Assembly: GCF_900156465.1 (NCBI RefSeq)
Contig: NZ_LT707064.1
Location: 5,285,001 to 5,349,000 of the forward strand
Source of the DNA: Pseudomonas sp. 7SR1
GTDB lineage: Bacteria; Pseudomonadota; Gammaproteobacteria; Pseudomonadales; Pseudomonadaceae
Reading direction: 5' to 3'
DNA: 64,000 nt
Each line of letters opens with the position of its first letter. Position 1 is the first letter of the stretch. Below the pieces are notes generated by a model. The model saw nothing but the letters and a program-made list of their open reading frames with translations. It made no database searches and was not told the origin of the DNA. The translations under genes were made by a program, and so were the position numbers. This document shows positions 1-64,000 of the stretch, one piece after another.

Positions 1-1543
1 CGTTGACCGCATTCTTCAGGTCTTGCAGGCTGCCCTGGTAATCACCCTTGACGCTGCGGGTCAGGTCACCACCGGACAGGGCCATCATGACCTCCATCGC
101 CTCGCTGAGGGGCGCGACGATCGAGTCCAGCGTGCTGTTGATCCCCGCCACGATGCGGCGGAAATCCCCTTGGTGGCGAGTACTGTCCGCACGGGTATCG
201 AGCCGACCGACTACCGCATTCTCGCTGAGCATCTGGGTGTCTTCGATCAGCGCCTGGATGTTGCTGCGCAGTTGCTCGATATTGTCGTTGATAAAGGCTT
301 TTTTGCCGGGGAACTGGGCCAGGGGCGCCGACAGGTCGCCTTCGCCGAAAGAGCGTATGCAAGCCATGGCCTGTTTTTTCACGCTGATATGGCCATCGAC
401 CATGTCGTTGATGCCTTGGGCGATCTGACGGTAGGAGCCTTGGAATCGCTGTACGTCGATGTGCACATCGATGTCGCCTTTCTCATGCTCGTCCGACATG
501 TGACGCATCTCTTCGATCAACGCCATGATGGTGCTGCGCAGATGTTCGACGGTGACGTTAATGAACGCCTTCTTGCCGGGGAAGGCTTGCAGGGGCGCCT
601 GCAGATCGCCCTCGCTGATCGATTTGATGCAGGCCATGGCTTGCTTCTTGACGTTGATATGCCCGGCGACCATATCGTTGATGCCTTGGGCCATCAGCCC
701 ATAGCTGCCAGCGAAGCGTGCCGCATCGATCTGCACGTCGATGTCGCCTTTGTCGTGCTCCGCGGACATGCTGTTCATATCGCTGATCAACTGGTTCAAG
801 GTCCCGCTCAGGCGGTCCATGGACCCCATCAGTCCGGTACGCTCAAGGCCGTTGCCACTGCCTTGCACATCCAGCTGCCCGGCCACGAACCGCTCCGCCA
901 GCCGGCGTACATCGTCGGGCTCGCCACCCAATGTGTGAAGCAGCCGGCGCACCAGGAAGAAGCCGATCAAGCCGATGGCCAGCAAGGTAGCACCACCGAC
1001 CAAGGCAATGCTGTAGATCGCCGTCTGTTCGGTCGATGCCGCAATCGCTGCATTTTTTTCCCCCAGGTCCAGGTTGTGCTGGCGGATATCGCCCAGGGCC
1101 GAAGTCACCTTTTCACGTGTCACGTCCAGGTCGAGCAGCAGACTACGGGCTTCAGGGGCCGCGCTCCTGAGGGCATTGTCGAAACGTTCCGCCCCCCGGT
1201 TGTATTCGTTGACTGTGCTGCGCAAGGCGCTGAGCAGCGTGGCGTCACGATCGTCGGAGACGAACTCTTTCTGGTACCGATCGAGTGCCTGGAGTACCGA
1301 CTCCCTGTCACTTTGCTGGGAACCGCCGACAGGTCCGGACAGGCTCTGCCATTGGCGACTGTGGCTCTGCGCCAGGGCCAGGGCCACATGATCCAGCAAC
1401 TGCAGGCTGGGCACAGTGTTGACTTGTGCATAGCTGGCGGTGCTCCTGACCCCACCCATCAGATAGAGACTGAGACTGACGAGGATCAGGATGCCCAACA
1501 GAGCTGAGGCGACCAGCAGCGAGATATTCTTTTTAACGGTCAT
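1..1543 (-). CDS. Methyl-accepting chemotaxis protein with repeated HAMP-like units (3' end outside window)
   Basis: Transmembrane chemoreceptor. The start ATG at 1541-1543 opens with MTVKKNISLLVASALLG, a first membrane helix; a periplasmic four-helix-type segment follows, and a second helix (ALVGGATLLAIGLIGFFLV) lies near 950-1020. After it comes a HAMP domain and then about three copies of a unit of roughly 92 residues containing EHxKGDIDVxID, AQGINDMVxGHI, VKKQAMACI and FPGKKAFIN. The C-terminal signalling hairpin is beyond position 1, so the gene is partial. About 514 codons are visible with no stop. It sits 20 bp downstream of the cheA stop, last of the operon genes visible here, and is presumably followed by other chemotaxis genes outside the window. 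Confidence 0.9.
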   Translation of the reverse strand, partial: MTVKKNISLLVASALLGILILVSLSLYLMGGVRSTASYAQVNTVPSLQLLDHVALALAQSHSRQWQSLSGPVGGSQQSDRESVLQALDRYQKEFVSDDRDATLLSALRSTVNEYNRGAERFDNALRSAAPEARSLLLDLDVTREKVTSALGDIRQHNLDLGEKNAAIAASTEQTAIYSIALVGGATLLAIGLIGFFLVRRLLHTLGGEPDDVRRLAERFVAGQLDVQGSGNGLERTGLMGSMDRLSGTLNQLISDMNSMSAEHDKGDIDVQIDAARFAGSYGLMAQGINDMVAGHINVKKQAMACIKSISEGDLQAPLQAFPGKKAFINVTVEHLRSTIMALIEEMRHMSDEHEKGDIDVHIDVQRFQGSYRQIAQGINDMVDGHISVKKQAMACIRSFGEGDLSAPLAQFPGKKAFINDNIEQLRSNIQALIEDTQMLSENAVVGRLDTRADSTRHQGDFRRIVAGINSTLDSIVAPLSEAMEVMMALSGGDLTRSVKGDYQGSLQDLKNAVN

Positions 1544-1563
1544 GAGCTGTACTCCAGGGAACA

Positions 1564-3705
1564 CTATTGAGTCAATTCAGGGCTGAGGGTCGTACCGTGC
1601 TTCTGCTGGCTGGCGACTTGCCCGAGTAGTTTGGGAATATCCAGGATCAACGCTACCGCTCCGTTCCCCAGGATGGTGAAGCCGCCCAGTCCGTGAGCTG
1701 TACCGAAAATCTTGCCCAGCGGCTTGATCACCGTCTGGAACTCCCCCAGCAATTGATCGACGACCAGGCCTACCCGCATCCCCGCGTAATGCACCACCAC
1801 GATGTTTTCACGGCCATGGTTGGGCTCATCGATGGCGAACATCTCGCGCAGACGCAGCACCGGAAGCACCGCACCTCGCAGGTCGAGGAATTCCTGGTTG
1901 TCGCCGTCATCGGTCGACAGCTCGATGCACTCCTCGACCAGGTCCAGGGGCACGACGTAAGAAGCGTTGCCGACTCCGATCAGAAAACCATCGATGATGG
2001 CCAGGGTCAGCGGCAGGCGGATACGCACCGTGGTGCCCACGCCCTCTTCGCTTTCCAGATTGACCGAGCCGCGCAGCGCGACGATGTTCCGTTTGACGAC
2101 ATCCATCCCCACGCCGCGCCCGGACAGGTTGCTGACCTGATCGGCGGTGGAAAAGCCTGGCTCGAAAATCAGATTGAGAATGTCGCCGTCGGCCAGCTGT
2201 TGCCCTTCGGCAACCAGGCCGCGCTCCATCGCCTTGGCCAGGATGCGTTGCTTGTTCAGGCCGCCACCGTCGTCACTGACTTCAATGACGATGCTGTTGG
2301 CCTCGTGATAGGCGTTGAGGCGAACCGTACCCTGCTCTGGCTTGCCACGTTCACGACGCACATGGGAGGCTTCGATTCCATGGTCCATGGCGTTGCGCAC
2401 CAGATGGGTCAGGGGATCGCCGATGCGCTCGACCACCGTCTTGTCCAGCTCGGTCTCGGCGCCAAAGACGTGCAAGGCGATGTCCTTGCCCAGCTCCTTG
2501 GAGACATCGCGCACCACCCGCTGGAAGCGGTTGAACGTGGCACCGATCTGCACCATTCGCAGGGTCAGGGCACAGTCGCGCACCTCCTCGACAAGGCGCG
2601 AGAGCGAGCTGGTCGCTTCAATCAACTCGCCGATGCCGCTCTGGATGGCCCCCAGGTTGGCGCCAGCGCCGGCGATGATCAGCTCGCCCACCAGGTTGAT
2701 CAATTGATCCAGTTTGCCGGCGTCGACCCGAATCAGATTACCTTCGGCCGGACGGGCCTCTTTTGCCCCCCGGCTCTTGGTCGCGTCATCGCGCGCCATC
2801 TGGTCTGGCACCTCGGGGGCCACCGCAACGACCGTCGACTCGCCAGAAGACGAACTGGCCAGCCAGGCTTCACGGGTGACGGAACCGCAGGCGACGAAGG
2901 CCTCGACCATGGCATCGGGCTCAGCATCGAGACGGCCGATCAAGGCCCGGAAACCGGCCAGGTCGCCGTTGCATGGCAACACGCAGATCCGGCTGCCCTC
3001 GCGAACGAAGTCGAAGGCCCCTTCGATGGTGGCCTGGTCGGCATCACTGACGAACCCCAGCTCAAACCCCAGGTAACAGGTTTCCGGATCCATTGCCGCG
3101 ATATCCGGCATGCCCTCGGTGATACACACGACAGCGCTGATTTGCCCGAAGCTGTTGAGGTAGCGCAGCAATGACAGCGGATCCATGCCGTTGCGCAAAA
3201 CGTCGGGACACAGGCGAAGGGACACATGCCAACGCGCGACGCAAGCCGATTGCGGCGGTTCGACCGTTGCCAGGCACTGCACCGGTTCCGGACAGTGCTC
3301 CAGGTAGCGGTCGAGACGCTCGACCAATGCCGCTCCCTGCCGCTCGTGCTCTGCTGTCATGCCTTGCAGGTCGCCGTGGCTGGCAAGCAATTCAATGAGC
3401 GTGCACAAGTGGTCCCGCACTTCGAGGAACAACGCGCTGAGCGACTCGTCCACCCGCAGCTCATGTCCGCGGACCCGATCCAGTACGCTTTCCGCGACAT
3501 GGGTAAAGGCCACGATCGGCGTGAAGCCAAACAGGCCGGCAGACCCTTTGATGGTGTGTGCGACGCGAAACAACGCGTTGATGGTGTCGGCATCATCCGG
3601 GGCCTGTTCGATCTGCAGCAGCGCGTCTTCCATCAGGAGCAGAAGCTCCTGGCTTTCGGCGATGAAGGTCTGTAGCACATCGTCCAGATTCATGGGCGAA
3701 CTCAT
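1564..3705 (-). CDS. cheA: Chemotaxis-type histidine kinase CheA
   Basis: Sensor kinase that passes phosphate from receptor arrays to CheY. The 713-residue protein has an N-terminal Hpt domain with the phosphorylatable histidine in HTIKGSAGLFG (about residue 50), a divergent middle domain (about 150-270), the dimerisation region, and an HATPase domain with LVRNAMDHGIE, DDGGGL and GRGVGMDVV. It ends in a CheW-like domain. Start: an AGAGG ribosome site lies 8 bp before ATG. The gene is directly downstream of the STAS gene (4 bp gap) and upstream of the repeat receptor. Whether the output is swimming, c-di-GMP or gene expression cannot be told from this protein. Confidence 0.95.
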   Translation of the reverse strand: MSSPMNLDDVLQTFIAESQELLLLMEDALLQIEQAPDDADTINALFRVAHTIKGSAGLFGFTPIVAFTHVAESVLDRVRGHELRVDESLSALFLEVRDHLCTLIELLASHGDLQGMTAEHERQGAALVERLDRYLEHCPEPVQCLATVEPPQSACVARWHVSLRLCPDVLRNGMDPLSLLRYLNSFGQISAVVCITEGMPDIAAMDPETCYLGFELGFVSDADQATIEGAFDFVREGSRICVLPCNGDLAGFRALIGRLDAEPDAMVEAFVACGSVTREAWLASSSSGESTVVAVAPEVPDQMARDDATKSRGAKEARPAEGNLIRVDAGKLDQLINLVGELIIAGAGANLGAIQSGIGELIEATSSLSRLVEEVRDCALTLRMVQIGATFNRFQRVVRDVSKELGKDIALHVFGAETELDKTVVERIGDPLTHLVRNAMDHGIEASHVRRERGKPEQGTVRLNAYHEANSIVIEVSDDGGGLNKQRILAKAMERGLVAEGQQLADGDILNLIFEPGFSTADQVSNLSGRGVGMDVVKRNIVALRGSVNLESEEGVGTTVRIRLPLTLAIIDGFLIGVGNASYVVPLDLVEECIELSTDDGDNQEFLDLRGAVLPVLRLREMFAIDEPNHGRENIVVVHYAGMRVGLVVDQLLGEFQTVIKPLGKIFGTAHGLGGFTILGNGAVALILDIPKLLGQVASQQKHGTTLSPELTQ

Positions 3706-3709
3706 GGTT

Positions 3710-4027
3710 TCAACCTCTCTGCTGACGAGGCGTGGCCGACTCGTCGAAAAAGCTGTGCAACCCGCTCATATCCAGTGCATCAAGCACCGCTGTGCTGGGA
3801 TTGCTCAGCAGCAGGCTGGAGCCGTGGCTCAGTGACGCCTGCTTGATCAGCACCAATAGCTGGAGTCCGGCGGTATCGATTTCGTCCACACCCCCAAGAT
3901 CCATTTCGACTTCATGGGCCAAGGGAAACAGTTCCAGCAACAGGTCCTTGCGTTCAGCGGCGGTGTAGATGGTCAGGGGACCCTCGAGCACCAGGATCCG
4001 ACGCAGACAAGCCGTGGTGTTTGTCAT
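3710..4027 (-). CDS. STAS-domain protein (anti-sigma antagonist type)
   Basis: A 105-residue single STAS domain. The typical motif VDEIDTAGLQLLVLIKQA (about residues 47-64) carries threonine at the site that is phosphorylated in SpoIIAA-like proteins. It is preceded by a strong AGGAGG site 5 bp before ATG. Its position between cheY and cheA is shared with several Pseudomonas and Vibrio chemosensory operons, where STAS proteins are accessory components. Its partner here is unknown; binding to the kinase or to a receptor is an inference from the context. Confidence 0.85.
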   Translation of the reverse strand: MTNTTACLRRILVLEGPLTIYTAAERKDLLLELFPLAHEVEMDLGGVDEIDTAGLQLLVLIKQASLSHGSSLLLSNPSTAVLDALDMSGLHSFFDESATPRQQRG

Positions 4028-4058
4028 GACAACCTCCTTTCCAGGGACTCTGGCGGCG

Positions 4059-4427
4059 CTAAGGCATGATCAGTTTGGAGACGGCACCCAGCATCTGGGC
4101 CGGCTGGAAGGGCTTGACCATCCAAGCCTTGGCACCGACGGCCTGGCCCTGCTGTTTCATGGCCTCTGCGGTTTCGGTGGTCAGCATGATCACTGGCGTG
4201 AACTTGTAGGCCGGCAGCAGTTTGGCGGCCTTGATGAAACTCAGGCCGTCCATGTTCGGCATGTTCACGTCACTGACGATCAGGTGGATCTTGCGGCCGT
4301 CGAGCTTGGTCAGGGCGTCGCGACCGTCGACACCTTCGATGACCTCGTAACCTGCGCCCTTCAACGTGATGCTCACCACTTGGCGAATGGAAGCAGAGTC
4401 ATCGACAATCAGGATGGTTTTGCTCAT
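4059..4427 (-). CDS. CheY-like single-domain response regulator
   Basis: Receiver domain of 122 residues with no output domain. The acidic pair is in ILIVDDSAS (residues 5-13), the phospho-acceptor Asp in LIVSDVNMPNMDG (about residue 54), the conserved Thr in MLTTETAE and the Lys in MVKPFQP. It is the natural phosphate acceptor of the CheA encoded downstream. It lies 10 bp after the short receptor gene and 31 bp before the STAS gene, so all are co-transcribed. Confidence 0.95.
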   Translation of the reverse strand: MSKTILIVDDSASIRQVVSITLKGAGYEVIEGVDGRDALTKLDGRKIHLIVSDVNMPNMDGLSFIKAAKLLPAYKFTPVIMLTTETAEAMKQQGQAVGAKAWMVKPFQPAQMLGAVSKLIMP

Positions 4428-4437
4428 GGGAAACTCC

Positions 4438-5619
4438 CTAGAAAAAAGTGATCTCGGATGAAGGGCTGCTCACCACAGGCTTACCGTGATGGATCGCGTG
4501 TTGTTCAGGCATCGTGTAGGTGCTTGCCAATTGCTCGAGCCAGCTCTCGGCGATGATCGGGGCAGGTGTTCCGCCGGCAAGGGCCAGTTGCTGGCGTTCG
4601 GCGATATGCGCATGCAGTTTGCAAAGATCGTTGTTGACCAAAGAAAGCATCTGGCCGACCCGGTCCTGGAACTGCAGGGCGACCAGTACCCCCGATATCT
4701 CGGTCGCAACGTTTTCGCTTTGCTGCTGAAGACTGCTGCTGGTATCGACAATGGCCTGGGCGTTATGCCGAAAGTGCTCGATCACCTGGGACACCAGTTG
4801 CTCGGAGTGAGCCAGGGTGTGTGAATCCTGCTGCGCCTGATGCCGGGAAAGCTCGACGGTGCGAGAGATCGCAGCGTTGACGGTGTTCACCGTTTCACTG
4901 ATTTTCTGCCCCGTCTCGCCGGATAGACTCGACAGTTTGCGCACTTCATCGGCCACCACCGCGAAGCCACGTCCGGCATCCCCCGCCCGCGCCGCTTCAA
5001 TGGCGGCGTTGAGCGCCAGCAGATTGGTCTGCTGGGCAATATCCCCGACGAACTTGGCCATTTCCTGCAACTGCGAGGTGAAGTCAGAAAGGAGCAAGAC
5101 CTCCTTGAGTTCCGACTCCTTGCGCAAAAGCGCGTCACGCAGGGCAACCATGATCGAATCCAGGTCCCGCTGACCGACTTCAAGGATATCCAGCAGACGT
5201 GCGCCCGAATTCTGGCCTGCGCCCTGGGACGCGGAAGCACTGATCTCCCCCGACAGCGTCGCGAAGCGGTGACTGAGCTTGAGGATCGACTCCTCGCTGA
5301 GGATGCGCGCCGCATCGATCTGGTGGCTCCAGATCGGCAGCACCTGCGCACAGACCTCACCCAATCCTTCATCGGGTGAAACGGCCAGCGGAAGGTGACC
5401 TGGCAGATCGCCTTGCTGGGCGTGCAAACGGGTACTCACTAAGCGCTTGTTCCACATGCCCATGAACAGCGAGCCCAGCAGGACAAAAGCGCAACTGACT
5501 GCGCTTGCAGGGGTGAGGTCCGCGCTGATCAGTATCGCGGCGCAACCGAGCGCTGCCGTCAAACCCGCAGGCAGCATCAAGATCAGGGGGGAAGAATCTA
5601 CCTGTCCTTTCACCTTCAT
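4438..5619 (-). CDS. Short membrane methyl-accepting chemotaxis protein
   Basis: Receptor-like signalling protein of 393 residues. Two closely spaced hydrophobic segments (about residues 11-55) leave almost no periplasmic domain, so sensing must be membrane-proximal or cytoplasmic. The conserved hairpin tip [21 protein letters not shown] and [14 protein letters not shown] are present near residues 190-230. It ends in EITFF, a hydrophobic tail resembling the short C-terminal tether motifs of some receptors. First gene of the chemosensory operon. ATG at 5617-5619 directly abuts GGAGAG; the in-frame GTG two codons later has better spacing and is a possible true start. Confidence 0.88.
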
Positions 5620-5730
5620 CTCTCCAGTTCAGTGCGGATCCGGCGGGATCCGGCGCAAGAACATCCAGCCTTGGGATGCCCGGTTCTGTTGGCCTGAAGA
5701 GATGATGGCCAAGTAATAGCAATGAAACTA

Positions 5731-5788
5731 TCGGAGCATCCTGATTTACCACTAAGGATTGCGGTTGCGCCGTAGGAGAATTCCTACG
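5731..5788 (-). promoter_or_regulatory. Conserved upstream block with CGTAGGA palindrome, chemosensory operon
   Basis: The palindrome CGTAGGAGAATTCCTACG (5771-5788) has perfect 7-bp arms and a 4-bp centre. On the minus strand it is followed by a conserved tail ending in GCTCCGATA (5731-5740 region). A near copy precedes the HD-GYP gene at 7249-7307. The palindrome resembles RcsB-type boxes bound by NarL/FixJ-family regulators; that assignment is inference. Confidence 0.6.
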
Positions 5789-5857
5789 CGCCCCGGACAC
5801 TCCGGAAGAAAAAAACCAGCGACAAGCGCTGGCAAGGAAACCCAGGTTCGTACCGCG

Positions 5858-7111
5858 TTAGCCAAAGCGCGTCTCGCGGCCTTGCACCTTGGCGCCCCAG
5901 AGCGCTTCGAGGTTCTTCAAACCCCAGGTTTTCTCCGACTCGAAGCTGACTATCCTGTCCTGCCCACAGGCCAGATCAATGCATTCGGGCGGCAGCGGTG
6001 TGCGACTCGACGCCGAGAAGAAAACCTTCACCATGGGCGTGAGCAAACATTCGTGATGCTGTTCCATGACCACCGCCAACCTGTCGCTTTGGAGTCGTAC
6101 CAACGCGCCCACCGGATAGATACCAATGCATTTGACGAAGGCGTGAAACACTTTCTGATCGAAGTGCCCTGTCCATCCGGCCATTTTCCGAATCGATTCA
6201 GCGGGGCACCAGCGATCTCGATAAGGTCGGTCAGACGTCACGGCATCATACACATCACAGACGGCTGCCATGCGCGCGAACAGGCTGATCTGGGTTCCGC
6301 ATAATTTATGGGGGTAGCCGCTGCCGTCCACTTTCTCATGGTGATGCAGACAAACGTCCAGCACCCGGTCAGTGAAGTACCTACTTTGCCCCAGCATCCT
6401 GGCTCCAGCCTCAGGGTGGGTGCGCATCGTCGTGTGTTCGTTGTCATTCAAAGGAAGTGGCTTGGCCAGGATGGCCGCAGGTATCGCCATTTTGCCCACG
6501 TCATGCAGCAAGCCAGCCAGACCGGCCTCTTCTACCAGGAGCGGCGGTAGATCCAACTGGCGTGCCAGACCAATCATCAACCCGCAGACGGCTACGGAAT
6601 GCATGTAGGTATATTCGTCGGCAGTTTTGAGGCGCACCAGACTGAGCAGTGCGTCAGGATGGCGTAACAGGGACTCGGATATCTCACCCACCATGTCCGT
6701 GACACGATCCAACTGAACGATCCGCCCCATCCGTAGCTCGCCGAACATCTCCATGACCGCGGCCTTGGAGCTGGAACAAAGTTCGGCCGCCCTTGACAAC
6801 TCTTCGCTCATTGCCGCCCTCGGACGTGGGCAGACGGCTTGTGCGCAAGATCGGTCCGACGCACATGAGGGCTGCTGTCCGCCTTGCCCCGCTTGCGCAT
6901 TGGTTTCAGCACACGCAGAAACCTGTACGTCCACCCCCTTGGACAGGTCGATCCATGCCCCAACGATGCCCGGAACAAGGATCTTTTCCAGTACCTCTTC
7001 ATTCTGGATGAGAAAGCTATTGTTCCAGAACGGACGCTCCATACAGGAACCGGTTAGCTCCTGGACAAACATTCCTACGCAAAGATCGGCCACACCGATA
7101 TGTTTCAGCAC
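5858..7111 (-). CDS. HD-GYP domain c-di-GMP phosphodiesterase
   Basis: Degrades cyclic di-GMP. The 417-residue protein starts with a DUF3391-type N-terminal domain (MLKHIGVADLCVGMFVQEL), then a variable linker, then an HD-GYP domain at about residues 165-330. That domain has HSVAVCGLM, the metal-binding HDVGK, and HHHEKVDGSGYP, so the signature residues are intact. No membrane helix is seen. It lies upstream of the chemosensory operon on the same strand, with a separate promoter region (238 bp gap) but the same upstream palindrome block, suggesting joint control of chemosensing and c-di-GMP turnover. Confidence 0.93.
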   Translation of the reverse strand: MLKHIGVADLCVGMFVQELTGSCMERPFWNNSFLIQNEEVLEKILVPGIVGAWIDLSKGVDVQVSACAETNAQAGQGGQQPSCASDRSCAQAVCPRPRAAMSEELSRAAELCSSSKAAVMEMFGELRMGRIVQLDRVTDMVGEISESLLRHPDALLSLVRLKTADEYTYMHSVAVCGLMIGLARQLDLPPLLVEEAGLAGLLHDVGKMAIPAAILAKPLPLNDNEHTTMRTHPEAGARMLGQSRYFTDRVLDVCLHHHEKVDGSGYPHKLCGTQISLFARMAAVCDVYDAVTSDRPYRDRWCPAESIRKMAGWTGHFDQKVFHAFVKCIGIYPVGALVRLQSDRLAVVMEQHHECLLTPMVKVFFSASSRTPLPPECIDLACGQDRIVSFESEKTWGLKNLEALWGAKVQGRETRFG

Positions 7112-7248
7112 GATCCAGATCCCCTCTCTGTCCGCAACCGCCCTCCCTGAATTGTCCGAATGCGATGACCAAGCGTGATATGGCTTGGATAGGCATCAAG
7201 ATGCCGCCCTGGCCCTTGAATGATAGCTATGAGCCACCAACCAAATAA

Positions 7249-7307
7249 TCGGAGCAATCTTATTTAGGGCTAGGAATCACGGATGCGCCCGTAGGGATTT
7301 TCCTACG
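7249..7307 (-). promoter_or_regulatory. Conserved upstream block with CGTAGGG/TCCTACG palindrome, HD-GYP gene
   Basis: Second copy of the block described at 5731-5788: near-identical GGAGCAATCT, TATTTAGGGCTAGGAAT and GGATGCGCC segments followed by CGTAGGGATTTTCCTACG (7290-7307). It lies about 180 bp upstream of the HD-GYP start. The rest of the 7112-7542 intergenic region shows nothing else recognisable. Confidence 0.6.
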
Positions 7308-7542
7308 ATAGTTTCGAAGTACTGCTGGGGAGGGCCCCTCTCAAATTGCGCGCTGAAAAGAGACCGAAGTCAGGTTTCATTAGACCACTACACTTGTCAC
7401 CTGCCCGCGTTACGCGGACAGATGCACTAATCGCGTTTTGAGTCGGCCTTGACGCCAGCGCCCTCCCACATGAGTTACTTGAACAGAATCTGCAACGCTG
7501 GGAAAACGAAAACGAGCCAAAGTCCCGTCCATGGCAACCGGC

Positions 7543-8145
7543 TTAGATCGCCAGCCCGGCGATGCGACCCTCGACCAGTTGCAGATAATTGCCCAACATA
7601 TCCAGCCCTTGCTGCGTCATCACTGACTCGGGGTGAAACTGCAGACCATAGATCGGCAGCTCACGATGTCGCAGCGCCATGATTTCGCCAGGCTGGCCGT
7701 TTTCATCCAGCGCATGGGCCGTAGCCACCAGTTCGCCGGGCAAAGCGCCGGCCACGAGCGAGTGATACCGCGCCACTTCCAGACAGTCAGGCAAACCGTC
7801 GAACAAGTCACGGCTGTCGTGACGGATGCGCGACACCTTGCCGTGCAGCACCTCTCGCGCCCTGCGTACCTCTCCGCCAAACGCAGCAGTGATGCATTGA
7901 TGGCCCAGGCAGATACCCAGTATCGGCAAGCGGCCCGCAAAGTGTTTGATGGCGGCCAGCGAAATACCCGCCTCGGCAGGCGAACACGGCCCCGGCGAGA
8001 CAATCAGCGACTGCGGTTGCAGTGCTTCCATTTCTGCCAGGGTGATCTGATCGTTGCGCCGCACCTCGACATCGGCACCGAGCATGCCCAGGTACTGCAC
8101 GATGTTGTAGGTGAACGAATCGTAGTTATCGATCATTAAGTGCAT
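7543..8145 (-). CDS. Anthranilate synthase / aminodeoxychorismate synthase component II (glutamine amidotransferase)
   Basis: Releases ammonia from glutamine for the partner chorismate-amidating subunit. The 200-residue class I amidotransferase starts MHLMIDNYDSFTYNIVQYL; the catalytic Cys is in ILGICLGHQCI and the His-x-Glu in GLQFHPESV. The start at 8143-8145 is chosen because AGGAGG lies 6 bp upstream and the family begins with this IDNYDSFTYN strand. It overlaps the end of the component I gene by 20 bp, so translation is probably coupled. This is probably an extra copy serving a specialised pathway, since it sits in an accessory operon with no trp or folate neighbours. Confidence 0.9.
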   Translation of the reverse strand: MHLMIDNYDSFTYNIVQYLGMLGADVEVRRNDQITLAEMEALQPQSLIVSPGPCSPAEAGISLAAIKHFAGRLPILGICLGHQCITAAFGGEVRRAREVLHGKVSRIRHDSRDLFDGLPDCLEVARYHSLVAGALPGELVATAHALDENGQPGEIMALRHRELPIYGLQFHPESVMTQQGLDMLGNYLQLVEGRIAGLAI

Positions 8146-9649
8146 AGGCCACCTCCTGACGTTGGGCCAGTGTTTGGCAGCGGCCCGCCGCAACCCGCAT
8201 CAACTGGCTTTTCTCGATGGTTTCCTGCCACTCGCGTTCGGCGACTGAATCCTGCACAACGCCGGCGCCGGCTTGCACATAAAGTCGCGCATCCTTGAGC
8301 AGCCCGGTGCGAATGGTGATCGCCAGATCGGCGCGACCGTTCCAGTCCAGATAACCGATGGCACCGCCGTATACCCCGCGTGCATGCGGCTCAAGTTCGG
8401 CGATGATCTCAAGCGCACGCACCTTCGATGCGCCGCTGAGCGTGCCGGCCGGGAAAATGCTTTTGAACAGTTCCAGACCACTGACGTCGTCGGCTATCTG
8501 GCCGGTGACCGTCGAGACGATGTGCATGACGTGGGAGAAGTATTCCACTTTGAGCAACTGGCTTACCTGCACACTGCCTGTATTGGCCAACCGCCCGAGG
8601 TCGTTTCGCGACAGATCGACCAGCATCATGTGTTCGGCGATCTCCTTGGGATCGGCAAGCAGCTCTTCTCTGAGACGGTTGTCCTCGGCCACCACGCTGC
8701 CTCGCCGCCGAGTGCCGGCCATGGGCCGCGTCGTCACCGTTTGCTCCTGCTGGCGGAACAGCATTTCCGGAGAAGCGCCAACCACCTGGCAATCCCCCAG
8801 ATTCAACAAGTACCGGTACGGTGTTTGCCCCAGATCCGACAGGGAGCGATACAGCGCCACGGCATCCTCCTCGAAAGGCAGGCTCATGCGCTGGGACAAT
8901 ACCACCTGCATTACATCGCCTGCGGCAATGTAGTCCTTGATCCGCGCCACCGCTTCGATGAACGCAGGTTGCGGGAAGGCAGATTCGGCGGCGGGAACAG
9001 TCACCTCGGCCACATGCGCGCAAGGTGCCGGTGCTACCAACAGGGGCCGCACATTGGCAACCAGACGATTGAGCCGATCCATGCCACTCTGATAGTCGCC
9101 CAACGTTTTCGAGCTTTCATGCACGATGCACCAGGCCAGCCGTTCGCGGTGGTCGAACACCACTACATCGGTGCTGATCAGTTGCAAGACGTCAGGGAGA
9201 TGAAAACCGGAAGGCTTGCGGGGTACACGGCGCAGGCGTGGCTCAATCAGCCGGGTCGTTTCGAACCCGAAGTAGCCGAACAGCCCACCGCTGAACGGTG
9301 GCAGGCCGGGACAATCCGGTACGCGAAAGTGCTTTTGCAGCCGGGCCAGTTCCGCCAGTGGATCTTCGCAGTCAATCCGCGTCGACAATTGGTCGTTGCA
9401 GTAACGGCGCACGACACCTTCATCCAGTTCAATACGCTCATTGCACGGCAAGCCGATCACTGAATACGCCTGCTCGAACACACCGTCGTGCCAGTGCCCG
9501 GTTTCGAACAGATAATCCTGCCCGCAATTGGCTAGCGCCTGGTACAGCGAAAGCGCTTCGACGCCGACCGGCAACGGCAGGCTTTGCCACAGCGGTATAT
9601 AGGTGTACCCGGCTTCACCGAACGCAAAAAAATCTTCCAGACTCAACAT
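8126..9649 (-). CDS. Anthranilate synthase component I-like chorismate-amidating enzyme
   Basis: A 507-residue member of the chorismate-utilising family. The C-terminal catalytic block is complete: GDVMQVVLSQR, RPMAGTRRRG, HMMLVDLSRNDLGR, VRALEIIAELEPHARGVYGG and LYVQAGAGVV. The alanine in PMAGT matches anthranilate synthase; aminodeoxychorismate synthases carry Lys there (PIKGT). The N-terminal Trp-binding motif, normally LLES, reads LFET, suggesting weak or absent feedback inhibition. AGGAGA lies upstream of ATG. It is paired with the amidotransferase downstream. Role: likely supplies anthranilate, or an amino-deoxy-chorismate relative, to the surrounding cluster. Confidence 0.88.
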   Translation of the reverse strand: MLSLEDFFAFGEAGYTYIPLWQSLPLPVGVEALSLYQALANCGQDYLFETGHWHDGVFEQAYSVIGLPCNERIELDEGVVRRYCNDQLSTRIDCEDPLAELARLQKHFRVPDCPGLPPFSGGLFGYFGFETTRLIEPRLRRVPRKPSGFHLPDVLQLISTDVVVFDHRERLAWCIVHESSKTLGDYQSGMDRLNRLVANVRPLLVAPAPCAHVAEVTVPAAESAFPQPAFIEAVARIKDYIAAGDVMQVVLSQRMSLPFEEDAVALYRSLSDLGQTPYRYLLNLGDCQVVGASPEMLFRQQEQTVTTRPMAGTRRRGSVVAEDNRLREELLADPKEIAEHMMLVDLSRNDLGRLANTGSVQVSQLLKVEYFSHVMHIVSTVTGQIADDVSGLELFKSIFPAGTLSGASKVRALEIIAELEPHARGVYGGAIGYLDWNGRADLAITIRTGLLKDARLYVQAGAGVVQDSVAEREWQETIEKSQLMRVAAGRCQTLAQRQEVAYALNDR

Positions 9650-9678
9650 CCCTGTGTCTCCTGAGCATCACCCGGCGC

Positions 9679-10296
9679 TTATTTGAGCGGGGTAGCAGCA
9701 AACGCCGGAAGTTTCTCGATCTGTTCGGAATACGCAGCGAGCGCGGCATATTTTTCGACATCGACCAGATGCGGCACACGAAACTGCGTGAAACGCCAGG
9801 CGGCGGCTACCGTCACGTCAGCTTGGGATATCTGTTCCGTTGCCAGCCAGTGAGCATCGCGTTTGTTCGCTGCTGCTTGGTCCAGAAGTTCCAGCGCGGC
9901 ACTCAGTTGTTCGGTAATACGGGTTTGCCAGGGTTCATAGTGAAACGCCTTCGGCTTGTTGTATTCATATTCGAGCGTCACCGCTTTCTCACACACGGCC
10001 AGGCCTAGTCCGATGAGCGACAGCACCTTGCGATACTGTTTCGGGTCTTTTGGCAGCAAACTGAGTTCCGGGCCGACCAGCGACTCCAGATAATCAATCA
10101 CCATCGAAGAGTCCGTGATCATTTCACCGTCATCGAGAATCAACGTCGGTGCCTTGATGACGGGATTGATGGCGCGAAACTCTTCAGTGTCGCGAAATAC
10201 CGAGATCTGCTTGTGTTCATGGCTCAAGTCCATCAGGCGCATCGAAATGGCCACGCGCCGAACATAAGGGGATCCCATCATGCCAACCAGTTTCAT
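9679..10296 (-). CDS. Glutathione S-transferase family protein
   Basis: A 205-residue protein. It has an N-terminal thioredoxin-like domain (MKLVGMMGSPYVRRVAISMRL; the cis-Pro region VIKAPTLIL; DSSMVIDYLE) and an all-helical C-terminal domain, the usual GST layout and length. The position after SPYVRR is where many bacterial GSTs keep Ser/Cys for glutathione activation. AGGAGA precedes the ATG. Within the operon it could conjugate or isomerise a reactive aromatic intermediate, or protect the host; this is inference. Confidence 0.85.
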   Translation of the reverse strand: MKLVGMMGSPYVRRVAISMRLMDLSHEHKQISVFRDTEEFRAINPVIKAPTLILDDGEMITDSSMVIDYLESLVGPELSLLPKDPKQYRKVLSLIGLGLAVCEKAVTLEYEYNKPKAFHYEPWQTRITEQLSAALELLDQAAANKRDAHWLATEQISQADVTVAAAWRFTQFRVPHLVDVEKYAALAAYSEQIEKLPAFAATPLK

Positions 10297-10327
10297 ATCT
10301 TTCTCCTGAGTTGTTAGAACTTACCTG

Positions 10328-11122
10328 TCAGATTTTCGAGAACTCGACCCTTGCTCCGTAGAACAAAGAGGCGCGCTCTGAAACTGTTTCAACATCGCCT
10401 GTAGTAAGGAACGAGTTGCTACCGGGTTTAGCGCTGGAAAAACGCGGATTGCTTTGCAGATACTCCGTCAGATTTTCAGCGCACGCACGGGACTGGGACA
10501 GAATCCGCACCGAGCCCGGCAACTCTGCCCGCCACAGTGGCTCAACGAGGGCGTAATGGGTGCAGCCCAATATGCAAATCTGTGGAACTTGCGGGGTACT
10601 CACCAAGAGCGCATCGACGTGTTTACGTATTTCGACCCGCAACCGCTCTGTCGGCGCGTCTTGCTCAATCAGCAAGGCGAGACCGTTACAGACTTGTTGA
10701 TACACCGCTGTAGCTGGATTCCGTTTGTTAATTTCCGTGGCAAAAATATTGGAGTCCACCGTATGCTGAGTGGCAAAAACCGCCACACTCTCGACAGCGG
10801 CATCTGCCGCCTCTTCGGCTACCGGTGTGACGACTCCAATCACCTCTCGATCCGGATAAAACGCTGGCAGCCATGACTGCTTCAAATTGCGCAGACTGGT
10901 GGCCACGGCGGTATTACAGGCGATCACGACCAATGAACAACCGTATTCGAAAAGCCGGGCAACAGCGGCCAGGGTGAGATCGTAAATATCACCCGATGCG
11001 TTGTTGCCATAAGGCGGGTTGCCATGATCTCCCAGATAGACAAAGTGTTCGTGTGGCAATGCAAACTCAAGAGTACGCATCACCGTCAATCCACCACTGC
11101 CGAAATCAAATACGCCAATCAC
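10328..11122 (-). CDS. Glutamate racemase-like protein with altered active-site motifs
   Basis: Asp/Glu racemase fold of 264 residues, close to normal MurI length. Both catalytic cysteines are present (VVIACNTAVA and CILGCTHYAL). The usual FDSGxGG reads FDFGSGG, and the usual GDTARxPYG reads GDHGNPPYG, so the substrate pocket differs from housekeeping MurI. The GTG start at 11120-11122 is chosen because GAGG precedes it and the protein then begins VIGVFD as in the family; the frame is open further upstream, into lysE, but that part is not homologous. Acts on glutamate or a related amino acid; the exact substrate is unknown. Confidence 0.78.
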   Translation of the reverse strand: MIGVFDFGSGGLTVMRTLEFALPHEHFVYLGDHGNPPYGNNASGDIYDLTLAAVARLFEYGCSLVVIACNTAVATSLRNLKQSWLPAFYPDREVIGVVTPVAEEAADAAVESVAVFATQHTVDSNIFATEINKRNPATAVYQQVCNGLALLIEQDAPTERLRVEIRKHVDALLVSTPQVPQICILGCTHYALVEPLWRAELPGSVRILSQSRACAENLTEYLQSNPRFSSAKPGSNSFLTTGDVETVSERASLFYGARVEFSKI

Positions 11123-11169
11123 ATCGAACCTCGCTTGAATGCTGGGTAATGCCGGGTACTCACATTTAT

Positions 11170-11772
11170 TTAAATAGTCGTGGCAATTGCAGTGGCGACG
11201 CCGATGTACAAAACGCCCGTCACCACACTCATCTGGCGCTTTGTCTTGAATATCTTCGCTGCGTGCCGGGCCAGGAGCATGTACATGGCGTACACCGATG
11301 TGGAAATGACAATGGCGGTCGCAATCAAGGCGATGCACTGCGGGACATAAGGCAAGTCTTTATTGACGAAGGTCGGGAACAAGATGATGTTCGTCAGAAT
11401 GCCCTTGGGATTGGTAAATGAAACGATCACAGCTCCGGTGAACATTTGTAGCGGCGTGCGCTTGCTGGAAGTGGCCACGGCAACTTGTGTATGCGAGCGC
11501 AACGACTTCAGCGCCAGATAGAGTAAATAGACCACACCGATCCATTTGAGCCAGAACAGGATTCCGGGGTTTTTGCTGACCAGCAAACCCAGCCCCGACA
11601 GCACGATAAGGGCATGTCCCCCGCTCGCCAGGCCGAAACCGATGGCCCCAGGAAATGACTCCTTGAAACCGTGATCCAACGCCTGCGCCATGGAGAACGC
11701 GACATTCGGCCCCGGGAGGATTGCCGCTGAAAGAAAGACCACGCAAAACAAAATCCAGAGCTGAAAATCCAT
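11170..11772 (-). CDS. LysE/RhtB family amino-acid exporter
   Basis: A 200-residue inner-membrane exporter with about six hydrophobic segments. The family N-terminal pattern is present: FCVVFLSAAILPGPNVAF, with PGPN at the usual place, then GFGLASGGHALIVLSGLGLL. GGAGAG lies 8 bp before the ATG at 11770-11772. In an accessory biosynthetic operon such exporters usually remove an amino acid or amino-acid-like product and confer self-resistance, which points to the class of metabolite made here. Confidence 0.9.
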   Translation of the reverse strand: MDFQLWILFCVVFLSAAILPGPNVAFSMAQALDHGFKESFPGAIGFGLASGGHALIVLSGLGLLVSKNPGILFWLKWIGVVYLLYLALKSLRSHTQVAVATSSKRTPLQMFTGAVIVSFTNPKGILTNIILFPTFVNKDLPYVPQCIALIATAIVISTSVYAMYMLLARHAAKIFKTKRQMSVVTGVLYIGVATAIATTI

Positions 11773-11844
11773 GTTGCACTCTCTCCGTGAGATCACCCTG
11801 ACTGAAGGCGTTCGTCGGGGTCTTGATGCCCGTTTATCGGTGGA

Positions 11845-12558
11845 TCAGACGGGGGTCCCTATCCACTTCGGCAGAAACGCCTTGATCCACGCTTCAACCG
11901 CTGAGTCATGCCGATGCCAGCCCGCGGTATGTTCGTGGGCTGGCTTGGAACCCGGGGCCTTGAGCCGTTCGGTGCCAAGGGACGACCAGCGATCGATCGT
12001 TTCGTAAGTGACTTCCGGGTGAAATTGCAGCGCGTAGGCGTTGTCGGCATAGCGGTAGGCCTGAACCGGAAAAGTCGTCCCCGCCGCCAGTTGCACGGCG
12101 CCCGTCGGCAAGTCGAAGCCTTCGCTATGCCACTGATAGACATGATCCGGAAAAGGAGCGCTGGCATCGGCGGTGATTTCGTGCGCCGCGGCGAGCGGAG
12201 TGATCGGGTAATAACCGGCTTCGATGCCGCCGTTGTCCAGGCCGTAGACCCGCGACCCCAAGTGGCGGGTCAGCATCTGCGCCCCCAGACAAAGCCCAAG
12301 AAACGGTTTGTCTTCTTTCAGGGGATGGGCCAGCCAGTCGATCTCTTCGCGGATGTAGGCATCGCTGTCATTGGCACTCATGGGACCGCCGAAAACCACC
12401 GCCCCGGCGTGTTCGCGCATGTCCTGCGGAAGCGGCTCGCCGAATCGCGGCTTGCGGATGTCAAGCTCGAATCCCAGTTGCTCCAACAGCTGGCCGACGC
12501 GGCCCGCCGTAGAATGTTCCTGATGCAAGATGATCAGGATCTTCCTTGATTGATCCAT
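11845..12558 (-). CDS. Class I glutamine amidotransferase-like protein
   Basis: A 237-residue GMP-synthase-type amidotransferase domain standing alone. The Cys nucleophile is in FLGLCLGAQML and the His/Glu pair in ALQFHPEVTYE. The start at 12556-12558 (MDQSRKILIILHQE) is the first in-frame ATG that leaves the family N-terminus. No synthetase domain is attached. Stand-alone members act as hydrolases of gamma-glutamyl compounds or as amidotransferase subunits. Together with a racemase-like protein this hints at glutamyl chemistry in the pathway, which remains inference. Confidence 0.85.
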   Translation of the reverse strand: MDQSRKILIILHQEHSTAGRVGQLLEQLGFELDIRKPRFGEPLPQDMREHAGAVVFGGPMSANDSDAYIREEIDWLAHPLKEDKPFLGLCLGAQMLTRHLGSRVYGLDNGGIEAGYYPITPLAAAHEITADASAPFPDHVYQWHSEGFDLPTGAVQLAAGTTFPVQAYRYADNAYALQFHPEVTYETIDRWSSLGTERLKAPGSKPAHEHTAGWHRHDSAVEAWIKAFLPKWIGTPV

Positions 12559-12614
12559 TGCACAATTCCATGTTGCGAAGGGTAGCCTGGTGGCTGACCG
12601 GTTCAGATCCCAAT

Positions 12615-13793
12615 TCAGATCGACGCTTCGAAAGGAGGACTGCCGACCCACAGTTCTGCGAAATTCTGCGCCGCCGGACCAGGCCCGAGAATGCGATCGA
12701 GTTCGGCCGTCTGAAGTCGCCGATGAAAATCGGCGTTGTGGTCGAAACGATGAAACAACATGACCATCGCGTGGGAAAACTGCACATCCTTCCACACCTG
12801 CTTCAGGGCAATGTCGGAATAGGACAGCAGCAGGTCATCCTTGTCGTGTGCATAAAACCGCTCGAAAGCGCGAGCAAGAATGTTGGCATCGGACACCGCG
12901 AGATTAAGCCCCTTGGCGGCAGACGGCGGCACGATATGTGCGGCATCTCCGGCCAGAAACAGTCTGCCTTTCTGCATCTTTTCGGCAACGAAACTCCTCA
13001 GGTGGACAATGCTCTTCTCGATAACGGCGCCGCCGTTGACTTTCTCGGGTCGGCCTTCGATACGAGCTTGCAAGAGATCCCACATTTGCGCGCCAGACCA
13101 ATTGTCGGCCTGTGCGTCAGGCGAACATTGCAGGTAGATTCTTGAAACGCTGGGCGAGCGCATGGTGAACAACGCGAGCCCGGACTCGTGGCTGGCGAAG
13201 ATGACGTCCCTGGAAATGGGCGACATTTCAGCCAGCACCGCCAGCCAGGCGAACGGATAAGCGTGCGAGAAAAACTTGAGGGAATCAGCGATATATGGGC
13301 GACAAATACCGTGGAAACCGTCACAACCGACGATGAAGTCGCAATCGAGCACCTGTTGTACGCCGTTGAGTTTGAACGTCACTGAAGGTGTATTGGCGTC
13401 GGCATCATGAATCTGCACATCGGCAGCGTCGAATAATAGTGGATAGTCTGTTTTCAACCGCGCAGCAATCAGATCCTTGATGATTTCCTGTTGGCCGTAG
13501 ATGGTGACGGTACGACCGGTGAGTGCTTCAAAATTCAGTTCGCGTGTCGCGCCCTCATAATGAAACTGCAACGTAGAATGCACCATGCCTTCAGACGCAA
13601 TTCTCGAACCGACACCACTCTCAGTCAGAATCTTCACCGTTGCTGGCGTGATCTGACCTGCGCGACTACGGCCTTCTACATACTCTTTGGGACGACTCTC
13701 GACGATGACATTGTCGATACTCATAAGAGAAAGAAGTTGCCCCAACATCAATCCGGCCGGGCCTGCTCCTACGATTGCAACCTTTGTCCGCAT
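12615..13793 (-). CDS. PHBH-type FAD-dependent aromatic monooxygenase
   Basis: A 392-residue class A flavin monooxygenase of the 4-hydroxybenzoate 3-hydroxylase family. The FAD-binding GxGxxG is VAIVGAGPAGLMLG, the NAD(P)H/FAD motif is DFIVGCDGFHG, and the ribityl-binding motif is GRLFLAGDAAHIVPPSAAKGLNLA. Length and layout are full. GAGGGA precedes the ATG. With an anthranilate-synthase-like pair in the same operon, ring hydroxylation of an aminobenzoate is the likely reaction, but a 4-hydroxybenzoate substrate cannot be excluded. Confidence 0.9.
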   Translation of the reverse strand: MRTKVAIVGAGPAGLMLGQLLSLMSIDNVIVESRPKEYVEGRSRAGQITPATVKILTESGVGSRIASEGMVHSTLQFHYEGATRELNFEALTGRTVTIYGQQEIIKDLIAARLKTDYPLLFDAADVQIHDADANTPSVTFKLNGVQQVLDCDFIVGCDGFHGICRPYIADSLKFFSHAYPFAWLAVLAEMSPISRDVIFASHESGLALFTMRSPSVSRIYLQCSPDAQADNWSGAQMWDLLQARIEGRPEKVNGGAVIEKSIVHLRSFVAEKMQKGRLFLAGDAAHIVPPSAAKGLNLAVSDANILARAFERFYAHDKDDLLLSYSDIALKQVWKDVQFSHAMVMLFHRFDHNADFHRRLQTAELDRILGPGPAAQNFAELWVGSPPFEASI

Positions 13794-13889
13794 GGGTTTG
13801 TCCCTCTGTGTAATAAGGTTTAAGACGACTCAGTGACAGTTGTTAGTTTTTTTGATGACTGCCAGTTTGCGCGCAGGCTTTCTTTCTGC

Positions 13890-14273
13890 TCATCTTTTCC
13901 GGGTAATGAGTTCACTCATGTACTGATTCAAGTCACGCAGATCGTTGATGCTCCAGGCGTGCGGAGCAATTTTCACGTTGTTTTCTCGCAAGGTTTTTGG
14001 AATCAGGCTTCCACTCGGGCGAAGAATGACCGATGAAACAATCACACCGGGATAATCATTGAGCCGCTTCTTGAAGGCGGACGTGGTCAGGTCAGGCGTC
14101 GGCGGATTGCTTTTTTTCGCCAACGGCCCTGTTCCTTTGATATCGGCGCCATGGCACACGGCGCATCGCTGTGTATAAAGATTCTTTCCATTGGCATTAT
14201 CCGCATAGGATAACGACGACTGAAAAACAGATAAAAAACCAAGCAGAACAACAGGTAATATCTTCATTTGCAT
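13890..14273 (-). CDS. Small periplasmic c-type cytochrome
   Basis: A 127-residue protein with a cleavable signal peptide (MQMKILPVVLLGFLSVFQSSLSYA) and one haem-binding CAVCH motif at about residues 37-41. A Met in the C-terminal helix (NQYMSEL) could be the distal ligand. The first gene of the eight-gene accessory operon, 96 bp upstream of the monooxygenase. It probably carries electrons for an oxidative step or to the respiratory chain. Codon use in this part of the operon is visibly more AT-rich than in the flanking chromosome. Confidence 0.85.
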   Translation of the reverse strand: MQMKILPVVLLGFLSVFQSSLSYADNANGKNLYTQRCAVCHGADIKGTGPLAKKSNPPTPDLTTSAFKKRLNDYPGVIVSSVILRPSGSLIPKTLRENNVKIAPHAWSINDLRDLNQYMSELITRKR

Positions 14274-14494
14274 TTATTTTATTCAGACGAACAAACCTAT
14301 CCGCTCTTTTCGAAATTCATGAGCGGCGCACAGTTGCTCACGACAAATACATGCCGTGGACAATTAATCAGTTCAGTTTGTTATCAGTTGGAAACGCGCA
14401 GGTCCACACTCGGAATGTGATTGCACCCGGACAGAGCAGAAATTGAAAGTGCGCGAGATTGCCCTGTAAAAAAGGCGCACGCAGGAGAGGATGA

Positions 14495-14566
14495 ATGAAA
14501 GGCCGTGATATGAAACATGTCATTCCCTTGAATTGGTTTACTTATTCCAATGAGTACTATCCTTAG
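14495..14566 (+). CDS. Possible 23-residue peptide ORF divergent from the accessory operon
   Basis: ATG at 14495 follows AGGAGAGG by 4 bp and encodes a peptide ending in NWFTYSNEYYP. It is rich in aromatic residues and divergent from the cytochrome gene. No homologue is recalled and no maturase lies nearby, so it may be chance. The remainder of the gap 14274-14770 contains nothing else I can name. Confidence 0.25.
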   Translation: MKGRDMKHVIPLNWFTYSNEYYP

Positions 14567-14770
14567 TCACGGATGCTAATTTCCCATTTGTTACAAGACA
14601 TGTCAAGATTCAAAAACCACAATTTCATGTTGGTACGCCCTTTTTCTCGCAACCTTATGCAACGACAAGGTTAGTCATTGAACCAGGCGAAAGCCTGGAC
14701 GATACGTCGAAGTACAGCGGTTGGAAAGCTCGCCGCTAGTGAATGTACCTCTCCAGACCAACCCACTGTC

Positions 14771-15324
14771 TCATAACCCCCATCGCCACACAGGCTCGCT
14801 TAAATGCTCGGCAAAAAAGCCCGACAGCGCCTTGATTTTTACCGGCCGGGTGCGGGCCGAGGGGGTGACGAAATACAGGCCGCCACGCGCCATGCTCCAT
14901 TCCGGCAGCACCACGACCAAGCGTCCATCGGCCAGGTATTCGCTGGCTATGAATTCCGGCAGTTCGGCAATGGCCAATCCTTCAAGCAACACTGGCAATA
15001 ACGCATCGGAGTTGGTCACTCTTAACGGGCCGCTGGGCACCACTCTTCTTCGGTGCCGTCTTTATGGGTGAACCGCCACACTTGGCTGCGGGCTCGATAG
15101 GCATAACTCAGGCATGTACGGGTCGCCAGTTCACGGGGGTGGCTGGGGTGGCCGTGGGCAGCTAGATACGCCGGTGAGGCAACCAGGTATTGGGTGACCG
15201 CGCACAGATGCCGCGCAACCAGGGACGAGTCCGGCATTACGGCAATCCGTAGTGCCGCATCGAAGCCCTCGGCGATCAGCTCTACCGAAGCGTCTGAAAG
15301 GTGTAGGTCAATCGACAGCTCGGG
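14771..15324 (-). pseudogene. LysR-type regulator remnant (effector domain only, frameshifted)
   Basis: Two frames together give most of a LysR substrate-binding domain: first frame ELSIDLHLSDASVELIAEGFD, ARHLCAVTQYLVASPAYLAAHG and VWRFTHKDG, then after a frame break near 15035 SGPLRVTNSDALLPVLLEG to FFAEHLSEPVWRWGL. The helix-turn-helix N-terminus is missing. Its place is taken by integrase-derived sequence in the same frame, so this is a deletion junction rather than a functional gene. Confidence 0.85.
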
Positions 15325-15704
15325 ATTCAGAGTGTTCTCACTGATGCGCTTGCTCATGTCGCTTCGATGCGCAAATAAGTAGCGTTGCGCTGGGACAACC
15401 TGGTCGAGTAAGTGACGCACTATTTCCAGGGCCTGAACCGACAGCGGGACAATGTAAGGCGGTACATTTTGGTTCTGCTTACCTGGCTTTCGCATCGCTA
15501 ACTGAAGTTGCTTTACGACCTCCGCTGGTATGACCCATAGCTACCTAGAGACATGCGCTTCTGCACGCCCACCCAGTAGTATCTGAAACGCCAGATTTTC
15601 CCGCCGCGGGCGGTCACGTTGAGCGCAAGCCCATCCGTGTCGCCTATTGTGTAGTCATTGCCAGTGATTCGGGCTTGCCGAACGCTCGTATCCGAGAGTG
15701 CCAT
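15325..15704 (-). pseudogene. Tyrosine-recombinase (P4-type integrase) remnant
   Basis: The upstream piece (15513-15704) encodes 63 residues of an N-terminal arm-binding domain (MALSDTSVRQAR, TDGLALNVTARGGKIWRFRY, MSLGSYG). The second piece (15325-15495) encodes an internal catalytic-domain stretch (YIVPLSVQALEI, FAHRSDMSKRISENTLN). The middle and the catalytic C-terminus are gone. It lies about 235 bp from the 3' end of tRNA-Gly, the position expected for an element integrated at that tRNA. Confidence 0.88.
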
Positions 15705-15871
15705 AGCGAGCTCCTGAACAGAGTCAGGTCCGGATGCTCGTCTCGCTATCCAAGCTGCTCCAGCAAAAAACCGATTCAGTGCCCATCCAAATCCAAGATC
15801 CTCATTCGGGACTTAAATCGGGACTTAAAAGCACTGGATGGAGCTGGATTTCAGTGGTTTCCGCCAGAACG

Positions 15872-15896
15872 AAAAAAGGGCCTTTCGGCCCTTATT
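15872..15896 (-). terminator. Rho-independent terminator after tRNA-Gly
   Basis: On the minus strand AAGGGCC-GAAA-GGCCCTT is followed by TTTT, a short GC stem with a T run, 44 bp past the tRNA 3' end. It probably ends the gacA-uvrC-pgsA-tRNA transcript. The remaining 15705-15939 sequence contains only a tandem GGGACTTAAA pair. Confidence 0.8.
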
Positions 15897-15939
15897 TCAA
15901 TCACTTACAGAATTCAATGGAACTCTGTAGCGCAATATT

Positions 15940-16015
<76 letters not shown>

Positions 16016-16078
16016 GTCTTGGTGTGGCGCATTCTATAGATTCAGATTACGCCGTCAACCCTTTGATTCAAAAAAGTT

Positions 16079-16639
16079 TTATTTCGAGTCCACGTCGGTC
16101 CGCAGATGCGGCCAGGCGGCGCGCAGGTACTGGACCATCGACCACAGGGTCAAGCCCGCGGAAATCAGCAGCAGTGCATAGCCCAGCAACACCCAGAAAC
16201 TGAAATCGGACGGGTTCGCCAGCAGGATCACCAGGGCCAGCATCTGGGCGGCGGTTTTCCATTTTCCGAGGTTCGATACCGCCACCTGGGCGCGGGCGCC
16301 CAGTTCGGCCATCCACTCCCGAAGTGCCGAAACGACGATCTCACGACCGATGATCACCGCCGCCGGCAAGGTCAGCCAGAGGTTGCCGTGTTCCTGCACC
16401 AGCAGCACCAGGGCCACCGCCACCATCAGCTTGTCGGCCACCGGGTCGAGGAAAGCACCGAACGGCGTGCTCTGCTGAAGCCGGCGTGCCAGGTAGCCAT
16501 CCAGCCAGTCGGTGGCGGCGGCGATGGCGAATACCGAGGCGGACGCCACATAACTCCAGTGGTACGGCAAGTAGAACAGCAATATGAAGATCGGAATGAG
16601 CAGGACGCGTAGAACGGTAAGCAGGTTTGGGATATTCAT
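16079..16639 (-). CDS. pgsA: CDP-diacylglycerol-glycerol-3-phosphate 3-phosphatidyltransferase
   Basis: Inner-membrane enzyme making phosphatidylglycerol phosphate, the committed step to phosphatidylglycerol and cardiolipin. The 186-residue protein has the CDP-alcohol phosphotransferase signature in full: [10 protein letters not shown] followed by [10 protein letters not shown] (DG-x2-AR-x8-G-x3-D-x3-D). About four to five hydrophobic helices. The ATG at 16637-16639 ([11 protein letters not shown]) is preferred over a GTG two codons upstream because it matches the family N-terminus. Downstream of uvrC. Confidence 0.95.
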
Positions 16640-16671
16640 CGGCACAACTGGCTGCGAGGTTGACGGGCATT

Positions 16672-18495
16672 CTACTCGCTATGCAGGTTTGCATAAATCG
16701 ACTCAGCGAGCTTTTTACTGATACCGGGTGCTTTGGCTATCTCTTCGATGCTGGCACGAGACAGCTCCTGCAATCCACCGAAATGTTTCAACAGGTCGCG
16801 CCGCCGTGTCGGACCCACCCCTGCCACCCCCTCCAGGGTCGAGGTACGACGGGTCTTGCCACGCCGGGCACGATGACCGGTGATGGCGAAACGGTGGGCC
16901 TCGTCGCGAATCTGCTGGATCAGGTGCAGCGCCGGGGAATCCCCTTTCAGGGTGAACTCGTGGGCCGCATCGTTCAGGTACAGGGTCTCGAAACCGGCCT
17001 TGCGCGTAGCGCCCTTGGCCACGCCCAGCAGGATCAGGTCGGGCACCATGAGTTCATTGAGCACATCGCGGGCCATGGACAGCTGGCCCTTGCCACCATC
17101 CACCAGCAGGATGTCCGGAAGCTTGCCCTCCCCGTCCTTGAGCTTGCCGAAGCGGCGCATCAGCGCCTGGTGCATTGCCGCGTAGTCGTCGCCCGGTGTG
17201 ACGCCCTCGATGTTGTAGCGCCGGTAATCGGACTTGATCGGGCCTTCCGGACCGAACACCACGCAAGACGCCACGGTGGCCTCGCCACTGGAATGGCTGA
17301 TGTCATAGCACTCCAGCCGTTGCGGCGGCTCGTCCAGGTTGAGCACCTCGGCCAGGGCATCGAACCGCGCCGCAACGTGCTGGCGGTTGGCCAGGCGCGC
17401 CCCCAGGGCCTGCTCGGCGTTGGTCACGGCCAGTTGCTGCCAGCGCGCGCGAGTACCGCGCACGCGATGACTGATGGTCAGTTCGCGACCGCGCAGCGTA
17501 TGGATGGCCTCGACCAGGGCCGGGAAATCCTCATGGACCACGTTGACGATCAATTCGCTGGGCAGGTCGCGTTCCGGACTGCTGACGTAATACTGGCCAA
17601 GAAAGGCCGACATGACCTCGGCCACGTCTTCCTCGATACCTACCTGGGGGAAGAAGTTCTTGCTGCCCAGTACCCGGCCGCCCCGCACGCTGATCAGATG
17701 GACGCACGCGCCGCCCGGGTTGATGAACGCAGCGATCACATCGACGTCGCCGCTGCCGCCCTCCATGCTCTGCTGGTCCTGTACACGGCGCAGCAGGCCG
17801 ATCTGGTCCCGCAGTTCGGCGGCCTTTTCAAATTCCAGGTTGATCGCCGCCTCTTCCATCGCCGCCGACAACTCATCGGTCAGCGCATTGCTGCGCCCCT
17901 CCAGGAACATCACCGAGTGGCGCACGTCCTCGGCATAGACCTGGGGCTCCACGAGCCCGACACACGGTGCCTTGCAGCGCTTGATCTGGTATTGCAGGCA
18001 AGGCCGGGTACGGTTCTTGTAATAGCTGTCTTCACACTGGCGGACGAAAAACGTCTTCTGCAACAGGCTCAGGCTTTCACGGATCGCCCCGGCGCTGGGG
18101 TAAGGACCGAAATACCGGCCTTTGGCTTTCTTTGCGCCACGGTGAATGCTCAGCCGCGGAAACGCCCCATCGGACAGAAACACGTAGGGATAGGATTTAT
18201 CGTCCCGCAGCAGAATATTGTAGGGCGGCCGCCATTCCTTGATCAGCGTCTGCTCGAGCAGCAACGCTTCGGTTTCGTTGGCAGTGATGGTGGTTTCGAT
18301 TTGCGCGATGCGCCCCACCAGCGCGGAGGTCTTGGGGGCCAGGCCGGTCTTGCGGAAATAGCTGGCCAGGCGCTTCTTGAGATTCTTGGCCTTGCCGACA
18401 TAAAGCAGGCGCGCATCGCTGTCGAACATGCGGTACACGCCTGGGCGGCCACTGCAGGTAGACAGGAAAGCGCTTGGATCAAACAGGTCGGTCAT
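16672..18495 (-). CDS. uvrC: Excinuclease ABC subunit C
   Basis: Nuclease subunit that makes both incisions in nucleotide excision repair. The 607-residue protein has an N-terminal GIY-YIG domain ([21 protein letters not shown]), the Cys-rich motif ([15 protein letters not shown]), a UVR motif near residue 205, an RNase H-like nuclease domain ([30 protein letters not shown]) and C-terminal helix-hairpin-helix motifs ([20 protein letters not shown]). The ATG lies 3 bp past the gacA stop, the usual translationally coupled arrangement. Confidence 0.98.
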
Positions 18496-18497
18496 TA

Positions 18498-19139
18498 TCA
18501 GGCGCTGGCATCGACCATGCCGTGGCGCACCGCCAGCAGCGTCAGCTCGACGTCGCTGCTGATCGAAAGCTTCTCGAAGATGCGGTAACGGTAAGTGTTG
18601 ACGGTTTTAGGCGACAGACACAGTTTATCGGAGATGATCTGCACTTTCTGGCAGCCGACAATCATCAGGGCGATCTGGATCTCCCGCTCCGACAGTGCAT
18701 CGAAGGGCGACTCATTCGTCGGTTGGAAAGACTTGATGGCCAATTGCTGAGCAATCTGCGGGCTGATGTAACGCTGACCGGCGAAGACCAGGCGGATGGC
18801 CTGGACCATCTCGTTCAGGCCGGCGCCCTTGGTGAGATAACCGGCCGCCCCTGCCTGCAGCAGGCGGGTCGGAAACGGATCTTCCTCGCACACGGTCACC
18901 GCGACGACCTTGATGTCCGGGTGGCTGCGCAGCAGTTTACGCGTGGCTTCGAGACCGCCGATGCCTGGCATCTTCACGTCCATCAGTACCACATCGGGCT
19001 TCAATTCACGTGCCTTGATCAGGGACTCTTCCCCGGATTCGGCCTGGCCGACCACCTGCAGACCGTCGATGTCAGCCAGCATTCGTGTAATGCCCGTACG
19101 AACGAGATCATGGTCATCGACCACTAACACCCTAATCAA
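18498..19139 (-). CDS. gacA: Response regulator GacA (UvrY)
   Basis: Global regulator that, when phosphorylated by GacS, activates the small RNAs that sequester RsmA/RsmE and so switches on secondary metabolism. The 213-residue protein has a receiver domain ([11 protein letters not shown], phospho-Asp in [14 protein letters not shown], Lys in YLTKGAG) and a LuxR-type HTH ([30 protein letters not shown]). Length and sequence match GacA of fluorescent pseudomonads. First gene of gacA-uvrC-pgsA-tRNA. Confidence 0.98.
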
Positions 19140-19266
19140 GCAGACACCTCACGATTTGGTCTTATATGGGTTGCTTCACACCTTAGCAAAAAGCTTTCGG
19201 CAGACCTAGCGCAAATGGGGCATTTAAAAGTTACAACAGATCTTCAGGGACCCGGCGGCCGAAGCG

Positions 19267-19701
19267 TCAAGCATCGGCGTCTCGCTGCATCCTCAGGAAA
19301 CATTCGTCTTCACCCACGACGCTCAGACCCAGGCGCTCATAAAGCCGGCGGGCTGGATTGTCCTTGAAAACCGTCAGGCGCAACGCCGGCCGACGCTCCA
19401 CCCCCACCATGTCCCAAACCTGTCCGATCGCCCAGGTACCGGCGCCCTGTCCCCGAAATGCCTTGTCTATCTGCAACTCCCGGATATACAGCGCCCGGGC
19501 GTCGCGGCTCAGGCTGACAAAACCCAGCGCCTGCTCATCGCGACAGATGATCCAGTTCTGGCGAATGATCCAGGCCAGGTCGAACGCCTCATCCTGCCAA
19601 AGGAGGTCATGGCGCAGATAGTAAGGCAGCATGTTCACGCAGGTCAGCTGCCGGGCGAAGCCGATATCCCCGGCGCTAGCCGCACGCCACTGGAAACTCA
19701 T
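19267..19701 (-). CDS. GNAT family N-acetyltransferase
   Basis: A 144-residue GCN5-type acetyltransferase. The acetyl-CoA binding loop is KAFRGQGAGTWAIGQV, preceded by the beta-strand ALYIRELQID and followed by LRLTVFKDNPARRLYERLGL, all typical. The second in-frame ATG (19699-19701) is used because GAGGTG lies just before it; the frame also offers an ATG five codons upstream. Substrate unknown. It lies upstream of gacA on the same strand with a 127-bp gap holding the gacA promoter region. Confidence 0.85.
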   Translation of the reverse strand: MSFQWRAASAGDIGFARQLTCVNMLPYYLRHDLLWQDEAFDLAWIIRQNWIICRDEQALGFVSLSRDARALYIRELQIDKAFRGQGAGTWAIGQVWDMVGVERRPALRLTVFKDNPARRLYERLGLSVVGEDECFLRMQRDADA

Positions 19702-19819
19702 GGGCACCTCATTCACAAAACTCTATTCAAGCACATCGACAGTAACGTGGAGCGGGTTAAAAAAGCTGTCTGACTCTACCCAACCCGAGCGATTCCATGC
19801 ACCCGATAGAATTATCTTA

Positions 19820-19846
19820 TTGAACGTGCGCACCACCCTCTAGTAA
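19820..19846 (+). promoter_or_regulatory. Candidate promoter for the DAHP synthase leader
   Basis: TTGAAC at 19820-19825 and TAGTAA at 19841-19846 with a 15-bp spacer, 29 bp before the first leader ATG. The spacer is short, so this is tentative. Confidence 0.4.
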
Positions 19847-19874
19847 GCTCGGGACCATTCATCGGAGACAGACC

Positions 19875-20003
19875 ATGCGCAACGCCCTCGTACCGCTTCA
19901 AACCGCCAGCGCCCCGCGCTCGGTTGCGGCTGCCCGGGTAGATGGCAGCCCTGCTCCGGTCAACTTCTATTTTGGGTATTGGTTTAGCCACTGGCGCGCC
20001 TGA
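19875..20003 (+). CDS. Aromatic-rich leader peptide (attenuator)
   Basis: A 42-residue ORF with a GGAGA site 6 bp before ATG. Its last third contains FYFGYWFSHW: three Phe, two Tyr, two Trp and one His within ten codons. A strong intrinsic terminator follows 48 bp after the stop, ahead of a DAHP synthase gene. This is the classical layout of a ribosome-mediated attenuator: stalling at scarce aromatic aminoacyl-tRNAs would prevent terminator formation and raise DAHP synthase expression. The mechanism is inferred from layout; the alternative antiterminator fold was not computed. Confidence 0.8.
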   Translation: MRNALVPLQTASAPRSVAAARVDGSPAPVNFYFGYWFSHWRA

Positions 20004-20050
20004 TACCCCTCCGGCGCCCACTTCAAACGGGTCGCCTTCCAGAGTTCATG

Positions 20051-20087
20051 AACCCCCGGTCGGCCTCCCGACCGGGGGTTTTGTTTT
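20051..20087 (+). terminator. Attenuator terminator upstream of DAHP synthase
   Basis: A perfect 13-bp stem, AACCCCCGGTCGG pairing with CCGACCGGGGGTT around a 4-base loop, followed by TTGTTTTT. It lies between the first leader peptide and the second leader, so most transcripts should stop here unless antitermination occurs. Confidence 0.9.
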
Positions 20088-20133
20088 TCTGGGCCGAACA
20101 TTTTTGCAACACCGACAACTTGAGGATTCAGCC

Positions 20134-20286
20134 ATGAACTACGCCACTTATTACCGTTACGACACGTTTGCCGCCTGGCGATTTACCAGCCACCGCTCGG
20201 GACAGCCTGCCGCCTCCGATCGGTCACCTATCGGTGGCATGCCTGCATTGCCGGCCAATACGGCCAATTGTCGAACACCTCAATAG
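20134..20286 (+). CDS. Second aromatic-rich leader ORF
   Basis: A 50-residue ORF after the terminator, with GAGG 8 bp before ATG. Its N-terminus MNYATYYRYDTFAAWRF has four Tyr, two Phe and one Trp in 17 codons; the remainder is unremarkable. The stop at 20284-20286 touches a hairpin that ends at the DAHP synthase ribosome site. It may be a second control layer acting on translation of the enzyme or simply a remnant of a duplicated leader. Confidence 0.55.
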   Translation: MNYATYYRYDTFAAWRFTSHRSGQPAASDRSPIGGMPALPANTANCRTPQ

Positions 20287-20320
20287 GACCGACGCGCGGG
20301 AACACGCCCGCTGCTGGTCC
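20286..20320 (+). promoter_or_regulatory. Hairpin just before the DAHP synthase ribosome-binding site
   Basis: Nested inverted repeats GGACC...GGTCC (outer) and GCGGG...CCCGC (inner) end directly before AGGAAG at 20321. A ribosome finishing or stalling on the second leader ORF would change access to this site. Function is inference. Confidence 0.4.
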
Positions 20321-20333
20321 AGGAAGCCTTATC

Positions 20334-21404
20334 ATGAATTCGTCCGTCTCCGCTCTGCCGCTGTCCACGCTCACCCCCGCCAACGAAGCCCTGACCCTGC
20401 GGTTGCCAAGCTCGTTGCAGCTCAAGCACCAACTGCCCCTCAGCCACGCGTTGAGCCAACAGGTCAACGACCACCGCCAGGCCATCCGCGCGATCCTGAA
20501 CGGTGAGGATGCCCGGCTGCTGGTCATTGTCGGCCCATGCTCCATCCACGATCCGAAATCCGCCCTCGAATACGCCGCGAACCTGGCCCACCTCGCCCAG
20601 GAGGTACGCGACAGCATGCTGCTGGTGATGCGCGCCTACGTGGAAAAGCCCCGCACGACGGTGGGATGGAAAGGCCTGGCGTACGACCCTCATCTGGACG
20701 GCAGCGATGACATGGCGGCGGGCCTGACCCTGTCCCGCCAATTGATGCGCGAAGTGCTGCGACTCGGCCTGCCCGTCGCCACGGAACTGTTGCAACCCAT
20801 GGCCGCCAGCTACTTCGACGACTTGCTCAGCTGGGCCGCCATCGGCGCTCGCACCACCGAATCCCAGATCCATCGGGAAATGGCCAGCGGCCTCGGTATG
20901 CCAGTAGGCTTCAAGAACGGTACGGACGGCGGGGTTGGCATCGCCTGCGACGCCATGCGCTCCGCCGCCCATCCTCATCGGCACTTCGGCGTCGACAGCC
21001 AGGGGCACCCGGCGATCATCCAGACCCAGGGCAACCCCGACACCCACCTGGTGCTGCGCGGCGGCCACCGTGGCCCCAACTTCGATCGCCAGAGCGTCGC
21101 GCAGATCCACAATGACCTGGACCGCCTCCGGATACCGGCCCGGATCATGGTGGACTGCAGCCATGCCAACAGCGGCAAGGATCCGTTGCGCCAGCCACAG
21201 GTGTTCAACGATGTGCTGGAGCAGAGGCTGCAAGGCAACCGTGCCCTGATGGGCATGATGCTGGAGAGCCATCTGTTCGAAGGCTGCCAACCCATCGGCC
21301 CGTCGATGCGCTACGGCGTATCGGTGACCGACGGCTGCCTGGGCTGGGACGCTACCGAGCGACTGCTGCGCGAAGCCCATCGCCAGTTGATTTCAGCCCG
21401 CTGA
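20334..21404 (+). CDS. 3-deoxy-7-phosphoheptulonate (DAHP) synthase, class I
   Basis: Condenses phosphoenolpyruvate and erythrose-4-phosphate, the first step of the shikimate pathway. The 356-residue AroF/G/H-type enzyme shows VIVGPCSIHDP (metal Cys), MRAYVEKPRTTVGWKGL, GARTTESQIHREMASGL, PVGFKNGTDGGVGIACDAM, LRGGHRGPNF and MVDCSHANSGKDP, so the active site is complete. ATG at 20334 with AGGAAG upstream; a longer frame upstream lacks homology. Aromatic leader peptides suggest control by aromatic amino-acid supply. Which amino acid inhibits the enzyme cannot be read from the sequence. Confidence 0.95.
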   Translation: MNSSVSALPLSTLTPANEALTLRLPSSLQLKHQLPLSHALSQQVNDHRQAIRAILNGEDARLLVIVGPCSIHDPKSALEYAANLAHLAQEVRDSMLLVMRAYVEKPRTTVGWKGLAYDPHLDGSDDMAAGLTLSRQLMREVLRLGLPVATELLQPMAASYFDDLLSWAAIGARTTESQIHREMASGLGMPVGFKNGTDGGVGIACDAMRSAAHPHRHFGVDSQGHPAIIQTQGNPDTHLVLRGGHRGPNFDRQSVAQIHNDLDRLRIPARIMVDCSHANSGKDPLRQPQVFNDVLEQRLQGNRALMGMMLESHLFEGCQPIGPSMRYGVSVTDGCLGWDATERLLREAHRQLISAR

Positions 21405-22487
21405 ATGCTCGAGGGCGCCCTCCTCCTGGAGGGCGCCGCTGGAACGGACATCCACCAGTACCCCGGGAAAATGTTGGCTCACGTCATCCAGCCGCTCGAC
21501 CTGATAACGAATGCGCACGGACCGGCCGAGCTGGCCCTGCCAATAGGCGGCGGGTACGTGGAAGGCAACCGGTTGACCAACCATGGCCGCGACCACTTCG
21601 CGCTCCTCCACATGGCTGTAGTTCCCATCGCATTGCAGCCAGATCCATTCGCCAACCTCGAAGTCGACCGCCTCGATGACTACGGTGACCCCATCGTCCA
21701 ATGTATCGACATCCACATCACCCTCCTTCAAGCCCAGGATCCGCGGCGCCCTCAACGGTTGGCGAACCAGGGCGCCGATATGCAATGACAGGACCTCGGC
21801 GCGGCGCACCGAATGCCCACGCCTGACGACATAGGCCAGGTCCAGGTGATGCCCGGCATGGGGCGCGAACTGCGAGGCATCCAGCCAGAACGACATCTCT
21901 CGACCAACGGCATGGGCCTCGATATCCAGCACATCGCGCCAGAGTGCCGTGCCTCCCCGACGCCCCATCAGGATCAACCGGTCCCCGACCGCCATTCGCG
22001 GATAAGGCCGGATGACCACGCACGTACCCTCGGGCACACGGCCGGGGTCGAGACTGCCGCCCACCGCATCCACGGCGATGGGCGGCAAAAGCTGCAGGGG
22101 AGCGTCCCCGATCATCAGCTGCAAGGGTTCGGAATCCATGGGCGCGGGCAATCTCCTGCCGATGACCCGATAGGAAATCTCCAGGGAGCCGCTGTCCAGT
22201 TCAGCGATATGAGGGGCACGCACGACAAACGTGATGTCCCGATCGACCTGTCGCTCGGTGACGCAGCGGCGGACTTCGTGGCGATACGGCTCGCCATCGC
22301 AATCGAGACCGTGCCAGAGCAGCAGCACCTCGTCGCCGCACGTCATCATCGGATAGGGCTTGATGGTCACGACGGCCCTGCGCCAGGCAGGGTCGATCAC
22401 TCCCGCCCTTGCAGCCGCCAGAATGGGGGCCCGCAATGTCCTGCGGGCACTGGGCCGGATTCGCCGGCCAGATAGATCAGTGGTCAT
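21393..22487 (-). CDS. Protein with repeated Ig-like/beta-sandwich units, function unknown
   Basis: A 364-residue protein without signal peptide or membrane helix. Three related units are visible, each with a (V/I)xIxPYPxMxxGDxxxLxW-like start, as in VVTIKPYPMMTCGDEVLLLW, VVIRPYPRMAVGDRLILMG and VTVVIEAVDFEVGEWIWLQ, and ending in a YxV strand, as in SYRVIGRR and AYVVRRGH. The pattern resembles the tandem beta-sandwich domains of Pseudomonas surface or toxin-associated proteins. ATG at 22485-22487 follows GGAAGT. Its 3' end overlaps the DAHP synthase end by 12 bp on the opposite strand. I do not know its function. Confidence 0.7.
   Translation of the reverse strand: MTTDLSGRRIRPSARRTLRAPILAAARAGVIDPAWRRAVVTIKPYPMMTCGDEVLLLWHGLDCDGEPYRHEVRRCVTERQVDRDITFVVRAPHIAELDSGSLEISYRVIGRRLPAPMDSEPLQLMIGDAPLQLLPPIAVDAVGGSLDPGRVPEGTCVVIRPYPRMAVGDRLILMGRRGGTALWRDVLDIEAHAVGREMSFWLDASQFAPHAGHHLDLAYVVRRGHSVRRAEVLSLHIGALVRQPLRAPRILGLKEGDVDVDTLDDGVTVVIEAVDFEVGEWIWLQCDGNYSHVEEREVVAAMVGQPVAFHVPAAYWQGQLGRSVRIRYQVERLDDVSQHFPGVLVDVRSSGALQEEGALEHSAG
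21414..21437. repeat. 10-bp perfect inverted repeat at a convergent gene overlap
   Basis: GGCGCCCTCC-TCCT-GGAGGGCGCC just past the DAHP synthase stop and inside the 3' end of the opposing gene. No T run follows on either strand, so it is a hairpin but not a standard intrinsic terminator. Confidence 0.6.
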
Positions 22488-22812
22488 GTGCAACTTCCAG
22501 TCCGTGGATAAAGGCGCTGCTCCTGCAAAGCGCCCGATGGGACCATTAAAGCGCGACCGCCCACGACGCACAGTCAGACGAGACGACAGGGAAAGTGGTC
22601 CCTTTGCACCCAAGACTGTAGCTGCTCGTGACCGAGCCTATCGGACGCATCCCGATACCAAACAGTCCGGCTCAACACGCTTCTGATCTTTCCCGCTTTA
22701 TCTATTCCGTTTTCGACGGGCGATAACGGTTTCTTCCTACACCTCAGCGCAAGGGGCTGCATTAGAGTGGCGTCGTCAATTCAACATGAACCTCTTCGAA
22801 AAAGGTACGAAC

Positions 22813-23691
22813 ATGCAACGGAATGCAACCACACAATTTCCCATCCTGTTGGTCCATGGTTTGTTCGGGTTTGACAGGGTCGCAGGTGTTGAACTTTTCC
22901 ATGGAGTCAAACAGACACTGCGCGCCGCCGGCGCACGGGTGTTCATTCCCTATCTATCGGCCACCCACGCCAACGAGGCACGCGGAGAAGAGCTGCTGGC
23001 CCAGATCGACCGCGTCCTGGCTGGCACCGGTGCCGCCAGGGTCAACCTGATCGGCCACGGCCAGGGTGCGCTGGCGGCCCGTTACGCCGCGGCTGTGGCC
23101 CCTGACAGGGTCGCCTCGGTGACATCGGTCAGCGGCCCCAATCATGGCTCCGAACTGGCCGATTTCCTGCGCAAGGCACTCACCCCTGGACGCTTGCCGG
23201 AACATGTGGCGAGCCGGGTCGCGACCCTGTTCGCCGATTTCATTTCGTTGCTCAGCGGCCAGGCGCAGCTTCCCCACGCCGCCATCGCGGCACTGGCGGC
23301 GCTCACCACCGAAGGCGTGGGCGCTTTCAACGACAAGTATCCCCAAGGTTTGCCAAAGAACTGGGGCAGCAAGGGACCGGACCTGGTCAATGGCGTGCGT
23401 TACTACTCCTGGAGCGGTACGTTGCAGGAGATTCCCAGCGACGGACACGACGCGACGGCCCCGCTCCAGGCGTTCTGCCGGGCCTTCTCCGAATACTTCA
23501 TCACCGAAGCCGGGCAGAACGACGGCCTGGTCGGGCGTTTCAGCTCGCACCTGGGCAAGGTCATTCGCTCCGACTACCCCATGGACCATATGGAAGCCGT
23601 CCACCCCGGATCCGGGCGCGCGCGCAAGGGCGCGGACCCGACAGCTCTGTATGTGCAACATGCCGAACGCCTGCGCAAAGCCGGCCTTTGA
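22813..23691 (+). CDS. Family I.1 triacylglycerol lipase homologue with Ser-to-Gly at the nucleophile
   Basis: A 292-residue alpha/beta hydrolase closely resembling the P. fragi-type lipase: ILLVHGLFGFDRVAG (oxyanion region), SVTSVSGPNHGSELAD, QGLPKNWG, YYSWSG, and an acid/His region NDGLVGRFSSHLGKVIRSDY followed by DHMEAVHP. The nucleophile elbow, GHSQG in the family, reads GHGQG (codon GGC at 23059-23061), so the catalytic serine is absent. The Asp and His of the triad are present and the frame is intact. No signal peptide. The ATG at 22813 with AAAAAGG upstream is chosen; an ATG at 22786 is possible. The 22488-22812 gap shows no other feature. Confidence 0.88.
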   Translation: MQRNATTQFPILLVHGLFGFDRVAGVELFHGVKQTLRAAGARVFIPYLSATHANEARGEELLAQIDRVLAGTGAARVNLIGHGQGALAARYAAAVAPDRVASVTSVSGPNHGSELADFLRKALTPGRLPEHVASRVATLFADFISLLSGQAQLPHAAIAALAALTTEGVGAFNDKYPQGLPKNWGSKGPDLVNGVRYYSWSGTLQEIPSDGHDATAPLQAFCRAFSEYFITEAGQNDGLVGRFSSHLGKVIRSDYPMDHMEAVHPGSGRARKGADPTALYVQHAERLRKAGL

Positions 23692-23786
23692 TCGTCAGGC
23701 CCAAGGTTTTGACGCAATTTTGACAACAACCCGCGAGTGAATCCGGTAGGCTCAACACCTTTGAAGACACCTGAAGGAATTTTCCA

Positions 23787-24068
23787 ATGGCCAAAGCCAC
23801 TGCCCGCCACATCCTGGTTTCCACCGAAGACAAGTGCAACGAACTGAAGGCCCAGATCGAAGCCGGCGCCGATTTCGCCGAAGTCGCCAAGGCCAACTCC
23901 TCCTGCCCTTCCAGCCGCCAGGGCGGCGACCTGGGTTCGTTCGGCCCGGGCCAGATGGTCAAGGAATTCGACACCGTGGTATTCAGTGCGCCGATCAACG
24001 TGGTGCAGGGTCCGGTCAAGACCCAGTTCGGCTACCACCTGCTGGAAGTCACCAGCCGCCAGGACTGA
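23787..24068 (+). CDS. ppiC: Parvulin-type peptidyl-prolyl cis-trans isomerase
   Basis: A 93-residue single-domain parvulin: ARHILVSTEDKCNELK, GADFAEVAKANSSCPSSRQGGDLGSFGPGQMVKEFDTVVF and VKTQFGYHLLEVTSR, covering the whole family domain with the conserved His residues. No signal peptide, so cytoplasmic. AAGGAA precedes ATG. A monocistronic gene between the lipase and the yej operon. Confidence 0.95.
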   Translation: MAKATARHILVSTEDKCNELKAQIEAGADFAEVAKANSSCPSSRQGGDLGSFGPGQMVKEFDTVVFSAPINVVQGPVKTQFGYHLLEVTSRQD

Positions 24069-24136
24069 TCCCGGTCCTTCGACGCAACGGCCCGCCCTAT
24101 GTGGCAACGCCGCTCACTTGAAGAAGTGAGATGAGC

Positions 24137-24170
24137 CCTGTGGCGAGGGAGCATGCTCCCGCGCCACAGG
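24137..24170. repeat. REP-like palindrome
   Basis: CCTGTGGCGAGGGAGC and GCTCCCGCGCCACAGG arms around a central AT, in the gap between ppiC and yejA. It belongs to the GTGGCGAGGGA class of repeats seen also at 45069 and 61257. Confidence 0.75.
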
Positions 24171-24236
24171 ACTGGCGATCAGTGCGCCGCTCGCGTACAA
24201 ATCGTGCTCATCGATCACCCGGCTTTAAGGCTGACA

Positions 24237-26105
24237 ATGCGACTGGCGTTCCCCTCACTGCTGTTGACTGCCGTATTCCTGCTCACAGGCGCCACCGGCG
24301 TGGATGCCGCACCACAACATGCCCTGACCGTCTATGGCGAGCCAGCCAGGTACCCCGAAGGCTTCAGTCACTTCGCCTACGTCAATCCCCAGGCTCCCAA
24401 GGGCGGTACCCTGCGCCGCTCGGCCATCGAGATCGGTCATTTCGACCACGTACTGCCGTATATCGACAAAGGCATCGGCGTCAGCCAGATTGACGGGATG
24501 CTGTATTCGCCGCTGGCCCAACGTTCGCTGGACGAGCCTTACACCGTCTATGGCCTGGTGGCGGAAAAAATGGAGCGCTCCGACGACGGGCTGTCACTGC
24601 GTTTCTATCTGAACCCCAAGGCCCGCTTCGCCGACGGCAAGCCCATCACCGCCCAGGACGTACGCTACAGCTTCGAACTGCTGACGACCCAGGGCAGCCT
24701 GCGCTACCGCACCCAGTTCGCGGCGGTCAAAGGCGTTGAGGTGGAAGCCGAACGTACCATTCGCTTCGACTTCAAGAACAACGAAAGCCGTACCCTGCCC
24801 CTGGACATCGCGACTCTGCCAGTCTTCCCGGAACATTGGTGGAAAACCCGCGATTTCGCGGGCGGTGGCGGCTACGAGGCACCGCTGGGCAGCGGCCCGT
24901 ACCGGGTCGGCAAGATCGACTCGGGACGCAGCATCACCTTCGAGCGCAACGCCGACTGGTGGGGCAAGGACCTCCCGGTCAGCCGAGGCCTCTACAACTT
25001 CGATCATTTCAGCATCGAATATTTCGGCGACACCGATGTGGCCCGCCAGGTACTGCGCGGCGGCGCCTACGATTACAACCGGGAATTCTCCGCCACCGGT
25101 TTTTCCATCGGCTACGACAGCCCGGCGCTGCACGACGGACGCCTGCAGAAAGCCCACCTGGCCACCGAGGCTCCGCAGACGGCCCAGGGCTTCGTGTTCA
25201 ACCTGCAAAAGCCGCAGTTCCAGGATCGCCGCGTGCGCCAGGCGCTGGCCATGCTCTGGGATTTCGAATGGAGCAACCGGCAGATGATGCGCAACCTGTA
25301 CGTGCGCCAGCAGAGCTTCTTTTCCAATACCGATCTGGCCGCCCGGGAACTGCCCGACGCCGGCGAACGGGCGATCCTCGAGCCGTTGCGCGACAAAGTC
25401 CCCGACGAAGTCTTCACCCAGGTATTCCAGGCTCCCAGGACCGATGGCAGCGGCATCATCCGGGACAAGCAATTGCAAGCCCTGGCACTCCTGGAACAGG
25501 CCGGCTGGAAACCCGACGGCGACCGCCTGGTGAACGCCGAGGGCGAACCGCTGAGCTTCACCTTCCTGATCAGCCAGAACGGTATCGACCGCCTCCTGCT
25601 GCCCTATAAAAGAACCCTGGCGCAGATCGGCATCGACATGAGCATCCGGCGCATCGACCCTTCCCAATACATCAATCGCCTGATGAGCCGCGACTACGAC
25701 ATGATCGTCACCGGCTATCCCGTCAGTGCCTCACCAGGCATGGAGCTCTACAACTATTTCGGCTCGGCGTCGGCCAACGACCCGGGCGCCAACAATTACA
25801 TGGCCCTGCAGAATCCCGCTGTCGACAGGCTGATCGACGGCCTGGTCAAGGCCACCACCAAGGATGACATGCTCCGTCATGCCCACGCCCTGGACCGGGT
25901 GCTGCAATGGAATTACTACTGGATCCCCAACTACTACCCGCCGGGCAGTTCCACCGTGTGGTGGAATCGCTTCGGCATTCCGAAAGTCCAGGCCAGCAAC
26001 GATGAAGCCATCGAAAGCTGGTGGGAAATCAGTACCACGCCGCTGACCAACGAACAGATGACCGCCGAACGCATCAAGCGCGGCTCCCCCGGAGGACGGC
26101 ACTGA
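24237..26105 (+). CDS. yejA: Peptide ABC transporter substrate-binding protein YejA
   Basis: Periplasmic family 5 solute-binding protein, 622 residues. The signal peptide is [24 protein letters not shown]; the mature part starts [33 protein letters not shown], the YejA-specific opening. The body has the usual SBP_5 features ([37 protein letters not shown] block). The start at 24237 follows the signal-peptide logic; the frame upstream is not homologous. First gene of yejABEF, which in other bacteria imports peptides and microcin C. Confidence 0.93.
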
Positions 26106-27163
26106 TGTGGGCCTATGTCGCGCGGCGCCTGCTGCTGATCATTCCAACCCTGGTGATCATCCTGCTGGTGAATTTCGTCATCGTGCAGGCCGCACCGGGC
26201 GGGCCGGTGGAACAGGCCATCGCCCAGCTGCAAGGCATTGGCGGCAGCGGTGTCGGCAGCTCGGGCAACGCCATGACCGGCAGCTCCCGGGCCAGTCGCG
26301 GGCTCGATCCGCAATTGATCAAGGACATCGAGAAACAGTACGGTTTCGACAAACCGGCCCACGAGCGCCTGTGGCTGATGCTCGGCAGCTATGCCCGGCT
26401 GGACTTCGGCAAGAGTTTTTTCCGCGGTGCCACGGTCACCGACCTGATCCTGGAAAAGATGCCGGTGACCATTTCCCTCGGGCTCTGGGCCACGCTGATC
26501 ACTTACCTGGTGTCGATTCCCCTGGGGATCCGCAAAGCCGTTCACCACGGGTCCGCGTTCGATGTGTGGAGCAGCACGGCGATCATCATCGGCTACGCCA
26601 TGCCGGCCTTCCTGTTCGCCATGTTCCTGATCGTGGTGTTCGCCGGCGGCACGTCGCTGAACTGGTTTCCGGTGCGCGGACTGGTGTCGGACAACTTCGA
26701 TTCGTTGTCGACCCTGGGCAAGATCGCCGATTACTTCTGGCACCTGGTGCTGCCGGTCACGTCCCTGGTGATCGGCGGCTTCGCCACCCTGACGATCCTG
26801 ACCAAGAATTCGTTCCTCAATGAGATCACCCGTCAATACGTGGTCACTGCAAGGGCCAAGGGCATGAGCGAGCGCCGGGTGTTGTATGGCCATGTCTTTC
26901 GCAATGCGATGCTGCTGGTGGTGTCGGGGATCCCCCAGGCATTCATCAGCGTGTTCTTTGCCGGCTCGCTGTTGATCGAGGTGATCTTTTCCCTCGATGG
27001 CCTGGGACGCATGAGTTATGAGGCCGCCGTGTCCCGGGATTACCCGGTGGTGTTCGGCTCGCTGTTCATCTTCACGCTGTTCGGCCTGCTCATCAAACTC
27101 ATCGGCGACCTGTGCTACACCCTGGTGGACCCCCGTATCGATTTCGCCGCGAGGAACGCCTGA
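26105..27163 (+). CDS. yejB: Peptide ABC transporter permease YejB
   Basis: Inner-membrane permease, 352 residues, beginning [37 protein letters not shown], typical of DppB/OppB-type subunits. It has about six helices and the EAA loop ([29 protein letters not shown]). The start codon overlaps the yejA stop by one base (TGATG), so the two are translationally coupled. Confidence 0.95.
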
Positions 27164-28185
27164 TGTTCAAGCTTTCCCCGTTGGGTCGTCGACGTTTCGA
27201 GCGCTTCAAGAAAAACCGACGCGGCTGGTGGTCGCTGTGGCTGTTCATCGGTCTGTTCATCCTGACCCTGGGCGGCGAACTCATCGCCAATGACAAGCCC
27301 CTGGTGGTGAGCTACCAGAACTCCCTGTATTTCCCGGTATTCAAGCGCTACACCGAGCGGGAATTCGGCGGGCAGCTGCCGTTCCAGGCCGATTATCGCA
27401 GCGGCTACGTGCAGGACCTGATCCGCAAGGACGGCGGCTGGCTGCTGTTCCCACCGATTCCGTTCAGCGACGACACGCCCAACTACGAACTCAACCAACC
27501 GTCTCCGAGCCCACCCTCCTTCGTCAACTGGCTGGGTACCGACGACCAGGCCCGGGACGTACTGGCCCGGGTAATCTTCGGCGCGCGGGTGTCGATCCTC
27601 TTCGCCCTGGCCCTGACGGCCATCAGCGCGCTGATCGGCATCACCGCCGGTGCGCTGCAGGGTTACTACGGCGGCTGGGTGGACCTGCTGGGCCAACGCC
27701 TGCTGGAAGTCTGGTCCGGGCTGCCGGTGCTCTACCTGCTGATCATCCTGTCCGGCTTCGTGGAACCCAATTTCTGGTGGCTGCTGGGGATCATGGCGCT
27801 GTTTTCCTGGCTGGCCCTGGTGGACGTGGTCCGCGCCGAATTCCTGCGCGGGCGCAACCTCGAATACGTGAAAGCCGCCAGGGCCCTGGGCCTGACCGAC
27901 CGCAAGGTGATCGTGCGGCACATCCTGCCCAACGCGATGAACGCCACCCTGAGCTACCTGCCCTTTATCCTGACCGGGGCGATTTCCACCCTCACGGCCC
28001 TGGACTTCCTCGGTTTCGGCATGCCGGCCGGCAGTGCGTCCCTGGGGGAACTGATTGCCCAGGGCAAGCAGAACCTGCAGGCACCGTGGCTGGGGCTGAC
28101 GGCCTTCTTCACCCTGGCGCTGATTCTTTCCCTGTTGGTATTCATCGGCGAGGCGTTGCGCGATGCATTCGATCCTCGATCCTGA
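27163..28185 (+). CDS. yejE: Peptide ABC transporter permease YejE
   Basis: Second permease, 340 residues. It starts [28 protein letters not shown], has a long periplasmic segment after the first helix (about residues 40-130), then GTDDQARDVLARVIFGARVSILF and the EAA loop (EYVKAARALGLTDRKVIVRHILPNA). The start overlaps the yejB stop by one base. Partner of YejB in forming the translocation pore. Confidence 0.95.
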   Translation: MFKLSPLGRRRFERFKKNRRGWWSLWLFIGLFILTLGGELIANDKPLVVSYQNSLYFPVFKRYTEREFGGQLPFQADYRSGYVQDLIRKDGGWLLFPPIPFSDDTPNYELNQPSPSPPSFVNWLGTDDQARDVLARVIFGARVSILFALALTAISALIGITAGALQGYYGGWVDLLGQRLLEVWSGLPVLYLLIILSGFVEPNFWWLLGIMALFSWLALVDVVRAEFLRGRNLEYVKAARALGLTDRKVIVRHILPNAMNATLSYLPFILTGAISTLTALDFLGFGMPAGSASLGELIAQGKQNLQAPWLGLTAFFTLALILSLLVFIGEALRDAFDPRS

Positions 28186-28212
28186 TCCGCGGTCATGAAG
28201 CGAAATTCCGAA

Positions 28213-29787
28213 ATGAGCGACAACCTGATCGAAATCCGCGACCTGAGCGTGGCCTTCAATGACAACACCGTGGTGCACAACCTGTGCCTGGATATCCGCC
28301 CGGGCGAGTGCCTGGCCCTGGTGGGTGAGTCAGGCTCCGGCAAATCGGTGACCGCTCATTCGATCCTGCAATTGCTGCCCCGGACCGGCACCCGCACCAC
28401 CGGCAGCATCCGCTATCGCGGCCAGGAACTGGTGGGCGCCGAGGCCAGCACCCTGCGCGAGCTGCGCGGCAATCGGATCGCAATGATCTTCCAGGAACCG
28501 ATGACCTCGTTGAACCCGTTGCACAGTGTCGAAAAGCAGATTGGCGAAACCCTGATGCTGCACAAGGGCCTGGGCGGCAAGGCTGCGCGACAGCGCATCC
28601 TTGAACTGCTGGCACTGGTGGGTATCCAGAACCCGCTCGAACGGCTCAAGGCCTACCCCCATCAACTGTCCGGCGGCCAGCGACAGCGGGTGATGATCGC
28701 CATGGCCCTGGCCTGCGAACCGGAGCTGTTGATCGCCGACGAACCGACCACCGCCCTGGACGTGACCGTACAGCGCAAGATCCTGCTGCTGCTCAAGTCC
28801 TTGCAGCAAAGGCTCGGCATGTCACTGCTGCTGATCAGCCACGACCTGAACCTGGTACGCAGCATTGCGCAACGTGTGTGTGTGATGAAGGCCGGGGAAA
28901 TCGTCGAGCAGGCGCCCTGCGAAATCCTCTTTGACGCCCCGAAACATCCCTACAGTTGCGAGCTATTGCACGCCGAACCCGAAGGCGAGGCCCTGCCCCG
29001 GGACGAACGGGAAGATGTCTTGCAGGTCCGGGACCTGCGGGTGAGTTTCGCCCTGGGCGGTGGATTGTTCCGCCGCAAGGAATACTTGCGGGCCGTCGAC
29101 GGCATCAGCCTGAATATCCAGCGGGGCAAGACCCTGGGCATCGTCGGGGAATCCGGTTCCGGCAAGTCGACCCTCGGCCAGGCGATCCTGCGGCTGATCG
29201 AATCCAACGGCAGCATCCGCTTCCAGGGCCAGGCCCTCGACCAGCTGTCGCAGAAGGACCTGCGGCCATGGCGCAAACAGATGCAGGTGGTGTTCCAGGA
29301 TCCGTTCGGCAGCCTCAGTCCGAGGATGTCGGTGCAACAGATCATCAGCGAAGGCCTGGAGGTCCACTGCCCCTCCAGTGCCCAGGAATGCGAAGCCCGG
29401 GTGATCCAGGCCCTTCAGGAAGTCGGCCTCGATCCCCAGAGCCGTCATCGTTACCCTCACGAGTTCTCCGGCGGCCAGCGCCAGCGTATCGCTATTGCCC
29501 GGGCATTGGTGCTCAAGCCCGCCTTGATCCTGCTGGACGAGCCCACCTCGGCCCTGGACCGCACAGTGCAGAAGCAGGTGGTCGCCCTGCTCCGTCAGCT
29601 CCAGGAACGGCACGGCCTGACCTACCTGTTCATCAGCCATGACCTGGCGGTGGTGCGGGCCCTGGCCCACGACATGATCGTGATCAAGGACGGAAAAGTG
29701 GTCGAGTGCGGCGCCAGCCATGAAGTGTTCGAGTCACCGCGCCACCCCTACACCCAGGAACTGCTGGCGGCCGCTCTTCCCAGGTAA
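28213..29787 (+). CDS. yejF: Peptide ABC transporter ATP-binding protein YejF (two fused ATPase domains)
   Basis: A 524-residue protein with two ABC domains in tandem. First: Walker [10 protein letters not shown], signature [15 protein letters not shown], Walker [10 protein letters not shown]. Second: [33 protein letters not shown]. It energises YejBE. The start at 28213 ([15 protein letters not shown]) matches family N-termini; an ATG six codons upstream is also in frame. It is 27 bp downstream of yejE. Confidence 0.95.
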
Positions 29788-29807
29788 GGGCGATGCGGCC
29801 GTAACAC

Positions 29808-31142
29808 TCAGCTATCGCGGCGCTGATCCAGTGCCTGGGCAAATTCGCCAATCGCCTCCACCACCTGCTGCGCCCCTTGGTGGATGTCGAGAATGACGGT
29901 GCCTGCCTGGTTCGCCAGCTTCACGCCCTGCTCGGCCTTGAGGGTGCTGGACTGCATGCTGGTCACCGCTTGCCTGGCCAGATCGCGGTTCTTGCCGACG
30001 ACCTCGGTGATGGCGACGGTGGCCTGGCTCGTGCGCCGTGCAAGGTTGCGCACCTCATCGGCAACCACCGCGAAGCCACGTCCCTGCTCCCCGGCGCGCG
30101 CGGCTTCGATGGCCGCGTTGAGCGCCAGCAGGTTGGTCTGCTCGGCAATGCCCCGGATGGCATCGACGATGTTGCCGATCTCCTCGGACTGAGCGCTCAA
30201 TGCGCTGATGCCCGTGGCCACCCGCTGGAGTTCATCGGCGATGCTTTGCACCACGGTCACCGTCTCTTGTACGACCGCCGTGCCACGCTGGGTGTGCTCA
30301 TCGGTCTGCCGGGACGTCTCGAAGGCCAGTCGCGCCGCGTTCGATTCGGTCTGGCGCTGCTCCACTTCACGGGTGTGATCGGTGGCGAACTTGACTACCC
30401 CATACAATCTTCCCTGGGCATCGTAGAGTGGGTTGTAAGTCGCCTGCAGCCAGACCGTGGCGCCTCGCTTGTCGATGCGCTGGAACAGGCCTGTCACGTA
30501 TTCGCCGCGATTCAAACCCGCCCAGAACCCACGATACGCGTCACTCTGGACTTCGCCGGGCTGGCAGAACAGACGATGGTGCTGGCCGAGGACCTCTTCC
30601 AGTCGATAGCCCATCACCTTCAGGAAATTCCCATTGGCATTCACCACGTGGCCACCGAGGTCGAATTCGATAACCGCCATGGAACGGTCCATCGCCTGCC
30701 TGAAGCTGGACTCGGTCTGGCTTCGAAGGACACGCTCGTTGACGTCGCGCGTCACGCCAATGATGCGCTCCAGCGCGCCTTGCTGATCCAGCACCGGAAC
30801 ATAAGTACCTTCCACCCACAGCCAATGCCCATCTCGGGCCAGATGCAAGGTTTGCACATCGACACGCTGGCCCTGCCCCAGTTGCCGCCACACGGCGGCG
30901 TATTCCTGGCTGCGCGCATAAGCGGGCTCGCAGAACATCCGGTGATGGCAGCCCTGGATATCCTCCAGGGCATAGCCCAGTATGCTCAGGAACAACGGAT
31001 TGGCGCCGAGCACCTGTCCCGCCGGGTCGAGCTCGATGATCGCCATGGCCTGGTGGAAAGCGGCCCGTTCGGCCTCGAGAGTGGCCTGCCTGGCCTGGAT
31101 CGGACGCAAGGTTTCCTGATGCTTGCGAGTGCGAATGAACAT
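29808..31142 (-). CDS. BdlA-like cytoplasmic receptor: two PAS domains plus methyl-accepting domain
   Basis: A 444-residue protein without membrane segments. Two PAS domains (about 25-140 and 145-265) share FxQAMxxxxAxIExD, NxxFLxxxGYxxEDxxGxHHRxFC and TYxPxxDxxG, then a signalling domain with [22 protein letters not shown] and [14 protein letters not shown]. This is the layout of BdlA, the biofilm-dispersion receptor of P. aeruginosa. ATG at 31140-31142 follows GGAGTGG. It is convergent with yejF. A TGTACA-N12-TGTACA element lies 101-124 bp upstream. Confidence 0.88.
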
Positions 31143-31242
31143 GGCGGTACCACTCCGGAAACGTAAGTGCCTGGCCGTAGCCAATTGAGGCGCGATGCCT
31201 TCTTGCTGGGAGGCACTATTAAGCCACTATTTTCCGAAAACT

Positions 31243-31266
31243 TGTACAAGTTTATTTCCATGTACA
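31243..31266 (-). promoter_or_regulatory. TGTACA-N12-TGTACA element upstream of the BdlA-like gene
   Basis: Two TGTACA repeats (31243-31248 and 31261-31266) exactly 12 bp apart; the first is part of the longer palindrome CTTGTACAAG. The same spacing recurs at 31556-31579. MerR-family regulators bind operators of this size within long promoter spacers; the assignment is inference. Confidence 0.6.
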
Positions 31267-31301
31267 AGATTTTATGAAGCAGGAAAGCTTACTCCCGATT
31301 T

Positions 31302-31517
31302 TCAATGCCAGCCGATCCGCCAGCGTTGCTCGTCGCGCAGTTCTATCCAGTCAAATACCTCGACGCGCCCACTGTGAACCGCCTGGATCTCGACTTGGAG
31401 GGGTACCCCCGCTTCATCGACGATCAGTTGGGTCACCAGAAAATGCTTCTCTCGATTGACGGGCTTGCAGGCCGTCCATTTGGAAAGCTTCAGCTTACGG
31501 GGATTGAATGTGTTCAC
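31302..31517 (-). CDS. Small Trp-rich protein (TIGR02450 type)
   Basis: A 71-residue protein matching the small conserved family NPRKLxxSKWTAxxPxNREKHFLVTxL: here FNPRKLKLSKWTACKPVNREKHFLVTQL, ending EVFDWIELRDEQRWRIGWH. The GTG start at 31515-31517 is chosen because GGAG lies 6 bp upstream and the family begins here. Members of this family are often found beside photolyase/cryptochrome genes in pseudomonads; none is nearby in this window. Function unknown. A TGTACA-N12-TGTACA element covers its promoter position. Confidence 0.82.
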   Translation of the reverse strand: MNTFNPRKLKLSKWTACKPVNREKHFLVTQLIVDEAGVPLQVEIQAVHSGRVEVFDWIELRDEQRWRIGWH

Positions 31518-31555
31518 GGACGCTCCAGAAAAATCAGGAAACCAGCACAAAAGCA

Positions 31556-31579
31556 TGTACACAAATTTATGTATGTACA
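31556..31579 (-). promoter_or_regulatory. TGTACA-N12-TGTACA element upstream of the Trp-rich protein gene
   Basis: TGTACA at 31556-31561 and 31574-31579, spaced 12 bp, lying 39-62 bp upstream of the GTG start, where the core promoter should be. Same spacing as the element at 31243-31266. Confidence 0.62.
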
Positions 31580-31693
31580 AGTTATCCAAGAAAACACCGA
31601 CGCAGCTTCGATCCTGGAATTTCCCCCGGCATAATGCGGCTCATGACGCCACCTCCGTGGACGCCGCCCATGCCTTCCCTCTGGAAATGCCCG

Positions 31694-33109
31694 ATGAACC
31701 CCACCGAAAGCCTCAAGGATTACAAGCGCGTACGCACGCTGGCGATTCGTTCGCTATTCGAGATCATCGAGCAATCCAGCGAAGGCACGGTCATCGTCGA
31801 CCGCGATGCGAACATCGTCTGGATGAACGAACGCTATGCCCGGCGCTTCGGCCTGAACTCGGCGCAGGAGGCCATCGGTCGGGCATGCGAGAGCGTGATC
31901 CCCGGCAGTCTGTTGCGGGAGGTGGTGCGTACCGGGCGGCCGATCCTGCTGGACATGCAGGACACCCCCAAGGAACCCCTGGTGGTGATGCGCCTGCCAA
32001 TCCACGACAGCGCGGGCGCGGTGATCGGGGCCATCGGCTTTGCCTTGTTCGACGAGCTGCGCAGCCTGTCGCCCATGCTCAAGCGCTACCTGAGCATGCA
32101 GCAAGAGCTGGCGTCCACCCGCTCACTCTTGCGGGCACGGCAGACCAAATACAACTTCGCCCATTTCATCGGCACCAGCAGCGCTGGCCTGGAGGTCAAG
32201 CGCCGCGCCCGACGCAGCGCCAGCACCGAATCGCCAGTGCTGTTGCTGGGTGAAACCGGCACCGGCAAGGAATTGTTGGCCCAGGCCATCCACAGCGCCT
32301 CGCCGCGGGCGCACAAGGCCTTCGTCAGCATCAACAGTGCAGCGATTCCCGAAGCGCTGCTGGAGGCGGAGTTCTTCGGCACCGCTCCTGGCGCCTTCAC
32401 TGGCGCCGACCGCAAGGGTCGGGCCGGTAAACTGCAGATCGCCCAGGGCGGTACGTTGTTTCTGGATGAAATCGGCGACATGCCGTTGCCGCTGCAAAGC
32501 AAACTGCTGCGAGTGCTCCAGGAAAAGGAGTACGAGCCGGTGGGTTCCAACGAAGTACTGCAAAGCGATGTGCGGGTGATCGCCGCCACGTCCATGGACC
32601 TGGAAGCCGCCATCAAGCGCGGCGAATTCCGCGCCGACCTGTATTACCGTCTCAACGTGCTGCCGATCCAGGTCCCGCCACTGCGTGAACGCCTGGACGA
32701 CCTGCCGGCCCTGAGCGAAGCGATCCTCGAAGAACTGCGCAGCCAGCACGAACTGGCCCCCGCCGCACTCGACCTGCTGGGGCAGCACGCCTGGCCGGGC
32801 AACATCCGGGAACTGCGTAACGTGCTGGAGCGGGCGGCGCTGCTCAGCGACAACCTGCTGCTCAGTGCCAGCGACATCCGCGCAGCCATCGGGACCTTCA
32901 TCCCGGTAACGCGCCCAGCGGATATGGGCTTCGAACCCCTGCCCCAGGAAACCTTCAGCCAGGCCCGGGCGCGCTTCGACCGGCATTTGATCGAAACCAC
33001 CCTGGCGCAGTGCGGCGGCAAGGTGGTGGAAGCGGCCGAGCGGTTGGGCCTGGGGAGGTCGACGCTGTACAAGAAGATGGTGGCGTTGGGAATTGCAGAG
33101 TCTCAATAA
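31694..33109 (+). CDS. Sigma-54-dependent transcriptional activator (PAS, AAA+, Fis HTH)
   Basis: A 471-residue activator. A PAS-like sensor comes first (EIIEQSSEGTVIVDRDANIVWMNERYARRFGL), then the AAA+ domain with Walker A LLGETGTGKELLAQAIH, the sigma-54-contacting loop GAFTGA, Walker B GGTLFLDEIGDMP and the arginine-finger region RADLYYRLNVLPI, and a C-terminal Fis-type HTH (GGKVVEAAERLGLGRSTLYKKM). ATG at 31694 with GGAAAT upstream; in-frame ATGs at 31634 and 31670 are alternatives. It probably activates the permease-dehydrogenase operon just downstream, where a sigma-54 promoter is visible. Confidence 0.93.
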   Translation: MNPTESLKDYKRVRTLAIRSLFEIIEQSSEGTVIVDRDANIVWMNERYARRFGLNSAQEAIGRACESVIPGSLLREVVRTGRPILLDMQDTPKEPLVVMRLPIHDSAGAVIGAIGFALFDELRSLSPMLKRYLSMQQELASTRSLLRARQTKYNFAHFIGTSSAGLEVKRRARRSASTESPVLLLGETGTGKELLAQAIHSASPRAHKAFVSINSAAIPEALLEAEFFGTAPGAFTGADRKGRAGKLQIAQGGTLFLDEIGDMPLPLQSKLLRVLQEKEYEPVGSNEVLQSDVRVIAATSMDLEAAIKRGEFRADLYYRLNVLPIQVPPLRERLDDLPALSEAILEELRSQHELAPAALDLLGQHAWPGNIRELRNVLERAALLSDNLLLSASDIRAAIGTFIPVTRPADMGFEPLPQETFSQARARFDRHLIETTLAQCGGKVVEAAERLGLGRSTLYKKMVALGIAESQ

Positions 33110-33117
33110 AGAGACTC
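33098..33117 (+). promoter_or_regulatory. GAGTCTC-N6-GAGACTC inverted repeat, possible activator site
   Basis: A perfect 7-bp inverted repeat spanning the stop codon of the sigma-54 activator gene, followed by a further AGAGA/TCTCT pair. It lies about 230 bp upstream of the sigma-54 promoter, a plausible enhancer distance. No T run follows, so a terminator is less likely. Confidence 0.35.
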
Positions 33118-33160
33118 ATATCTCTATAAATAGACAGCTCCTTGAGAAGCGCTTCGCGCT

Positions 33161-33246
33161 CATCGCGGGCAGGCTCGCTCCCACAGTGGACCGCACTTTT
33201 CCGACGAACACGGTCAACCTGTGGGAGCGAGCCTGCTCGCGATGAG
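33161..33246. repeat. REP doublet (REPIN)
   Basis: CATCGCGGGCAGGCTCGCTC and GAGCGAGCCTGCTCGCGATG in inverted orientation about 30 bp apart, between the activator gene and the permease promoter. Confidence 0.9.
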
Positions 33247-33343
33247 GTCAACCCGGCTCACAAAAATCTCCAAACAGAGACAGAATTTGAAATCCGCTCA
33301 GCGAAATCTAATAATTTCCTTATATTTCAGTCAGTTACGCACC

Positions 33344-33359
33344 TGGCACAAAACTCGCT
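33344..33359 (+). promoter_or_regulatory. Sigma-54 (RpoN) promoter of the hydroxybutyrate operon
   Basis: TGGCAC-AAAAC-TCGCT matches the -24 GG / -12 GC consensus with the exact GG-N10-GC spacing, about 50 bp before the permease start and downstream of a sigma-54 activator gene. Confidence 0.75.
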
Positions 33360-33410
33360 AAAGCCTCTCCCACAGTTTCATCACAACAATAACAATCCAG
33401 GAGACACACC

Positions 33411-34802
33411 ATGAGTGTGATCATTGCCTTGGCAGCCCTCGCGCTGCTGATGGTTGCCGCCTACCGTGGCTACAGCGTTATCCTCTTTGCTCCCATCGCC
33501 GCCCTCGGTGCCGTCCTGCTCACCGATCCATCCGCCGTCGCCCCTGCGTTTACCGGGGTGTTCATGGAGAAAATGGTCGGCTTCATCAAACTGTATTTCC
33601 CCGTGTTCCTGCTCGGCGCCGTTTTCGGCAAGCTCATCGAGCTGTCGGGTTTCTCCCGTTCCATCGTGGCGGCGGCGATTCGATTGCTGGGCACGCGACA
33701 GGCAATGCTGGTGATCGTGCTGGTCTGCGCGCTGCTGACCTACGGTGGCGTGTCGCTGTTCGTGGTGGTTTTCGCGGTGTACCCGTTCGCCGCCGAGATG
33801 TTCCGCCAGAGCAATATTCCCAAGCGGCTGATCCCGGCCACCATCGCCTTGGGCGCGTTCTCCTTCACCATGGACGCACTGCCCGGCACGCCGCAGATCC
33901 AGAACATCATCCCCAGCACCTTCTTCAACACCACCGCCTGGGCCGCGCCATGGCTGGGGGTGATCGGTACGATCTTCGTGTTCAGCCTCGGCATGCTGTT
34001 CCTGCAGCGCCAGCGCAACAAGGCCCAGCGTGTGGGCGAAGGCTACGGGACCGAGCTGCGCAACGAGCCGGAAACCGCCGAGGACATCAAGCTGCCCAAC
34101 CCGTGGATCGCCGTCTCGCCATTGCTGATGGTGGGCATCATGAACCTGCTGTTCACCCAGTGGATTCCCCAGTGGTACGGCAAGACCCACAGCCTGGCGC
34201 TGCCGGGCATGGCGGCACCGGTGACCAGCGACATCGCCAAGGTCACCGCGATCTGGGCGGTGCAGGCCGCGTTGCTGGTGGGCATCATCATGGTCTTGCT
34301 GTTCGGCTTCCACGCCATTCGCAGCAAGCTGGCCGAAGGCAGCAAGAGTGCCGTTGGCGGCGCATTGCTCGCGGCCATGAACACCGCCTCGGAATACGGT
34401 TTCGGCGCCGTCATCGCCTCGCTGCCCGGCTTCCTGGTGCTGGCCGACTGGCTCAAGAACATCCCCAACCCGCTGGTCAACGAAGCCGTGACCGTGACGC
34501 TGCTGGCGGGTATCACCGGTTCCGCGTCGGGTGGCATGAGCATCGCCCTGGCGGCCATGTCCGAGACCTTCATCAGCGCCGCCAATGCCGCCAACATTCC
34601 CCTGGAAGTGCTGCACCGGGTGGCATCCATGGCCAGCGGCGGCATGGACACCCTGCCCCACAATGGCGCGGTGATCACCCTGCTGGCGGTGACCGGCCTG
34701 ACGCACCGTGAGGCCTACAAGGATATTTTCTGCATTACGCTGATCAAGACCCTCGCGGTGTTCTTCGTGATCGGCGTGTTCTACGCCACTGGTATTGTGT
34801 GA
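33411..34802 (+). CDS. GntP-family permease, probably for 3-hydroxybutyrate
   Basis: A 463-residue inner-membrane transporter with about 12 hydrophobic segments (MSVIIALAALALLMVAAYRGYSVI, FPVFLLGAVFGKLIELSGFS, LVCALLTYGGVSLFVVVFAVYPFA and others). The conserved TMDALPGTPQIQNIIP loop and the late ITGSASGGMSIALAAM and DTLPHNGAVITLL motifs are GntP-type. AGGAGA precedes ATG. Substrate is inferred from the co-transcribed 3-hydroxybutyrate dehydrogenase 8 bp downstream. Confidence 0.88.
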   Translation: MSVIIALAALALLMVAAYRGYSVILFAPIAALGAVLLTDPSAVAPAFTGVFMEKMVGFIKLYFPVFLLGAVFGKLIELSGFSRSIVAAAIRLLGTRQAMLVIVLVCALLTYGGVSLFVVVFAVYPFAAEMFRQSNIPKRLIPATIALGAFSFTMDALPGTPQIQNIIPSTFFNTTAWAAPWLGVIGTIFVFSLGMLFLQRQRNKAQRVGEGYGTELRNEPETAEDIKLPNPWIAVSPLLMVGIMNLLFTQWIPQWYGKTHSLALPGMAAPVTSDIAKVTAIWAVQAALLVGIIMVLLFGFHAIRSKLAEGSKSAVGGALLAAMNTASEYGFGAVIASLPGFLVLADWLKNIPNPLVNEAVTVTLLAGITGSASGGMSIALAAMSETFISAANAANIPLEVLHRVASMASGGMDTLPHNGAVITLLAVTGLTHREAYKDIFCITLIKTLAVFFVIGVFYATGIV

Positions 34803-34810
34803 GGTCAACC

Positions 34811-35587
34811 ATGACAACCCCTCTTTCGGGCAAGACCGCCCTGGTCACCGGCTCCACCAGCGGCATCGGCCTGGGCATTGCCTTGAGCCTGGCCAAGGCC
34901 GGCGCCAACCTCATCCTCAACGGTTTCGGCGATGCCTCGGCGGTGGTCGCTGAAGTCCGCAAGGCCGGCGTCAAGGTCGGCCATCATCCGGCGGATGTCA
35001 GCGACCCGGCCCAGATCGCCGACATGCTCGCCTACGCCGAGCGCGAGTTCGGCGGCGTGGACATCCTGGTGAACAACGCCGGTATCCAGCACGTGGCCGC
35101 CGTCGAAGATTTTCCCGTGGAACGCTGGGACTCGATCATCGCCATCAACCTCTCGTCGGTGTTCCATGCCACTCGCCTGAGCCTGCCCGGCATGCGCGCC
35201 AAGGGCTGGGGGCGGATCGTCAACATCGCCTCGGTCCATGGCCAGGTCGGCTCGGTGGGCAAGGCGGCGTATGTCGCGGCCAAGCATGGAGTGATCGGCC
35301 TGACCAAGGTGGTCGGCCTGGAAACCGCCACCAGCAACGTGACCTGCAACGCTATCTGCCCAGGCTGGGTGCTGACGCCCCTGGTGCAGAAGCAGATCGA
35401 CGATCGCATTGCCTCGGGTATCGACCCGCAACAGGCCCAGCATGACTTGCTGGCCGAAAAGCAGCCGTCCCTGGAGTTCGTCACGCCGCCGCAACTGGGA
35501 GAACTGGTGCTGTTCCTCTGCAGCGAGGCCGGTAGCCAGGTGCGGGGGGCGGCGTGGAATATCGACGGTGGATGGTTGGCTCAGTAA
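34811..35587 (+). CDS. hbdH: D-3-hydroxybutyrate dehydrogenase
   Basis: Short-chain dehydrogenase of 258 residues oxidising 3-hydroxybutyrate to acetoacetate with NAD. Rossmann motif TGSTSGIGLGIA, NNAGIQH, catalytic Ser in NIASVHG and YxxxK in YVAAKHG; the C-terminal GGWLAQ ending is typical of PHB-associated enzymes. ATG at 34811 after GAGG. Situated between the permease and the acetoacetate-CoA ligase, giving an uptake-oxidation-activation route. Confidence 0.93.
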   Translation: MTTPLSGKTALVTGSTSGIGLGIALSLAKAGANLILNGFGDASAVVAEVRKAGVKVGHHPADVSDPAQIADMLAYAEREFGGVDILVNNAGIQHVAAVEDFPVERWDSIIAINLSSVFHATRLSLPGMRAKGWGRIVNIASVHGQVGSVGKAAYVAAKHGVIGLTKVVGLETATSNVTCNAICPGWVLTPLVQKQIDDRIASGIDPQQAQHDLLAEKQPSLEFVTPPQLGELVLFLCSEAGSQVRGAAWNIDGGWLAQ

Positions 35588-35702
35588 GGTTATTTGCCCT
35601 TGTGTAGCGAGGCGATTATCCCCTCGCCGCAGAGCCGCCCTCTCACCACAGGATCGGTCGCTCTATAGTTTGTGTATGCATAAGAAAACAAGAGGCTCTC
35701 CC

Positions 35703-37658
<1,956 letters not shown>

Positions 37659-37670
37659 TCGTCAGGGTCT

Positions 37671-37747
37671 CATCGCGAGCAAGCTCGCTTCCACAGGGGG
37701 GCTGCCAGTCACTGGAGATCCACTGTGGGAGCGAGCTTGCTCGCGAC
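37671..37747. repeat. REP doublet (REPIN)
   Basis: CATCGCGAGCAAGCTCGCTT and GGGAGCGAGCTTGCTCGCGA in inverted orientation, between the convergent ligase and pilU genes. Confidence 0.92.
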
Positions 37748-37761
37748 GAACGATAACCCGA

Positions 37762-38877
37762 TCAATCCATAAGCCCCCATTCACCCGCCGCCGGATCAGC
37801 CGGTGGCGTGGAGCCCGACTCGGCATGCAATTTCAGACGCAACCGCAGATTGTTCGCCGAGTCGGCATTCTTCAAGGCTTCTTCCTCATCGATTGCCCCT
37901 TCGACCACCAGGTTGAACAGCGCCTGGTCGAACGTCTGCATCCCCAGTTCTTCCGACTTTTCCATGATGGCCTTGAGCTCCCCCAGTTCGTTGCGCCGGA
38001 TCAGGTCGGCCACCGTGGGCGAACCCAGCATGACCTCCACCGCTGCCCGCCGTTGCCCGGCGCGGGTACGCACCAGGCGCTGGGAAACGAACGCCTGGAG
38101 GTTGTTGCCCAAGTCGTTCAATAACTGCGGCCGGCGCTCTTCCGGAAAGAAATTGATCACCCGGTCCAGGGCCTGGTTGGCGTTGTGGGCATGCAGCGTG
38201 GATATCACCAGGTGCCCGGTATCGGCGAAGGCCAGGGCATGTTCCATGGTTTCCCGGTCACGGATCTCGCCGATCAGCACCACGTCCGGTGCCTGGCGCA
38301 AGGTGTTCTTGAGGGCTGCGTGAAAGCTGCGGGTGTCGACACCGACTTCACGTTGATTGATGATCGACTTCTTGTGGCGATGGATATACTCCACCGGATC
38401 TTCGATCGTGATGATATGGCCGCTGCTGTTGCGATTGCGGTAATCGATCAAGGCCGCCAGGGACGTGGACTTGCCTGACCCCGTCGCACCGACGAACAGC
38501 ATCAGGCCCTGCTTCTGCATGATGGTGTCCAGCAGCACACGGGGCAACTTCAGGTCTTCGAAGCGCGGGATATCCAGCTTGACGTTGCGTATCACCATCG
38601 ACACGTCATTGCGCTGCTTGAAGATATTGACCCGGAACCGCCCGACACCGGCCAGGGAAATCGCCAGGTTCATTTCCAGTTCCCGATCGAACTCAAGGCG
38701 CTGTTCGGCGTCCATCAAAGACTCGGCGAGACTGGCGATATCGCCGACCTTGAATGGCTGGTTGCCTAATGGCTTGAGCACGCCCTCGAATTTGGCGCAA
38801 GGCGGCGCGCCGGTGGACAAGTAGAGATCGGAGCCATCCTGGCTCGCCAGGATTCGCAACAAGGGATCGATTTCCAT
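37762..38877 (-). CDS. pilU: Type IV pilus retraction ATPase PilU
   Basis: A 371-residue hexameric ATPase working with PilT in pilus retraction. It begins MEIDPLLRILASQDGSDLYLSTGAPP. Walker A is FVGATGSGKSTSLAAL, the Asp box TIEDPVEYIH, Walker B APDVVLIGEIRD, and the His box GHLVISTLHAHNANQALDR. The C-terminal stretch after residue 340 (HAESGSTPPADPAAGEWGLMD) matches PilU rather than PilT. No pilT is adjacent in the window. Confidence 0.93.
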   Translation of the reverse strand: MEIDPLLRILASQDGSDLYLSTGAPPCAKFEGVLKPLGNQPFKVGDIASLAESLMDAEQRLEFDRELEMNLAISLAGVGRFRVNIFKQRNDVSMVIRNVKLDIPRFEDLKLPRVLLDTIMQKQGLMLFVGATGSGKSTSLAALIDYRNRNSSGHIITIEDPVEYIHRHKKSIINQREVGVDTRSFHAALKNTLRQAPDVVLIGEIRDRETMEHALAFADTGHLVISTLHAHNANQALDRVINFFPEERRPQLLNDLGNNLQAFVSQRLVRTRAGQRRAAVEVMLGSPTVADLIRRNELGELKAIMEKSEELGMQTFDQALFNLVVEGAIDEEEALKNADSANNLRLRLKLHAESGSTPPADPAAGEWGLMD

Positions 38878-38997
38878 GGACTGAAACTTCCGCGAGACAT
38901 CAATGAGACAAGTTGACCCGAACCTGCAATCTTTCAGACCAACCCGCGCTTTCCTTTTTCAGAGAATAGTCGACGCGGCACCACACCCAGGGATTGC

Positions 38998-41538
38998 ATG
39001 ATGAACGCAACACCCGTCGGCAGCGGTACGCAGCATCTGCTCGCCCGGATGGACTGGGCCTCGACCCCGCTGGGCAGTACCCAGACCTGGCCCCGGAGCC
39101 TGTGCACCGCCGTGGACATCGTGCTCCACTCCCCCATGCCGATGAGCCTGTTGTGGGGGCCGCAACGGGTGCAGATCTACAACGATGCATTTTCCCGGCT
39201 GGCCGGTGACAAGCATCCCCAGGCCTTCGGCCAGCCGACCCATGCGGCATGGCCTGAACTGCGAAGCGTGACCGAACCGATTTACCACGGCGTGTCACAA
39301 GGCCGCACGCACACCTGCCGCGACCAGCATTGGCGCCTGCCCTTCGCCGGCCGCCTGTGCGACCTGTGGCTGGACATGACCTACAGCCCCGTACACGACG
39401 AAAGCGGCGCCGTGGCGGGAATCCTGGTGACTGCCATCGAGACCAGTGAGCGACGCCGCCTGGCTCTGGAATTCGAGCGGCGTTCGCAGGCCAGCCTCAA
39501 GGCCCAGCAGGAAAGCGAAGAGCGCCTGCAACTGGCGTTGGCCGCAGCCGACGCGCTGGGGACCTGGGACTGGGACATCAGCGAAGACCGCTTCATCGCC
39601 GACGCCCATTTTGCCCTGCTCCATGGTGTCGATCCGAACCTGGCGCGCCATCTGCCCATCAGCGCCTACCTCGAAGGCGTGCATCCCGAAGACCGGGCCA
39701 TGGTGGCCCGCAGTATTAAGCACTGCATCACCCACGGCAGCGAATACGCCGAGGAGTACCGCCTGCTGCAGCCTGACGGCCAATTGCGCTGGGTATTCGT
39801 GCGCGGCCGTTGCTACAAGGACCGTCACGGCCGACCCAAGCGCTTCCTCGGCGCGGCCCTGGACCTGACCGAACGCAAGCGCACCGAACAGGCCCTGCGC
39901 CAGAGCCAGACCGAGTTGCAGCTGATCATCAATGCCATGCCGGTGCTCATCAGCTATGTGGACCACGAAGAGCGTTTCCGCCTGAACAACAGCGCATATC
40001 TGGATTGGTACGGCCTCACGCCCCAGGAGCTGTATGGCAAGACCATTCGCGAAGTACTCGGCGACGAGGCCTACGCCGCGCGTGCCGAACAGATTGCCGG
40101 CGCCCTGGCGGGCAAACCCTGCAGTTTCGCCGTGCAGACCTCCCACCGCGACGGCCGGCCGCGTCACGCGTTGATCAACTACCTGCCCCGTCATTGCGCG
40201 GACGGTGCGGTGAACGGGTTCTACATCTTTGTGATCGACGAGACCGAACGCAAGAAAACCGAGGAAGCCCTGCGGCACCTCAACGAAACGCTGGAAGAGC
40301 GGGTCATCGCCCGCACCCAGCAGCTGGCCGAAGCCAACCATCGCCTGCAAAACGAGATGTTCGAACGCGAACGTGCCGAAGAAGCCCTGCGCCACGCCCA
40401 GAAGATGGAAGCCGTGGGCCAACTCACCGGCGGCATCGCCCATGATTTCAACAATATGCTGACCGGCATCCTGGGCAGCCTCGACCTGATGCAGCGCTAC
40501 ATCGCCAATGGTCGCGCCGCCGAGATCGGTCGCTTTACCGAAGCGGCCATGTCCTCGGCCAACCGCGCGGCCGCCCTGACCCATCGACTGCTGGCCTTTT
40601 CCCGGCGCCAGTCCCTGGACCGAAAGCCGCTGAACCCCAACGACCTGGTGCGCTCGCTCGAAGACCTGCTCAGCCGTACCACCGGCGACCACATCGTGCT
40701 GAAACTGCAACTGGCCGCCGAGCTGTGGCCGATCAGCACCGATGCCAGCCAACTGGAAAACGCCCTGCTCAACCTGGTGATCAACGCCCGTGACGCCATG
40801 CCCGATGGCGGCGAACTGACCATCGAAACCGCCAACATCTACCTCGACGGCAGCGATATCAGCACCCTGGAACCGGTCAAGGCCGGGGACTATGTGATGA
40901 TCGCCGTCAGCGACAACGGCAGCGGCATGACCCCTTCCGTCATGGCCAAGGCCTTCGACCCGTTCTTCACCACCAAACCCATCGGCCAGGGCACCGGCCT
41001 GGGATTGTCGATGATCTACGGCTTTGCCCAACAGTCGGGCGGGCACCTGAGCCTGGACAGTGTGCCAGGGCAAGGCACGCGGGTGCAGTTGTACCTGCCG
41101 CGACTGCACATCGCTCTCACCGAGCAACCCGCCCAGGCCGTGACCATCGACGCGCCCGCGGCGATGGCCGGGGAAACCGTGTTGCTGGTGGAAGACGAAC
41201 CGGCGGTGAGAATGCTGGTGCTCGATCTGTTGAAAACCCTGGGTTACGCCGCGCTGGAAGCCGAGGATGCCAAGGTGGCCCTGCCACTGCTCGAATCGAA
41301 CCAACGCATCGATCTGCTGGTCACCGACGTCGGCCTGCCTGGCATGAATGGTCGTCAGCTGGCGGAAATCGCCCGTCAGCACCGACCCGGGCTGAAAGTG
41401 CTGTTCATGACCGGTTATGCGCAGAAAGCCGCTGAACGCCAGGGGTTCCTGGATCAAGGCATGGACATGGTGGCCAAGCCCTTCACCCTTGACCTGCTGG
41501 CCAACAAGATTCGGACGATGATCAGCCGCAGCGGCTGA
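38998..41538 (+). CDS. Hybrid sensor histidine kinase with PAS domains and receiver
   Basis: An 846-residue soluble hybrid kinase with no membrane helix. An N-terminal PAS-like sensor (about 20-150) is followed by two PAS/PAC blocks ([13 protein letters not shown], about 180-300; [19 protein letters not shown], about 305-425), a coiled coil ([18 protein letters not shown]), a HisKA domain with [19 protein letters not shown], an HATPase ([28 protein letters not shown]) and a C-terminal receiver with LLVEDEPAV and the acceptor Asp in [13 protein letters not shown]. Tandem ATGs at 38998 and 39001; the second has better spacing to AGGG. Divergent from pilU. Target unknown. Confidence 0.93.
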
Positions 41539-41584
41539 CTTGAGGCATAATCGCCGCCCCACCAACCCTCAGGTCGCCGCTGCA

Positions 41585-41860
41585 ATGAAAGCCCAAGCCC
41601 GCCATATCCTGGTGAAAACCGCCGAAGAGGCCGAACAGCTCAAGCAACGCATCGCCAAGGGCGAAGCCTTCGATGTGCTGGCCAAGAAGTATTCCACCTG
41701 CCCTTCGGGCAAACGCGGCGGCGACCTGGGTGAAGTGCGACCGGGACAGATGGTCGGGGTGATCGATGCGGTGATTTTCAAGAAGCCGCTGCGAGTGGTG
41801 CATGGGCCGATCAAGAGCAAGTTCGGCTATCACCTGGTGCAGGTTTTCTACCGGGATTGA
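41585..41860 (+). CDS. Second parvulin-type peptidyl-prolyl isomerase
   Basis: A 91-residue single-domain parvulin: MKAQARHILVKTAEEAEQLKQ, STCPSGKRGGDLGEVRPGQMV, HGPIKSKFGYHLVQVFYRD. It is a paralogue of the parvulin at 23787-24068 with the same layout and no signal peptide. It lies 43 bp after the hybrid kinase gene, so it may be read from the same transcript. Confidence 0.92.
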   Translation: MKAQARHILVKTAEEAEQLKQRIAKGEAFDVLAKKYSTCPSGKRGGDLGEVRPGQMVGVIDAVIFKKPLRVVHGPIKSKFGYHLVQVFYRD

Positions 41861-41874
41861 AACTCGAACCTGCT

Positions 41875-41902
41875 CCTGTGGGAGCGAGCTTGCTCCCACA
41901 GG
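41875..41902. repeat. REP-like palindrome between convergent genes
   Basis: CCTGTGGGAGC and GCTCCCACAGG arms around GAGCTT, located between the second parvulin gene and the KdgK-like kinase gene. It may act as a bidirectional hairpin. Confidence 0.8.
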
Positions 41903-41918
41903 TACAGTGCGCCACTGG

Positions 41919-42833
41919 TTATTCTGGCATCAACGCCCCGGGCACCTGGATCACTCGGCTCGCCAACAGATGCCCCGCCTCCGCCGCCTCCGCCGCAGTC
42001 CCCCCCAGCAAGCGGCTCGCCAGGTAGGCGGCACTGAATGAGTCTCCCGCCGCCGTGGTGTCCACCACACGCTCGACCCGTTGAGCGGGAATCTCATAAG
42101 ACTTGCCATCGCAACGAATCAGACACGCCTCGGCACCGCGCTTGAGCACCACTTCCGGCGTACCGAACTGCCCATAGGCGGCGAATACCGCGTCAGTGTC
42201 CGCATACCCGAACAGTGCCTGCTCGTCTTCCACCGTCAGCAGGGCCAGTTCCACATAGGGCAGGACGCTGCGATACGCCGCCCGCGCCGCCTCGATCGAA
42301 GCCCAGAGTCTTGGCCGGTAATTATTGTCGAACACCACCTGGGCCCCGCGTCGACGAGCTTCGACCAGGGTTTCGACGAGTTTGCCTCGCCCCTGCTCCC
42401 CGAGCACCGCCAGGGTGACGCCGCTGAAATACAGCACATCGTAATCCGGCAATGCCGCCAGGATCGGTGCGGCGGCCGGCGTGGTGAAGCAATCGCGCAC
42501 CGCCGCTTCGTTGCGCCAGTAGAGGAATCGCCGCTCGCCCGCCGCATCGGTCTGGATGCAATACAGACCCGGCAGGCGTCCAGGCAAGCGCTGGACCCGT
42601 TGCAGGCCGATGTTTTCTTCGGCCCAGCGCTCACACATGGCATCGCTGAAACTGTCGTCGCCCAAGGCGGTGACGTAATCCACCGCGCCCCTGTCACCCA
42701 TGGCGCGGGACAGGTACACCGCGGTGTTCAGAGTATCGCCGCCGAAGCTTTGCAGCAGGCTGCCGTCGGCGCGCTGTTGCAGTTCGATCATGCATTCGCC
42801 GATCAGGGCGATGCGGGGTCTGGGGTGGTTCAT
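41919..42833 (-). CDS. kdgK: PfkB-family kinase, probable 2-dehydro-3-deoxygluconokinase
   Basis: A 304-residue ribokinase-fold sugar kinase. IALIGECMIEL and FGGDTLNTAVYLSRAM form the sugar-binding start, LLTVEDEQALFG is typical of KdgK, and the catalytic anion-hole motif is VVDTTAAGDSFSAAYLASRLL. In E. coli KdgK phosphorylates 2-keto-3-deoxygluconate. Here it stands at the end of an amino-acid uptake and deamination operon, so it may act on a related 2-keto acid; that is inference. Confidence 0.85.
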   Translation of the reverse strand: MNHPRPRIALIGECMIELQQRADGSLLQSFGGDTLNTAVYLSRAMGDRGAVDYVTALGDDSFSDAMCERWAEENIGLQRVQRLPGRLPGLYCIQTDAAGERRFLYWRNEAAVRDCFTTPAAAPILAALPDYDVLYFSGVTLAVLGEQGRGKLVETLVEARRRGAQVVFDNNYRPRLWASIEAARAAYRSVLPYVELALLTVEDEQALFGYADTDAVFAAYGQFGTPEVVLKRGAEACLIRCDGKSYEIPAQRVERVVDTTAAGDSFSAAYLASRLLGGTAAEAAEAGHLLASRVIQVPGALMPE

Positions 42834-42872
42834 GGGTAATCCTGATGGTTCGGTGGTGTCTGCCAGGCCGCT

Positions 42873-42966
42873 ATCGCGAGCAAGCTCGCTCCCACGATGG
42901 CTTGTTGTGAATACAAGCGCTGTGATCGCCTCGATCCCCTTGTTGGGAGCGAGCTTGCTCGCGACA
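42873..42966. repeat. REP doublet (REPIN)
   Basis: ATCGCGAGCAAGCTCGCTCC and GGGAGCGAGCTTGCTCGCGA in inverted orientation within the 154-bp gap between the kinase and deaminase genes. Confidence 0.9.
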
Positions 42967-42987
42967 GCCGCGACTCGATCTCAAGCC

Positions 42988-44205
42988 TTAGAAGCAAGTC
43001 TCCATGCTCTCGATCACCCGCAACTGGTCATCCACCAGGCACCCTACCCGCCATTTGTCGAACGTCAGGCACGGATGTGAAGTACCAAACGAAATGATGT
43101 CGCCCACACGCAGCTCAACCCCCGCCGCCACACTCATGAACGCATGTTGGTCCATCACCGCCGTCACCTTGCAACCGCTGACGTCGTCACCCGCCACCGC
43201 GTCCGACCCGGGCTTGTAGCGCTTGAGCGGCACCGGCAGCCCGGCATCGTAGGCCACGTCGCGCTTGCCCAGGGCAATCACCGCGAAACCCGGCTCCGGC
43301 AGCGATTGCACGTGGGCCCAGACCTCCAGGGCCGGACGCAGGCCTTCGTGCAGGTCGCTGCGCCGTTCCAGCACGCAACACTGCGCTTGCTTGTAGATGC
43401 CGTGGTCATGGGCCACATAGCTGCCGGGACGCAGCACACTGAGGAAACGGCCATGGGCATTGCGGGCTTCGAAGGATTCGGCGATCAGGTCGTACCAGGC
43501 CGACCCCGAAGCCGTGATGATGGGTTTGTCGATGGCGAACGCGCCGCTGTCCTGCAACTGCATCGCCAGGCCCACCAGGGACTCGGCGAATCCGCGGATG
43601 CCGCTGACGGCATGGTCGCCGTGAATCACGCCTTCGTAACCCTCGATACCGGTCAGCGCCAGCGCCGGTTGCGCCTGGATCGCCTCGGCCAGGGCCAGCA
43701 CCTCGGCCTCGCTCCGGCAGCCGCAACGACCGCCCACGACGCCGTATTCGATCATCACGTTCAGCCGCGCACCGCGGGAAGCGAAGTACGCGCCCAGGTC
43801 CGCGACATTGTCGGGATGGTCCACCATGCAGTGGAATTCGAACGCCGGATCGGCCAGCAGGTCGGCAATCAGCGCCATGTTCGGCGTGCCCACCAACTGG
43901 TTCGCCATCAGCACCCGACGCACGCCATGGGCGTAGGCGGCACGGGTCTGTACGGCGGTGGCAAGCGTCATGCCCCAGGCACCGGCCTCGAGCTGGCGGC
44001 GAAACAGCCCGGGGGTCATGCTGGTCTTGCCGTGGGGCGCCAGTTCGGCACCGCTGCCGCTGACAAATGCCTGCATCCAGCGAATGTTGTGCTCCAGCGC
44101 CTCGCGATGCAGCACCAGTGCAGGCAGGCTGACATCACGCAGCAAGTGCTGGCCGACAGTGGCGGCACCTTTTTCGACGACAGCGTCATGGATGGCAGAA
44201 GACAT
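42988..44205 (-). CDS. PLP-dependent amino acid deaminase (DSD1/D-threonine aldolase-like)
   Basis: A 405-residue fold-type III PLP enzyme (alanine-racemase-like N-terminal barrel). The Schiff-base Lys is in LAPHGKTSMTPGLF, followed by GVRRVLMANQLVG. The C-terminal domain carries the zinc-type motif FGTSHPCLTF (H-x-C) of D-serine dehydratase/D-threonine aldolase relatives, with DQHAFM before it. ATG at 44203-44205 with GAGGAG 7 bp upstream. The activity is probably deamination of a D-amino or beta-hydroxy amino acid, which gives an enamine; RidA in the same cluster fits that. Confidence 0.85.
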   Translation of the reverse strand: MSSAIHDAVVEKGAATVGQHLLRDVSLPALVLHREALEHNIRWMQAFVSGSGAELAPHGKTSMTPGLFRRQLEAGAWGMTLATAVQTRAAYAHGVRRVLMANQLVGTPNMALIADLLADPAFEFHCMVDHPDNVADLGAYFASRGARLNVMIEYGVVGGRCGCRSEAEVLALAEAIQAQPALALTGIEGYEGVIHGDHAVSGIRGFAESLVGLAMQLQDSGAFAIDKPIITASGSAWYDLIAESFEARNAHGRFLSVLRPGSYVAHDHGIYKQAQCCVLERRSDLHEGLRPALEVWAHVQSLPEPGFAVIALGKRDVAYDAGLPVPLKRYKPGSDAVAGDDVSGCKVTAVMDQHAFMSVAAGVELRVGDIISFGTSHPCLTFDKWRVGCLVDDQLRVIESMETCF

Positions 44206-44244
44206 GTTCGAACTCCTCACGCGGCCGCGATCAGCCGCGACGAT

Positions 44245-45009
44245 CTATTCATTGATACGACGGGCCAGGTTGTTGGCGCTTTCGATCAGCACCCGGCGGT
44301 AGTCGGCGTAGTTGTTCCTGGCATCGGCCCGAGGGGCGACGATGCACAGGGTCGCGATGGCCACGCCGTCCGGGTCTTTGACCGGCGCGGCGAAGCAGTG
44401 GGTAAACGTGTCGGCGACACTGTCGAAGGAGAAGAAGCCATCGAGGCCGGCCTGGCGGATTTCCTTGAGGAACTGCTCCAGGGGCAGGCGCTCGCCATCC
44501 GGCAGGATGAAGTCGTCGGGATCGATCAGGTCGACGATCTGCTGGTCGCTCAGGTGCGCCAGCAGCAGACGGCCCGAGGCCGTCCAGGGAATGGGCGCGT
44601 TTTCGCCGATGTCCGATGAAATACGGAAATGCCGCTCGCCTTCCTTCATCAGCGCCACGGTGTATTTGCGCCCGTTGAGCAGGCACATCTGTGCGGTTTC
44701 CCGGGTCTGGCGGACGATCTCCTGCAAGGCGTGATCGGCCTCGCGGCTGAGATCGAAGTGCCGCAGGTGCGCCTGTCCGAGAAAATACAACTGGCGGCCC
44801 AGGTAAACGTGGCCTTCCTTGCCCACCGGTTCGAGGATGCGCCGCTCCAGCAGCGACGCCACCAGTTCGTAGACCGTGGACTTGGGGCTGCCGATGCCAC
44901 TGGCAATGTCGTTGGGACGCAGCGGCTGGCCGATTTCCTTGAGGAAATCGAGTATATCGAACGCCCGATCCAGTCCTCGGGCCCGGCGCTTGATGGTGTC
45001 TTCGGTCAT
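44245..45009 (-). CDS. IclR-family transcriptional regulator
   Basis: A 254-residue regulator with an N-terminal winged HTH (RAFDILDFLKEIGQPLRPNDIASGIGSPKSTVYELVASLLERRILE) and a C-terminal effector domain (TASGRLLLAHLSDQQI, GFFSFDSVADTFTHCFAAPVKD, IATLCIVAP). The ATG at 45007-45009 is used in place of a TTG five codons upstream. Embedded in the transporter/deaminase cluster, which it likely controls by responding to its substrate. Confidence 0.9.
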   Translation of the reverse strand: MTEDTIKRRARGLDRAFDILDFLKEIGQPLRPNDIASGIGSPKSTVYELVASLLERRILEPVGKEGHVYLGRQLYFLGQAHLRHFDLSREADHALQEIVRQTRETAQMCLLNGRKYTVALMKEGERHFRISSDIGENAPIPWTASGRLLLAHLSDQQIVDLIDPDDFILPDGERLPLEQFLKEIRQAGLDGFFSFDSVADTFTHCFAAPVKDPDGVAIATLCIVAPRADARNNYADYRRVLIESANNLARRINE

Positions 45010-45068
45010 GTCTTCGGTTCCCAATCAGTTCGCCGCGAGTGTAACCAGACCACGGCCTGTCCACAGCT

Positions 45069-45101
45069 CTTGTGGCGAGGGATTTATCCCCTCGCCACAA
45101 G
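45069..45101. repeat. REP-like palindrome between RidA and IclR genes
   Basis: CTTGTGGCGAGG and CCTCGCCACAAG arms flanking GATTTATCC. It lies just past the RidA stop and may weaken read-through into the regulator gene. Confidence 0.75.
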
Positions 45102-45105
45102 GACC

Positions 45106-45492
45106 TCATTTTTTCCTGTAGGCGATGCAATCGATCTCGACCTTGCAGTCGACCATCATGCTCGCCTGCACGCAGGCCCGGGCCGGGGCGTGCTCGGGGC
45201 TGAAGTATTCGCCGAACACCTTGTTGAAACTCCAGAAGTCACGCGGGTCATCCAACCACACACCGCAGCGCACCACATCCTTGAGCTCGTAACCGGCCTC
45301 TTCGAGGATGGCGATCAGGTTCTTCATGGTCTGGTGCGTCTGCTCGACGATCCCGCCGGCGACGATCTCGCCGTTCACCGCTGGCACCTGTCCGGACACA
45401 TGCAGCCAGCCGTCGGCCTCGACGGCGCGGGCGAATGGCCGTGGCTGCCCGCCACCCGCGGTGCTGCCGGTCCCGTAGCGCTTGATGCTCAT
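45106..45492 (-). CDS. RidA family (YjgF/YER057c/UK114) protein
   Basis: A 128-residue enamine/imine deaminase family member. HVSGQVPAVNGEIVAGGIVEQTHQTMKNL is the typical first half, and ARACVQASMMVDCKVEIDCIAYRKK carries the conserved Arg and the final strand. RidA proteins hydrolyse reactive 2-aminoacrylate-type products released by PLP deaminases, such as the enzyme encoded two genes downstream. AGGAGA precedes ATG. Confidence 0.93.
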   Translation of the reverse strand: MSIKRYGTGSTAGGGQPRPFARAVEADGWLHVSGQVPAVNGEIVAGGIVEQTHQTMKNLIAILEEAGYELKDVVRCGVWLDDPRDFWSFNKVFGEYFSPEHAPARACVQASMMVDCKVEIDCIAYRKK

Positions 45493-45533
45493 CAGTGGTT
45501 CTCCTTGCTTGTCTGAATCAAAAGATCAATGGA

Positions 45534-46325
45534 TTAAAAACGGGTGTTCTTCAGAAATTCCGCCAGGCGCGGTGATTGCGGGCGCTCGAACAGCTCTTTC
45601 GGCGGGCCCTGTTCTTCGATGCGTCCCTGGTTCATGAATACGATCTTGTCGGAAACCTCGAAGGCGAAACGCATTTCGTGGGTCACCAGCAGCATGGTCA
45701 TGCCGTCCTCGGCCAGGCCCTTGATCACGTTCAGCACTTCGCCCACCAGCTCCGGATCCAGTGCCGAGGTGACTTCGTCGAACAACATCAGGCTGGGGTT
45801 CATGGCGATCGCCCGAGCAATCGCCACACGCTGTTGCTGACCGCCGGACAACTGACCGGGAAAATGATTGCGCCGTTCCAGCAGGCCCACTCGGTCCAGC
45901 CACTTTTCGGCCAGGGCGACGGCTTCGTCCCTGGGCAGTTTTTTCACCTTGAGCAGACCCAGGGTGACGTTCTGCAATGCGCTCAGGTGAGGGAACAGAT
46001 TGAACTGCTGGAACGCCATGCCGGTCATCGCGCGATGCCGGGCAATGACTTTCTCGGGGTGGCGCACCCGCTTGCCGTCGACTTCGTCATAGCCGATGGA
46101 TTCGCCGTCGAGCACAATCTGCCCGCCCTGGAATTCTTCCAGCATGTTCACGCAGCGCAGCAGCGTGGTCTTGCCCGAACCGCTGGAGCCGATCAGCGTG
46201 ACCACGTTGCCGCGCTGCATGCTCAGGTCCACGCCCTTGAGCACTTCCAGCGGGCCGTATTGCTTGCGCAGGCCGCGAATATCCAGCAATGGCTGGGAAT
46301 GGGATGAGGTCGAAACGTCAGTCAT
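45534..46325 (-). CDS. Amino-acid ABC transporter ATP-binding protein
   Basis: A 263-residue polar amino-acid-type ATPase. Walker [15 protein letters not shown]-loop [18 protein letters not shown], signature [15 protein letters not shown], Walker [16 protein letters not shown]-loop LLVTHEM. The start overlaps the upstream permease stop by 4 bp, indicating coupling. Energises the importer formed with the two permeases encoded upstream. Confidence 0.95.
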
Positions 46326-46984
46326 GGCAAGGCCACCCGCTTTTCAATATGCCGACCGAGCAGCTCGATGGCGTAATTGATGATGAAAAAGAGAAAACCG
46401 GCGAACAGGTAAAACTCCAGGGTCATGAAAGTCCGGGCGATGATCTGCTGGGTGCTGAGCAGCAGCTCGGCCACACCGATCACCGACAACAGAGTCGAAG
46501 CCTTGACGATCTCGGTGGAAGAATTGACCCAGGTCGGCAATATCTGCCGCAGCGCCTGGGGCAACAGCACATAAGCCAGGGCCTGGTAGAACGTCAGGCC
46601 AATGGCCTGGCTCGCCTCCATCTGTCCACGGGGCAAGGCCTGCAAGGCACCGCGCACGATCTCGGCCACGTGGGAGCCGCAAAACAGCGTCAGGCCCAGG
46701 ACTCCCGCCTGGAACGCACCGATCTGCCAGCCCAGGGCCGGGGCCATGTAGAAGCAGGCCAGCACCAGCACGAATACCGGCGTGCCACGGATCAGGTCGA
46801 CGTAGAAACGAAACGGCGCGCGCATCCAGGCCCGGCCATAGGTCAGCACCAGGCCGGCAACCAGGCCGATCAAGGTGCCCAGCAAAATCGCCAGCACCGA
46901 ACACTGTACGCTGGTCAGGAAACCGCTCCACAGGGTGTCCCGGGCGACCCACAACTCATGCAACCAACTGGGGGATTCGTACAT
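46322..46984 (-). CDS. Amino-acid ABC transporter permease (HisM type)
   Basis: A 220-residue inner-membrane subunit with about five helices. N-terminal [26 protein letters not shown], the central [19 protein letters not shown] block and the EAA loop region ([31 protein letters not shown]) are characteristic of HisMQ-type permeases. Paired with the second permease 9 bp upstream. Confidence 0.95.
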
Positions 46985-46993
46985 GGAACACTC

Positions 46994-47656
46994 CTAACGG
47001 CGGATCGCCAGGCGCTGCTCGAAATAGCGCAGCACCATGGCAATGAGGTAACAGGCCGCGACATACAGGGCCGTGGTCACCAGCCAGGTTTCGATCACCC
47101 GGTAGCTCTCCACGTTGATCTTGCGCGCGTAATAGGTCAGCTCCGGCACGGCGATCGCCGCCGCCAGGGAGGTGTCCTTGAACAGCGAGATGAAGTTGTT
47201 CGACAAGGCCGGCAACACGTTGCGCAGCATCACCGGCACCGTGACATAGGCCTTCACCTGCCATTCGCCCAGGCCGATGGCCAGTCCCGCTTCGCGCTGG
47301 CCCTTGTGAATGCTCAGCAGCCCGCCGCGAAACACCTCCGTCAGGTAGGCCCCGGCATACAGCGACAGGGTGATGACGAACGACGGCAGCTTGTCCAGGC
47401 GCACCCCCAGGCTCGGCAAGGCGAAGTAGATCAACAGGATCAGCACCAGGATGGGCGTGTTGCGGATCACCGTGACATACACCGATGCCAGCACCCGCAG
47501 GACACGATGTTTGCTCAGCAGCGCGAACGCCATGGCCAGGCCGATCACGCAACCGATGGCGATCGACACCAGCGCCAGGGAAAGCCCCAGCCCGAGCCCC
47601 GCCAGCAAGGTGTCGAAATCGCGCCAGACGGCGGCAAAGTTCAACTGATAATTCAT
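46994..47656 (-). CDS. Amino-acid ABC transporter permease (HisQ type)
   Basis: A 220-residue paralogue of the downstream permease: LLAGLGLGLSLALVSIAIGCVIGLAMAF, VIRNTPILVLILLIYFALP, and an EAA loop in GQREAGLAIGLGEWQVKAYVTVPVMLRNVLP. It follows the substrate-binding protein gene by 54 bp. Confidence 0.95.
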   Translation of the reverse strand: MNYQLNFAAVWRDFDTLLAGLGLGLSLALVSIAIGCVIGLAMAFALLSKHRVLRVLASVYVTVIRNTPILVLILLIYFALPSLGVRLDKLPSFVITLSLYAGAYLTEVFRGGLLSIHKGQREAGLAIGLGEWQVKAYVTVPVMLRNVLPALSNNFISLFKDTSLAAAIAVPELTYYARKINVESYRVIETWLVTTALYVAACYLIAMVLRYFEQRLAIRR

Positions 47657-47710
47657 GGTCGGCAGTACCTTCGACGGGGCGCCTGGAAGTGGCGCCCCGG
47701 GCTCACAGGG

Positions 47711-48559
47711 TCATTTGTATTCAACAGGGAAGCCGATGGCCGGCGACGGCAGTTCCACGCCGAACCACTGCTTGAACGACGCGGCATAGGTGGGGAACTC
47801 CACACCGGTCATGGCTTCATGCAAGGTGGTGTTGACGAAGTTCAGCCAGTCCTGGTCGCCACGCTTGACCGCGCAGGCATAGGTCTGCGGGCTCCAGGCG
47901 TAGGCCGGGCTGCGATAACGGCCGGGGTTCTGCACCATCAGGTACTTGACCGAAGACTGGTCGGTGGCGGCGGCATCGGCGCGGCCGGAGTTCACCGCCT
48001 GGTACATCAGGTCGACACTGTCGTACTGATCGACCCTGGCCTTGGGCAGCGCCTGGTGCACCAGTTCCTCGGCATACACGTTCTGCAGCACGGCCACGGT
48101 GACGTCGTCGCCGGCCGCCTTCAGGTCCTCGATTTCCTTGTACTTGCTGTTGGCCGGCAGCAGCAGGCCGACGCCTTCGCGATAGTACGGCAAGGTGAAG
48201 GCCACCTGCTGGGCGCGGCTGGCGGTGACGGTGATGAACTGGCAGCTCATGTCGACCTTGTCGGTCAGCAGGTTGGGAATCCGCGCATCGGACGACTGCA
48301 CCACGAACTCGACTTTCTCCGGATCATTGAACAGGCCCTTGGCGACCATTCGTGCGATATCGATATCGAAACCCTGCAACTTGCCATCCGCTCCCTGGAA
48401 GTGCCACGGCGCATTGGTACTGCCCGTGCCCACGATCAATTTCCCGCGTTGCAGCACGCTGTCCAGCTTGCTGTCAGCCGCCTGGGCGACACCCATGGCG
48501 GCCGTCGTGGCCGCGAAGAGAAAAACACACGCTTTGAACAAGGAAGGTCGGCATTGCAT
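47711..48559 (-). CDS. Amino-acid ABC transporter substrate-binding protein
   Basis: Periplasmic family 3 binding protein, 282 residues. Signal peptide MQCRPSLFKACVFLFAATTAAMGVAQAADS. The mature part has LDSVLQRGKLIVGTGSTNAPWHFQGADGKLQGFDIDIARMVAKGLF, VDMSCQFITVTASRAQQVAFTLPY and a late SPQTYACAVKRGDQDW. The ATG at 48557-48559 is set by the signal peptide; a long frame upstream is not coding. First gene of the operon, with an IclR-type palindrome just upstream. Confidence 0.93.
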   Translation of the reverse strand: MQCRPSLFKACVFLFAATTAAMGVAQAADSKLDSVLQRGKLIVGTGSTNAPWHFQGADGKLQGFDIDIARMVAKGLFNDPEKVEFVVQSSDARIPNLLTDKVDMSCQFITVTASRAQQVAFTLPYYREGVGLLLPANSKYKEIEDLKAAGDDVTVAVLQNVYAEELVHQALPKARVDQYDSVDLMYQAVNSGRADAAATDQSSVKYLMVQNPGRYRSPAYAWSPQTYACAVKRGDQDWLNFVNTTLHEAMTGVEFPTYAASFKQWFGVELPSPAIGFPVEYK

Positions 48560-48582
48560 GGCAAGCACTCCAGGTGAGTTTA

Positions 48583-48620
48583 TTCCGTTATAGCGGAACT
48601 TGGTATGTAACAACGGAATA
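48583..48620 (-). promoter_or_regulatory. Probable IclR-type operator upstream of the importer operon
   Basis: TTCCG-N6-CGGAA at 48583-48598 and a wider TATTCCGTT/AACGGAATA inverted pair (48581-48589, 48612-48620), 24-60 bp upstream of the binding-protein start. IclR-family regulators commonly bind such palindromes, and one is encoded in the operon. The rest of 48621-48900 shows nothing recognisable. Confidence 0.55.
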
Positions 48621-48900
48621 GACAGCAGAAAGTGTGCCACAGGCTTGCAGTCACGCTTGATAAAAAATGGAAAGCGATTGAAATCAGGAGGTTGGAAGAA
48701 CCGAGTGCCCGGGAACGCTCGCGGACCGCCGGCACGCTTGCTACCGTTGGCTACGGCGCCCGGGTACCAAGGCCCCAAACAGAGTATTTGCGATCCGTTT
48801 CGCACTGAAACAGAGCAGGCCACCTGTCGACTCTGACAGTAGCGATGCCCCGCCGGGTTCCTTATCGTTCCTGTCACCTCGGGGTAAAAGGGAGGCGGCC

Positions 48901-49347
48901 ATGAGTTCGCTCATTACTCACGTAGCGTCACATCAGGACTACCGCAAGGCCCTCAGGACCTGGCGCCCGGTGATCTTCTATTTTGGCCATCCACACTGCT
49001 ACGCCTGCGGCTGGGCCGAACCGGTGTTCTGCAAGGTGGCCGAGGCGTTCCAGGATCGAGCCATCATCTACAAATTGAGCACCCACGAGTCGCCCCGGCA
49101 CCCGGAAGTCAGCGGAACACCGACCGTGCTTTTCTATAAGGATGGGAAGTTGTGCCTCAAACTCAAGGGCATCGGTGACCAGCCTTCGCTGATGCGCCAC
49201 TTTGCCGAACACGTCGGCCGGACAAAACCGCGGCGCTCGTTTCCCCCGACGCGCCATGACGTGAATTGGCTGCGGCAGCGGTTTCAGAATTTGTGCACTG
49301 CAGGTCGAGGGCGAGCGCTGATGAAGATGCGGGTGACGTTTCGATAA
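48901..49347 (+). CDS. Thioredoxin-like protein
   Basis: A 148-residue thioredoxin-fold protein without signal peptide. The redox motif is CYAC in IFYFGHPHCYACGWAEPVFCKVAEAF and the cis-proline is in VSGTPTVLFYKDGKLCLKLKG, the canonical order and spacing. The C-terminus (about residues 105-148) is a basic extension not seen in thioredoxin proper. It stands alone between the importer operon and a Cys-rich secreted protein gene. Target unknown. Confidence 0.82.
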   Translation: MSSLITHVASHQDYRKALRTWRPVIFYFGHPHCYACGWAEPVFCKVAEAFQDRAIIYKLSTHESPRHPEVSGTPTVLFYKDGKLCLKLKGIGDQPSLMRHFAEHVGRTKPRRSFPPTRHDVNWLRQRFQNLCTAGRGRALMKMRVTFR

Positions 49348-49350
49348 CGA

Positions 49351-49436
49351 TAGGAGCGAGCCCGCGACGGCGGCGGGTCAGCCAATGGTGATGCCCACCG
49401 GCCTGACGCTATCGCGAACAAGCTCGCTCACACAAT
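49351..49436. repeat. Degenerate REP doublet
   Basis: TAGGAGCGAGCCCGCGACGG and ATCGCGAACAAGCTCGCTCA in a divergent arrangement between two genes; both arms carry mismatches to the consensus. Confidence 0.6.
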
Positions 49437-49456
49437 GGTTCGGCGGTGCGCCTGGT

Positions 49457-49798
49457 CTATTTGCGCTTGTAGCTCTTGCTGCCGCCCGGCGTAAGGCAAT
49501 AAACCCCACCCCGAGGCCCGACGCAGTAGTGACCACTGCCGCACGGGCACCCGTCGGAGGACTTGAGCAGCGATTGCGGGCGAGCTTCGTTACGGATTCC
49601 CAGCATGACAGAGCAAGACTTTTTCGAGGCGCTGATGGAGCCGTCGTTGCACAGGAAGGTATCGCCATCACACCCGGCGATACCACCCTTGCGTCCGGAA
49701 CACGGCGTATTGGCGGCGAAGGCTGATGCAGACAGGGACACCAGGAGAATCGCGATAGCGATGCGAAGCGGGCCGGACGTTCCGTGACAAAGGTTCAT
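49457..49798 (-). CDS. Secreted cysteine-rich protein, function unknown
   Basis: A 113-residue protein. A hydrophobic signal segment (LRIAIAILLVSLSASAFA) is followed by a mature part with eight cysteines, suggesting four disulfides: NTPCSGRKGGIAGC, GDTFLCNDGSISASKKSC, then GCPCGSGHYCVGPRGGVYC and a basic tail SKSYKRK. ATG at 49796-49798 with AGGAATG upstream; an earlier in-frame start would spoil the signal peptide. The CNDGSISASKKxC pattern is familiar from other uncharacterised pseudomonad proteins. No function can be assigned. Confidence 0.8.
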   Translation of the reverse strand: MNLCHGTSGPLRIAIAILLVSLSASAFAANTPCSGRKGGIAGCDGDTFLCNDGSISASKKSCSVMLGIRNEARPQSLLKSSDGCPCGSGHYCVGPRGGVYCLTPGGSKSYKRK

Positions 49799-49852
49799 GA
49801 CAGCATTCCTGGCTGATCGATGGCCCGATGATATCACGCCATCAATACTGCG

Positions 49853-51499
49853 CTACCGCCCGCCGAATCTCACCCTGGACAACATCCGCAGGTCACCCTC
49901 GCGGTAATAGTCATCACTCCAACTGTCATCCACCGCCAACGGCTTGACCTGCTTGAGCGCAAGTTTCTTGGCGAAATAACGGAAGCGGTAATGCTCGTAG
50001 AAACGCAGCAGCTCCAGTCCGTAGCGGTCGGCCAGGTCGGTATCGCCCTGGATGATGAGGTAGTTCTCATCGTTGCCACTGCTGGCCGCGGCGCTCAGGT
50101 TGTGACTGCCGCTGATGATGGTGGGCGTGTCGCTGGTGAAGTCGGTGACGACGGCCTTGGTGTGCACCAGCAGGTTGCCTTTCTGACCTTTCTTGTTTTC
50201 CTTGAGCCAGCCCTCCAGGCCGGTATTGAGCAGTGCCGTGGCAGCGAACTCAGCGGTGCGGTCGGCATGGAAACCGGTGATACGGCTGGTGGTGTTCTGC
50301 AGGCCATAACGCAAGATGTCGTCGTTGGGCTGGCCGAGCAAGGCATCGAGGATCCGATCGGGCAGGACAAAGGCGGTGACGAACAGCAGGTCCTTGCGCG
50401 CCGCCTCGATGATGTCGACGAAACGATCAAGGTCGCCCCCTCCCGTCCGTGGAGAGAAGCCGACGAACAGCGGCTCCCCGGGCTTCATGGGGTTGTTGCG
50501 GTTCAGCCACTCACGCGTGGCATCGACATCATCGGGGGCCTCCCAGATCTGTTCGAACACCTGGCGGTAGCTGTCGCTGACCCGTGGGTCGTCCAGCACA
50601 TGCACGACATTCGCCTGGCGATAAACGCCGTTGGCGGTGAAGTTGGTGCTGCCGCACAACACGGCCTCCGGCTGCAACGCCCCGCGGTCATCGATCTTGC
50701 TCAGCACCATGAACTTGTCATGGAAGATGTTGTGGGTGACTCGCCCGCGCTTGTTGGCCGGCGGCAATCGTTCCAGGTTGGCTTCGTTACGCAGTGTGGT
50801 GTCGTCGCCCGGTTCGGCGTGGTACAGCACCCGCACCCGCGCGCCACGGGCAAACGCGGCATTGACCGCATCGACGATCACGGGCAACTCGTATTCGTAG
50901 ATGGCCACATCCAGCGCCCAGGTGGCGTCCAGCGCCCGGTCGATGAAGCCGGTCAAGCGTCCCAGCAGGCCGTTCTCCAGCCAGCGACGCGGCGCGTCGG
51001 GCCAATCGTCGATGGACAGGTGCTTGTTGGCATCGATCAAGGCGTCCAGCTCGGGGAACTTGCGCTGGAAAGCCTGGCTGGCGGCCACCGCACGATTGAA
51101 GATGACCCGCTGGTTGGCGGGCATTGCGTCGTCGCTGGTGATGGTGACTTCCAGCGACTCCCCCAGTTGCGGTGCCTTGTAACTGCCATAGGCCAGGTGC
51201 ACCCGATAATGAAGCGTCACCCCAGGGTTGACGGCGTAGTCGGCCCAGCGAAATTTCTGCAACGGGGCCTTGTCGCTGGGCGTGGCGTGGAACTGGGGAA
51301 AGGTATGGGCCGTGTCGGGAAAGGTCAGGCTGTTGAACAGGAACAGCCAGGGTTTGTCACCCTGCTGCTTCTCGATGGCGAAACCCAGCAAACCCTTGCG
51401 CCGTGATTCGGCCAGGTCCATGGCCAGTAGCACACCGTTGGTGCCGGCATAGGCCTTGACCCGGAAATCGTCCTGGGCATTGGTGACGAGTACGCGCAT
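49853..51499 (-). CDS. Phospholipase D-like protein with two HKD-type motifs
   Basis: A 548-residue protein without signal peptide. The PLD repeats are at about residues 255-295 (NIFHDKFMVLSK with GSTNFTANGVYRQAN) and 430-470 (LLVHTKAVVTDF with SGSHNLSAAASSGNDENYLI). The second matches H-x-K-x4-D fully; the first lacks the Asp. The N-terminal 150 residues are a beta-rich domain of unknown type. It could be a phospholipase, nuclease or related phosphodiesterase. Confidence 0.82.
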   Translation of the reverse strand: MRVLVTNAQDDFRVKAYAGTNGVLLAMDLAESRRKGLLGFAIEKQQGDKPWLFLFNSLTFPDTAHTFPQFHATPSDKAPLQKFRWADYAVNPGVTLHYRVHLAYGSYKAPQLGESLEVTITSDDAMPANQRVIFNRAVAASQAFQRKFPELDALIDANKHLSIDDWPDAPRRWLENGLLGRLTGFIDRALDATWALDVAIYEYELPVIVDAVNAAFARGARVRVLYHAEPGDDTTLRNEANLERLPPANKRGRVTHNIFHDKFMVLSKIDDRGALQPEAVLCGSTNFTANGVYRQANVVHVLDDPRVSDSYRQVFEQIWEAPDDVDATREWLNRNNPMKPGEPLFVGFSPRTGGGDLDRFVDIIEAARKDLLFVTAFVLPDRILDALLGQPNDDILRYGLQNTTSRITGFHADRTAEFAATALLNTGLEGWLKENKKGQKGNLLVHTKAVVTDFTSDTPTIISGSHNLSAAASSGNDENYLIIQGDTDLADRYGLELLRFYEHYRFRYFAKKLALKQVKPLAVDDSWSDDYYREGDLRMLSRVRFGGR

Positions 51500-51580
51500 G
51501 GTTCACTCCTGTGAGGGGCTGCTTGAGCATAGTGCAGTGAAACGGGTCAGGTGGGCAGGTCATGGGAATCGAGGGGATGC

Positions 51581-51671
51581 CATCGCGAGCAAGCTCGCTC
51601 CCAGGGCCCGGGGTGTTCATTATTCATGTGTTCACAACAAAACCCGTGTAGGAGCGAGCTTGCTCGCGATG
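51581..51671. repeat. REP doublet (REPIN)
   Basis: CATCGCGAGCAAGCTCGCTC and GGAGCGAGCTTGCTCGCGAT in inverted orientation between the PLD-like gene and the end of the chelatase operon. Confidence 0.92.
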
Positions 51672-51695
51672 GGGCCCTGACAGTCACAGAACCTT

Positions 51696-52373
51696 TCAAT
51701 CAGCCTCATCGATATGCCGATACTCAGCCTGCAACTGCCCCGCCAACTGCCGGGCCCGGCCCAGGCGGATCGGGCCGCGCTCGATGTCGATCAACAGGCA
51801 CGGACAATCCAGGGGCGACAGCGACAGCCCCTCCTTCACGCGCCCATCGGTCATCACCAGCACCCGCTGTCGCTCCGCAGGGAAGCGCTTGCGCCGGGCC
51901 GTCAACCAGCGTCCGGCCTCGCTCAACGCAGCCAGCAACGGCGTACCGCCACCGGCGCCCAGGCCATCGAGCCAGTGGCGCAGACCCGCCGAGGCCTTGA
52001 GCCCTTGCACCTGCCAGTTCGGCTGCGTGCCACTGGCCGTCAACAGCGCCAGGCGGGCCCGCTGCCGGTAGGCGTCGTCGAACAATTGCGCCAACAAGCC
52101 TTTGCCGTCGCTCAAGGCCCGATGACGACGGGTCGAGGCCGAGGCATCCACGATCACCAGCCAGAGTTCGTGAGGCGCACGGTGACGCTCGTGCCAACGC
52201 AGGTCCTGGCGCAAGCGTGGACGCCCCTGGAGCAGGGTCCTTGGCCAATTCACCGCGCCGCCAGACGCCGTTTTGCTGCGGCCCTGGCGCCCCTGCTCCA
52301 GGTGCCCTGCCCGGGGTCCGGCATCCGCCCCCGCGCTGGCACGAGGGCGGATGCCTAGGGCTTTTTTGGCCAC
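51696..52373 (-). CDS. ChlD-like chelatase subunit (VWA domain)
   Basis: About 225 residues, dominated by a von Willebrand A domain with an intact MIDAS: DASAS in LWLVIVDASASTRRH, the Thr in GGTPLLAALSEAG and the Asp in VLVMTDGRVKEG. The AAA-like N-terminus of full ChlD is absent; that role is taken by the separate ChlI encoded just upstream. The start is uncertain: a GTG at 52371-52373 overlapping the chlI stop is suggested, and a GTG at 52430 is possible. Probably part of the cobalt-inserting chelatase with CobN. Confidence 0.82.
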   Translation of the reverse strand: MAKKALGIRPRASAGADAGPRAGHLEQGRQGRSKTASGGAVNWPRTLLQGRPRLRQDLRWHERHRAPHELWLVIVDASASTRRHRALSDGKGLLAQLFDDAYRQRARLALLTASGTQPNWQVQGLKASAGLRHWLDGLGAGGGTPLLAALSEAGRWLTARRKRFPAERQRVLVMTDGRVKEGLSLSPLDCPCLLIDIERGPIRLGRARQLAGQLQAEYRHIDEAD

Positions 52374-53356
52374 CCCGGCACGTCGCGTCGGGTACCGGTC
52401 GGCAGTGCCCGGGGCGGCAGATCCCCCCACTGGCCTTGGCCTCCCCGGGGTTCGGTTGCGCGCTCGCCAGGCGCAGGCGGCGGGGAAGGCGCAGCGGCCG
52501 GATCCGTCCGTTCGCGCCGACGATGACGCAAGGCAAATTCAGCGACCGCGTCGATGTCGTCGACGGCGATGGCCTGCGCGCCGCGCCAAGCGGCATGGGC
52601 ACGGGCGGCACGCAGCCAGACCAGGTCGGCGCGCAGGCCATCGACCCCAGCGGCAAAACAGCGCTCGGTAATCAGCGCCAGGGACGCATCGTCCAGGGCA
52701 ATGGCCGGCAACAGGTCGCGGGCCTGCTGGCAACGATCGCGCAGGTGCTGCTGGGCCTGCGACCACTCGGCGCAGAACGCCACCGGATCGCTGTCGAAAT
52801 CCAGCCGCCGTCGAATGATCTGCCCACGCTCCGCCGGTGCGGTATGCCCGTGGAGCGCCACGTTCAGGCCGAAGCGATCGAGCAGTTGCGGGCGCAGTTC
52901 GCCCTCTTCCGGGTTCATGGTGCCGATCAGCACGAAACGCGCCGGATGCCGATGGGAAATGCCGTCGCGCTCGATCACGTTGGTACCGCTGGCGGCCACA
53001 TCCAGCAGCAGGTCCACCAGATGGTCGGGCAGCAGGTTCACCTCATCGACGTACAACACACCACCGTCGGCCTTGGCCAGCACGCCGGGGGAAAACTGCG
53101 CCCGACCCTCGCCCAGGGCGGCGTCCAGATCGAGGGTGCCCACCAGTCGCTCTTCCGTGGCGCCCAGGGGCAAGGTGACGAACTGACCGCTGGCCAACAG
53201 GTCCGCCAGGCCCCGGGCCAGGGTGGACTTGGCCATGCCCCGCGGCCCTTCGATCAGCACGCCGCCAATCCTGGGATCGATGGCGGCCAGGCACAGCGCC
53301 AGCTTCAGGTCATCGGCGCCGACCACGGCGCAGAGGGGGAAATGGGGTTGGGTCAT
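52355..53356 (-). CDS. ChlI-like AAA+ chelatase subunit
   Basis: A 333-residue ATPase. Walker A is GVLIEGPRGMAKSTLARGLA, Walker B GGVLYVDEVNLLPDHLVDLLLDVA, sensor region FVLIGTMNPEEGELRPQLLDRFGL, all as in magnesium-chelatase subunit I. A proline-rich tail (about 285-333) follows the AAA lid. In pseudomonads this type of ChlI/ChlD pair replaces CobS/CobT in aerobic cobalt insertion with CobN. The same operon as cobN, 66 bp downstream. Confidence 0.88.
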   Translation of the reverse strand: MTQPHFPLCAVVGADDLKLALCLAAIDPRIGGVLIEGPRGMAKSTLARGLADLLASGQFVTLPLGATEERLVGTLDLDAALGEGRAQFSPGVLAKADGGVLYVDEVNLLPDHLVDLLLDVAASGTNVIERDGISHRHPARFVLIGTMNPEEGELRPQLLDRFGLNVALHGHTAPAERGQIIRRRLDFDSDPVAFCAEWSQAQQHLRDRCQQARDLLPAIALDDASLALITERCFAAGVDGLRADLVWLRAARAHAAWRGAQAIAVDDIDAVAEFALRHRRRERTDPAAAPSPPPAPGERATEPRGGQGQWGDLPPRALPTGTRRDVPGWPKKP

Positions 53357-53422
53357 ATCTGATTCTCAAGGGTGGTCGATCACGTCAATACGAACAGAGT
53401 ACCTGGCCGGCTGGCTGGACAA

Positions 53423-56400
53423 TCAGCCATCCTCCTCGATGTCCAACAGCAAATTCTCCAACGCTTCGCGATACTCCCCCGGGTCCTGCCACATCCCTCG
53501 CTGCTGGGCTTCGAGCATGCGCTCGGTCATGTCCCGCAGGGCATCGGGGTTGTGCTGGCGAATGAATGCCTGGGTGTGCGGATCGAGCAGGTAGGCATCG
53601 GCCAGCAATGCGTACTGGTGATCATCGATCAACTGCGTAGTGGCGTCGAAGGCGAACAGGTTGTCCACCGTCGCCGCCAGTTCGAACGCACCTTTGTAGC
53701 CGTGGCGCTTGACTCCGTCGATCCACTTCGGGTTGACGGCCCGGGAACGGATGACGCGGTTGAGCTCTTCTTTCAGGGTGCGGATCCTTGGCAGGTCCGG
53801 CTGGCTGTGATCGCCATGATAGCTGGCTGCGGTTTCGCCGCTGAGGGTCTCCACCGCCGCCAACATGCCGCCCTGGAACTGGTAGTAATCGTTGGAATCG
53901 AGCAGGTCGTGCTCGCGGTTGTCCTGGTTCTGCAGCACCGCTTGCACCTGGCTCAGGCGTCGGGAGAACTGCTCCCGGGCGGCGGTGCCTTCATCGCTGC
54001 CGCCATAAGCGTAGCCGCCCCAGTTCAGGTAAACCTCGGCCAGGTCTTCGCGACTCTGCCACAGGCGACCGTCCACGGCGCCCTGCACGCCGGCGCCATA
54101 GGCCCCGGGCTTGGCCCCGAAGATCCGCCAGCCGGCCTGGCGCGCTGCCACTTCCGGATCCAGGCCCGACGCTGACAGGGCTTCGCGTTCGCCACGGACC
54201 TTGGCCGCCAGGGGGTTCATGTCATCCGGCTCGTCGAGGGCGGCGACAGCCTGGACCGCGGCATCGAACAGGCGGATCAGGTTGGCGAACGCGTCGCGGA
54301 AGAAGCCAGACACCCGCAACGTCACATCGACACGCGGCCGGTCCAGCAGGCTCAACGGCAGGATCTCGAAATCATCAACCCGCTGGCTGCCTGTGGCCCA
54401 CACCGGCCGCACGCCCATCAGGGCCATGGCCTGGGCAATGTCGTCGCCGCCGGTGCGCATGGTGGCGGTGCCCCACACCGACAGGCCGAGCTGGCGCAGG
54501 TGATCACCGTGATCCTGCAGGTGCCGCTCGAGAATCAGGTTGGCCGATTGGAAGCCGATCCGCCACGCCGTGGTGGTGGGCAGGTTACGCACGTCCACCG
54601 AGAAGAAATTGCGCCCGGTGGGCAGCACATCCAGGCGCCCGCGACTCGGCGCACCGCTTGGCCCGGCCGGCACGAAGCGCCCGCCGAGGGCATCGAGCAG
54701 ACCGCGCATTTCCGCCGGACCGCAGGCATCCAGGCGCGGCGCCACGACCTCGCGCAGGTGCTCGACAATGCTGCTCACCGTCTCCCAGCCCGGCGCGTCC
54801 AACCCCTCGACCGCGCCGTCCAGGGCCCGTTCGATCAACTGCGCTGCGAACAGCTCCAGGCGTTCGCGGGTATCGCCGACGGTACGCCAGGCCTGGTCGC
54901 TGACCTGACACAATGCCTGCGGACGACCGCCGCCCCAAGGCTCGGCCAAGGCGCAATCCAGGGGGTCGAAGCCCAGCTCGAACGCCCTGGCCAGCGCCCG
55001 CAGCAGACTGGACTGCGCACCCTTGCCGTCGCCACGGGGAATGCGCAACAACGCCAGCAACGTGTCGATGCGCAGCCGCCCGGCAGGGGATTGACCGAAG
55101 ACATGCAGCCCGTCGCGGATCTGCGATTCCTTCAAGTCGCACAGGTAGGTGTCCAGGCGCGGCAGCCAGATCGCGGCGTCGGCGTCGCTGTCCAGGGCCG
55201 CGTCAAGTTGCAGCTCGCGATCGATGTGGGTCTCGCGCACCAGGCCGAGAATGTCCCGCTGCAGCTCCCGGGCCCGACGCGGATCCAGCAGTTGCGCCTC
55301 GTAGTACTCGTCGGCCAGCAACTCCAGGTTACGCAACGGCCCGTAGGTTTCGGCCCGGGTCAGGGGCGGCATCAAATGATCGATGATCACCGCCTGGGTA
55401 CGGCGCTTGGCCTGGGCGCCCTCGCCCGGATCATTGACGATGAACGGATAGATGTTCGGCAACGGTCCCAGCAGCGCGTCCGGCCAGCAATTCTCCGACA
55501 GCCCGACGCCCTTGCCGGGCAGCCACTCGAGGTTGCCGTGCTTGCCGACATGAATGACCGCATGGGCGCCATAGGCGTGGCGCAGCCAGAAATAGAACGC
55601 CAGGTAACCATGGGGCGGCACCAGGTCCGGGTCGTGGTACACCGCGCTCGGATCGACCTGATACCCCCGGGCCGGCTGGATGCCGACGAACGTCAGGCCC
55701 AGGCGCAGGCCGGCGATCATCAGTCGCCCCTGGCGAAACATCGGATCCTTGTCGGGGGTGCCCCAGCGCTCCAGCACGGCCTGGCGGTTGGACTCGGGCA
55801 ACGCATCGAACATCGCCCGATAGGCATCGAGGGACAGGCTCTGGTGACACGGGCGCAGATCGAGGCTGTCCAGGTCGTTGCTGACCCCGCCGAGCAATTG
55901 CTGGATCAGCGCCGTGCCGCTGGCGGGCAATTGCGCTGGCAGCGGATAACCCTCGGCATGCAAGGCGCGCAGGATGTTCAGCGCCGCCGCTGGCGTGTCC
56001 AGGCCGACGCCGTTGCCGATGCGTCCATCCCGGGTCGGATAGTTGGCGAGAATCAGGGCTACACGTTTTTCCGCGTTGGGCAGACGCGCCAGGTCGGTCC
56101 AGCGCCGCGCCAGCTCGGCAACGAAATCCATGCGCTCGGGCACCGCCCGGTAGCAGACCACGTCGCTCTGGCTGAGCTCACTGCGCCAGGCCAGGTCCTT
56201 GAAACTGATGGGGCGACTGATGATCCGCCCGTCCAGCTCCGGCAAGGCAATGTGCATCGCCAGGTCCCGCGGGCCCAAGCCCTGCTCGCTGGCACGCCAG
56301 CCGGGCTCGTTGTCCTGGGCGCAGATCGCCTGGATCACCGGGACGTTGCGACGAAACGGGCGCAGGTGCGGTGCTTCGGGACTGGATTGGGCAAATCCCG

Positions 56401-57196
56401 TGGTGTTGAGGATCACCCCGGCCTCTGCCTCGTCGAGCCAGTCCTGCACCATGGCCAGGCAACCGGGCTCCTTGAGGCTCGCCACGGCCATCGGTAGCGG
56501 GTTGAGCCCCGCCGCTTGCAAACGCTGGCAGAACACATCGATGAACGCGGTATTCGCCGCTTGCAGATGGGAGCGATAGAACAGCACCGCCGCCACCGGT
56601 TGTCCGGCCTGCCAGTCGGCTCGCCAGTCAGCGAGGCTGGCCTGGTTGTGCGTGGGGTGATAGATCGCCGTGCGTGGCAGGGCCTGCGGTTCGCCCCATG
56701 GATAATCGCGACCGAACCATTGGCTGGCGAGGTTATGGAAAAGGTCCAGGGCATTGCCCAGTCCGCCCTGGCGCAAGAACTGCCAGAGACGGTCGCGGTC
56801 CTCGACGGGGACGTTGCTCAGGTCGCTGAGTTCCGGATCAGGACGATCGTCCCCCGGCACCAGGATCAGCTTCACCCCGCGTCCGGCCAATGCCATCAGC
56901 CGTTCGATGCCGTAGCGCCAATAGCCGATACCGCCGTGCAGCGACAGCAGGATGACCTTGGCGTGGCGTAGCACGTCTTCGAAGTACAGGTCCACCGAGG
57001 CGTGGTTCTGCACCTGCATCGGGTTGGCGAGGCGAAACTCGGGATAATCGCCTGGCAACTGCTTCGCCGCTTCGGCCAGCAGCGCCAGGCTGGAATCGCC
57101 ACTGCACAGGATCACCAGCTCGGCGGGGGTCTGCCCCAGGTCGGCAATGTTGTCATCGGACACAAAACCGCCGGGCTGGGTCCTGAGCAGGTGCAT
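53423..57196 (-). CDS. cobN: Cobaltochelatase subunit CobN
   Basis: The 1257-residue large subunit that binds hydrogenobyrinic acid a,c-diamide and receives cobalt in the aerobic B12 pathway. Family blocks are visible throughout: [95 protein letters not shown] and [16 protein letters not shown]. Full length. The start codon lies 3 bp after the cobW stop; an operon under the B12 riboswitch upstream of cobW. Confidence 0.96.
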   Translation of the reverse strand: [1257 protein letters not shown]

Positions 57197-57199
57197 GGG

Positions 57200-58264
57200 T
57201 CAGGCGCCGAGGGCGGCGCGCAACTGCGCTTCGAGCAGCCCGGCATCCAGGGCCTGGCCAATCAGGACCAGGCGAGTGATCCGCGCTTCATCCGCGCCCC
57301 ACTGGCGATCGAAATGCTTGTCGAAGCGCGTACCGACGCCCTGGACCAACAGCCGCATCGGCTTGTTCGGAATCGCCGCGAAGCCTTTGACCCGCAGCAC
57401 GCCGTGCTGGACCACCAGTTGGGTCAGGGCATCGAGCAACAGACTTTCGTCGGCCTGGGGCAGCTCGATGGAGATGGAGTCGAAGGCGTCATGATCGTGG
57501 TCGTCATCGTCGCCGTCGTGGTGATGGTCGTGATGGCTATGGCGACCGTCGATGTGCTCTTCGGAACCTGCGCCGAGGCCGATCAGCACATCCAGGGGCA
57601 GGCGTCCGCTGCTGGCTTCGATGACCTTGACTGCCGGCGGCAGCTCTTCGGCCACCTCCAGGCGGACCTTCGCCAGGTCGTCGGGGCTGATCAGGTCGGC
57701 CTTGTTGAGAATCACCAGGTCGGCGCTGGCCAGTTGATCGGCGAACAGTTCATGCAGCGGTGACTCGTGGTCCAGGTTCGGATCGAGTTTGCGCTGGGCG
57801 TCCACCTGGTCGGGGAAGGCGGCGAAGGTACCGGCGGCCACGGCCGGGCTGTCGACCACGGTGATCACCGCGTCGACGGTGCAGGCACTGCGGATTTCCG
57901 GCCATTGGAAGGCCTGGACCAACGGCTTGGGCAGGGCCAGGCCGGAGGTTTCGATCAGGATGTGATCGAGATCGCCACGCCGGGCCACCAGCTCGCGCAT
58001 GACCGGGAAGAACTCTTCCTGGACCGTGCAGCACAGGCAACCGTTGGCCAGTTCGTAGACGCGGCCGTTGGCCTCTTCCTCGGTGCAACCGATGGAGCAC
58101 TGCCTGAGGATCTCGCCGTCGATGCCCAGTTCGCCGAACTCGTTGACGATCACGGCGATACGACGCCCCTGGGCGTTGTCGAGCATGTGCCGCAGCAGGG
58201 TGGTCTTCCCCGAGCCGAGGAAACCGGTGACGATGGTGACGGGAAGCTTGGCCAGTGTTTTCAT
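57200..58264 (-). CDS. cobW: CobW-type metal-chaperone GTPase
   Basis: A 354-residue G3E GTPase thought to supply cobalt to the chelatase. Walker [21 protein letters not shown], the metal motif GCLCCTVQ (CxCC), ETSGLALPKP, and the guanine-specificity motif NKAD. A histidine/aspartate stretch (HHDHHHDGDDDDHDHD) near residue 240 is a metal-binding loop. C-terminal CobW_C domain with VLRVKGFAAIPNKPMRLLVQGVG. ATG at 58262-58264; first gene behind the riboswitch. Confidence 0.95.
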   Translation of the reverse strand: MKTLAKLPVTIVTGFLGSGKTTLLRHMLDNAQGRRIAVIVNEFGELGIDGEILRQCSIGCTEEEANGRVYELANGCLCCTVQEEFFPVMRELVARRGDLDHILIETSGLALPKPLVQAFQWPEIRSACTVDAVITVVDSPAVAAGTFAAFPDQVDAQRKLDPNLDHESPLHELFADQLASADLVILNKADLISPDDLAKVRLEVAEELPPAVKVIEASSGRLPLDVLIGLGAGSEEHIDGRHSHHDHHHDGDDDDHDHDAFDSISIELPQADESLLLDALTQLVVQHGVLRVKGFAAIPNKPMRLLVQGVGTRFDKHFDRQWGADEARITRLVLIGQALDAGLLEAQLRAALGA

Positions 58265-58376
58265 CGGATGCCCTTTGGCAAGGTGGCGGGCAAACGGGAC
58301 GACAACCACTGGCACAGGCGTGCGCGGAAGATTTCGCCACCGGATCACCCCGCCCGGTTGTAGTGAGAATCTGTGT

Positions 58377-58565
58377 CGAGGCAGGTCTCCTGGCTGACGG
58401 TGGGCCAGTCATCCGACTGGCAATTGCTGCGCCTTCCCGCGCACCCCGGATAAAGGGCATGCACAGTGGCCATGCAGAAACATCACCGTTCACAGTTGCG
58501 GGGGCAGCCGCGGCTTGGACCGCGTTCCCTTCTTAGCTTCGGCGCAGGCCGAAGAACCTCGAAGG
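58377..58565 (-). promoter_or_regulatory. Cobalamin (B12) riboswitch controlling cobW-cobN-chlI-chlD
   Basis: On the minus strand, CGGCTGCCCCCGCAA (58496-58510) and the B12 box GCCAGGAGACCTGC (58381-58394) stand in the right order and spacing, with the 5' stem near 58565. It ends about 110 bp before cobW. High B12 should repress the chelatase operon. Confidence 0.92.
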
Positions 58566-58635
58566 CGCAAGGCTACGCAGGGTGTGGGGACGGGTCAATC
58601 TCCGCAAGTAAGTTCTGCGGTGTCCTTACCGCCGC

Positions 58636-58703
58636 CATCGCGAGCAGGCTCGCTCCCATATTGGATCCCGCAGCCCCCCCTGTGGGGCGAGCTTGTTCGC
58701 GAC
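58636..58703. repeat. REP doublet (REPIN) between two riboswitches
   Basis: ATCGCGAGCAGGCTCGCTCC and GGGGCGAGCTTGTTCGCGAC in inverted orientation, separating the two divergent riboswitch transcription units. Confidence 0.85.
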
Positions 58704-58765
58704 GGACTGCGCAGCGGCCCCCTGTGCATTGACGGCCCCGCCTCACCCATGCTCTCCTGTGCGCC

Positions 58766-58962
58766 TAGTTACGGGTGCCCTTCACAGGGTGAAACGGGAA
58801 ACCGGTGAATCGTGTGCTTTACTCCAAAGCCACGTCAGTCCGGTGCTGCCCCCGCAACGGTAAGCGAGCGAAGCGTCTGAACCACTGTGTCCGCGGACAT
58901 GGGAAGGTGACGCTTGCAGGCCAGGCACGAGCCCGGCACCTCGCGAGCCCGGAGACCGGCCC
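58766..58962 (+). promoter_or_regulatory. Cobalamin (B12) riboswitch controlling cbtB-cbtA
   Basis: On the plus strand, GGGTGCCCTTCACAGGGTG, AACGGGAAACCGGTGAATC, GGTGCTGCCCCCGCAACGGT (58842-58861) and GAGCCCGGAGACCGGCC (58945-58961) give the full set of conserved elements. It ends about 120 bp before cbtB. Confidence 0.95.
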
Positions 58963-59079
58963 ATGACTCAAGCATCAACAAACCCGCGGTGGGCGGGCGC
59001 TGTTCGAACCTCGGCGGTCTTTCGCCCGGGGTCTCATTGCGCTCGCATCCCCCACGGAACAAAAACAGAGGGAAGCGCC

Positions 59080-59268
59080 ATGTCGACCATCAGCAGCACC
59101 GCCCGCACCGCCAGCAGCACCACCACCCTGAGCCAACGCCTGAGCGCCGCGATCCTGGCTTCGATCCTGGGTGCGGGGCTGGTCTATTTCGCCGGCTTCT
59201 CTCACATCGAAGCGGTGCACAACGCCGCCCACGATACCCGCCACAGCGCTGCCTTCCCCTGCCACTGA
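59080..59268 (+). CDS. cbtB: Cobalt transporter subunit CbtB
   Basis: A 62-residue single-helix protein: a hydrophobic segment LSAAILASILGAGLVYFAGFSHIEAVHNAAHDTRH and a conserved His-rich C-terminus (HNAAHDTRHSAAFPCH), the CbtB signature for metal binding. AGAGGGAA precedes ATG. 11 bp upstream of cbtA; behind a B12 riboswitch, as known for CbtAB. Confidence 0.93.
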   Translation: MSTISSTARTASSTTTLSQRLSAAILASILGAGLVYFAGFSHIEAVHNAAHDTRHSAAFPCH

Positions 59269-59279
59269 GAACTGACGAC

Positions 59280-59975
59280 ATGATCAAGCGTATCGCGCAG
59301 ACCGCCGGTTTCAGCGGCTTGCTGGCCGCCCTGCTGCTGACCCTGTTGCAGAGCTTGTGGGTATCGCCACTGATTCTCCAGGCGGAAACCTTCGAGAAGG
59401 CCCCGGCGTCCGAGGTTCATGAGCACACCGACGGCGTTGCCCACACTCACGATGCCGAGGCGTGGGAGCCGGAAGACGGCTGGCAGCGTGTGCTGTCCAC
59501 CACTGGCGGTAACCTGGTGGTCGCCGTGGGTTTTGCCCTGATGCTCGCGGGCCTGTACACCTTGCGCGCACCGACTCGCACCTCCCAGGGCCTGCTCTGG
59601 GGCCTGGCCGGTTACGCCACTTTCGTCCTGGCACCGACCCTCGGCCTGCCCCCGGAGTTGCCCGGCACCGCGGCGGCCGACCTGACCCAGCGGCAGATGT
59701 GGTGGATCGGCACTGCGGCGTCCACGGCGGTGGGCATCGCCCTGATCGCCTTCGACAGGCATTGGCTGCTCAAGCTGTTGGGGGTCGCGACCTTGCTGGT
59801 GCCTCACCTCATCGGCGCGCCACAACCTGAAGTCCACTCGATGCTGGCGCCCGAAGCCCTGGAAAGCCAGTTCAAGATCGCCTCCCAGGTCACCAACATC
59901 GCCTTCTGGCTGGCCCTGGGCCTGATCAGCGCCTGGCTGTTTCGCCGTGACGGTCAAGCCCACCACGACGCATGA
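59280..59975 (+). CDS. cbtA: Cobalt transporter subunit CbtA
   Basis: A 231-residue membrane protein with about five helices. It begins MIKRIAQTAGFSGLLAALLLTLLQSLWVSPLILQAETFE. A His-rich loop (HEHTDGVAHTHDAEAWEPEDGWQR) precedes helix 2, and LAPTLGLPPELPG and PHLIGAPQPE are family motifs. Imports cobalt for corrin synthesis. The stop overlaps the cobE start. Confidence 0.93.
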   Translation: MIKRIAQTAGFSGLLAALLLTLLQSLWVSPLILQAETFEKAPASEVHEHTDGVAHTHDAEAWEPEDGWQRVLSTTGGNLVVAVGFALMLAGLYTLRAPTRTSQGLLWGLAGYATFVLAPTLGLPPELPGTAAADLTQRQMWWIGTAASTAVGIALIAFDRHWLLKLLGVATLLVPHLIGAPQPEVHSMLAPEALESQFKIASQVTNIAFWLALGLISAWLFRRDGQAHHDA

Positions 59976-60376
59976 GCACCGGGTCGATACTGGTGATCGG
60001 CCTGGGCTGTCAGCGCGGTTGCCCGGCCAGCACGCTGCGGGCCTTGCTCGAAGAGACGTTGTTGGCCCACGGCATCGAACTTCACCAAGTGCGGGCCCTG
60101 GCCAGCATCGACCTCAAGCGTGACGAGCCCGGGCTGCTGGAACTGGCCGGGCAACTGGCACTGCCGCTGACGTGCTTGAGTGCCGAACAGTTGGCCGGTT
60201 ACGAGCAGCGGCTCAGTCATCGCTCCGAGATCGCCTTCGAGCGAACCGGTTGCTACGGCATCGCCGAAAGCGCCGCCCTGGCCTTGGCCGACCAATTGGG
60301 CACGAAACCCGCAACCCTGCTGATCCCTCGTCAAACAGGCCCCATGAGCACGTTGGCATTGGCGGTCGTGGCGTAA
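59972..60376 (+). CDS. cobE: Cobalamin biosynthesis protein CobE (CbiG C-terminal type)
   Basis: A 134-residue CbiG C-terminal-domain protein: LVIGLGCQRGCPASTLRALLEE at the start, then ASIDLKRDEPGLLELAGQLALPL and GCYGIAESAALALA. Its ATG overlaps the cbtA stop by 4 bp. CobE acts in the ring-contraction region of the aerobic corrin pathway, with precise function unsettled. Confidence 0.9.
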   Translation: MSTGSILVIGLGCQRGCPASTLRALLEETLLAHGIELHQVRALASIDLKRDEPGLLELAGQLALPLTCLSAEQLAGYEQRLSHRSEIAFERTGCYGIAESAALALADQLGTKPATLLIPRQTGPMSTLALAVVA

Positions 60377-60454
60377 ATCCCGATAATCGCCGTCCAGGAT
60401 CATGAGCGATCTTCATATGGGCGACGCTCACCCCACCTTCCACAGGAGCCGGTC

Positions 60455-61201
60455 ATGACCGTGTACTTCATCGGCGCCGGCCCCGGCGATCCGGAACTGA
60501 TCACCGTCAAGGGCCAGCGCTTGATCCGCAGTTGCCCGGTGATCATCTACGCCGGCTCCCTGGTGCCGAGCGCCGTGCTCGATGGCCATTGCGCCGAACA
60601 AGTGGTCAACAGTGCCGAACTGCACCTGGAACAGATCGTCGGGCTGATGGAAACCGCCCACCGCAAAGGTCAGGACGTGGCCCGGGTGCACTCCGGCGAC
60701 CCAAGCCTGTACGGCGCCATCGGTGAGCAGATTCGCTGCCTGCGGGCACTTGGCATTCCATTCGAGATCATCCCGGGCGTGACCGCGACCTCAGCCTGCG
60801 CAGCCCTGCTGGGCAGCGAACTGACCTTGCCGGATATCTCCCAGAGCGTGATCCTCACCCGTTACGCCGATAAATCCCCGATGCCTGCTGGGGAAGAACT
60901 GGGCAATCTGGCACAGCACCGGGCGACCATGGCGATTCACCTGGGGGTCAATCACCTGGAAAAGATCGTCGACGAACTGCTGCCCCACTACGGCGGCGAC
61001 TGCCCGATTGCGGTGATCCACCGGGCGACGTGGCCGGATCAGGATTGGGTGGTGGGGACGTTGGCGGATATCGCCGGGAAGGTCCAGGCCAAGGGTTTGC
61101 GCCGAACGGCGTTGATCCTGGTGGGACGGGTGCTGGGCAATGATGTGTTCAGCGAATCGTCGCTGTACCGCGCCGGGCATGCGCATCTCTACAGGCCTTG
61201 A
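60455..61201 (+). CDS. cobM: Precorrin-4 C11-methyltransferase
   Basis: A 248-residue SAM-dependent uroporphyrin-III/precorrin methylase. MTVYFIGAGPGDPELITVKG is the P-loop-like opening, VARVHSGDPSLYGAIGEQI and EIIPGVTATSACAALLGSELTLPDISQSVILTR are typical of CobM/CbiF, and the end VGRVLG is conserved. Methylates precorrin-4 at C-11. ACAGGAG precedes ATG; 78 bp after cobE. Confidence 0.95.
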   Translation: MTVYFIGAGPGDPELITVKGQRLIRSCPVIIYAGSLVPSAVLDGHCAEQVVNSAELHLEQIVGLMETAHRKGQDVARVHSGDPSLYGAIGEQIRCLRALGIPFEIIPGVTATSACAALLGSELTLPDISQSVILTRYADKSPMPAGEELGNLAQHRATMAIHLGVNHLEKIVDELLPHYGGDCPIAVIHRATWPDQDWVVGTLADIAGKVQAKGLRRTALILVGRVLGNDVFSESSLYRAGHAHLYRP

Positions 61202-61256
61202 CGTAGCCAACCCAGATCCCACAGGGACGGGGGTACAGGCTGACGGCAGAAACTAT

Positions 61257-61286
61257 TGTGGCGAGGGAGCTTGCTCCCCCGCCACA
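61257..61286. repeat. REP-like palindrome between cobM and nfuA
   Basis: TGTGGCGAGGGAGC and GCTCCCCCGCCACA arms in the gap between two convergent genes. Confidence 0.75.
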
Positions 61287-61309
61287 CACAATCCGCGGCG
61301 AACACGTAT

Positions 61310-64000
<2,691 letters not shown>

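Follow-up and report, generated by a model that had tools for sequence, protein, structure and literature searches.

In the window, by which we mean the whole 64,000-nucleotide stretch of Pseudomonas sp. 7SR1 DNA analysed here, eight minus-strand genes at 7543-14273 constitute a conserved and mobile gene set, which carries exchanged synthases in other hosts and in which enzyme active sites are changed. We tentatively read this set as a mobile biosynthetic operon making an anthranilate-derived, exported amino-acid-like product, an explanation to which we assign a little less than an even chance. The enzymatic steps proposed for it below are all candidate activities, predicted from the encoded proteins.

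Layout, conservation and mobility of the gene set

The earlier note had described eight same-strand genes separated by short gaps, and profile searches placed all of them at this site and in the families it had named. Start codons were refined using orthologues, and coordinate subtraction gives gaps of 96, 56, 72, 47, 31 and 29 bases from the end of the cytochrome c gene to the trpE-like gene, whose open reading frame shares 20 bases with that of the trpG-like gene. Directly 3′ of the latter lies a weak terminator-like stem (7510-7530, minus strand); terminator-like sites in the scanned region (5 against 8.2) and promoter-like sites (2 against 4.3) were fewer than in shuffled sequences. In regard to base composition, the deviation that had been proposed for measurement is seen in the operon genes, with GC of 0.474-0.612 and GC3 of 0.53-0.73 against 0.634 (sd 0.022) and 0.788 (sd 0.060) in the 28 other long open reading frames of the window. 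However, the GATase gene, at 0.612, is just one sd under the window mean, and the two genes immediately left of the operon, HD (0.573) and MCP (0.596), are low as well. The supposed integrase debris at a tRNA held up only for the tRNA, a tRNA-Gly(gcc) at 15940-16015 (minus strand; ARAGORN), whereas Pfam detects at the site of the debris just two LysR substrate-domain pieces (LysR_substrate profile positions 32-119 and 130-208). They belong to a broken LysR gene (14771-15495, minus strand) made of two overlapping pieces, 15022-15495 and 14771-15043. Both features are regarded as context only, and no exact repeat of the tRNA-Gly of at least 14 bases was found elsewhere in the window.

Eight loci were compared, namely six from Pseudomonas (window included), one from Chromobacterium and one from Methylobacterium; L073 (G373) and L034 are one stretch and were counted once. 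Every locus was located via its PHBH gene, so the presence of this gene reflects selection. The genome search that the earlier note had suggested revealed all eight genes, in identical order and on the same strand, in 5/5 other Pseudomonas loci examined, while the six non-synthase genes occur together in Chromobacterium subtsugae and on a conjugative Methylobacterium plasmid. Cytochrome c, present in 8/8 loci, has counterparts of 52-80% identity in the seven other loci, and those of LysE share 69-89%; no flanking gene common to all eight loci was found. Because the same eight genes keep order and strand in 5/5 Pseudomonas loci and a six-gene core recurs across genera, the set is more than a group of chance neighbours and is co-inherited. 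Horizontal movement of the operon between distant bacteria is the best reading of these sequences, the mobility control being a single gene.

Furthermore, the plasmid search gave PHBH relatives in 237 records, each below 60% identity, among which gene content was examined for the top match (Methylobacterium) alone, and viral contigs gave no match. A 48% PHBH relative from the phylum scan (G672) is not among the eight loci compared, and operon-type proteins of Burkholderia ubonensis, C. violaceum and a 5,813-base contig are known as proteins, not in gene order. The gene set had previously been left without a match to a known pathway, and this stands, as no description of the eight-gene set was found in open-licence literature searched by gene set, chemistry and organism. 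After the trpG-like gene, three of the six Pseudomonas loci (G111, P. viridiflava and P. siliginis) carry an ECF sigma factor, FecR and a TonB receptor. A siderophore function with the receptor as part of the operon was ruled out by the spread of the receptor in 81/149 genus genomes and by its off-locus copies, elsewhere in the window genome (84%) and on another contig in P. fuscovaginae; at the same cut-off it is absent from G183 and Chromobacterium.

Probable anthranilate supply and hydroxylation

The extra anthranilate-synthase-like pair is borne out as a TrpE-like chorismate amination subunit (8126-9649, minus strand; PF00425/PF04715) and a TrpG-like glutaminase subunit (7543-8145, minus strand; PF00117 192.5 bits; TIGR00566 238.9 against 121.05). 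As to whether housekeeping trpE might be absent elsewhere, a second trpE-like gene lies at 2182029-2183471 of the window genome, its product 44% identical to the operon TrpE. Since trpE-like and pabB-like genes occur elsewhere in 6/6 Pseudomonas genomes, a tryptophan-pathway copy is ruled out. A plain extra copy of that pathway, or a set of chance neighbours, would account for a TrpE/TrpG pair in the set, but its probability is practically negligible in view of these additional genes, the order kept in six Pseudomonas, the core found across genera and the lack of a common flank. The operon TrpE, the one copy scored, reaches 442.9 with TIGR00564, under the curated trpE equivalog cut-off of 517.7. 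Its PMAGTR motif holds Ala at the position occupied by Lys in PabB, and it has LFET at the position of LLES in the other TrpE of the genome.

In place of TrpE/TrpG, the Chromobacterium subtsugae locus has a PhzE-like fusion, and the Methylobacterium plasmid copy is TrpEG-type, passing both cut-offs (TIGR01815 961.1 against 739.15; NF010081 1033.1 against 645). That a single core is combined with three different synthases suggests that all versions have anthranilate as their shared precursor, which TrpE/TrpG or the substitute synthase would form from chorismate by amination; the reaction of the PhzE-like enzyme may end at ADIC. A catabolic or detoxifying set for an aromatic amine could be considered, given that PHBH and GST families are frequently catabolic, yet it is very unlikely, as a chorismate-consuming synthase, here in three forms, would be pointless in catabolism and the set holds no ring-cleavage gene. 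A phenazine or tilivalline-like cluster was ruled out by the absence of partner genes from the operon; isochorismatase and DHHA dehydrogenase are absent among the operon genes of the eight loci.

The PHBH-like FAD monooxygenase (12615-13793, minus strand; NCBIfam PRK08243) is a candidate aminobenzoate (anthranilate) hydroxylase. It passes the PRK08243 subfamily cut-off (487.7 against 351) and does not reach that of the PobA equivalog TIGR02360 (440.3 against 538.7). Compared to PHBH, the pocket of the window protein shows the changes V47Q, L199V, Y201F, S212T, T294S, G295A and Y385W. The phenol-activating Tyr201 is absent in 8/8 loci and Tyr385 in 7/8, the Methylobacterium enzyme being the one that keeps Tyr385, and Thr294 is kept in Pseudomonas siliginis. 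The carboxylate clamp is mostly retained, with Arg214 and Tyr222 in 8/8 loci and Ser212 replaced by Thr. Both tyrosines are present in 24/27 extracted genus PobAs, the other three rows being mis-extracted; pocket scoring covered 35/38 close homologues P0002-P0039, with P0034, P0036 and P0039 left out, and P0041 was likewise not included. Y201F and T294S are each reported to improve aminobenzoate hydroxylation, and both states occur natively in the operon enzyme. Against such a function, published work describes that the flavin of wild-type PHBH is not reduced with p-aminobenzoate, that aminobenzoate activity in a Caulobacter study did not require removal of the Tyr201 hydroxyl, and that clade F enzymes lacking both tyrosines act on a phenol, protocatechuate (PMC10770758).

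The earlier idea that an amino-aromatic compound is made and hydroxylated gains support from the exchange of synthases and from the residues of the PHBH pocket, and anthranilate supply and aminobenzoate hydroxylation are, taken jointly, probable. The PHBH-fold enzyme without phenol-activating tyrosines would hydroxylate anthranilate, probably at C3 or C5, two positions that the amine activates and that lie meta to the carboxylate held in the clamp. The resulting aminophenol would be readily oxidised to a quinone imine, and its electrons could be accepted by the cytochrome c (13890-14273, minus strand; Pfam Cytochrom_C 29.2 bits against a cut-off of 21.3), which has a single CXXCH and an N-terminal signal peptide, judged by eye. 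The same first two steps could also lead to an aminophenol pigment or dimer, with 3- or 5-hydroxyanthranilate coupled by cytochrome c or air into a phenoxazinone-type compound and with GST and GATase serving only to protect the cell from quinone imines. The constancy of cytochrome c agrees with such a product, but the altered racemase and the amino-acid exporter, likewise constant members of the set, are left without a role, and we find it unlikely.

A possible glutathione branch, the racemase and proposed export

The glutathione S-transferase-like protein (9679-10296, minus strand; GST_N_3/GST_C_2) has 3lxt as its best solved relative (169.8 bits). The stand-alone class I glutamine-amidotransferase-fold enzyme (GATase; 11845-12558, minus strand), a candidate gamma-glutamyl hydrolase/peptidase, carries a Cys-His-Glu triad and has no synthase partner of its own. 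Chromobacterium retains it beside the fused synthase, which rules it out as a chorismate-enzyme subunit. Its fold group takes in gamma-glutamyl peptidase 1 (GGP1), and the solved proteins closest to it, in sequence as well as in fold, are TM1158, 3m3p, 9xfs and DnfC, not GGP1. In the biosynthetic reading preferred here, GST would attach glutathione to the quinone imine and the GATase-fold enzyme would strip the gamma-glutamate, like plant GGP1 in glucosinolate/camalexin synthesis; the operon holds no dipeptidase for glycine removal. Such a branch is possible but doubtful, and the conjugation suggested earlier is, to this extent, consistent with a GST and a GATase of the GGP1 fold group. Both GSTs and LysE proteins are widespread, and their role here could be one of protection. 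Alternatively, the operon could serve nitrogen chemistry, with a DnfC-like GATase acting on glutamine or on a gamma-glutamyl N-oxy compound and giving a product with an N-O or N-N group on an aminobenzoate. However, no N-oxygenase or ATP-dependent partner is found among the operon genes of the eight loci, although in Chromobacterium a gene resembling asparagine synthetase is located 1 kb upstream of the operon, and we regard this route as distinctly improbable.

The MurI-fold racemase (10328-11122, minus strand; GTG start) was rightly described as a variant glutamate racemase and falls into a distinct Ser11Phe group. Phe occupies position 11 in 21/21 operon-type sequences aligning there, against 97 sequences with the MurI-type Ser, which we take to be a functional MurI position; in the literature consulted, no support for a role of Ser11 was found. 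Both catalytic cysteines are invariant in 30/30 aligned racemases, and in the fold comparison glutamate racemases occupy ranks 1-31. The score with the curated TIGR00067 is 134.4, below the cut-off of 146.65. A racemase match was also obtained in 22 further genomes, of which 20 have the Ser motif and 2 gave no motif; four of the 22 (L069-L072) were examined and revealed no other operon gene. Because the fold is that of glutamate racemase, the substrate may still be glutamate.

It is also conceivable that the product is an antimetabolite hitting glutamate metabolism or D-glutamate supply, with the racemase as a resistant MurI copy and LysE as efflux. In line with this, the racemase is an extra copy in the genome, keeps both cysteines and the full glutamate-racemase fold, and its named Ser-type nearest relatives are mostly alphaproteobacterial. 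On the other hand, Ser11Phe, being constant in the operon-type group, speaks for an altered chemistry more than for mere resistance, and no antibiotic activity is known, so that self-protection appears quite unlikely. In the biosynthetic reading, the cysteine-type adduct remaining after removal of gamma-glutamate would be an amino acid whose alpha carbon the altered racemase may invert, although action of the racemase on the adduct is quite improbable, and the adduct would be exported by the LysE-family protein (11170-11772, minus strand; PF01810 93.9 bits). The exporter fits the export claimed in the earlier note, the transport itself being a deduction. In its widest form, which we consider rather unlikely, the model is a plug-in pathway where a constant six-gene core leads to a glutathione-derived aminophenol amino acid, with three synthase fittings across Methylobacterium, Chromobacterium and Pseudomonas and a mercapturate-like logic in bacteria.

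If true, a PHBH-fold anthranilate hydroxylase would join a textbook enzyme family, a possibly new racemase specificity would have been derived from MurI, and Pseudomonas, Chromobacterium and Methylobacterium would share an undescribed secreted metabolite. The swapped synthases would serve as a natural control, indicating a pathway precursor from genomes alone.

Comparison with known systems

Several known systems share parts of this organization. The racemase has the fold and the two catalytic cysteines in common with glutamate racemase MurI and differs by Ser11 replaced with Phe and by its sub-cut-off score. Plant glutathione-derived pathways (glucosinolates and camalexin, GST then GGP1/GGP3) similarly combine GST with a class I GATase-fold protein (PMC6243137), while the operon is bacterial, has no C-S lyase gene and has an anthranilate derivative as its proposed substrate. 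PhzE is the ADIC synthase of phenazine clusters, related to the fusion in the Chromobacterium version; unlike phenazine clusters, the set has no other phenazine gene, and outside Chromobacterium the synthase is TrpE/TrpG or TrpEG.

The 3-hydroxyanthranilate routes of tilivalline (HmoX; AdsX-IcmX-DhbX) likewise pair dedicated chorismate amination with a monooxygenase proposed to give hydroxyanthranilate, and HmoX is described as a 4-hydroxyphenylacetate-type monooxygenase (PMC5875774). Unlike tilivalline clusters, the operon is devoid of isochorismatase, dehydrogenase and NRPS. Finally, PobA/PHBH, including the clade F protocatechuate 5-hydroxylases, has the same fold, length and Arg214/Tyr222/Pro293/His72 as the operon enzymes, and neither Tyr201 nor Tyr385 is present in clade F (PMC10770758). 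The operon enzymes have Phe201/Trp385 where clade F has Trp201/Phe385, and are further set apart by Gln47, Thr212 and Ala295, Val199 being common to both. Unlike PobA and clade F, the operon PHBH is encoded beside a synthase expected to yield an aminobenzoate.

The operon and its surroundings

The window covers bases 5285001-5349000 of a 6.09 Mb genome assembled as a single contig. All eight same-strand genes proposed in the earlier note are present on its minus strand; in order from 14273 to 7543, they encode a cytochrome c, a PHBH-like FAD monooxygenase, a class I glutamine amidotransferase (GATase), a LysE exporter, a member of the Asp/Glu racemase family, a GST, and TrpE-like and TrpG-like proteins. 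The gaps are indeed short (29-96 bases), and trpE and trpG overlap by 20 bases. Between the operon and a tRNA-Gly (15940-16015) lies a LysR-type regulator (14771-15495, minus strand) broken into two overlapping pieces; the N-terminal 55 residues of the first one matched no Pfam family at E 1, and no repeat of the tRNA-Gly of at least 14 bases was found elsewhere within the window. In agreement with the suspected compositional deviation, each operon gene is below the mean GC of the 28 other long window ORFs, the GATase gene by one standard deviation only. Since two neighbours at 4438-7111 (minus strand), an MCP-signalling protein (GC 0.596) and an HD-domain (DUF3391/HD_5) protein (0.573), also fall below the window mean, the atypical stretch may extend past the operon. 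The closest named relatives of the operon proteins are mostly from Pseudomonas.

In regard to the anthranilate-synthase pair, the possibility that it is simply the housekeeping trpE/trpG copy is contradicted by a second TrpE in the window genome, 44% identical to the operon TrpE-like protein and carrying the motifs LLES and PIAGTR, together with a third, PabB-like match (39%). The pair is therefore extra, as had been supposed, and the same three kinds of match are present in each of the other five Pseudomonas genomes (43-44% and 37-39%), where identity and length are the grounds for the names trpE and pabB. Outside the operon, the window genome also has a MurI-like gene, 32% identical to the operon racemase, but no close paralogue of the GATase.

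Distribution, insertion sites and transfer

The operon is real and co-inherited. A search with the PHBH-like protein retrieved Pseudomonas viridiflava p11.F9, P. fuscovaginae SE-1, P. siliginis SWRI31 and Chromobacterium subtsugae PRAA4-1 as named relatives, and the eight-gene set was recovered in identical order in all six Pseudomonas loci (the window, genus genomes G183 and G111, and the three named species), bearing out its expected conservation. The Methylobacterium indicum plasmid pVL1_1, a MOBP/MPF_I conjugative plasmid, carries synthase, PHBH, GATase, LysE, cytochrome c (52% identity, annotated there as 'hypothetical protein'), racemase and GST between traA-side and DotG/DotH-type conjugation genes. 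The six genes other than trpE/trpG occur together in all eight examined loci, which were picked via their PHBH. The gene set is rare: the operon-type racemase was found in 4 of 398 genus genomes and a close PHBH (>80% identity) in 3 of 199; the figures are 1 of 19 for Chromobacterium genomes and 1 of 300 for its order, each time the seed itself. A phylum scan of 398 genomes at E 1e-115 returned the window's own genome, one 48% match and nothing else.

Flanks were compared using all frames of at least 80 aa within 7 kb, with P. fuscovaginae covered for only 1.7 kb on one side. G111 and P. viridiflava have both flanks in common, and P. siliginis has the same trpG-side flank (ECF sigma factor, FecR, TonB receptor) and, on the cytC side, a frame in common with G183 (75% over 538 aa). 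Common frames of the window, P. fuscovaginae and Chromobacterium are weak only (33-38%; MCP-like in the window), and Methylobacterium has none in common with the other loci at this cut-off. As the flanks differ, the operon has several insertion sites. The fecI-fecR-receptor group lies next to it in three of the six Pseudomonas loci, directly after trpG in locus L039 (13602-17690, plus strand) and likewise on the trpG side of L034 and L036. The group is also widespread where the operon is absent, its receptor occurring in 81 of 149 genus genomes, and the window genome carries one away from the operon, so the group is not counted as an operon part; the adjacency probably reflects a shared insertion site. 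The Chromobacterium operon is preceded, at a distance of about 1 kb, by the gene for an asparagine-synthase family protein of 616 aa (L037 6589-8439, plus strand; Pfam 319.6 bits), for which no match was reported in the flanks of the other loci.

Window operon proteins are 63-86% identical to those of Chromobacterium (six in common) and 67-89% to those of G183 (eight), whereas the non-operon TrpE, a one-gene control, shows 58% and 94%, respectively. By this control the operon is too similar across genera and too dissimilar within the genus, which means horizontal transfer; the pVL1_1 copy, moreover, sits on a conjugative plasmid.

Exchange of the synthase

The Chromobacterium locus lacks trpE/trpG; a 640-aa PhzE-related fusion (452 bits) sits after the GATase gene, and LysE-racemase-GST is inverted onto the other strand. 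In Methylobacterium, a 750-aa TrpEG protein exceeding both curated anthranilate-synthase cut-offs takes the first place. Identity among the three synthases is just 27-35% over aligned parts. PhzE forms ADIC and TrpEG forms anthranilate; both aminate chorismate at C2. Anthranilate is the simplest common precursor, with ADIC possible in the PhzE-like version. The predicted supply of anthranilate and hydroxylation of an aminobenzoate have good support; a glutathione branch, the role of the racemase and the product are hypothetical. The gene set, which the earlier note could not match to any pathway, is apparently undescribed, no description having been found in a literature search of an open-licence library.

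The monooxygenase pocket

In the numbering of PobA (4-hydroxybenzoate 3-monooxygenase), the operon enzymes carry Gln47, Val199, Phe201, Thr212, Ser294, Ala295 and Trp385, and keep Arg44, His72, Arg214, Tyr222 and Pro293. Phe201 is present at 8/8 loci, Trp385 at 7/8 (Tyr in Methylobacterium) and Ser294 at 7/8 (Thr in P. siliginis). Among the best 120 of 7,989 homologues, Phe201 and Trp385 occur in all 35 scored of the 38 close ones (P0002-P0039), and neither in any of the 78 more distant ones (P0043-P0120); genus PobAs show the ordinary pocket in 24 of 27, the remaining three rows being mis-extracted and dropped. Homologues P0043-P0045 (~52% identity) have the normal Tyr201 and Tyr385, P0043 and P0045 with Gln47, Ser294 and Ala295, while P0044 also lacks His72; they could possibly represent intermediate stages linking PobA to the operon enzyme.

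The reported roles are carboxylate binding for Ser212, Arg214 and Tyr222 and phenol activation for Tyr201/Tyr385; protocatechuate is hydroxylated by PHBH-family enzymes of clade F, without both tyrosines (PMC10770758). Clade F thus shows that tyrosine loss alone is no proof of an amine substrate. Tyr201Phe slows hydroxylation 1000-fold, and p-aminobenzoate undergoes normal, pH-independent hydroxylation, yet does not promote reduction (PMC3546652). Ten single mutants at position 201 or 294 of the PHBH from Caulobacter vibrioides included five that hydroxylated 4-aminobenzoate better, with the highest concentration for Y201F and the highest percentage for T294S, and the authors regard loss of the Tyr201 hydroxyl as not essential (PMC10466732). 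Both exchanges, engineered in the Caulobacter work, are native in the operon enzymes (T294S in 7/8), which supports an aniline bearing a carboxylate as their substrate, with hydroxylation presumably at C3 or C5.
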